A stretch of DNA of 29,652 nucleotides from a virus, in the IMG/VR virus record IMGVR_UViG_3300036945_000206, positions 1 through 29,652 of that record. One strand, given 5' to 3'. A model generated the notes under the pieces. It did not search any database, was not told the origin of the DNA, and was given only the letters and a program-made list of their open reading frames with translations. Shown here piece after piece: positions 1 through 29,652 of the stretch. The first letter of the stretch is position 1; each line of letters starts with the position of its first letter. The position numbers and the translations under genes were made by a program.

Positions 1-1203
1 ATCTTTAGATGATCCCTCACAGACAGTTCTGACATAATCTTCATCCTTCATATAGTGAGCCAACATACGAAGCTCCAGACCTGAAGCATCGCAACCTACC
101 AACACATTACCATCCTCTACTGTCCAGCACTCACGGCACTCAACGCCGTATCCTCCGGCTAGGCCCTCTAAGATGACACCTTTATCGTTTTTGCGTACTG
201 CTGGAACTTGAGCCATGTTAGGGCCAGAGTGTGTCATCCGACCTGTCACGGCTCCGTTGGTAATAACTTTACCGTGAACTCTACCGTCCTTACCCACAGC
301 TTCCATCCACGACTCAATCTGACTAATACGTTTGTTCAGCATCAGGTACTCAGCAATGACCTGAGCCTCTGGTATCTTGATGCCTGCCAACACAGTCTCA
401 TCAATCTTAGGAATACCTGTCTCGGTAAACTCCTTAGGCTTCCACCCAAGTTCCTTCAGTCGTTCGCCAATCTGCTGTCTGCTTCCGGGGTTGAAAGTAA
501 CCACGCTGTCCTTGAGTCGCTTTCCTGTTTTGTCAGAGTATCGTTCAACAGTGACAGGAGGCCATCTCTGTTGCATTCGCTCATATATTGCTGCCACTTT
601 TGACTTGATGTCAGTAAGTAAGCAGGTCGTGTAGATTTGGTCAAGTTTGAATCCATTACGTTCTTGCTCCGATATGATTGATGCTACTTTGTGTTCCAGC
701 TCAACACTTTCTTGGCTAAACTGTTTCTGCTCCAGCTCACTAACCAAGTGAGAGTAAAGCCTAGCAGTAACTTCAACGTCCCTAATACAGTAATCAGTAA
801 GAAGGTTGTCAACAGGATAGTCGAAACATTCATTCTTATACTCCTCTTTCCTGTCCATCATCCACTGCCATACAGCAGCGTAATCAATCTTGTGAAAGCC
901 TAGAGTATTCCCCCATGCTTCGAGGCTGTGACCTGTCTCGCGGCTCGGGTCGAGAAGCCTGCTTACTATCAATGTATCGTACACTTGACTCAAACGAATC
1001 TTCGTCTTCCATAAGCGATTCAATACTGGCGCATCGAAAACGATGCCGTTGTGCATGACTATCAACGACACGTCCTTTAAATACTCCCGCAGGCTGTCGG
1101 CTTGTTTCCATAGATTTACTTCTCCAGTGTCAATGTTCTTCGTCACTACCACATGAATCTTGTCGTGTGCTAGATTTGTTTCGATGTCCAGTACGATCCG
1201 CAT
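1..1203 (-). CDS. DNA polymerase, T7/PolA family (C-terminus off window)
   Basis: Replicative family A DNA polymerase with proofreading. The first 401 codons are present and the frame is open at the left edge. Exonuclease motifs are visible: DIE at residues 6-8 (Exo I), HNGIVFDAP (Exo II, near residue 51) and DYCIRDVE (Exo III). The polymerase domain begins with TGRMTHSGPNMAQVP, and motif A reads VGCDASGLELRMLAH, very close to T7 gp5. Motifs B and C lie outside the window. I chose the ATG at 1201-1203 because MRIVLDIETN is the usual start of this family and GGAAG lies nine bases upstream; an in-frame ATG 13 codons earlier is the alternative. The start lies inside the preceding Cys-rich gene. 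It follows the primase-helicase in the same leftward operon. Confidence 0.96.
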   Translation of the reverse strand, partial: MRIVLDIETNLAHDKIHVVVTKNIDTGEVNLWKQADSLREYLKDVSLIVMHNGIVFDAPVLNRLWKTKIRLSQVYDTLIVSRLLDPSRETGHSLEAWGNTLGFHKIDYAAVWQWMMDRKEEYKNECFDYPVDNLLTDYCIRDVEVTARLYSHLVSELEQKQFSQESVELEHKVASIISEQERNGFKLDQIYTTCLLTDIKSKVAAIYERMQQRWPPVTVERYSDKTGKRLKDSVVTFNPGSRQQIGERLKELGWKPKEFTETGIPKIDETVLAGIKIPEAQVIAEYLMLNKRISQIESWMEAVGKDGRVHGKVITNGAVTGRMTHSGPNMAQVPAVRKNDKGVILEGLAGGYGVECRECWTVEDGNVLVGCDASGLELRMLAHYMKDEDYVRTVCEGSSKD

Positions 1204-1363
1204 AATCGTGTTCTTCCATTTTCCAGTAATAAGGGCATCCATCCATCTGATAAGGAGGCGTTACAAAGTAAGATTGTCGGTACTCATTTGGAAAGGCTGT
1301 GTGTCGGTAGCACGTATGCTTTTGAGGGCACTTACCTCCCTCGCACATTGAAATGTCTGGCAT
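1130..1363 (-). CDS. small Cys-rich phage protein
   Basis: A 77-residue protein. The N-terminal half (MPDISMCEGGKCPQKHTCYR, then a PPYQMDGCPYYW segment) has four or five cysteines and matches a pattern I recall from small conserved phage proteins of unknown function, probably metal binding. The C-terminal half is polar and low in complexity. AAAGGA lies upstream of the ATG at 1361-1363. Its last 74 bases overlap the start of the polymerase gene in another frame, so the C-terminal half is constrained by polymerase coding. Function is unknown. Confidence 0.75.
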   Translation of the reverse strand: MPDISMCEGGKCPQKHTCYRHTAFPNEYRQSYFVTPPYQMDGCPYYWKMEEHDYADRTGHRNKSSTRQDSCGSDEEH

Positions 1364-1403
1364 TTTATTTCCTTTAGTTTAGCTCAAAAGTGAACTACTC
1401 AAA

Positions 1404-1550
1404 TTATTTCAAATTCAACCAAAGTCCAATCTGAGCAAAGGCGTACCCTGTCCAGATCATCCCGTTAGAGATTTCTCCCTTGCTCCATTGTAGCACACCT
1501 ACGATGAGGTAGCCAACACCTGTGGCCCCTACAATGAGTTGCTCAGTCAT
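1404..1550 (-). CDS. small membrane protein, 48 aa
   Basis: A short frame with start at 1548-1550 and TAA at 1404-1406. The product starts MTEQLIVGATGVGYLIVGVL and is hydrophobic through most of its length, with one or two possible membrane segments and a Lys/Glu break in the middle (WSKGEIS). The start overlaps the stop of the preceding 56-aa gene by eight bases (ATGACTGA), which supports translation by coupling. Unknown function; placed between the HNH nuclease block and DNA polymerase. Confidence 0.6.
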   Translation of the reverse strand: MTEQLIVGATGVGYLIVGVLQWSKGEISNGMIWTGYAFAQIGLWLNLK

Positions 1551-1713
1551 TATCATCTTCCTTTAAAGGTTCTTCTTTCAAAGGCTTACCAACAGGTTCC
1601 TCCTTCTTAGTCTTATCCCGTCCGAAGATAGCATCCCATCGGTTTGCATAGTCCTCGTTGCTCACTTGTTTAGGGCGGCTAGATGAGCCTTTACCACCAT
1701 GCCATGCTGTCAT
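1543..1713 (-). CDS. conserved small phage protein, 56 aa
   Basis: Start at 1711-1713 and TGA at 1543-1545. The product starts MTAWHGGKGSSSRP, has an NRWDAIFGRDK segment in the middle and a very acidic/basic tail. The 'W.GGKG..RP ... Y..RWD.IFG' pattern resembles a small protein I recall from many tailed phages; its role is unknown. The start overlaps the stop of the upstream HNH gene by four bases (ATGA), and its end overlaps the next gene by eight bases. Confidence 0.7.
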   Translation of the reverse strand: MTAWHGGKGSSSRPKQVSNEDYANRWDAIFGRDKTKKEEPVGKPLKEEPLKEDDND

Positions 1714-2111
1714 TTTGTAACCTCTTCTGCGTATGTATTCAAAACCCAGTTAGCAAACATGATTAATTCTTCTTTAGTTGCGGAAGACTTCATTGTGTTG
1801 GCTAAATGAGACATAATTTGAATATTGTCTTTAGTGTATCCCTTAGTAGAATCTTTTCTATCTATTGACAGACTGTTATTTAAGCTCTTTCCTTCATTTC
1901 TTTTTAATTCAACATTAAAGACAGGGCAGTGAGTAACGCCTTCTATATCTTCTTTTTCAAGATCAAAAGCGATACCTTTTAGTTTTGCTCGCTGCTTCAA
2001 AACAGCCAATGTTCTTTCTACTGGTCGGCTTTTCCCATATGCTTTCTTCTTCTCAATTATTTCATCACGGTGTGCTAAGTAATACTGTCTACTATACTCT
2101 TTTTTATTCAT
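1710..2111 (-). CDS. HNH-like endonuclease without zinc ribbon
   Basis: A 133-residue protein with a basic N-terminus, a CPVFNVEL strand and a core SIDRKDSTKGYTKDNIQIMS followed by LANTMKSSATKEEL. The D-R-x-D...GY...NI pattern is that of the HNH/His-Me finger nucleases carried as free-standing homing-type genes in phages; an Asp occupies the place of the first His. It is a paralogue of the protein at 29125-29595 but lacks that protein's N-terminal zinc ribbon. It sits seamlessly in the replication operon with ATGA overlaps on both sides (2108-2111 and 1710-1713). Role as a homing or recombination nuclease is inferred. Confidence 0.82.
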   Translation of the reverse strand: MNKKEYSRQYYLAHRDEIIEKKKAYGKSRPVERTLAVLKQRAKLKGIAFDLEKEDIEGVTHCPVFNVELKRNEGKSLNNSLSIDRKDSTKGYTKDNIQIMSHLANTMKSSATKEELIMFANWVLNTYAEEVTK

Positions 2112-3700
2112 AATGTTTCCTCTTGCACTTCTACAAGTTTGTTAACTTTCTTATCAAAATATAAACTACCAGCAGGGCCTGTTTCGCCTGTAAATCGTGA
2201 CTTTAACAACCGAAGTTCAGTCGTGTTGCGTTTAGCTTCATCATCATTCTGTTGATCCCTTTGAAGACCGATAACGGCATCCGACAACTGGCTGATACCT
2301 TGAGTGCCTCGTAATGAAGACAAACTAATCTCAGCTCCGTTTTCCAACCCTTTACCATCCTGTCTCCGTGTGTGAGAAATACCAAACAAACCTACTCCTG
2401 TCTCTTCGACAAAGGTACGCAACTTAGTCAGTAACATGTCCAAGCCTTTACGTTCGTCTGTATCCATACCTGACAAAATCATCTGGTAGTGATCCAAGAT
2501 AATCCATTGGCAGTTCTGAGCCTTCACCATGTATCGCAGGCGGTTCAACACATTGTCAATATCCAGCGATCCAAAATGATTGAACAAAACACAACGTCCT
2601 GTACCCATTGTCTTCTGATAAGCCAGTTCAAGCTCCTCTTCGGTGTACTCCGTCTGAGGCAAATGCAAAGGCTTACCAGCTTCAATCGACATGATACCCA
2701 ACGCAGTACGCTCAGGGGATTCCTCCAAGAAAGCCATACCAATATTATCGTCTGTCGTCACCAACAAATGATGAATCAACTGGCGCAAAAACGTAGATTT
2801 ACCTTGACCCGTACCCGCCGCAATGGTGATAAGTTCACGTTTACGCAAACCTGCCATCATGTCGTTCAGTTTAGCATAAGGCCATGACGCATCCGGCAAC
2901 TGCTTAGGCTTACGTAATTCATCCCATAAGTCTTTACCGTTGATAATCCCATCTGGCGTGAAAGGACTAGCCTTCCACCAAGCGTTCACAAAAGCCTTAG
3001 AATCCCCCGCAATCAGGTACTCACAAGCATCCTTGTAGCCATCCTTGTACTGCATGATCTTGGCCTTGTTGCCGAACAACTCAGCCACTTCCTTAGCAGC
3101 CTTCTTACCCGGCTCATCAGCATCGAAGCAGATGACTACAGAGTCAAAGGTGTTGATCCACTCGTAGTTAGCTTTACAGTCCTTTAGCGCTGCTTGAGCG
3201 CCATTACGGATGCTCACTGTAGGGTAGAGAGACCCTTGCATCTGGAAAGCTGCGAGAGCATCCAGCTCTCCTTCTGTGATGGTGAGAGCTTTTCCTCCTT
3301 CGTGAAAAAGAGACTGACCGAATAGAGTTGCTCCGTTGAAGTCTCCTGAGATAGAGAATTTCTTTGTAGAAACAGTGCGTTGCTTTACAGCCGTTCTAAC
3401 TCCATCTCCGTCAGTGTAAGGGTAATACTGGTTGTCTCCATCGGTTGTTACTCCATACTTCTCACAGGTGGCCTGACTGATTCCTCGATCAGGGATTGAT
3501 TTACAAGTGCCTTTTAAGGTCATCTGGGTTGCTTTCTTGAACGCTACTGCGTCCCTCATTACCGTTCGTTCATCATAAGCACCTTCGTGCTCTGTCACAC
3601 CGCAAGCAAAGCAATGTGTGTGTCCATCGTCATAGAGACTGTTCGCATCAGTGCTACCACAATGCTCACAGGCGATATGGCGTAAGAACTTGGATGTCAT
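2108..3700 (-). CDS. primase-helicase, T7 gp4-like
   Basis: A 530-residue bifunctional replication protein that would unwind the fork and make primers for the polymerase encoded downstream. Residues 11-33 form the primase zinc ribbon (C11, C14, C30, C33). The Toprim domain follows, with ITEGELDALA (E143) and CFDADEPG (D193, D195). The C-terminal DnaB-type helicase domain has Walker A AAGTGQGKST (about 294-303), Walker B WIILDHYQ (D403) and ISHTRRQDGKGLE before the arginine-finger region. The layout matches T7 gp4, about 566 aa. The start overlaps the stop of the 47-aa gene (ATGA). The first 12 codons are duplicated, with only synonymous differences, at the start of the gene at 3853-4563. Confidence 0.97.
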   Translation of the reverse strand: MTSKFLRHIACEHCGSTDANSLYDDGHTHCFACGVTEHEGAYDERTVMRDAVAFKKATQMTLKGTCKSIPDRGISQATCEKYGVTTDGDNQYYPYTDGDGVRTAVKQRTVSTKKFSISGDFNGATLFGQSLFHEGGKALTITEGELDALAAFQMQGSLYPTVSIRNGAQAALKDCKANYEWINTFDSVVICFDADEPGKKAAKEVAELFGNKAKIMQYKDGYKDACEYLIAGDSKAFVNAWWKASPFTPDGIINGKDLWDELRKPKQLPDASWPYAKLNDMMAGLRKRELITIAAGTGQGKSTFLRQLIHHLLVTTDDNIGMAFLEESPERTALGIMSIEAGKPLHLPQTEYTEEELELAYQKTMGTGRCVLFNHFGSLDIDNVLNRLRYMVKAQNCQWIILDHYQMILSGMDTDERKGLDMLLTKLRTFVEETGVGLFGISHTRRQDGKGLENGAEISLSSLRGTQGISQLSDAVIGLQRDQQNDDEAKRNTTELRLLKSRFTGETGPAGSLYFDKKVNKLVEVQEETL

Positions 3701-3840
3701 GTGTTCTTCTCCTTTAGTTTGGCTTCGAGTTCTTGAATCCTGTTTAGCATTTCCAGCAGAATTACACCCAACGTTGTTGAGGTGACAGGCCCCGTGTTCG
3801 AAAACGCAAAATTCCTAATTTCTTCTTCAAGCGAATCCAT
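3697..3840 (-). CDS. hypothetical protein, 47 aa
   Basis: Start at 3838-3840 and TGA at 3697-3699. It begins MDSLEEEIRNFAF, with a hydrophobic middle (LGVILLEML) and a coiled-coil-like end, IQELEAKLKEKNT. The end resembles the AKLKAKNSL ends of the two genes upstream. It has an ATGA overlap with the primase-helicase start, so it probably helps couple translation of that gene. Function unknown. Confidence 0.6.
   Translation of the reverse strand: MDSLEEEIRNFAFSNTGPVTSTTLGVILLEMLNRIQELEAKLKEKNT
3702..3730. repeat. degenerate third copy of the gene-junction cassette
   Basis: Carries the same ribosome-binding stretch (tgttcttctccttta) and the gtttggcttcga end of the cassettes at 3841-3889 and 4564-4612, but lacks the middle (cagcgaattcttcgcttt). 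It lies at the same functional place, the end of one gene plus the ribosome binding site of the next. Confidence 0.65.
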
Positions 3841-3889
3841 TGTTCTTTTCCTTTACAGCGAATTCTTCGCTTTGAGTTTGGCTTCGATG
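3841..3889. repeat. 49-bp gene-junction direct repeat, copy 1
   Basis: Matches 4564-4612 at 48 of 49 positions (the one difference is at the eighth base). Read on the minus strand it encodes the last residues of a protein (IEAKLKAKNSL), its stop, and the AAGGA/GAAGAACA ribosome-binding stretch in front of the next gene. Confidence 0.93.
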
Positions 3890-4563
3890 TCTCGGGCAAA
3901 GTAAAAATAAGTTCCTTCGGGAGATCTAAGATTTTTACTCATCATTGAAGAAATTTCCTCATCCGTCAGCGGCTTGCGCTGTGCTGGTGGGGATGTGAGG
4001 GGAATTGCTTTGTATCCCTTGGCAGCAAGCAATGGCTCATTCTTTTTGAAAGAAAGTTCTTTTAACTCTGGCTTTTTCCCGCACTGATGAAGATACGCAA
4101 TAGGCTCCTGCTCATGCGGCTTCGCCACGGGTGCTGGCTGTGCGGGTGGGGTGGTGAGCCCTGACGTCATGTTGTCAATTTGCGTGAGTACGTCCATCAG
4201 GTCGTCAAACGGCTCCCATTGCGGCGCGGTGAATTGGTAGTGCTTTTTCCAAATGGCTACCGCAAGACGTTTCGCATAGCCATAGGCATCAGGTGGCGGT
4301 TGGATGTAGAGCGGTTGCCACTTCCCACCGTGAGGTGCGCTATCAAACTTAGGCTTGACCCGCTTGTCAGGAAATTCAAACATCCATGCCACAGGCTCCT
4401 GCACAGGTGCTGGCTGTGATGTAAGGAAGTCCCGCATTTCTTTTTGATTGTGCGGTTGCCCACAATCTCCAGCACAGTGATACGCCTTGCAGTATTCAAT
4501 CTCCTGCACAGGTGCTACAAGGGCTTGCTCACAGGCTATATGTCTCAAAAACTTGCTAGTCAC
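3853..4563 (-). CDS. mosaic hypothetical protein with primase leader
   Basis: A 236-residue protein starting with GTG at 4561-4563 behind GGAGAAGAACA. Residues 1-12 (MTSKFLRHIACE) equal the N-terminus of the primase-helicase. The body is built of short modules: EYCKAYHCAGDC, QEPVAWMFEFPD, PPAQPAPV, HEQEPIAYLHQCG, TSPPAQRKPLTDEEI and a final IEAKLKAKNSL. Such Pro/Ala-rich 'EPVAW...PLTDEEI' proteins are common, variable phage/prophage products of unknown function (Ea22-like in style). Codon choice is richer in GCG/CGG/GGC than in the replication genes, suggesting separate acquisition. The zinc-binding cysteines of the primase are incomplete here, so primase activity is not expected. Confidence 0.8.
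   Translation of the reverse strand: MTSKFLRHIACEQALVAPVQEIEYCKAYHCAGDCGQPHNQKEMRDFLTSQPAPVQEPVAWMFEFPDKRVKPKFDSAPHGGKWQPLYIQPPPDAYGYAKRLAVAIWKKHYQFTAPQWEPFDDLMDVLTQIDNMTSGLTTPPAQPAPVAKPHEQEPIAYLHQCGKKPELKELSFKKNEPLLAAKGYKAIPLTSPPAQRKPLTDEEISSMMSKNLRSPEGTYFYFARDIEAKLKAKNSL
4528..4563. repeat. duplicated 5' end of the primase gene
   Basis: Twelve codons, matching 3665-3700. By eye nine of 36 bases differ and none changes the peptide (GTG replaces ATG as start). Similarity stops abruptly after codon 12. Confidence 0.85.
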
Positions 4564-4612
4564 TGTTCTTCTCCTTTACAGCGAATTCTTCGCTTTGAGT
4601 TTGGCTTCGATG
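4564..4612. repeat. 49-bp gene-junction direct repeat, copy 2
   Basis: Partner of 3841-3889. It encodes the IEAKLKAKNSL end of the gene at 4576-5043 and the ribosome binding site of the gene at 3853-4563. Confidence 0.93.
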
Positions 4613-5043
4613 GCTTCGGCAAAAATTATTCTGCTGTCCGTAGTTGGTGGGCGGTTGTACATTACTTGTAAATTTTCAAGCACAGAATAAATTTCCTCAT
4701 CCGTCAGCCCAACCCATGTGCGCTGTGTTCCGTATTCAACAGCCACCACTTCAATGCCGCCACCGAGCAGACGCTTGATGATGCTGACGCATGGAATGTC
4801 ACCAGCTTTGCCCCAATCAACACCCCATGTCACAGGCTCCGCTGGCTGCTCTATCGCTTCGCTGGCCAGTGCTTCTCGCAGGGCGGCATCTCTGTTCTGT
4901 ACCCAGTCTGCGTCATCTTGCGGCTTATACACTATGTCGCTAAATGGGTATTCCCCGTTGTAACCTTCGCCGCTGGCATTAAACCCCGCAAGGTATGCCG
5001 CCTCCAGTGCCAGCTCTAACTTCTCTTTAATATTCTTCATCAT
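4576..5043 (-). CDS. mosaic hypothetical protein, 155 aa
   Basis: Starts MMKNIKEKLELALEAAYLAGFNASGEGYNGEYPF, an N-terminal module I recognise from hypothetical proteins of phages and prophages of Burkholderiales-like bacteria. A DWVQNRDAALREAL helix follows, then a middle part with VSIIKRLLGGGIEVVAVEYG, a GLTDEEIYSVLENLQ helix and the shared IEAKLKAKNSL end. It looks like a relative by recombination of the gene at 3853-4563, sharing the C-terminal module. The start overlaps the end of the 83-aa gene by 17 bases. Function unknown. Confidence 0.8.
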   Translation of the reverse strand: MMKNIKEKLELALEAAYLAGFNASGEGYNGEYPFSDIVYKPQDDADWVQNRDAALREALASEAIEQPAEPVTWGVDWGKAGDIPCVSIIKRLLGGGIEVVAVEYGTQRTWVGLTDEEIYSVLENLQVMYNRPPTTDSRIIFAEAIEAKLKAKNSL

Positions 5044-5278
5044 AGGCCCTCTGTTGTTCCTCTACATCTGCCCATTGTGCCTTAATCTGGTCTTCAATGG
5101 ATTCCCATGTCTTGTCATGGATTGCATCATTGATGGCTGTCCATGAATCAATTAAGAATAGTTCCCATGTTTCATAGTTAATATCTCCTTCGCTGTCAAC
5201 ATCAAACTCAATGACGCATCGAGCATTCTCAGCATTGACAAGTAAACTATACGGATTGTTATTCACCGCTTCGCTCAT
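5027..5278 (-). CDS. acidic hypothetical protein, 83 aa
   Basis: A strongly acidic protein (FDVDSEGDINYETWELF, then WADVEEQQRAYDEEY at the end) with Trp-rich helices and no recognised domain. Its ATG overlaps the stop of the 18-codon frame (ATGA at 5275-5278), and its end overlaps the start of the next gene. Small acidic early phage proteins often bind host factors, but nothing here identifies a partner. Confidence 0.72.
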   Translation of the reverse strand: MSEAVNNNPYSLLVNAENARCVIEFDVDSEGDINYETWELFLIDSWTAINDAIHDKTWESIEDQIKAQWADVEEQQRAYDEEY

Positions 5279-5331
5279 TTAAGCACCACCTTTAAAAGTG
5301 TTAAGACACCCACAAACAGTGAGACAATCAT
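5275..5331 (-). CDS. putative 18-aa hydrophobic micro-protein
   Basis: The frame encodes MIVSLFVGVLTLLKVVLK. It starts at 5329-5331, four bases overlapping (ATGA) the stop of the upstream 58-aa gene, and its own TGA overlaps the next ATG by four bases. GAGGGG lies just upstream. The two exact ATGA couplings argue that it is translated. It could be a tiny membrane peptide or only a translational bridge between its neighbours. Confidence 0.5.
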   Translation of the reverse strand: MIVSLFVGVLTLLKVVLK

Positions 5332-5504
5332 TCTTGCCCCTCAGACATTCGTTTCACTGCTTGCATTACGTCAAACATGACCTGTTCATAGCCATTGGCA
5401 CGGATAAGACCAGCCATGTCATCGATCACAGAGTGATACCAGCACTCAAAGCGTATAAGTTCTTGCTCTTGGTTGTCCATATACTCAATCATTGAATCAT
5501 TCAT
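5328..5504 (-). CDS. hypothetical protein, 58 aa; first gene behind promoter
   Basis: Start at 5502-5504, TGA at 5328-5330. The product starts MNDSMIEYMDNQEQEL and is helical and acidic with a Cys-Trp pair (FECWYHSVIDDM). It is the first gene downstream of the sigma70 promoter at 5718-5745 and its about 200-nt structured leader. Another ATG lies three codons downstream. No domain recognised. Confidence 0.68.
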   Translation of the reverse strand: MNDSMIEYMDNQEQELIRFECWYHSVIDDMAGLIRANGYEQVMFDVMQAVKRMSEGQE

Positions 5505-5520
5505 ATTAACACCTGTTGAT

Positions 5521-5635
5521 GAAAGTTACTAACATTTAGACACCAATCTAACATTGTCTATGTTACATAGAGACTTTAACGTTACTTTAATGTTACTTTA
5601 ACGTCCTAAGACGTTTACATCAATGCTTATACGTT
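5521..5635 (-). repeat. iteron-like repeats and palindrome in leader
   Basis: On the minus strand TTAAAGTAAC recurs in tandem about every 11 bases: 5601-5591, 5590-5580 and a partial copy from 5579. A thirteen-base palindrome, CTATGTTACATAG, is at 5558-5570. AGTAAC and AACATT words recur through the segment. It is very AT-rich and non-coding. It may bind a protein in several copies, as an operator or an origin-type iteron cluster would. Confidence 0.55.
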
Positions 5636-5678
5636 AATGTTATAAGTACTTAGTATAAGTAACTATTAGTAGGTTAAC
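5636..5678 (-). promoter_or_regulatory. conserved 43-nt leader element, copy L
   Basis: Read in the direction of leftward transcription, this segment matches 9584-9626 (rightward) at 39 of 43 positions. It starts GTTAACCTACTAA and contains AGTTACTTATA and AAGTACTTATAA. It lies about 40 nt downstream of a perfect -10 box and upstream of the first gene at 5504. AAGTACTT is self-complementary and ACTTATA occurs twice. Function is not known; an antitermination, operator or phage promoter element are the main options. Confidence 0.8.
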
Positions 5679-5717
5679 ATCAATGAATAGAAGCAACGTC
5701 TCAGTCTCTGTAGTATT

Positions 5718-5745
5718 ATTATATCCGCTGTTCAATCCTTGTCAA
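5718..5745 (-). promoter_or_regulatory. sigma70 promoter, perfect boxes, leftward
   Basis: On the minus strand TTGACA (5745-5740), a 16-bp spacer and TATAAT (5723-5718), all consensus. The -35 box lies inside the last codons of the gene at 5732-5965. It should drive the replication operon from 5504 leftward using host RNA polymerase. Confidence 0.88.
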
Positions 5746-5965
5746 GCTCTAAAGTGTAACAAGATGTAACAGAGTCAGTGTCTTCGATGTCCATATCGTC
5801 ATCGTAGTCAGCCTCCTTCAACAAGTCCTGTCTGTCTTTGGTAGGGATGTTAGGAATGTCCTTCATGCACCGATTGCAGGTGTCCAAGAATTCATTTGTG
5901 AGGGCATGTCTACGTGTTGATTCGTAGTCATTCAGTTTACGGTCACAGCATACACAACGGGTCAT
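5732..5965 (-). CDS. Cys-rich (zinc-finger-like) phage protein, 77 aa
   Basis: The N-terminus CVCCDRKLNDYESTRRH followed by LDTCNRCM gives two CxxC pairs about 25 residues apart, a small treble-clef/zinc-ribbon pattern I recall from small conserved phage proteins. The C-terminal half is highly acidic (DYDDDMDIEDTD). The start overlaps the previous stop by four bases. It is the last gene before the leftward promoter, whose -35 box lies inside its 3' end. Role unknown; DNA, RNA or protein binding is plausible. Confidence 0.8.
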   Translation of the reverse strand: MTRCVCCDRKLNDYESTRRHALTNEFLDTCNRCMKDIPNIPTKDRQDLLKEADYDDDMDIEDTDSVTSCYTLELDKD

Positions 5966-6147
5966 TTAGTCTCTCCTTCAAAGATTACACGATCAAGGCT
6001 CTTACCTTGTACAAGTCTTTCAGCCGCTTCTAGTGCTTCTTTTTCGAGTCCAGAAACGACTCCAACCCACACAGGAAACCACCAGCGTTTTACTTGCACA
6101 CTGTAAACATATTCAAAACCCCTTTTTAATATCACTCTTACTTTCAT
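5962..6147 (-). CDS. hypothetical protein, 61 aa
   Basis: Basic, Trp- and Val-rich N-terminal half (VQVKRWWFPVWVGVV) that could be membrane-associated or a beta sheet, then a helical half (LEKEALEAAERLVQG). GAAAGGAG precedes the ATG at 6145-6147. No family recognised. Overlaps the Cys-rich gene by four bases. Confidence 0.68.
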   Translation of the reverse strand: MKVRVILKRGFEYVYSVQVKRWWFPVWVGVVSGLEKEALEAAERLVQGKSLDRVIFEGETK

Positions 6148-6256
6148 TTAAACTCCTTTCAGTGTCTAGGTAGGCAATGCCATTAGACGGTTGATTTGAC
6201 GGGCTTCTAGGCCCTTTTAAAGCCCTCTATAGGCCTTTCTCGAGGGTAAGATTAGA
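6148..6256. other. short non-coding gap with inverted repeats
   Basis: I see no gene. The segment holds several imperfect inverted repeats of GGGCTT/AAGCCC and AGGCC type (6198-6238) that could fold in either direction. A GGGC...GCCC stem followed by TTTT reads on the plus strand, but the stem is only about four base pairs, so I do not call a terminator. Confidence 0.35.
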
Positions 6257-6340
6257 TCAATGAGCCAGCGAATCATAGTATCCAGCGATCATGTAAGCTA
6301 AAAGCACTATTGACAGCACTAGCCAATGGTTAGGTTTCAT
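6257..6340 (-). CDS. single-pass membrane micro-protein, 27 aa
   Basis: Start at 6338-6340, TGA at 6257-6259. The sequence MKPNHWLVLSIVLLAYMIAG is a short positively charged start followed by one membrane helix, then YYDSLAH. The start overlaps the stop of the upstream hexapeptide-repeat gene by four bases (ATGA), supporting coupled translation. Function unknown. Confidence 0.58.
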   Translation of the reverse strand: MKPNHWLVLSIVLLAYMIAGYYDSLAH

Positions 6341-6804
6341 TCTGTGACTTCAAAGTTGAAAGCTATCATCTGATAGAATAGCCGATACTGCTCTAAATGT
6401 TCCCTGTTGTCTTTGTGTGTTTTCTCGATAGCTTCTGAAAACTCTTTTACAGTGCCGCTAAAGCACCCACAATTTACCCTTACACCAATTTTAGAGTCTT
6501 TGTGGGCAGTGGTGAAGCGACCAGAAGATTTTGCAGGCCCAAGGACCAAATAATCCGCTGTTTTCTCAATTTGTGCATTCCCGGACACCCGTGCATACCC
6601 GGACACCTGTGCATTCCCGGACACCTGTGCATTCCCGTCCACCCGTGCATTCCCGTCCACCTGTGCATTCCCGTCCACCTGTGCATTCCCGAACACCCGT
6701 GCATCCCCGTACACCAGTGCATTCCCGAACACCTGTGCATCCCCGAACACCCGTGCATTTCCTAGAATGTGTTTTCCTTTAATGTTTTTCTCAATTGTAG
6801 TCAT
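6337..6804 (-). CDS. hexapeptide-repeat (beta-helix) phage protein
   Basis: A 155-residue protein. Residues 15-80 are eleven hexapeptides of the form G-N/D-A-R/Q-V-x, which would form a left-handed parallel beta helix. A conserved-looking C-terminal part follows: DYLVLGPAKSSGRFTTAH, CGCFSGTVKEFSEAIEKTHKD and a final helix. I recognise this two-part architecture from hypothetical phage and bacterial proteins; the C-terminal part may be the active portion. The repeats are nearly identical at the DNA level, so copy number can change by slippage or recombination. A good AAAGGA site precedes the ATG. Confidence 0.85.
   Translation of the reverse strand: MTTIEKNIKGKHILGNARVFGDAQVFGNALVYGDARVFGNAQVDGNAQVDGNARVDGNAQVSGNAQVSGYARVSGNAQIEKTADYLVLGPAKSSGRFTTAHKDSKIGVRVNCGCFSGTVKEFSEAIEKTHKDNREHLEQYRLFYQMIAFNFEVTE
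6565..6762 (-). repeat. tandem 18-bp coding repeat, about 11 units
   Basis: Units of the GTGCATTCCCGGACACCT type (plus strand) encode the hexapeptides of the gene at 6337-6804. Neighbouring units differ by one to four bases; the triplet that changes most encodes the sixth residue (S, D, F or Y). Runs of identical sixth residues (SSS, DDD) suggest recent unit duplication. Confidence 0.95.
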
Positions 6805-6822
6805 TTCTGTTTCCTTTAAATG

Positions 6823-7047
6823 TTATTTACCGTTCTCAGTCTCCGCTCTTACCATCTCCTCAACATCCAAGACTAGCTGATAGTCTACAATATCCCTCAT
6901 ATCGGGAGGGTTATCATCTCGATAGCCTTCAAGATACAAGTCAGTGCAGCGAACGATCAAGGGCAAAGCCTCAATAGATTGCACCTCACAGAGGCCGTAG
7001 AACTCAAAGCCTCTGATCGTGTATGCGAATTGCTTAATCTTAGTCAT
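6823..7047 (-). CDS. hypothetical protein, 74 aa
   Basis: Starts MTKIKQFAYTIRGFEFYGLCEVQS and ends acidic (VLDVEEMVRAETENGK). The N-terminal half looks like alternating beta strands with PLIVRCTDLYLEGYRDD in the middle. No family recognised with confidence. It overlaps the stop of the upstream 56-aa gene by eight bases, as usual in this early operon. Confidence 0.72.
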   Translation of the reverse strand: MTKIKQFAYTIRGFEFYGLCEVQSIEALPLIVRCTDLYLEGYRDDNPPDMRDIVDYQLVLDVEEMVRAETENGK

Positions 7048-7210
7048 TAGGTGTCAACCTTTCAACCTCTAACAATAGATCGCTGATAAAAGCATAGCAT
7101 TGTGATAATTCTATGTTCCCCTCAGCATAGGCAAGCCGTTCTGCCTCTAATGCGACTGAATAAGGGTCGCCATATTCGCGGTAAGCGTGTGTAATTGCTT
7201 GAATGTTCAT
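7040..7210 (-). CDS. helical hypothetical protein, 56 aa
   Basis: Start at 7208-7210, TAA at 7040-7042. The product starts MNIQAITHAYREYGDPYSVA and is helical and acidic throughout (LEAERLAYAEGNIEL, LLLEVERL). The eight-base stop/start overlap with the next gene supports it. Function unknown. Confidence 0.62.
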   Translation of the reverse strand: MNIQAITHAYREYGDPYSVALEAERLAYAEGNIELSQCYAFISDLLLEVERLTPND

Positions 7211-7216
7211 CTTAGT

Positions 7217-7318
7217 TTACTCCGTGCACAATGGTGCATCCTCATGGTTTGAAGGGTTGAACTTAGGCTTCTTAAGGCCACTGTCCAATGGGTTGGGAAA
7301 GGCAGGGAAAGGCCACAT
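7217..7318 (-). CDS. small Pro/Asn-rich protein, 33 aa
   Basis: Start at 7316-7318, TAA at 7217-7219. The sequence begins MWPFPAFPNPLDSGLKKPKF and ends HEDAPLCTE. It lies in the six-base gap left by its upstream neighbour, has weak GTAGG as binding site and no known domain. The low-complexity, non-hydrophobic composition gives little to judge by; it is kept because the gap is otherwise unexplained in a tightly packed operon. Confidence 0.45.
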   Translation of the reverse strand: MWPFPAFPNPLDSGLKKPKFNPSNHEDAPLCTE

Positions 7319-7321
7319 ATA

Positions 7322-7516
7322 CTAACCTACTTTCTTAAGGACAAACAAGCCAAGACAATCGCCTCTAACCCATCTCACTAGATTAGTGTCAAGGTCAACG
7401 CAGGGCGTTTCAGGCTCGTAATCGTTACATTCTAGCCAGTGCTGGCAGATACCCCGTTCAGAGGCACTAAAGGCCACTATGCCGGATGTTTTGAATTGTA
7501 CTTCATATCGACTCAT
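7322..7516 (-). CDS. hypothetical protein, 64 aa
   Basis: Starts MSRYEVQFKTSGIVAFSASE and has three cysteines and several tryptophans (CQHWLECNDYEP, VRWVRGDCLGLF). It looks like a small alpha/beta protein. The ATG overlaps the stop of the upstream gene by four bases. No family recognised. Confidence 0.7.
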   Translation of the reverse strand: MSRYEVQFKTSGIVAFSASERGICQHWLECNDYEPETPCVDLDTNLVRWVRGDCLGLFVLKKVG

Positions 7517-7704
7517 GATAAGACCCCTATAAAGTGTTGACCATTGTGACGCTCGAGGCGATCAGGCGTTACGGTATCGTCAGTGCTTCGCTGCGCCTCT
7601 GACAATGCTTCGGTGTCAGTACTTGCGCCGATGTATATGAAACCATAGCGGCCCCGGTAACGGTACGTTATGAGGCCGTTTGAGGCCATTGGAGTATTGG
7701 ACAT
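7513..7704 (-). CDS. conserved small phage protein, 63 aa
   Basis: I chose the ATG at 7702-7704 because AAGGGGG lies directly upstream; a longer frame from 7746 would overlap the previous gene. The sequence LITYRYRGRYGFIYIGASTDTEALSEAQRS matches a pattern I recall from small early proteins in other phages ('YRYRGRYG.I.IGA'), with unknown role. It has a beta-strand N-terminal half, a helix, and a variable end. Confidence 0.75.
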   Translation of the reverse strand: MSNTPMASNGLITYRYRGRYGFIYIGASTDTEALSEAQRSTDDTVTPDRLERHNGQHFIGVLS

Positions 7705-7714
7705 AGTAACCCCC

Positions 7715-8050
7715 TTAAAAGCACTGATACACAATACCATCGTCACATTGGCCCAGAACCATAGTGTGATCGTTCAGGTAGTCCAAAACAGCTTCTTCGT
7801 CTAAACAATCATCAGAATCTGGGTAAGCAACGTCCAAAATATTGTACTCACGGGCGATTGTGGCGGCATCGTTGACGGTGTAGTCGCAACAAATGGCGAT
7901 CACATCCAACTCTACCTCTTCGCCTGTGTCCTCTTCATAGGATTCGAGATAGTCAAAGATAACGCGCAGGGCTTGATAACCGAATTGATCGTATCGGCCA
8001 TGAGCGTGAAAGGCATCGACAAAGGCAGAGAAAGTAATGGATTGTTTCAT
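7715..8050 (-). CDS. conserved early phage protein, 111 aa
   Basis: Starts MKQSITFSAFVDAFHAHGRYDQF, then GYQALRVIFDYLESYEEDTGEEVELDVIAICCDY, an acidic protein with the 'FHAHGR.DQFGY..LR.IFDYLE..EE.TG...ELDVIAICC' pattern common to many phages. I know of no established activity. It is the largest protein in the early accessory block apart from the hexapeptide protein and has a clear ATG at 8048-8050. Confidence 0.85.
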   Translation of the reverse strand: MKQSITFSAFVDAFHAHGRYDQFGYQALRVIFDYLESYEEDTGEEVELDVIAICCDYTVNDAATIAREYNILDVAYPDSDDCLDEEAVLDYLNDHTMVLGQCDDGIVYQCF

Positions 8051-8148
8051 GGTGTAAGTCTCAGTTATTACCTGAACATCTCAGGCGGGATTTAGTGCGG
8101 TAGGGTTGCACTGCAAAGGATTCTACACTAGAACCCATCAGGCTACAA

Positions 8149-8346
8149 TCATCGACCATTAGAGCGTGTGGCCATCTTATCGAACAGTTCGACAGCCTCG
8201 AAAAGTCGGTCAGCGATCAGATGCCACTGCTTAGAAGCCTCCGCATCGTTTGGGTCAGACTCAAGCGAGACAGCCAGTTCACGGGCTTCACGGGCTTGGG
8301 TATAGATGTCGCTGAACTGGTCAGAGATGCGGCTAGAAGTGAACAT
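8149..8346 (-). CDS. helical hypothetical protein, 65 aa
   Basis: Start chosen at 8344-8346 because GGGAG lies a few bases upstream and the frame fits directly after the 29-aa gene; an earlier ATG at 8379 would overlap that gene. It is all-helical: FSDIYTQAREARELAVSLES, then QWHLIADRLFEAVELFDKMATR. Likely a small coiled-coil or helical-bundle protein. Function unknown. Confidence 0.65.
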   Translation of the reverse strand: MFTSSRISDQFSDIYTQAREARELAVSLESDPNDAEASKQWHLIADRLFEAVELFDKMATRSNGR

Positions 8347-8348
8347 GG

Positions 8349-8438
8349 TCAGACTCCCAAGGCCAGCAAGACACCCCAAAGGGCGAAGACTGCGAGACAG
8401 GCCACTGTAATGATGATTTCTTGAATGTCGTGTTTCAT
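8349..8438 (-). CDS. single-pass membrane micro-protein, 29 aa
   Basis: Start at 8436-8438, TGA at 8349-8351. After MKHDIQEI comes one continuous membrane helix (IITVACLAVFALWGVLLAL). The start has an ATGA overlap with the preceding gene and the stop lies two bases before the next ATG. This is the third such tiny membrane gene in the early block. Confidence 0.6.
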   Translation of the reverse strand: MKHDIQEIIITVACLAVFALWGVLLALGV

Positions 8439-8665
8439 GGTTTGGCTTTCATTGATGCGTGGTTAATGGCGCGGTTTTCTTCGGTGAATTTGACAGCGGA
8501 TATAACGCGAACGGCGCGAGTATCAGTGACTGATCGGGCGTGCCGGAAATCAGCGGCTAACGCATCGGCGGTAGGTTTCGTTTGTGCACCGTGTACTGTA
8601 AACCAACCTGTAGCGCCCATGTAGGCGTTGTTGGTTTGTATTTGAATTAGATACTTGGTTTTCAT
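8435..8665 (-). CDS. hypothetical protein, 76 aa
   Basis: Starts MKTKYLIQIQTNNAYMGATGWFTVHG and ends basic. It appears alpha/beta with an Ala-rich helix (TADALAADFRHARSV) and a VRVISAVKFTEENRAINH segment. Codons are richer in GCG and CGG than in neighbouring genes, suggesting separate acquisition. No family recognised. Confidence 0.72.
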   Translation of the reverse strand: MKTKYLIQIQTNNAYMGATGWFTVHGAQTKPTADALAADFRHARSVTDTRAVRVISAVKFTEENRAINHASMKAKP

Positions 8666-8728
8666 GATATGCTTTCAGTTGGTTAGTGTGTTGATTGTAG
8701 CCCCGTTAGAGGCTATGTGAAAAGGTGC

Positions 8729-8866
8729 TTACCCTTGCTTTGTGAATTCTTTAAAGGCTTGCACCGCTTCGCGCTTAGTGTAACCCATGTATTGCTTGGT
8801 GACTGAGTACCCGTTGACCATTGCACTAATCTTATATGCGCCTTGAAATGTACGTTCGATTGACAT
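8729..8866 (-). CDS. first early-operon gene, basic 45-aa protein
   Basis: Start at 8864-8866, TAA at 8729-8731. The product begins MSIERTFQGAYKISAMVNGY and ends TKREAVQAFKEFTKQG. It is small and basic, with two or three beta strands and one helix (an arrangement like many small phage DNA-binding or host-takeover proteins, not proof of either). AAAGG lies upstream. It is the promoter-proximal gene of the leftward early operon. Confidence 0.7.
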   Translation of the reverse strand: MSIERTFQGAYKISAMVNGYSVTKQYMGYTKREAVQAFKEFTKQG

Positions 8867-8885
8867 TGCGTTGACCTTTAAGGTT

Positions 8886-8913
8886 GACTGCCATGCACTA
8901 TTGCTTGGCAGTC
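8886..8913. promoter_or_regulatory. inverted repeat at leftward start site
   Basis: An eight-base perfect inverted repeat, GACTGCCA (8886-8893) and TGGCAGTC (8906-8913), with a 12-base loop. It lies just downstream of the -10 box at 8917-8922, where transcription would begin, so it could be an operator or a 5' hairpin in the early messenger. Confidence 0.6.
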
Positions 8914-8916
8914 TGT

Positions 8917-8943
8917 ATTGTATCAGACTTTTAGCATTGTCAA
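8917..8943 (-). promoter_or_regulatory. candidate leftward early promoter
   Basis: On the minus strand TTGACA (8943-8938) and TACAAT (8922-8917) with a 15-bp spacer, slightly shorter than ideal. It is correctly placed for the early operon beginning at 8866. Confidence 0.6.
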
Positions 8944-8975
8944 TAGCTTTTCAACAATTTTATAGTGACAAACCC

Positions 8976-8995
8976 TAATGTATATCTGTACAGTA
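8976..8995. promoter_or_regulatory. LexA-like SOS box, weaker copy
   Basis: TAATGTATATCTGTACAGTA matches the E. coli LexA consensus at 17 of 20 positions, but one half-site is ATGT instead of CTGT. It ends six bases before the parS match. Confidence 0.5.
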
Positions 8996-9001
8996 CTGTA
9001 T

Positions 9002-9017
9002 TGTTTCACGTGGAACA
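9002..9017. other. parS-like centromere site for host ParB
   Basis: TGTTTCACGTGGAACA is the exact reverse complement of the Bacillus subtilis parS site TGTTCCACGTGAAACA and fits the widely conserved chromosomal consensus TGTTNCACGTGAAACA. Chromosomal ParB binds this site and then loads onto neighbouring DNA as a CTP-dependent clamp. The site lies in non-coding DNA between the divergent transcription units; I found no second CACGTG core in the window. No ParB or ParA gene is seen here, so a host ParB is the likely partner. Confidence 0.85.
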
Positions 9018-9068
9018 TTGGGTTATATTGTGACTGAATAGTTGCGTTATAGTCTGGCAAGTATACGT

Positions 9069-9133
9069 TGTAGGTTCCTACATCGTCCCTCACACATGCA
9101 CTATAATGCATACTCCTAATGACCCGCTGGTCA
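9069..9133. other. two short dyads in control region
   Basis: TGTAGGTTCCTACA (9069-9082) and TGACCCGCTGGTCA (9120-9133) are perfect inverted repeats with loops of two and four bases. They may be operators or small hairpins. The segment has no supported gene. Confidence 0.4.
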
Positions 9134-9143
9134 GTAACGTGAC

Positions 9144-9163
9144 TACTGTATGCCTGTACAGTA
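9144..9163. promoter_or_regulatory. LexA-like SOS box, tandem copy A
   Basis: TACTGTATGCCTGTACAGTA has the exact CTGT-N8-ACAG core and flanking TA/TA of the E. coli-type LexA box; four central positions differ from the consensus. Confidence 0.75.
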
Positions 9164-9181
9164 CTGTATAGATGTACAGTG
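9162..9181. promoter_or_regulatory. LexA-like SOS box, tandem copy B
   Basis: TACTGTATAGATGTACAGTG has the exact CTGT-N8-ACAG core and matches the consensus at 17 of 20 positions. With copy A it forms an 18-bp direct repeat (15 of 18 identical). It overlaps the -10 region of the candidate promoter at 9165-9192. Confidence 0.75.
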
Positions 9182-9192
9182 TTGTATGTAAA
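9165..9192 (-). promoter_or_regulatory. candidate leftward promoter under SOS box
   Basis: On the minus strand TTTACA (9192-9187), a 16-bp spacer and TATACA (9170-9165). The -10 box and most of the spacer are covered by SOS box B, as in many LexA-repressed promoters. Weaker than the promoter at 5718-5745. Confidence 0.45.
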
Positions 9193-9194
9193 CA

Positions 9195-9465
9195 CAATAG
9201 TACGTAGTTCTACGTATGCCTTGATAGGGGGGAGGGGTGTGGCTTTAGTGTTTAATGTTGCAGGAGCCTCTGACGCTCACAAAAAGGTCAAAATAGACTT
9301 AATTGGGGACAGATTAGACCTCAACCCTTAAAGCGCTAAGTAGTTGATCGGTAAAGGAAAGTAGGTAGACTAGACAATCCTACGAGTGCATAGTCGTAAA
9401 TGTAAGAAGTAGAAGGCTTAAGAAAGTAACATATGTAAATAATTGTAACAAAATGAAGAAAAAGC
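9195..9465. other. non-coding part of divergent control region
   Basis: I see no convincing gene. A minus-strand frame at 9336-9572 has no family resemblance and runs across the rightward promoter. A G-rich tract (GGGGGGAGGGG, 9225-9237) and an AGGTC/GACCT inverted repeat flanking AT-rich DNA (about 9286-9322) are present. Possible roles are replication origin, operator or leader region, none shown. Confidence 0.4.
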
Positions 9466-9493
9466 TTGCATTCCGACAAAAGCATGCTATACT
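9466..9493 (+). promoter_or_regulatory. candidate rightward promoter for structural genes
   Basis: TTGCAT (9466-9471), a 16-bp spacer and TATACT (9488-9493). It is the best sigma70-like match on the plus strand upstream of the terminase block and lies 91 bases before the conserved leader element. Confidence 0.55.
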
Positions 9494-9583
9494 TATTATA
9501 CTGTACTATGAAGTGACGAAGAAGGTGATGGACTCTTATGTTGCTAAGCAGGAATCTGGACAGTTGATACAACGAATGTATAA

Positions 9584-9626
9584 GTTAACCTACTAACAGT
9601 TACTTATAACAAGTACTTATAATATT
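9584..9626 (+). promoter_or_regulatory. conserved 43-nt leader element, copy R
   Basis: Matches the leftward leader element at 5636-5678 (opposite strand) at 39 of 43 positions, in the same orientation relative to its downstream genes. A TATAAT word at 9618-9623 could serve as a -10 box in this copy, but the other copy reads TATAAC, so promoter function is uncertain. Palindromes follow at 9628-9640 (AACTTAGTAAGTT) and 9659-9672 (TTAAAGTACTTTAA), and a GTGCGAAGCAC mini-hairpin at 9673-9683. Confidence 0.8.
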
Positions 9627-9732
9627 TAACTTAGTAAGTTCTTAACTTATACGTTCCTTTAAAGTACTTTAAGTGCGAAGCACGGTAAGCATGGATGTTT
9701 TGTCTAACTAACAGGATGTCTATACTTAAGGT

Positions 9733-9807
9733 ATGTCTACCAAACAAAAGACACCTAGTGATAGGCTTGAAACACGTTTACAGGTGCGTGTGTCTGAACA
9801 CCTGTAG
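9733..9807 (+). CDS. possible 24-aa leader peptide
   Basis: A short frame encodes MSTKQKTPSDRLETRLQVRV plus SEHL and ends inside the 3' arm of the hairpin at 9780-9805. The composition is protein-like and it precedes the zinc-ribbon gene by 19 bases, but the ribosome binding site is poorly placed. Translation through it would open the hairpin, so it might act in attenuation. Low confidence. Confidence 0.25.
   Translation: MSTKQKTPSDRLETRLQVRVSEHL
9780..9805 (+). promoter_or_regulatory. leader hairpin before first rightward gene
   Basis: ACAGGTG (9780-9786) pairs with CACCTGT (9799-9805) around a 12-base loop and is followed by AGCTTTTC. The ribosome binding site AGAGGA (9815-9820) lies immediately after. 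It may be a weak terminator/attenuator or a messenger-stabilising hairpin. Confidence 0.5.
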
Positions 9808-9826
9808 CTTTTCAAGAGGAATCAAA

Positions 9827-10096
9827 ATGGAAAACACACCACGTCTCTATGACGTTCAAGAAACTAAGGTTTTAACAGAACACTTACATCATTTGTCTAA
9901 AACACAAGATGAGCGTAAGGAATATAACAAGAGTAGGTACACACAGCAGAAAGCTGTTAAAGAGTCTTTAAGCAAAGGTGTTAAGTCCTGTGCTAAGTGC
10001 GGTGAAGAAAAGAAGTTGTTTGACTTCTACGCTGATAAGAAAAGCTACTCTGGCTACTCTAGCTACTGCAAAGAGTGCAAGAAAGCAACCGTATGA
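9827..10096 (+). CDS. zinc-ribbon protein, 89 aa
   Basis: The ATG at 9827-9829 was chosen because AAGAGGA lies just upstream; the longer frame from 9695 has no good site and an odd composition. The N-terminal half is charged and helical. The C-terminal half is a zinc ribbon: CAKCGEEKKLFDFYADKKSY, then YCKECKKATV. The same CxxC...F...CxxC layout begins the HNH nuclease at 29125-29595, so this looks like a free-standing zinc-ribbon module. It is the first gene of the structural operon and overlaps the small terminase start (ATGA). DNA binding near the packaging genes is an inference. Confidence 0.78.
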   Translation: MENTPRLYDVQETKVLTEHLHHLSKTQDERKEYNKSRYTQQKAVKESLSKGVKSCAKCGEEKKLFDFYADKKSYSGYSSYCKECKKATV

Positions 10097-10467
10097 CAGA
10101 GCCAGTACAGCCTAAACTACGAGGTAAGGGTAGACCACCTAAGTCTGACCTTCAAGCAGTGAAGGATCGAACCAAAGGTAAGGTAGGTCGTCCTGCTGGC
10201 GATGCTGCTAGACTTCAAGAGTTCAAGGAACGATTGCTTGCCACTGGTGGTAGTCGTATCCTAGACAAGATGGTAGAGATTGCCATGACTGATGGACACC
10301 CCGGACAGATGGCAGCTATGAAGTTAGCTGTTGATCGGATCCTCCCTGTGTCTATGTTCGATGCAGCTAAACAAGCTGGTGGAGCAGCTCAGATCAGCAT
10401 CAACATTACAGGCTTGAATACACCCACTGTAAGCAGTGTTAACGATGAGGATGTGATTGATGTCTGA
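10093..10467 (+). CDS. terminase small subunit (putative)
   Basis: A 124-residue protein that would recognise the phage DNA for packaging. The basic N-terminus has AT-hook-like GKGRPPK and KGKVGRPAGD segments. It is followed by a helical core (LQEFKERLLATGGSRILDKMVEIAMTDGHPGQMAAMKLAVDRILP) typical of small terminases of this phage type, and an acidic end that may contact the large subunit. I chose the ATG at 10093 because it overlaps the preceding stop (ATGA); a longer frame from 10075 is possible. It overlaps the large-subunit gene by eight bases. Confidence 0.82.
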   Translation: MTEPVQPKLRGKGRPPKSDLQAVKDRTKGKVGRPAGDAARLQEFKERLLATGGSRILDKMVEIAMTDGHPGQMAAMKLAVDRILPVSMFDAAKQAGGAAQISINITGLNTPTVSSVNDEDVIDV

Positions 10468-11716
10468 ACTTAACTTTGCCCTACTTAACTGGCAACAGAC
10501 TGTCTTTAAAGACTCTCACCGCTTCAAGGTCGTAGCTGCTGGTCGTCGCTGTGGTAAGTCCCGGTTGTCGGCTGTAACGCTCCTTATCGAGGCTTTGAAC
10601 TGCCCTGAAGGGTCAGCGGTGATGTACATCGCTCCAACGCTTGGGCAGGCCCGTACGATCATTTGGGACTTACTGCATGACTTAGGTCGTCCAGTGATTA
10701 AGTCCTCTCACATTAACAACCTTGAGATTACCCTTGTCAACGGAAGAAAGATTCTGGTTCGAGGCGCTGATAACCCCGATAGTCTTCGTGGTGTGTCCCT
10801 TGTGTACGTGGTACTGGACGAATGTGCTTTCATTAAGCAAGAGATTTGGGAAAAGGTTATCCGTGCTGCTTTGTCGGACAAGAAAGGTAGAGCACTGTTC
10901 ATCTCTACTCCATCAGGCCGTAACTGGTTCTACGATGTCTACAAGCTCGGCAAAGACGAGGCTGATGAAGAGTGGAAGGCATGGCACTACACCACCCAAG
11001 ACAACGAAACCATCGACCCTAAAGAGATCGAAGCAGCCAAGCGAACCTTGAGTTCCTTTGCCTTTAAGCAGGAATACTTATCCAGCTTCGATACCTCAGG
11101 TTCTGACATCTTCAAAGAGCACTGGATCAAGAAAGGCCCTGAGCCTAAGGATGGTTCATACATCATCGCCATTGACTTGGCAGGCTTTGAAGACATTGCC
11201 GATGGTTCCCAGAACAAGAAGAGACTAGACGAATCAGCTATTGCTGTGGTCAAGGTATCAGATGATGGTACTTGGTGGGTTAACAAGATTGAGCATGGAC
11301 GGTGGGACATTAAAGATACATGTATGCGTATCTTGAAGAACATTAAAGAGTTCCAGCCGTTATCGGTAGGTATTGAGCGAGGAACAGCTAAGAACGCTGC
11401 CTTGACCATCCTACAGGACATGATGAGGCAGTATAACACCTTCGCTCATATCCAAACACTTACTCATGGTAACAAGAAGAAGACAGATCGTATTATCTGG
11501 GCCTTACAAGGACGGATGGAGCATGGTAAGGTCATCTTGAATGAGGATGGTGATTGGGCTGACTTTGAAGACCAGCTTTTACTCTTTCCCACAAAAGGCG
11601 TGCATGACGACTTAGTGGATGCTTTAGCGTATATTGAACAACTGGCCCTTAACTCGTTTGTCCCTGATTATGAGGATGATGAGTATGAGGCTTTAGACAT
11701 TATTTCAGGATACTAA
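10460..11716 (+). CDS. terminase large subunit
   Basis: The packaging motor, 418 residues: an ATPase that translocates DNA into the prohead and a nuclease that cuts concatemers. Walker A is GRRCGKS (28-34). Walker B with the catalytic Glu is VVLDECA (D120, E121), and the coupling motif STPSGRN is at 149-155. The RNase H-type nuclease residues are visible: AIDLAG (D239), GIERG (E306) and HDDLVDAL (382-389). The length suits this shorter terminase type. I prefer the ATG at 10460 to the TTG three bases earlier. Confidence 0.96.
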   Translation: MSELNFALLNWQQTVFKDSHRFKVVAAGRRCGKSRLSAVTLLIEALNCPEGSAVMYIAPTLGQARTIIWDLLHDLGRPVIKSSHINNLEITLVNGRKILVRGADNPDSLRGVSLVYVVLDECAFIKQEIWEKVIRAALSDKKGRALFISTPSGRNWFYDVYKLGKDEADEEWKAWHYTTQDNETIDPKEIEAAKRTLSSFAFKQEYLSSFDTSGSDIFKEHWIKKGPEPKDGSYIIAIDLAGFEDIADGSQNKKRLDESAIAVVKVSDDGTWWVNKIEHGRWDIKDTCMRILKNIKEFQPLSVGIERGTAKNAALTILQDMMRQYNTFAHIQTLTHGNKKKTDRIIWALQGRMEHGKVILNEDGDWADFEDQLLLFPTKGVHDDLVDALAYIEQLALNSFVPDYEDDEYEALDIISGY

Positions 11717-11719
11717 ACA

Positions 11720-13702
11720 ATGGATGACAACTTAGAACAAAGTCAGTATGACGAACCCACAGAGTCCGACAAAGAGCTGACTGAATGGGTTGTCTCACAC
11801 ACTGACAAGTGGCGTGATTACCGCGACCAGAACTACCTACAAGACTGGCTTGAGTACGAACGTATCTTCCGTGGTCAATGGGCCGCTGAAGACAGTACAC
11901 GAGCCTCTGAGCGTAGTCGTATCATCTCCCCTGCTACACAGCAGGCGATTGAGACACGTCACGCTGAGATCATGGAAGCTATCTTCGGTCAAGGTGAATG
12001 GTTCGACATTGAGGATGATCTGAAGGACGTTAACGGCACTGCCCTGGATGTTGAGCAGATCAAAGCTCAGTTGATGGAAGACTTCAACCGTGACAAGATT
12101 AAGAAGGCTGTGGATCAGATTGAACTGATGGCTGAGATCTACGGTACAGGTATCGGTGAGATTGCTGTTAAGACAGAGAAGGAGTACGCTCCTGCTACTC
12201 AAGCTATCCCCGGCGTACAAGGACAAGCGGCTATCGGTGTTACCGAGAAAGACCGTATCTCCGTCAAGCTGGTTCCTGTGAACCCTAAGAACTTCTTGGT
12301 TGACCCTAACGCAACATCCTTGGATGACGCTATGGGCTGTGCCATTGAGAAGTTTATATCGGTGCATAAGATCGTTGAAGGCATGGAAAAGGGTATCTAC
12401 CGTAAGGTTGATCTTGGTATTGATGCTCCTGACGATGACTTAGAAGCCACTGAAGAACTGGTGAACTACCAAGACGGTCGTGTGCGTATGCTCACGTACT
12501 ACGGCTTAGTTCCTCGTGAGTACTTGGAGCAGTTGGAGAACGGAGAAGAGGTTGCTGACCTGTTCCCTGAGGACTCCTTGGCTGACGACTACTGCGAACT
12601 GGTAGAAGCAATCATTGTTATCGCTAACGGCGGTAAACTCCTGAAGGCTGAGGCTAACCCTTACATGATGAAGGATCGTCCTGTCATGTTGTACCAAGAC
12701 GATACAGTCCCCGGACGTGTATGGGGTCGTGGCACAGCGGAGAAGGCCTACAACATGCAGAAGGCCATTGATGGTAGTTTGCGTATGGACAGCGATGCCC
12801 GTGCCCTTACAGCCGTTCCTATGATGGCCATGGACGCTACTCGCTTGCCTCGGGGTGCTAAGTTTGAGGTCAAACCCGGTAAAGCATTCCTGACCAACGG
12901 CGATCCTAACCAGATTATGATGCCTTTGCGCTTCGGTACACCTGATAACTCATCTGTGCTGGCTTCTCAGAACTACGAACGCCTCCTCTTGCAAGCTACA
13001 GGTACTGTTGACAGTGCAGGTATGCCCTCAGCAGCTCCTCGTGACGCTGGTGCAGGCGGTATGTCTATGGCAATGGCAGGCATCATCAAGAAGTATAAGC
13101 GTACATTGACGAACTTCCAAGAAGATTTCTTGATTCCGTTCATCAATAAAGCAGCTTGGCGCTATATGCAGTTTGACCCTGAGCGTTACCCCTCTGTAGA
13201 TGTGACATTCATGCCTACAGCTACCTTGGGTATCTTGGCTCGTGAGTTTGAACAGCAGCAATTCATTGCCTTGTTACAGACATTAGGCCCAGACACTCCA
13301 GTTCTGCCTCTGATCCTTAAAGGTATCTTGGGTAATAGCTCCTTGAGCAACCGAAATGAACTGATTGCAGCTCTGGACAAGATGAGTCAACCTAATCCTG
13401 AACAGCAACAGCAGCAACAAATGCAGCAACAAGCTGCTATGGCTAAGTTACAAGCTGATCTGGCACTCTTGCAGGCACAGACTCAGAAGACTAGCGCTGA
13501 AGCACAGCAAACAATGGTTGAAACTCAGCTCATGCCTGAAGAGTTACGTGTAAAGGTGGTACAAGCCGCTGCTACAAACCTCGATCAAGACGCTGACTTC
13601 GCTAAACGTATGAAACTGGCTGATTTGATGCTCAAAGAGAAAGATATTGACTCAAACGAGCGTATCGCTGTAGCTCAGATGCAGAATCGTCAGCCTAAAT
13701 AA
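11720..13702 (+). CDS. portal (head-tail connector) protein
   Basis: A 660-residue protein directly behind the large terminase, the standard place for the portal, the dodecameric ring through which DNA enters and leaves. It starts with an acidic region, then KWRDYRDQNYLQDWLEYERIFRGQW and SRIISPATQQAIETRHAEIMEAIFG, as in portals of podovirus-type phages. Further on come the helical stem region and a Gln-rich tail (EQQQQQQMQQQ at about 557-570, then a coiled-coil-like AKLQADLALLQAQTQKTSAEAQQ). The last part probably forms the barrel inside the capsid. A few bases separate it from the large terminase. Confidence 0.93.
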   Translation: MDDNLEQSQYDEPTESDKELTEWVVSHTDKWRDYRDQNYLQDWLEYERIFRGQWAAEDSTRASERSRIISPATQQAIETRHAEIMEAIFGQGEWFDIEDDLKDVNGTALDVEQIKAQLMEDFNRDKIKKAVDQIELMAEIYGTGIGEIAVKTEKEYAPATQAIPGVQGQAAIGVTEKDRISVKLVPVNPKNFLVDPNATSLDDAMGCAIEKFISVHKIVEGMEKGIYRKVDLGIDAPDDDLEATEELVNYQDGRVRMLTYYGLVPREYLEQLENGEEVADLFPEDSLADDYCELVEAIIVIANGGKLLKAEANPYMMKDRPVMLYQDDTVPGRVWGRGTAEKAYNMQKAIDGSLRMDSDARALTAVPMMAMDATRLPRGAKFEVKPGKAFLTNGDPNQIMMPLRFGTPDNSSVLASQNYERLLLQATGTVDSAGMPSAAPRDAGAGGMSMAMAGIIKKYKRTLTNFQEDFLIPFINKAAWRYMQFDPERYPSVDVTFMPTATLGILAREFEQQQFIALLQTLGPDTPVLPLILKGILGNSSLSNRNELIAALDKMSQPNPEQQQQQQMQQQAAMAKLQADLALLQAQTQKTSAEAQQTMVETQLMPEELRVKVVQAAATNLDQDADFAKRMKLADLMLKEKDIDSNERIAVAQMQNRQPK

Positions 13703-13725
13703 ACAAATGAAAGGAGTTTCCCCTG

Positions 13726-13965
13726 ATGGATAAGGAACTCTCACGATATTACGAGGAAACTTTCTCAATGATGTCCACTGAAGGGTGGAAATACTTGATT
13801 GAAGACCTCAAAGAGTTAGAAACTAATCTAGACAATGTTCGCACTGTGAAAGACGAACAATCATTAAACTACCGACTAGGACAGTTGGACATTCTAGATT
13901 TGATTCTTAACCGCAAGAAGACCTGTGAAGAGATTTTCGAGCAACTTCAGCAGGAGGCACAATAA
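13726..13965 (+). CDS. helical hypothetical protein, 79 aa
   Basis: Behind AAAGGAG. It starts MDKELSRYYEETFSMMSTEGWKYL and is all-helical and acidic, with a coiled-coil-like middle (IEDLKELETNLDNVRTVKDE) and an end with RLGQLDILDLILNRKKTCEEIFEQLQ. Small helical proteins with this pattern recur between portal and scaffold genes of podovirus-type phages; their role is unsettled. Overlaps the next start by one base (TAATG). Confidence 0.8.
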   Translation: MDKELSRYYEETFSMMSTEGWKYLIEDLKELETNLDNVRTVKDEQSLNYRLGQLDILDLILNRKKTCEEIFEQLQQEAQ

Positions 13966-14207
13966 TGCGCCGAATGTTTGAGTTTGTTTGTGAAGATGGA
14001 CACATCTCTGAAGCGTTCGTTGATGAAGACTGTAGGGAACTCGCTTGTCGAGCCTGTGGTAAGCACTCAACGAGAATTGTTTCCAGTGTCAGGAGTAACT
14101 TGGAGGGCATCACAGGTGCTTTTCCCGGTGCATATGACGCATGGGAACGTAAACGAAGTGATAAGCTGAAACAAGAGAGGAAAGCCTCTTACGCTGTTCC
14201 AGAGTAA
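13965..14207 (+). CDS. zinc-ribbon phage protein, 80 aa
   Basis: The N-terminal half is a small FmdB-like zinc ribbon: FEFVCEDGHISEAFVDED, then LACRACGKHSTRIVSS. One cysteine and a following His form the first knuckle, a CRAC pair the second. The C-terminal half (LEGITGAFPGAYDAWERKRSDKLKQERKAS) resembles the end of proteins I recall before scaffold genes in related phages. Probably a small DNA-, RNA- or protein-binding factor of head assembly; unproven. Confidence 0.8.
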   Translation: MRRMFEFVCEDGHISEAFVDEDCRELACRACGKHSTRIVSSVRSNLEGITGAFPGAYDAWERKRSDKLKQERKASYAVPE

Positions 14208-14288
14208 CACTTCACATTAAACGGGTAGGTACGAGAGTATCCACATTTCATAGTCCTATAATCTCAAGAGAGACAGGAGAATAATAGT

Positions 14289-15074
14289 ATGGCATTTATT
14301 GACGACGAATCGTTTGATCCAACCTTGGACACGATCACAGATGAGCAACCTCAAGAGACTCCGGTACAGGAGCAACCTCAAGAAGTTGTAGAAGTAGAGA
14401 ATGTAGTTCCTGATAAATACAAAGGTAAAGCCTTTGAAGACATCGTAAAGATGCACCAAGAAGCTGAAAAGATGATTGGGAGGCAAGCACAGGAAGTACA
14501 CGAAGTACGTTCATTAGCAGATCAATTACTGAAACGACAACTCGAAAGCGATAAGGCAGTAACTGTTGAAAGTGCGCCCGAAGTAGATTTCTTTGAGAAC
14601 CCTCAAGACTCTATTAAACGTGCAATTGAGAATAACCCCGCAGTCATTGAAGCTAAACAGGCTAACCTTGAGCTAAAGCGGATGAAGACAGCACAGCAAT
14701 TAGCATCCAAACATCCTGACTTTGGCACTATCGCCAACGACACTGGATTTCAGGAGTGGGTGAAAGCTAGTCCTATTCGTCTTAACCTTTACGCTAAAGC
14801 AGATGCTGAGTTTGACTTCGGTTCAGCGGATGAACTCTTAAGCACCTATAAAGAACTTAAGCAGGTTCGTAACAACAACGTACAAGAAACCGGTAAGAAA
14901 CAACAGGCACAAGCTCTCCGAGCCGCAGGTGTGGATACAAGTGGCTCTGGCGAAGTTGCAAAGAAAGTATATCGTCGTGCGGATTTAATCCGTCTTAAGA
15001 TGACAGACCCAGATCGTTATGAGTTGCTGCAACCCGAAATCATGGCAGCTTATCAACAGGGTCGAGTTAAATAA
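14289..15074 (+). CDS. scaffold protein
   Basis: A 261-residue protein located just before the capsid gene. The first part is very acidic and rich in Gln/Glu/Val (TDEQPQETPVQEQPQEVVEVENVVPDKYKGKAFEDIVKMHQ split across residues 17-57). Coiled-coil helices follow (QEAEKMIGRQAQEVHEVRSL), and the C-terminus is basic (KKVYRRADLIRLKMTDPDRYELLQPEIMAAY), the part that usually binds capsid subunits. GGAG lies ten bases upstream of the start. It would template prohead assembly and leave before or during packaging. Confidence 0.9.
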   Translation: MAFIDDESFDPTLDTITDEQPQETPVQEQPQEVVEVENVVPDKYKGKAFEDIVKMHQEAEKMIGRQAQEVHEVRSLADQLLKRQLESDKAVTVESAPEVDFFENPQDSIKRAIENNPAVIEAKQANLELKRMKTAQQLASKHPDFGTIANDTGFQEWVKASPIRLNLYAKADAEFDFGSADELLSTYKELKQVRNNNVQETGKKQQAQALRAAGVDTSGSGEVAKKVYRRADLIRLKMTDPDRYELLQPEIMAAYQQGRVK

Positions 15075-15110
15075 ACAAATCTTTTTAATTGAAATCATAG
15101 GAGTATTCAA

Positions 15111-16034
15111 ATGGCTTTAGGTACAAATCACGTTACAACTACCACCGCAGCAACCTTCATTCCTGAAGTTTGGAGCGATGAAATTGTAGCCGCATACAAG
15201 AAATCGCTCGTCATGGCCAATCTGGTCAAGAAGATGAGCTTCAAGGGCAAGAAAGGTGACACCGTTCACATTCCTTCGCCTACCCGTGGTACAGCTTCCG
15301 CTAAAGCTGCTGGCGCTCAAGTTACCTTGATCGCTGCAACTGAAGGCGATGTGGCTATCTCTATCGACAAACACTTCGAGTACAGCCGCCTGATCGAAGA
15401 CATCGTTGAAGCCCAAGCTCTGTCGAGCCTGCGTAGCTTCTACACTGAGGATGCAGGTCACGCTCTGGGCAAGCAAGTGGACACCACTTTGATCCAACTG
15501 GCTCGTGCTGCTCGTGGTGGTTCTTCCGCTAACGCTCAGTACTCTGGTGGCATCGTCGGTTCTACCGGCGCTGCTTACACTTACGGTACTTCCAACGCTG
15601 CCAACATCGCTGATGCTGGTATCCGTGCAGCTATCCAGTTGCTGGACGACCAAGACGTGCCTATGGATGGCCGTTCGCTGGTGGTTCCTCCTGTTGCTCG
15701 TAACAGCATGTTGGGTATCAACCGCTTCACCGAGCAGGCTTTCAAGGGCAATGGCTCTACCCTGATGAACGGTGAGTTCGGCGACATCTACGGCGTGAAA
15801 GTGTATGTGTCTACCAACTGCGATACCGCTGCTGGCAACACCGCTACTGACCGCGCTGCTCTGATGTTCCACCGCGACTGGGCTGTGTTGGTTGAGCAGA
15901 TCGGCGTTCGCGCTCAGACTCAGTACAAACAAGAATACCTCGGTAACTTGTTCACTGCTGACACCCTGTACGGCGTGGGCGAACTGCGTGACTACGGTTG
16001 CGTTCCAATCATCGTTGACGCCTCGGCTGCTTGA
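15111..16034 (+). CDS. major capsid protein
   Basis: A 307-residue HK97-fold-type capsid protein. The N-terminal part reads TTTAATFIPEVWSDEIVAAYKKSLVMANLVKKMSFKGKKGDTVHIP by segments, the familiar start of this family. SIDKHFEYSRLIEDIVEAQ forms the next helix, and the C-terminal part has MFHRDWAVLVEQIGVRAQTQYKQEYLGNLF, typical of the P-domain strand. Codons are the most biased of the window (GCT, GGT, CGT, AAG), fitting very high expression. GGAG stands eight bases before the ATG, and a strong terminator follows the stop. Confidence 0.95.
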   Translation: MALGTNHVTTTTAATFIPEVWSDEIVAAYKKSLVMANLVKKMSFKGKKGDTVHIPSPTRGTASAKAAGAQVTLIAATEGDVAISIDKHFEYSRLIEDIVEAQALSSLRSFYTEDAGHALGKQVDTTLIQLARAARGGSSANAQYSGGIVGSTGAAYTYGTSNAANIADAGIRAAIQLLDDQDVPMDGRSLVVPPVARNSMLGINRFTEQAFKGNGSTLMNGEFGDIYGVKVYVSTNCDTAAGNTATDRAALMFHRDWAVLVEQIGVRAQTQYKQEYLGNLFTADTLYGVGELRDYGCVPIIVDASAA

Positions 16035-16046
16035 TAGGTGATTAAG

Positions 16047-16070
16047 GAGGGCCCTTCGGGGCTCTCTTTT
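16047..16070 (+). terminator. intrinsic terminator after capsid gene
   Basis: Eight-base-pair stem (GAGGGCCC with GGGCTCTC, one G-T pair) closed by a TTCG tetraloop and followed by TTTTCTTT. It begins 13 bases after the capsid stop. Confidence 0.9.
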
Positions 16071-16116
16071 CTTTACTACTTATTATCCGTGAGTAATAAA
16101 TAAAGGAGATACACAG

Positions 16117-16299
16117 ATGGTAAGCTTTCAAATGAAGCATAGCACTAGACCACAGACTATCGCCACAGTGCGTAGTGAGGTAGACATCAAGAGCTTTAGG
16201 GAGAACCCAGAGTGGTATGAGATTATCCCTACCGAAGAACAGAAACTAACAGTTAAAGTCGTTAATAAACAAGTTAAGAAGACTAAGGAAAATGTATGA
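16117..16299 (+). CDS. hypothetical protein, 60 aa
   Basis: Behind AAAGGAGAT. A basic protein: MVSFQMKHSTRPQTIATVRS, then DIKSFRENPEWYEIIP and a Lys/Val-rich end. The FRENPEWYEI segment resembles small proteins found between capsid and tail genes in related phages. It could be a minor virion or adaptor component; unproven. It overlaps the tail fibre start (ATGA). Confidence 0.72.
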   Translation: MVSFQMKHSTRPQTIATVRSEVDIKSFRENPEWYEIIPTEEQKLTVKVVNKQVKKTKENV

Positions 16300-18122
16300 C
16301 CATCTTTCGTGGGCCGGGTGGCACAGGCAGTGCTACTTCTGATTCGGATACTACCGAATTCCAAGAGTTCTTGGTACAGTCTCAAGCTGCTCGTGATGCT
16401 GCTCAGGCTGCTCAAGCCGCTGCTGAGGCCGCTGAAGCTGCCGCTGAAGCCGCTGCTGGTGATGTAGATGCAGGTGTTGCTGCTTCCGCTGCTTCCGCTA
16501 CGGCTGCTGCTGGTTCTGCCTCTGCTGCTGCAACGTCAGCCACTAATGCTTCTTCGTCTGCCTCTAGTGCTTCTACTTCGGCCACTAATGCAGCCTCTAG
16601 CGCATCTTCTGCCTCTACTTCAGCAGCTTCAGCGTCTACGTCTGCGACGAATGCGGGAAACTCCGCTACAGCCGCTGCTACTTCGGCTACGGCTGCCTCA
16701 GCATCTGCGAGCGCTGCGGCCTCTAGTGCTTCTACAGCAACTACCCAAGCTTCTAACGCAGCAGGTAGTGCATCCTCAGCCGCTACATCAGCCACTGCCT
16801 CTGCTGGCTCTGCTGCCAGCGCTGCTACTCAAGCCACTAATGCAGCCTCTAGCGCCTCTGCTGCCTCTAGCAGTGCATCTAACGCAGCCTCTAGTGCTAC
16901 AGCAGCAGCATCTAGTGCCACAGCCGCTGCCGCAAGTGCTGCAAGTATTAACCCTTCGGATATTGTCCATATTACAGGTACAGAGACTATCTCAGGTGCT
17001 AAGACGTTCTCAGGCAACGCTGTAATTAGCGTTACTGACAACACCAACGCTGCCTTGCGCATCACTCAGCTTGGTACGGGTAATGCTTTGTTGGTTGAGG
17101 ACACAACTAACCCTGATTCAACACCGTTTGTAATCGACTCCAGTGGCAACGTGGGTATTGGGACGAGTTCACCAACAGAAAAACTTGAGGTCAATGGACG
17201 GGCTGTCATCGGCACAACCGTTTACGAATCCGGTACAATTGAAGTAGGCAGGCTTGGTTCGGGTGATCGTACAGCCTATGTAGATTTCATTACAGCGGGA
17301 GCGCCCGGTGCAGTTGATTATTCTGCGCGGGTTATTCGCAACGCAGGTTACAACAGTTCACTTGAAATCAGAAACACGGGCAGCGGAGATATTGCACTGA
17401 CCCCCGATACTGGCGCGTCTTGGTACATCCGCCAGAACAGCGGAACCAGTTACGGCGGGTTTTTGCGTATTGGTGCACCGGGCGCTCCCGAAGGAACACT
17501 GGATTTCAGCGCCCAGAGCGATGTTCGGTGGATGACGCGAGGCGGACGCTTAGATTGCGTCAATGAAGCAAACACAGCATGGCAGAGTGGAGTTTTTCGA
17601 GGGGCCAACCTTTACTTTCGTACGGCGAACGATGTTGTTCGGTTTAGTATCAACAGTGACGGCGCTTGCTACTTCAACAATGGCTCTGGTTCGCGTGGGG
17701 CAACAGGTTACGCTCTTACGACACCAAACAATTCCGTGGCTAACTGTATCCGAGCCCCAGGGTACTTAGAATGGCAGACAGACGTTGGCGCTATTGGAAC
17801 CAATTACTTCGGGTCTGACATTCGCAAAAAAGAAAACATCTCGCCATGCACTTTTAACTCATCTGAGTTGATTTCAAAGATTGAGTTTATTAGGTTCGAC
17901 TGGAAGCCTAACAGCGGTAACGCAGGGCGTGTGGACGTTGGGGTCTCGGCCCAGCAGTTGCAGTCTCTCGATGCGCGGCTTGTAAATGAGTTGTCCGATG
18001 GCTCACTGATGGTCAACGAGCCAGCGCTGGTCACGCACATGGCAAAAGCCCTCCAAGAACAGCAAGCCATTATTACCGCCCTTATCGCCCGAGTTGAAGC
18101 ACTGGAAGGAGTTAAACAATGA
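16296..18122 (+). CDS. tail fibre with S74 intramolecular chaperone
   Basis: A 608-residue receptor-binding protein. Residues 1-30 probably attach to the virion. Residues about 30-222 are almost only Ala, Ser and Thr with recurring Asn ('ASSASSAS', 'SATNAAS'), likely a trimeric shaft. A GTETISGAKTFSG segment and SGNVGIGTSSPTEKLEVNG follow, as in many fibres. The C-terminus from GSDIRKKENI (about 506-515) is a peptidase_S74/endosialidase-type chaperone domain, which should cut itself before D508. It ends in a coiled coil (LIARVEALEG). From about 17,170 the codons become richer in GCG, CGG and GGG, so the distal part looks recombined. Confidence 0.92.
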   Translation: MTIFRGPGGTGSATSDSDTTEFQEFLVQSQAARDAAQAAQAAAEAAEAAAEAAAGDVDAGVAASAASATAAAGSASAAATSATNASSSASSASTSATNAASSASSASTSAASASTSATNAGNSATAAATSATAASASASAAASSASTATTQASNAAGSASSAATSATASAGSAASAATQATNAASSASAASSSASNAASSATAAASSATAAAASAASINPSDIVHITGTETISGAKTFSGNAVISVTDNTNAALRITQLGTGNALLVEDTTNPDSTPFVIDSSGNVGIGTSSPTEKLEVNGRAVIGTTVYESGTIEVGRLGSGDRTAYVDFITAGAPGAVDYSARVIRNAGYNSSLEIRNTGSGDIALTPDTGASWYIRQNSGTSYGGFLRIGAPGAPEGTLDFSAQSDVRWMTRGGRLDCVNEANTAWQSGVFRGANLYFRTANDVVRFSINSDGACYFNNGSGSRGATGYALTTPNNSVANCIRAPGYLEWQTDVGAIGTNYFGSDIRKKENISPCTFNSSELISKIEFIRFDWKPNSGNAGRVDVGVSAQQLQSLDARLVNELSDGSLMVNEPALVTHMAKALQEQQAIITALIARVEALEGVKQ

Positions 18123-18454
18123 CACGCCCTGTATCAGTAGGTATTAACCTAACAGCGGCGACACCAACAACAATCTACACAGTTCCTCTTGGCTACTTTG
18201 CTAAGTGGACACTGATGTACTTGTTCAACAACACAGGCTCCACCAAGAGCATTTCTGCATACTGGAGAGACTCCAGCGCATCTGCTGACATTCACGTACA
18301 CAACGGTACGATTGCCTCAGGTGGCTATGTACGCATGGATGGAGGAGCTTATGTGGTAATGGAGGAGGGAGACACTGTTGTCATGACAAGTGAAGCAGGT
18401 AGCTCTTTCAGTACCATCTGTACCTTTGAATTATATAAGAAAGAAGGAATATAA
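18119..18454 (+). CDS. small beta-rich virion protein (putative)
   Basis: 111 residues, mostly beta strands: PVSVGINLTAATPTTIYTVP, LMYLFNNTGSTKSISAYWRD, then a turn-rich end and CTFELYKKEGI. I recognise the fold pattern from small proteins next to fibre and tube genes of podoviruses. It follows the fibre with an ATGA overlap, suggesting a fibre-associated cap, adaptor or assembly protein. It returns to the usual codon pattern of the structural operon. Confidence 0.75.
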   Translation: MTRPVSVGINLTAATPTTIYTVPLGYFAKWTLMYLFNNTGSTKSISAYWRDSSASADIHVHNGTIASGGYVRMDGGAYVVMEEGDTVVMTSEAGSSFSTICTFELYKKEGI

Positions 18455-18457
18455 TCT

Positions 18458-19111
18458 ATGGCCTTGCCAACATACCTTGAACTGGTCAATGACATCTTGA
18501 TTCGTATGCGCGAACCTGAAGTCAGTACCGTCAATGAGAATACTTTATCTAAGCTTGTGGGTAAGTTGGTTAACGATGCCAAACGACAAGTAGAAGATGC
18601 CTACGCATGGAACTCTTTAACAGATACCTTGATGATTGAGACACTGGCTAATACATACGGCTATGTGCTCAATGGGTCAGGGACTCGCTTTAAAGTCATT
18701 GATGCTCAAGACATTACCAACAAGAGCCAGATCAACGCAGTGACTACCAAGATGATGTCTCAGTCCTTACTGAACAACATAAATCCCGGTAATCCAATGT
18801 ACTATAACTTTAACGGTGTACACACCACAGGCGACACCAAGGTAGACTTCTACCCTGTCCCTAACGCTGGTTTGACTCTGTATTTTAACTTGTACATCCC
18901 TCAAGCAGAACTTACAGGTGATGCCGATACACTGCTTGCTCCTAAAGAGCCTGTGGTGTTAGGAGCCTTTGCCCGTGCTTTGGTTGAGCGAGGTGAAGAT
19001 GGTGGCTTGAACAGTACTGAAGCCTTTGGCTTGTACAAGTCCTCCTTAGCTGACGCTATCGCTATTGAGAGTTCACGGTATGTTGAGGAAGAGACTTGGG
19101 AGGCTGTGTAA
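18458..19111 (+). CDS. tail tubular protein A-like adaptor (gp11-like)
   Basis: 217 residues. The N-terminus MALPTYLELVNDILIRMREP, then LVNDAKRQVEDAYAWNSL, is typical of the podovirus tail tubular A / head-tail adaptor family, which forms the ring directly below the portal. The middle is a beta domain (YNFNGVHTTGDTKVDFYPVPN, LTLYFNLYIPQAELTGD), and the end is helical. It is paired with the next gene as tube A and B usually are. GAAGGAA precedes the start. Confidence 0.9.
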   Translation: MALPTYLELVNDILIRMREPEVSTVNENTLSKLVGKLVNDAKRQVEDAYAWNSLTDTLMIETLANTYGYVLNGSGTRFKVIDAQDITNKSQINAVTTKMMSQSLLNNINPGNPMYYNFNGVHTTGDTKVDFYPVPNAGLTLYFNLYIPQAELTGDADTLLAPKEPVVLGAFARALVERGEDGGLNSTEAFGLYKSSLADAIAIESSRYVEEETWEAV

Positions 19112-19114
19112 CTT

Positions 19115-20671
19115 ATGGCACAACCTATTCAAACCTTCAGCATTACAGCTCCGGGCTTCTATGGATTGAATACACAAGATAGCTCGTTAGACTTAGCCTC
19201 TGGTTTTGCCCTAACCGCTGTCAACTGTGTCATTGACCAGTATGGTCGTGTAGGTGCTCGTAAAGGGTGGGTAACTAAGAACACTACCAACACTGACTTA
19301 GGCTCTGCTAACGTAGAAGCTATAGGTCAGTTGGTTATAGACAACGGCTCTGAGTACGCCCTCGCAGCAGGCAACAACAAAGTATTTAAGCTGGTAGGTA
19401 ATACACTGACTATGCTTGCCTATGGCGGTGGCGGTACTGCTCCGACAATCACAGCTAACAACTGGCAGATCGCTGCCTTGAACGAATGCTTATATCTGTT
19501 CCAAGTAGGTCATGATCCTCTGGTGTTCGATCCTGCTGTAAGTACTACTACGTATCGCCGAGTGTCTGAGAAGACTGGCTACACAGGTACTGTCCCTTCA
19601 GGTAACATTGTTCTATCTGCCTATGGTCGTCTGTGGGTAGCTGATACAACCACTGAGAAGACAGTGATCTACTGGTCTGACATCCTTTCTGGACATAAGT
19701 GGGCTAACGGCTCTACAGGCTCTATTGATGTATCTTCTGTGTGGCCTAACGGTGCAGATAACATCACAGGTTTGGCTTCGCATAACGGCTTCTTGTTCAT
19801 CTTCGGTAAGAACAATATCTTGGTGTACTCAGGTGCTCAGGATGTACTCTCAGCAGGTGTGTTCAAGATCTCTGATTCCTTGACAGGTATTGGTTGCATC
19901 GCTAGAGACACCATCCAGAACACAGGCTCAGATGTTATCTTCTTGTCCGATACAGGGGTGCGTAGTGTGCTGAGAACTATCCAAGAGAAGTCAGCACCTT
20001 TCCGTGACTTGTCTAAGAACGTACGTAATGACTTGATGAGTGCCGTTGCAGGTGAAGTAGCCTCTACACTGAAGTCCGTCTACAGTCCCTTTGAGTCCTT
20101 CTACCTGCTGTCTTTACCTAGCCTTAAGGTTGTGTACTGCTTTGACACGAAAGCTACATTACAGGATGGCTCTAACAGGGTAACAGTATGGGATAGCATT
20201 GAGCCTAAGAGCTTCTGCTACCTCCGTGATAAGAGTCTCTTGATTGGCAAAGCAGGTTACATTGGCCAGTATTCAGGGTATCAGGACAACGGCAGTACCT
20301 ATCGCTTCCAATACTTTACTAACCATACTGACTTAGGCGCTCCTTCGGTAAGCTCTGTCTTGAAGAAACTCTCAGTGGTTGTGATTGGTGGTTCTAACCA
20401 GTATGTCACAATTAAGTGGGGATATGACTTTAAAGAGAACTATTTCTCACAAAACACTAAAATTCCTGCTCAAGGGGTTGCAGAATTTGGTATTTCAGAG
20501 TATAATATTACAGGGGCAGAATACTCTGATGGTATTTCCCTCCAAACACTAACTGCCTACCCAACAGGTGCAGGTAAAGTTATCCAAACTGGCTACGAAG
20601 CGGACATCAATGGTTCTGCTTTAAGTATCCAGAAAATCGAAATTCAGGCTAAGAACGGGAAGATTATCTAA
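19115..20671 (+). CDS. tail tubular protein B / stabilisation protein
   Basis: 518 residues. The N-terminus has GFYGLNTQDSSLDLASGFALTAVNCVIDQYGRVGARKGW, the typical signature of tail-tube B / P22 gp10-like tail stabilisation proteins, which form the hexameric nozzle below the adaptor ring. A beta-propeller-like body follows (GRLWVADTTTEKTVIYWSD, NGFLFIFGKNNILVYSG, DVIFLSDTGVRSVLR), and the C-terminus is a beta domain. It starts three bases after tube A and overlaps the next gene by one base. Confidence 0.92.
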   Translation: MAQPIQTFSITAPGFYGLNTQDSSLDLASGFALTAVNCVIDQYGRVGARKGWVTKNTTNTDLGSANVEAIGQLVIDNGSEYALAAGNNKVFKLVGNTLTMLAYGGGGTAPTITANNWQIAALNECLYLFQVGHDPLVFDPAVSTTTYRRVSEKTGYTGTVPSGNIVLSAYGRLWVADTTTEKTVIYWSDILSGHKWANGSTGSIDVSSVWPNGADNITGLASHNGFLFIFGKNNILVYSGAQDVLSAGVFKISDSLTGIGCIARDTIQNTGSDVIFLSDTGVRSVLRTIQEKSAPFRDLSKNVRNDLMSAVAGEVASTLKSVYSPFESFYLLSLPSLKVVYCFDTKATLQDGSNRVTVWDSIEPKSFCYLRDKSLLIGKAGYIGQYSGYQDNGSTYRFQYFTNHTDLGAPSVSSVLKKLSVVVIGGSNQYVTIKWGYDFKENYFSQNTKIPAQGVAEFGISEYNITGAEYSDGISLQTLTAYPTGAGKVIQTGYEADINGSALSIQKIEIQAKNGKII

Positions 20672-21348
20672 TGACATCCTACGTAAAATCAACTAATTTT
20701 GCCAGTAAAGATTCGCTGGCTTCAGGCAATCCTTTAAAGATTGTCAAAGGCACTGAGATTGATATTGAGTTCAATAACATTGCAACTGCTGTAGATTCTA
20801 AGGCTGACACTACCAGCCCTACTTTCTCAGGTATTCCTCTGGCTCCTACAGCAGCGTTAGGTAATAACACTACCCAACTGGCTACAACTGCTTTTGTCCT
20901 TCAGCACCTGTATCCTGTGGGATCTATCTACATCAACGCTGGCGTTTCCACTAATCCTGCTACTTTGTTTGGCTTCGGTACTTGGGCAGCCTTCGGCGCA
21001 GGCCGAGTAATAGTCGGTTTGAACGGTTCTGATAGCTTGTTCGATGCTTTGGAAGAGACAGGAGGTAGCAAGGACGCTATTGTTGTTAGCCACACACATA
21101 CCTATAGCGGCACTACAGACGGTGTGGGTAACCACACTCATCCTATTAATCGGTATACTGCCACAGGGCCAGGGCAAAACGGTTTTGGTGGCGGCGACAA
21201 CGGTGTTTTCGCAGCTACTAACTATACAGGTGATGCGGGAGCGCACAGTCACACTTTCTCAGGAACCGCAGCGTCTACAGGCTCCAGCGGCACTAACGCT
21301 AACCTCCAGCCATACATCACAGTGGCTATGTGGAAGCGGACGGCATAA
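20671..21348 (+). CDS. short fibre / tail-collar-like protein
   Basis: 225 residues. After a virion-attachment-like start comes TTQLATTAFVLQHLYPVGSIYIN, then NPATLFGFGTWAAFGAGRVIVG, the tail-collar signature of short fibres. The C-terminus is Gly-rich with three H-x-H clusters (SHTHTYSG, NHTHPIN, AHSHTFSG), which in T4-like fibres bind metal ions along the trimer axis. It ends NANLQPYITVAMWKRTA, the usual end of this family. It could be a second receptor-binding protein besides the fibre at 16296-18122. Confidence 0.9.
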   Translation: MTSYVKSTNFASKDSLASGNPLKIVKGTEIDIEFNNIATAVDSKADTTSPTFSGIPLAPTAALGNNTTQLATTAFVLQHLYPVGSIYINAGVSTNPATLFGFGTWAAFGAGRVIVGLNGSDSLFDALEETGGSKDAIVVSHTHTYSGTTDGVGNHTHPINRYTATGPGQNGFGGGDNGVFAATNYTGDAGAHSHTFSGTAASTGSSGTNANLQPYITVAMWKRTA

Positions 21349-21672
21349 ATGCCTGACAGCATGATCCAGCATCACTTTAGCGATGGCTTATACGCCAAGC
21401 AGATGAGTCTCGCTAAAGGCTCTCTTGCTTGCCAACACAAACATACCTATGACCACTTGAGTATCTTAGCTCAAGGTAAGGTCAGGGTATTATTTGACAA
21501 CGATGTAGTAGAGACATACACTGCCCCTACCTGCATCAATATTGTTAAAGATGTTAACCATACCGTCTTAGCCTTAGAAGATTCTGTGTGGTTCTGTATC
21601 CATCAAACTGAGGAAACTGACGTGAATAAAGTAGATCAAGTTTTAATTAAAGATATGAAAGTGGAGGCTTAA
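21349..21672 (+). CDS. cupin-fold protein
   Basis: 107 residues with a complete small cupin pattern: GSLACQHKHTYDHLSILAQG (H30, H32 and H36 as likely metal ligands) and PTCINIVKDVNHTVLALED (H71). It starts directly after the stop of the collar-like protein (TAAATG). Cupins are beta barrels with enzyme or sugar-binding roles; beside fibre genes it may act on or bind surface glycans, or be a virion component. No substrate can be told from the sequence. Confidence 0.82.
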   Translation: MPDSMIQHHFSDGLYAKQMSLAKGSLACQHKHTYDHLSILAQGKVRVLFDNDVVETYTAPTCINIVKDVNHTVLALEDSVWFCIHQTEETDVNKVDQVLIKDMKVEA

Positions 21673-21673
21673 T

Positions 21674-22696
21674 ATGCCTATTGGAGCAATTATCGGGGGA
21701 GGTCTTGGCCTCTTAGGTGGTATTATTGGCGGTAACTCTGCCGAAGACGCAGCACAGACATCCGCTAACGCACAACTTGAAGCTGCTCGTGTAGCAGCAG
21801 AAGCACAGAAGTTCCGTCCAGTGGGTGTCACTACCCGCTTCGGTTCCTCTAACTTCCAGATGTCTCCTGAAGGTTATCTTCAGTCGGCAGGCTACGATGT
21901 CTCCCCTGAAGTAGCTGCAATGCGTGATCGCTTGCTGTCTCAGGCAGGCGGTGCAGGTATGCAGGCGGGCGAGCAGGCTCAGGCGGCTCAACAACAACTG
22001 TTCGGCTTAGGTCAACAGTATCTGGCTCAGTCTCCTCAAGAGGCTGCACAGCAGTGGATGCAATCTCAACAGGCTCTCTTGCAGCCCGGTCGTCAGCAGG
22101 CACAAGCAGGCTTGACACAGAACCTGTTCAATACAGGCCGTGGTGGTGTTGCAGTCTCTCAAGGTGGTATGATGGGTGCAGCTAACCCTGAGCAACAAGC
22201 TCTCTTGAACTCTCAGATGTTGCAGGATATGCAGTTGGCGGCACAGGCACAAGAGCAAGGCAGAGCACAGACTACCTTCGGTGCAGGTTTGTTCGGCACA
22301 GGCTTAGACTTGGCTTCTGCTGGTTATAACCCAGTTAAGACACAGTTCGGCTTGGCTCAGGGCTTGGAATCTGCGGGTCAAGATGCCCTCACCTTAGGTA
22401 CTAACTTAGGCGGTCTGAACACACAGGCGGGCACTAACATTGCTAATACCTTGTATCAAGGCTCTACCAACGCAGCTAATACTATGCAAGCAGCTAACGC
22501 TTATAGCCCATTTGGTACTGCTTTGACAGCAGCCGCAGGTAACAAGCAACTGACACAAGGTATCTCTAACTGGATGAACCCTTATGGAGGCACACCTCAG
22601 GGAGCCTACGGCCAACAGGATCAGTACTTAGCAGGGGCAATGGCCAATCCACAGACACAACAAGCTCGTATGCTGGCTGCCCAGTGGGGCGAATAA
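21674..22696 (+). CDS. internal virion / DNA ejection protein, 340 aa
   Basis: The N-terminus MPIGAIIGGGLGLLGGIIGG is a glycine-zipper membrane-active segment. An Ala/Gln-rich, strongly helical body follows (QAQAAQQQLFGLGQQYLAQS). Position and composition match the ejection (internal virion) proteins that leave the capsid with the DNA and form a channel across the periplasm. It is the first of three such genes in a row, each with its own good ribosome binding site. Confidence 0.82.
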   Translation: MPIGAIIGGGLGLLGGIIGGNSAEDAAQTSANAQLEAARVAAEAQKFRPVGVTTRFGSSNFQMSPEGYLQSAGYDVSPEVAAMRDRLLSQAGGAGMQAGEQAQAAQQQLFGLGQQYLAQSPQEAAQQWMQSQQALLQPGRQQAQAGLTQNLFNTGRGGVAVSQGGMMGAANPEQQALLNSQMLQDMQLAAQAQEQGRAQTTFGAGLFGTGLDLASAGYNPVKTQFGLAQGLESAGQDALTLGTNLGGLNTQAGTNIANTLYQGSTNAANTMQAANAYSPFGTALTAAAGNKQLTQGISNWMNPYGGTPQGAYGQQDQYLAGAMANPQTQQARMLAAQWGE

Positions 22697-22706
22697 GGAG
22701 TAACAC

Positions 22707-23963
22707 ATGGCTGAAGTAGTTAATAGTTTATTTGGGATCACTCCAGAATCCCTCATGGCACAGCGTGACGAAGCTCTGCAAACTCAGGCAATGCAGTACG
22801 CTAAGATGGATCCCTTCCAACGAGCCACTGCTGGTATCTATCGTGGTGCTAACCAACTTGGTGGTGCTGTCGGTGGTATGCTCGGTGGTCAAGACCCTGA
22901 GTTGATGCGTCTTCAGCAGCGTCAAGGTACGTTGCAGGGTATTGATCTGACTAGCCCTGAGTCCTTGAAGCAAGGCATTCAAGCTGCTATGCAGAACAAA
23001 GACTACCAACTGGTTAGTGAGTTGAATAATCGTTATCAAGCTGCTAATAAGGCTGCTCTTGATGCTGATGTTCAACGATCTATTATTACTAAGAACACCG
23101 CTGAAAAGAACGCTGCTGCTACTCCCGCTGCGATTGTTTCGGCTCAACGCATTGCTGCACTCAAGCAAGCAATTCCTGCATACAAAGCAGCAGGGGATGA
23201 CGCAACTGTAACCTTATTGCAAAATGAATTAGATGCTCTGACTCCCGCTGAAAAGACAATCAACTTTGGAGCTGAGGCTGAAAGATATGCCCGTCAGCTT
23301 TATAACAAACCTTATGCGTCGCTTTCTCAAACAGAGATGGCAAAGGTTAATGGTAAGGTGGAAGAAACAGCTAAAGAGCGTGCTCCTAAGATTGTTAATA
23401 ACATTCCCGGTGTAGATAAAGCAGGTGATGTTACGGGTCTTCGTAAAGACATTCAAGCTATTACTAAACCATATCAAGATAAAGCGGATGCAGCTAACGA
23501 TGCTATTGGATTAGCTAACATGGCTATTAAGACTAAGAACTTCGCTTCTGTGGCTAGCTTGTCTCGTAGTTTATCTAAGGCAGCAGGTGATCAGCAAATT
23601 ACAGCAGGTGACGTATCCGCTTTCGGTATTGACCCTTCGTTAGTAGGTACTGTTGCTGATACTCTTACTCGTTTTGCAACAGGCGTACCTACAGAAAATA
23701 CACTGATCCAGCTTCGTGAAGTGGCTAAAGTTATTGAGGCTAAAAATAAAGGACGTATTCAGCAAGAAGAAGAGCAGACCATGAATGTCGCAAGGTCTAG
23801 TAAACTTTTTACTGAAGAGCAGATTCAAACAGTGTTTCCTCGTCGTCCCAAAGATAACGCAGCAGGTAAAACATCTTTCACTTCTGTTGAAGCTGCAACG
23901 GCTGCTAAACTCCCTAAAGGGACAATGATTACAATTAACGGTCGTCGCGCCGTAGTGGAGTAA
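22707..23963 (+). CDS. internal virion protein, 418 aa
   Basis: Starts MAEVVNSLFGITPESLMAQR, with DPFQRATAGIYRGANQLGGAVGGMLGGQDPELMRLQQRQ and later helical repeats. The 'LFGITPE.L...RD......A.......PF......' start is familiar from podovirus internal proteins. It has no enzyme motif I can see. GGAG is upstream. Probably the second layer of the ejection apparatus. Confidence 0.82.
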   Translation: MAEVVNSLFGITPESLMAQRDEALQTQAMQYAKMDPFQRATAGIYRGANQLGGAVGGMLGGQDPELMRLQQRQGTLQGIDLTSPESLKQGIQAAMQNKDYQLVSELNNRYQAANKAALDADVQRSIITKNTAEKNAAATPAAIVSAQRIAALKQAIPAYKAAGDDATVTLLQNELDALTPAEKTINFGAEAERYARQLYNKPYASLSQTEMAKVNGKVEETAKERAPKIVNNIPGVDKAGDVTGLRKDIQAITKPYQDKADAANDAIGLANMAIKTKNFASVASLSRSLSKAAGDQQITAGDVSAFGIDPSLVGTVADTLTRFATGVPTENTLIQLREVAKVIEAKNKGRIQQEEEQTMNVARSSKLFTEEQIQTVFPRRPKDNAAGKTSFTSVEAATAAKLPKGTMITINGRRAVVE

Positions 23964-23965
23964 AA

Positions 23966-26503
23966 ATGGCTATTAGATTTCTTGACGATGAACAACCAAG
24001 CACTATTCGTTTCTTAGACGAAGCTCCTGCCACGCCGGGAAACTCAAGCAGCCAAATCCCGACAGGAGGTGATCCAACAGTACCCCTTACTCAGGCTCCT
24101 CCTAATGCACAGCAACGAATGTTTAACAATGCGTTAGCAGGTGCTGCTGCTATTCCGGGTGTTGGCTTAGCTGCAAGAGGTATTCAGGCAGTTACAGCAG
24201 GTACTCGGTTTGCTCCTTACGGTCAAGCTGCGGCTAATCTGTTTATTCCTAAGACTGGTGTAGACTTAGCTCGACAGACTGCCCTTAGCGCAGGTACTAC
24301 AGTGGCTGCTGGTGAAGTAGGGCAAGCAGTAGCTCAGAAGGCAGGTGAACAGTATCGTTTGCCTGCTGAGATGGGTGCTGGTTTGGCTTTAGCATTACCT
24401 GCTAACACAGCTATGAATGCCTTGGAAGCTGGTGTACGAGGAGTAGCCAACAAAGCAGCAGGTCGTGGCTTGTTTGATTCAGGTGTACGTGCCGCTGAAG
24501 TTGTAGGAGGTGCTCGTGCTGAATCTAGACTTCGTAGTGCCATTGAAGCAAACCCTGACTTGACTGCTGACCTTGCCCGTGCTGCTGAGATTGAACAGCT
24601 TACAGGTGTCAAGTTACCTGTTCCTGCTGCCTCTAAAGGTGATACAACTCTGACCGGTATGTTAGCTTCTCAGACTTCCCGTAGCGAGAACGCAGCCTTT
24701 ACCGCTGCTATCAAGCAACAAGAGAAGGATGCTATTGAGGCTGTAAGGACAGCTCAGAAGAAGCTTGCAGGTGATCCTCGTAACGCAGCACTGACTGCTG
24801 AAGTAGAAGCTAAGAAACTCGCTTACGAGAACTCACGACGTGAGACTGCTTATGCTATGAAGCAAGCAAACATTGACCGTCAAGTTGGACAGATCAATAC
24901 ACGTATCCAAGACTTAACTTCTGATTCTCTAATCACAAGTGCAGGTAAAGAAGATATTGGTAATCGTGTTACCAGTTTACTTAATGCCCGTGAAGCTGTT
25001 ATTCGAGATGAGTTCAAGCCTTTGTATAAGGAAGTATTGGATAATGCTTCTAAGTCCGGTATTGAAATGGATTCTCCTGTAGTTGCAAGTCTGTGGAACT
25101 TCACAAAACAGCGACAAGCTGAAGATGTGTTCAACAAGTTTCCTGCTTTGGACAATGCTATTAAGAAAGTGTTAGCTCCTACCAAAGCTCCTGTTAGTAG
25201 TACATTTGCAGCAAAGTATCCTAACTTGGTTAAGTCAGTTGAAGGTACGTTTAAGCCTATGGGCGTAACAGACATTGACTCTTTGAAGCGAGGTATTAAC
25301 CGCGCTATCGGAGATACTCAAGACAAAGACCAGTTGCGTATGTTGTATGAGTTAAAGAATAAGTTTGATGAGTCGCTGAGTACGCTCCCTGAAGATTTTG
25401 TGCAGTCGTATAAAGGCTTGGACAAACAGTATGCTGAGAAATTAGGTATTCCTTTTAGCGAAGCTGGTGTTGTGTCTGTTGATCGTGCTCGGTTTGTTGA
25501 GTCTACTGTTCCGATGTTGACAAGCAAACCTTCAGCTATTCGTCAGATTCTCTCGGCAACTGATAACTCTCCTGAAGCTGTTCAGATTGTTAAAGACGCT
25601 TTCTTGATGAAAATCAGCCAGACTAACGGTATTGTCAATCCTAACACAATGTCTGTTAACCCTGCTGCTTTGCAGTCCTTTGTTCGTAAGAACCAAGAAG
25701 CTATTGATCAGGTTCCCGGCTTGCGCCAGAAGTTAGAAGGTCTTTCTACTAACGTGGATGGTCTATTAGCTAACCGTGAGCGTTTACTTGATCTTCAGAA
25801 GAACGCAGCTATCGGTAAGATTGAGAATGTTTGGTCACGGGCTTATGGTCAGCAAGGCGGTTTTGAAGGTTTTGTAAACAGAGCCTTGAACAATAATGCA
25901 GAACTTAACCAGTTGATGGTGGCAGCAGGTACTGATCCTACATTACAGCGTGGTCTTAAAGCTGTAGTTATGGACTTAGGCTTAAAGTCATCTAACAAAC
26001 TTGGATTCTTTGACGACAACGCTCAGGCTATCAATACCTTGTTTGGTAAGGATCACGCACAGAACGTAAAAGCTTTGTTAGAAGCTTCTGAACGGTTGGC
26101 TAAGAATCCTGTGATGACTAAGATTAATCAATCTTTGTCTCAGACAACTCAGTTTGAACAGTTAACAGGCTCTGATCCTGCTCGTGCAGCTTCGTTGCTT
26201 CGTCAGCAAGTGCAGAGTACCTTCTATAAAGTCTCTACTCTTTTGAGTAAGTTCTTGCAGAATAAATCTGTTAAGTCTGAGAACACTGAGATTCAAGAGT
26301 TCTTATCTGATCCTAAGAATGTTAAAGATATGTCTGAAGCAATCAAGGCTATGGAGACAGGCGGTGATGCTTTTGTTACCAAGCTCAAAGAAGGCGGTAA
26401 GAAGCTGGCAGGTAATGCAGCGGTTGCTGCTTTGATCGGTGCATCTGCTCCAGCACGTATTGTTGAGCGTGAAGATACCGTACCGTTAGACACACAGGAG
26501 TAA
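23966..26503 (+). CDS. large internal virion / ejection protein, 845 aa
   Basis: The largest protein of the window. The N-terminus has two IRFLDE/D motifs (AIRFLDDEQPSTIRFLDEAP), which I recall from large internal proteins of podoviruses and related prophages. Next is an Ala/Gly-rich, possibly membrane-active stretch (NNALAGAAAIPGVGLAARGIQ), then long helical regions to the end, including AAVAALIGASAPARI. No transglycosylase motif is obvious by eye. It stands three bases after the previous gene and just before lysis genes, as T7 gp16-like proteins stand near the end of the virion block. Confidence 0.85.
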   Translation: MAIRFLDDEQPSTIRFLDEAPATPGNSSSQIPTGGDPTVPLTQAPPNAQQRMFNNALAGAAAIPGVGLAARGIQAVTAGTRFAPYGQAAANLFIPKTGVDLARQTALSAGTTVAAGEVGQAVAQKAGEQYRLPAEMGAGLALALPANTAMNALEAGVRGVANKAAGRGLFDSGVRAAEVVGGARAESRLRSAIEANPDLTADLARAAEIEQLTGVKLPVPAASKGDTTLTGMLASQTSRSENAAFTAAIKQQEKDAIEAVRTAQKKLAGDPRNAALTAEVEAKKLAYENSRRETAYAMKQANIDRQVGQINTRIQDLTSDSLITSAGKEDIGNRVTSLLNAREAVIRDEFKPLYKEVLDNASKSGIEMDSPVVASLWNFTKQRQAEDVFNKFPALDNAIKKVLAPTKAPVSSTFAAKYPNLVKSVEGTFKPMGVTDIDSLKRGINRAIGDTQDKDQLRMLYELKNKFDESLSTLPEDFVQSYKGLDKQYAEKLGIPFSEAGVVSVDRARFVESTVPMLTSKPSAIRQILSATDNSPEAVQIVKDAFLMKISQTNGIVNPNTMSVNPAALQSFVRKNQEAIDQVPGLRQKLEGLSTNVDGLLANRERLLDLQKNAAIGKIENVWSRAYGQQGGFEGFVNRALNNNAELNQLMVAAGTDPTLQRGLKAVVMDLGLKSSNKLGFFDDNAQAINTLFGKDHAQNVKALLEASERLAKNPVMTKINQSLSQTTQFEQLTGSDPARAASLLRQQVQSTFYKVSTLLSKFLQNKSVKSENTEIQEFLSDPKNVKDMSEAIKAMETGGDAFVTKLKEGGKKLAGNAAVAALIGASAPARIVEREDTVPLDTQE

Positions 26504-26506
26504 ACA

Positions 26507-26890
26507 ATGACATTCGCATTAGGACAACGAAGCAAGGAGAGGCTCTCAGGAGTCCATCCCGATCTAGTTAAAGTCATCGAAGAAGCTATCAAGGATAGTC
26601 CTCTGGACTTCTCCATCACTGAAGGCTTACGCACCAAGGAGCGCCAGAAGGAACTCTTTGATGCAGGTAAGTCTCAAACCATGAACAGCAGGCATCTTAC
26701 AGGTAAAGCTGTGGATATTGCTGTTCTGGTTGATGGCAAGGTTACATGGGAATTCCCTAAGTATCGACTGGTTGCAGATCATATCAAGAAGATTGCTAAA
26801 GACATGAAGATTGATATAGTCTGGGGTGGTGATTGGCAGTCCTTTAAAGACGGCCCTCACTTTGAACTACATAGGAGTGTCTACAAATGA
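26507..26890 (+). CDS. endolysin, M15 L-alanyl-D-glutamate peptidase
   Basis: A 127-residue metallopeptidase that would cut cell-wall peptides for lysis. The VanY/M15C zinc motif SRHLTGKAVDIAV gives H63 and D70, and WGGDWQSFKDGPHFEL supplies the later ligand H118 and probably the catalytic acid D109. The length equals T5-type endolysins. There is no signal peptide, so export depends on the holin next to it. The stop overlaps the holin start (ATGA). Confidence 0.95.
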   Translation: MTFALGQRSKERLSGVHPDLVKVIEEAIKDSPLDFSITEGLRTKERQKELFDAGKSQTMNSRHLTGKAVDIAVLVDGKVTWEFPKYRLVADHIKKIAKDMKIDIVWGGDWQSFKDGPHFELHRSVYK

Positions 26891-27294
26891 TCTTAGAATC
26901 TTTACTAGGAATCGGTGGTAAGCTTATTGACAAGCTCATCCCTGATCCAACTGCTAAGGCTGAAGCTCAACTGAAGCTGGCACAGATGGCTCAGGACGGC
27001 GAGCTTGCTAAGATGGCTAACGATACTGAGCTGTTCAAGACTGAGCAGGAGAACGTAACTGGTAGGTGGACTTCAGACATGGCGAGTGACTCTTGGCTGT
27101 CCAAGAACATTCGTCCACTGTCTTTAATCGCTATCTTCTCTGGTTACTTTACCTTTGCTATGATGTCTGCCTACGGCTACAACGCTAACGAAGCCTATGT
27201 CACTCTCTTGGGTAACTGGGGTATGTTGATCTTCGGAGCCTACTTCGGTTCACGGAGTCTTGAAAAGATAACTGAACTTAGGACAAAGAAGTGA
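26887..27294 (+). CDS. holin, 3-TM (gene-transfer-agent type)
   Basis: 135 residues. After an N-terminal amphipathic part (LLGIGGKLIDKLIPD) and a charged helix (AQLKLAQMAQDGELAKM), SKNIRPLSLIAIFSGYFTFAMM and LLGNWGMLIFGAYFGSRSL form membrane segments. The SWLSKNIRPLSLI entry into the membrane is typical of the 3-TM holin family seen in gene transfer agents and many phages. It overlaps the endolysin, and together they form the lysis cassette. Confidence 0.85.
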   Translation: MILESLLGIGGKLIDKLIPDPTAKAEAQLKLAQMAQDGELAKMANDTELFKTEQENVTGRWTSDMASDSWLSKNIRPLSLIAIFSGYFTFAMMSAYGYNANEAYVTLLGNWGMLIFGAYFGSRSLEKITELRTKK

Positions 27295-27518
27295 AACAAC
27301 AGGAAGTATCACATAACGAAATCTACGAGAGGCTAATAGCGGTAGAAGCTAAGGTAGATAAGGTAGCGACAGATACAGAGGACATGGTATCTGCTTTCCA
27401 TGCTGCTCAAGGGGCTTTTACAGTCCTTGATTGGGTAGCTAAGGTAGCTAAACCTATCCTGTGGATTGCAGGCGGTATCGCTGCTGTGTTGACTGTACTA
27501 CACAATCAAAAGTTGTAA
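27291..27518 (+). CDS. small membrane protein of lysis cassette
   Basis: 75 residues starting with GTG at 27291, overlapping the holin stop (GTGA). The N-terminal half is a coiled-coil-like helix (EIYERLIAVEAKVDKVATDTED). One C-terminal membrane helix follows (ILWIAGGIAAVLTVL) with a short basic end. This fits a second holin, an antiholin or another lysis regulator; no lipoprotein box or classical spanin signature is present. Confidence 0.78.
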   Translation: MKQQEVSHNEIYERLIAVEAKVDKVATDTEDMVSAFHAAQGAFTVLDWVAKVAKPILWIAGGIAAVLTVLHNQKL

Positions 27519-27530
27519 GTACAAACAGAT

Positions 27531-27565
27531 AAGGCCACTAGAGTTTACGCTCTAGTGGCCTTTTT
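27531..27565 (+). terminator. strong terminator between convergent operons
   Basis: A perfect 13-bp stem (AAGGCCACTAGAG at 27531-27543, CTCTAGTGGCCTT at 27550-27562) with a six-base loop and a T tract to 27565. It lies after the last rightward gene, and its reverse reads as a hairpin followed by TTATCTGTTT, so it may also stop the leftward transcript from the ClpP-like gene. Confidence 0.95.
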
Positions 27566-27568
27566 CGT

Positions 27569-28198
27569 TTACTCTACAGTAACTTCCTTAACCTTCTTAG
27601 GCTTAGGCGGCTTACTCAGCCCATTAAGATACTTATAACGCTTCACCATCCGCTTACCTGCCTCTTCAGCGTCGAACCAGAACTCCTTCCCATTCTTCAG
27701 CTCATCCAGTTCCTTAGCTGTCAAGAAACCCGTGTAGCAGGTATCAAGTAGCTTGTTAATCTGCTTGGTAGCAAAGTCAGTCTGGTTCTTGATGTTAGGC
27801 ACTGTACCGATAGAGCCATAATGAGCTGTGTGGAGCATGAAGTCTGCGCTCTCAGCGATGTAGCACTCATTAGCCATACAAGCAATCATAGAGGCGGCGC
27901 TGTAGGCAGAACCAAGGACAGTCACAGAGACATCTCCTCGACAACCCTTCATGGCCTCAATGATTGACCATGCACTATCAGCACGTCCACCTGAGCTGTT
28001 AATCAAGATGTTCACGTTATCATTCTCACCACACGTAGCCAAGCAGTGAATGACATCACGGTAGTTACCCGGAGAAGTAATATCTTCATCCAAGAATACC
28101 AAGTGAGTGCTCATCTGCTGAGTGCTTGTACGGATAAGACCTTTTTGCTCTGGCATCATCATCATTAGTTCTTCAATTCCTTCGTTAGCTTTAGCCAT
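27569..28198 (-). CDS. ClpP-like serine protease
   Basis: A 209-residue protein of the ClpP/crotonase-fold protease family. INSSGGRADSAWSIIEAM is the usual oxyanion region, GSAYSAASMIACMA carries the nucleophile S103, and FMLHTAHYGSIG carries H123. Where E. coli ClpP has the catalytic Asp (RDRFLSA), this sequence has KEFWFDA, so the third residue may be Glu or the Asp two positions later. Phage copies are often head-maturation proteases placed beside the portal; this one instead stands on the opposite strand with PhoH, so it may process other targets. It overlaps PhoH by one base (TAATG). Confidence 0.88.
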   Translation of the reverse strand: MAKANEGIEELMMMMPEQKGLIRTSTQQMSTHLVFLDEDITSPGNYRDVIHCLATCGENDNVNILINSSGGRADSAWSIIEAMKGCRGDVSVTVLGSAYSAASMIACMANECYIAESADFMLHTAHYGSIGTVPNIKNQTDFATKQINKLLDTCYTGFLTAKELDELKNGKEFWFDAEEAGKRMVKRYKYLNGLSKPPKPKKVKEVTVE

Positions 28199-28944
28199 TA
28201 TTCTCCATCCTCATATTTAACACGGGCAATAATATAGTTCTTAACAAGTGAGCTACGAACAATATCTTCGATATGGAACTCAATACGGATGAACTCCTTC
28301 ATCAGACCTGCAATGTCAAAGAACTTCAGGATACCGCTCTTGTCATCCTTCTTCTTTAGGTCAGTCTGTCGGTAGTCACCACAGAAGATAATCTTGGACT
28401 TGTCACCAACACGGGTAATGATGGTATCAAGCTCCTCGAAGGTCATGTTCTGCACCTCATCCACGACAATGATGCTATTAGAGAAGGTTGTCCCTCGAAT
28501 GAACGAGGTAGACACAAACTCAATATGTCCTTGCTCTACCAACCGATCCCACGCATCCTTACGCTTGAACAGGTCACTACAGATCTGTCGGTAAGGTTGG
28601 ATATACACCTCCATCTTCTCATCTGCATCTCCCGGCAAGAAGCCCATGTCACGCCCTTGAACGCTACTACGGATGATAGTCACCTTGTTAAAGGGATTGT
28701 TACGATCCATAGCCTCTTCCAAAGCTTTGTACAAGGCAATGTATGTCTTACCTGTACCTGCTACGCCATGCAAGGCCATGAAGTAGTTACTGGCCTGATA
28801 CGCCTCAAAGAAGTCCATCTGCTTATCAGTCTTAGGCTTAATGACTGTCATGTCATCCAGCTTCAACTTCAGACTGTTACTAACCTTCTCACGAGGAGTC
28901 AGTTCCTTAGCCGGGATAGCTCGGTTCATTTGCTTAGTTGCCAT
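28198..28944 (-). CDS. PhoH-like ATPase
   Basis: 248 residues. Walker A HGVAGTGKT (59-67) and Walker B IIVVDEVQNM (D162) lie in the PhoH/RNA-helicase-like arrangement. VTIIRSSVQGRDMGFLPGDADEKM is the family signature between them, followed by FCGDYRQTD. PhoH-like proteins are widespread in phages; bacterial homologues are linked to phosphate stress and RNA metabolism, but the phage role is unsettled. It is read together with the ClpP-like gene. No Pho box is evident in the 14-base gap upstream. Confidence 0.93.
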   Translation of the reverse strand: MATKQMNRAIPAKELTPREKVSNSLKLKLDDMTVIKPKTDKQMDFFEAYQASNYFMALHGVAGTGKTYIALYKALEEAMDRNNPFNKVTIIRSSVQGRDMGFLPGDADEKMEVYIQPYRQICSDLFKRKDAWDRLVEQGHIEFVSTSFIRGTTFSNSIIVVDEVQNMTFEELDTIITRVGDKSKIIFCGDYRQTDLKKKDDKSGILKFFDIAGLMKEFIRIEFHIEDIVRSSLVKNYIIARVKYEDGE

Positions 28945-28958
28945 TAATACTTCCTTGG

Positions 28959-29144
28959 TTAAGCTTCGTTGATAAATACTAGATGAGGCATTGTACGTAC
29001 CTGTGGGAACCTCTCAAGGAAGTCCTCACGAGATAGGTCAACACCTACAACGATCTCTGTAAAGGACTCGCCATCCTTGTTTAACCTATTTTTTAAGGCC
29101 ACGCAAGCAGGGCAATTATCTTTACTATACACCACTATTTTCAT
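28959..29144 (-). CDS. glutaredoxin/thioredoxin-like protein
   Basis: A short thioredoxin-fold protein, 61 aa from the ATG at 29142-29144 (AAGGAT upstream). MKIVVYSKDNCPACVALKNRL has the active site C-P-A-C, and VRTMPHLVFINEA has the usual cis-Pro strand (TMPHLVF). It is shorter than normal glutaredoxins, lacking the last helix. Likely role is electron supply to a ribonucleotide reductase or another redox enzyme; the protein ending GECVACHA just upstream would suit such a partner. It overlaps the HNH gene by 20 bases. Confidence 0.88.
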   Translation of the reverse strand: MKIVVYSKDNCPACVALKNRLNKDGESFTEIVVGVDLSREDFLERFPQVRTMPHLVFINEA

Positions 29145-29595
29145 CTTGATCCTTATATGTTTTGAATACCCAAGTAGCAAACTGAAGCAACTGTTCTTTT
29201 GTTGCGTTCTGCTTCATGGTGTTTGCCAAGTTGGACATGATTTGAATATTATCTTTAGTATATCCTCCTTTTGGGTCTATCCGATCCACAGAAGGGCTTG
29301 TCTGCGAAAATCCTTTGTTACTTCTTTCAAGTTTGATATTGAAAACAGGACATATTGTTACTTTTACAATATCCTCAATTTCTAAGTCACAAGGAATACC
29401 CGCCTTTTTAGACCTCTGCCTGATGTTATCCAGAGTCTTCTGAGCTGGGTTTTCTTTCCTATATGTCTTATCTCTACTCTTTTGGCACTCTTTACAGACA
29501 GACTGAAGCCCGTCATATCTGCTTTTGTTCTTGTTGAAGGAAGTACTACCTTTTTCTTCCGAGCACATAGGACAAAACTTTACAACAGGCTCCAT
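29125..29595 (-). CDS. zinc-ribbon HNH-like endonuclease
   Basis: 156 residues: an N-terminal zinc ribbon (FCPMCSEEKGSTSF, then QSVCKECQKSRD), a basic linker, CPVFNIKLER and an HNH-like core SVDRIDPKGGYTKDNIQIMS with LANTMKQNATKEQL. It is a longer paralogue of the protein at 1710-2111 and carries the zinc ribbon that also occurs alone at 9827-10096. A free-standing homing-type nuclease is most likely. It sits between the incomplete upstream gene and glutaredoxin, so it may have been inserted into that pair. Confidence 0.85.
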   Translation of the reverse strand: MEPVVKFCPMCSEEKGSTSFNKNKSRYDGLQSVCKECQKSRDKTYRKENPAQKTLDNIRQRSKKAGIPCDLEIEDIVKVTICPVFNIKLERSNKGFSQTSPSVDRIDPKGGYTKDNIQIMSNLANTMKQNATKEQLLQFATWVFKTYKDQDENSGV

Positions 29596-29610
29596 TCTAC
29601 TTCTCCTTAG

Positions 29611-29652
29611 TTATGCGTGACAGGCAACACATTCACCGCTACTGGCACTCAC
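29611..29652 (-). CDS. C-terminus of upstream protein ending GECVACHA
   Basis: Only the last 13 codons and the TAA (29611-29613) are in the window; the frame is open to the right edge. The visible end is SASSGECVACHA. A cysteine pair at the extreme C-terminus next to a glutaredoxin gene recalls ribonucleotide reductase large subunits, whose C-terminal CxxC/CxxxxC pair is reduced by glutaredoxin or thioredoxin. This is inference from 13 residues only; CxxCH is also the haem c pattern, which I find less likely here. Confidence 0.5.
   Translation of the reverse strand: MSASSGECVACHA

Follow-up and report, generated by a model that had tools for sequence, protein, structure and literature searches.

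The window analysed here, a 29,652-base IMG/VR virus record that is classed as linear and is therefore probably incomplete, carries a 43-nt element in two copies, and the question raised by this locus was what such a pair does. The left copy was located at 5636..5678 on the minus strand in the replication transcript, and the right copy at 9584..9626 on the plus strand in the structural transcript. As a preliminary description of this DNA had claimed, the copies lie on opposite strands and are identical at 39 of 43 positions (91% complementarity over 43 nt); 3,905 nt separate them. A degenerate search with the 43-mer retrieved these two matches only from the window, with none expected from shuffled sequences. 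The outward orientation that had been claimed was likewise confirmed by gene content, with DNA polymerase, primase/helicase, and endonuclease VII encoded leftward, and terminase, portal, capsid, tail, and holin encoded rightward. Within the leftward set, the primase gene (2108-3700, minus strand) and an unrelated-looking gene upstream of it (3853-4563, minus strand) share the first residues TSKFLRHIACE, a likeness that would suit a duplication of the beginning of the primase gene.

Searching viral contigs by pattern and by protein yielded more than 200 related loci, and a profile of the element was scanned over 2.6 Mb. Counts were taken from the 49 loci in which terminase and primase are both present, with some loci overlapping the same phage. 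Of these 49, 39 had a single left and a single right copy with orientation kept, 3 had the right copy alone, and 7 had neither; more than two copies were seen in none. In two of the three right-only loci, a separate search recovered a left copy of shorter form (Lc28). The pair was still present at terminase identities as low as 57-58%. The search for further copies that the preliminary description had proposed thus ended with two in the window and a pair kept in most of the relatives, which indicates that the element is neither a chance duplication nor private to this phage. Across genomes, left and right copies agreed with each other in the tip sequence at about 74% identity, and the sign that the copies of one genome evolve in concert was weak (p=0.047, Mantel r=0.05). 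The strict element pattern had no match in 84,980 bacterial and archaeal genomes, a terminase search of bacterial genomes gave no match, and the nearest isolate was distant, with a terminase at best 29% identical. Rfam held no family matching the element beyond chance, even at relaxed thresholds, and no account of it was found in the papers searched.

We then considered where the element lies relative to the promoters. A σ70-like promoter upstream of each copy had been claimed, and this was borne out in the window and proved near-perfect in the relatives. The left promoter (TTGACA-16-TATAAT, 5718..5745, minus strand) matches the hexamers at 12 of 12 positions, its -35 box falling in the end of the gene at 5732-5965; the right one (TTGCAT-16-TATACT, 9466..9493, plus strand) is weaker. 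In relatives, the right promoter was mostly TTGACA-17-TATAAT or a close match at the equivalent place, and most promoters had 12/12 hexamer matches, scoring 12.25-12.5 with the spacer bonus versus a 99% control quantile of 10.25. The element core was mostly found about 36-61 nt past the -10 box on the replication side and about 92-126 nt past it on the structural side of these genomes. Since near-perfect σ70 promoters sit 5' to each copy, the element is transcribed and is not itself a promoter. The suggestion of a phage-specific promoter was therefore dropped, the -10-like TATAAT inside the right copy not being kept in left copies. A T7-type promoter fared no better, in that the element is not at the start site and σ70 promoters lie upstream of it in relatives; a search for T7-type RNA polymerase (PF00940) found no match in 13 relatives, which counts for little because the positive control gave none either.

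The inverted repeat proved to extend well beyond the 43 nt, which form just its conserved tip; this corrects the earlier description. On the left, the tip, which is kept in relatives, crowns a rod of about 110 nt (5602..5711, minus strand), so that the predicted 5' end of the transcript would form one long imperfect hairpin. The left leader of the window (212 nt) had a folding z of -3.4, and its rod matched the covariance model with 95.6 bits, the window being among the training sequences of that model. On the right, a rod of about 86 nt (9571..9659, plus strand) has outer arms at 9571-9588 and 9642-9659 that are 89% complementary and enclose the element. In the apical module the order is TACTATAAG-(0 to 8 nt)-TACTTA-loop-TAAGTA-CTTATA, where TATAAG stands opposite CTTATA and TACTTA opposite TAAGTA; the first half-site is degenerate in the window (CTAACAG / CTAATAG). 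A left rod of the relatives runs, for example, GACACTAAGAC...GCTTCTATGC, tip, GCATAGAAG...GTCTTAGTGTC, and the arms of the right rod are GAATGTATAAGTTAA...TTAACTTATACGTTC. Across the leaders of the main set, the mean folding z was -4.1 on the left and -3.0 on the right, and the paired cells amounted to 89.5% and 86.9% respectively, falling to 31-46% once one arm was slid. RNAalifold reported no structure when all left leaders were aligned with MAFFT, since the arms misalign, and the structured covariance model outscored a sequence-only model for only some of the held-out loci. A block, GAATCTGGACAGTTGATACAACGAA (9552..9576, plus strand), is almost invariant across right leaders and was not found in left leaders. 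A leader peptide at 9530-9595 (ATGGACTCT..., with its stop within the element) was considered and rejected, the frame being shortened or shifted in relatives. Further downstream, at 9780-9804 on the plus strand, another hairpin leader, ACAGGTGCGTGTGTC..AACACCTG, precedes an endonuclease VII-like gene and was seen in 33 loci; its differing places in relatives (after terminase in L069, for example) suggest a travelling cassette.

The rods did not accompany promoters in general. In a 36.9-kb relative (G003), the two promoters described above were the only perfect ones. Other perfect promoters in related genomes, 5' to tRNA-like sequences or internal genes, had leaders without rods, as did the early promoters examined; it follows that only the two transcripts leading the operons have the element. 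The window has a probable early leftward promoter (TTGACA-15-TACAAT, 8917..8943, minus strand), whose leader has no copy of the element. Between it and the right promoter, at 8975-9187, lie repeated palindromic CTGTACAGTACTGTA motifs, possibly an operator or an origin. The tRNA-like sequences, probably tRNA-Leu, follow perfect σ70 promoters directly in three loci (L124, G007 1605; L128, G009 7445; L102, G012 13963); the window has no tRNA gene.

Whether the element acts as RNA or as DNA was judged from the relatives, and action as RNA is probable. In one clade (L061, L066, and L062; terminase 80-81% identical), the primary sequence was lost, yet rods are still predicted for the left and the right leader; these leaders escaped the structured covariance model. 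Their left rods folded with -25.8, -30.0, and -30.4 kcal/mol in the sense direction versus -17.2, -19.4, and -19.3 kcal/mol in the antisense direction. RNA is favored because the transcribed strand thus gives the left rod an advantage of 8.6 to 11.1 kcal/mol. Dyad columns selected without regard to G.U contained 47 G.U against 17 A.C, in cells that are not independent. Covariation was not above shuffles on the left and was modest on the right, where the score was reached by 11 of 500 shuffles and the paired cells by 0 of 500. In the main set the antisense strand folded about equally well (left p=0.12; the right leaned antisense, p=0.056). With weak covariation and no strand bias in the main set, action as RNA is probable rather than proven.

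The similar folding of both strands in the main set would suit a site in DNA, where tandem palindromic half-sites (TATAAGT / ACTTATA) would let a phage regulator repress or activate both operons, and inverted half-sites do make up the apical module. The half-sites, however, stand anywhere between 0 and about 8 nt apart, unlike the fixed spacing of a dimeric operator, and the element lies tens of nucleotides downstream of the start sites. The strong strand asymmetry of the one clade, the excess of G.U, and the rods that outlast the loss of sequence also speak against it, and we regard the operator reading as the less likely one and, taken by itself, as improbable.

The layout of the operons suggests what such an RNA might do. 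In near-complete relatives, the left operon spans about 14-16 kb and ends at a strong terminator, and the right one about 17-18 kb. Inside the structural operon, an intrinsic terminator (16046..16075, plus strand) directly follows the major capsid gene; it is conserved in relatives with compensatory changes in its stem, and an antiterminator would therefore have something to read through. No strong consensus promoter was seen in the window between this terminator and the tail genes, and the operon ends at a strong terminator (27531..27570) that is bidirectional in several relatives. In the replication operon no strong internal intrinsic terminator was seen, so that an antiterminator would have few obstacles to deal with on that side, pausing and Rho aside. 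Leaky terminators after the capsid gene are common, as in T7, and need no antiterminator.

We tentatively favor a reading, close to the RNA-level control that the preliminary description had thought plausible, in which the leader hairpin makes the host polymerase processive over both long operons, in the manner of put or nut. The element would be the tip of a hairpin in the 5' leader RNA of both long transcripts made by the host σ70 RNA polymerase. As it emerges, the hairpin would load onto the elongating polymerase, by itself or aided by a host or phage factor. The polymerase would then turn processive and pass terminators and pause sites along the whole of each operon (about 14-18 kb), with one site serving each. 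Both action as RNA and action on elongation are what we infer from these comparisons. The long operons, the capsid terminator, the lack of a strong consensus promoter for the tail genes in the window, and the parallel with HK022 given below all fit a processivity leader acting in cis. If so, the element may explain how operons of about 15 kb are expressed from one leading promoter each, with no recognised phage RNA polymerase. A stronger version, in which lytic environmental phages possess a new family of leader RNAs that need no protein to make the host RNA polymerase resistant to terminators on both operons, seems rather doubtful at present.

Part of the same evidence would also suit a leader hairpin for processing or stability, with the rods being RNase III sites or shielding the two long mRNAs from decay. 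The phage RNase III sites in the lambda N leader and in T7 are long imperfect hairpins in leaders, the rods here are long, imperfect, and double-stranded, the left one begins at the predicted 5' end, and structure is kept despite the sequence change in one clade. A general nuclease, however, has no need of the specific tip sequence that left and right copies share at about 74%, which distinguishes the element from the lambda N leader and T7 sites; the right rod begins about 70-85 nt into the transcript and so cannot protect its 5' end, and other strong promoters lack rods. We give this explanation a modest probability, below that of a processivity leader. A phage protein might instead bind the RNA and control translation or attenuation of both operons, leaving polymerase unchanged. 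The shared tip sequence and the existence of uncharacterised small early proteins would be in keeping with this, but the rods of the window precede the first probable start codons (5504 and 9827) by about 100-170 nt and no leader terminator was seen, making such control quite unlikely. A site for replication, recombination, or packaging, for instance a cruciform, duplicated by chance, would account for palindromic DNA in two copies; it is very improbable given the link to promoters and the orientation fixed in both transcripts over wide divergence.

Among known systems, lambda nut (boxA/boxB with N) resembles the element in that two divergent transcripts each have an RNA site in the leader. 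No boxA was found on the transcribed strand in 5500-5711 (minus) or 9502-9830 (plus). N proteins are poorly conserved; searches of the small early proteins recognised no N-like gene and gave no Pfam match except a YdcK solenoid protein. The gene for this YdcK-type beta-solenoid (6337-6804, minus strand) is built from 18-bp tandem DNA repeats and has DNA-level matches in a few unrelated phages only (Aeromonas, Bacteroides, Xanthomonas). The leader hairpins of ops/RfaH and LoaP also serve processive elongation across long operons, but these are host sites for NusG paralogues, and the searches made of the window recognised no gene for such a paralogue.

The closest likeness is to HK022, where put is an RNA of about 70 nt with two stem-loops that acts on the early operons; putL closely follows PL, whereas putR is some 270 nt downstream of PR, and both act on the host RNA polymerase, at least 10 kb away (PMC9378689). 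As with putL and putR, the window has two related RNAs with predicted structure, one in each divergent σ70 leader, one near the start site and the other further in. HK022 uses no dedicated RNA polymerase, and none was detected here in the weakly controlled search of 13 relatives. Unlike put, each is predicted as a single long AT-rich rod, and the operons concerned are replication and structural. Comparison of the element with the HK022 immunity region, in which put is not annotated, gave chance-level short matches only. By these tests the element is not put, since the fold differs and the sequence does not match, nor nut, since there is no boxA. The element, though outside the put family, may nevertheless work like put. 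An antitermination RNA that acts on polymerase is known in detail for HK022, where read-through is protein-independent and depends on the zinc-binding domain of beta-prime, and the pair of leader rods in a large group of environmental phages offers a compact, testable second candidate. Should the protein-free version be true, the task of HK022 put would have been solved a second time by unrelated means, with the fold kept and the sequence replaced in a sister clade.
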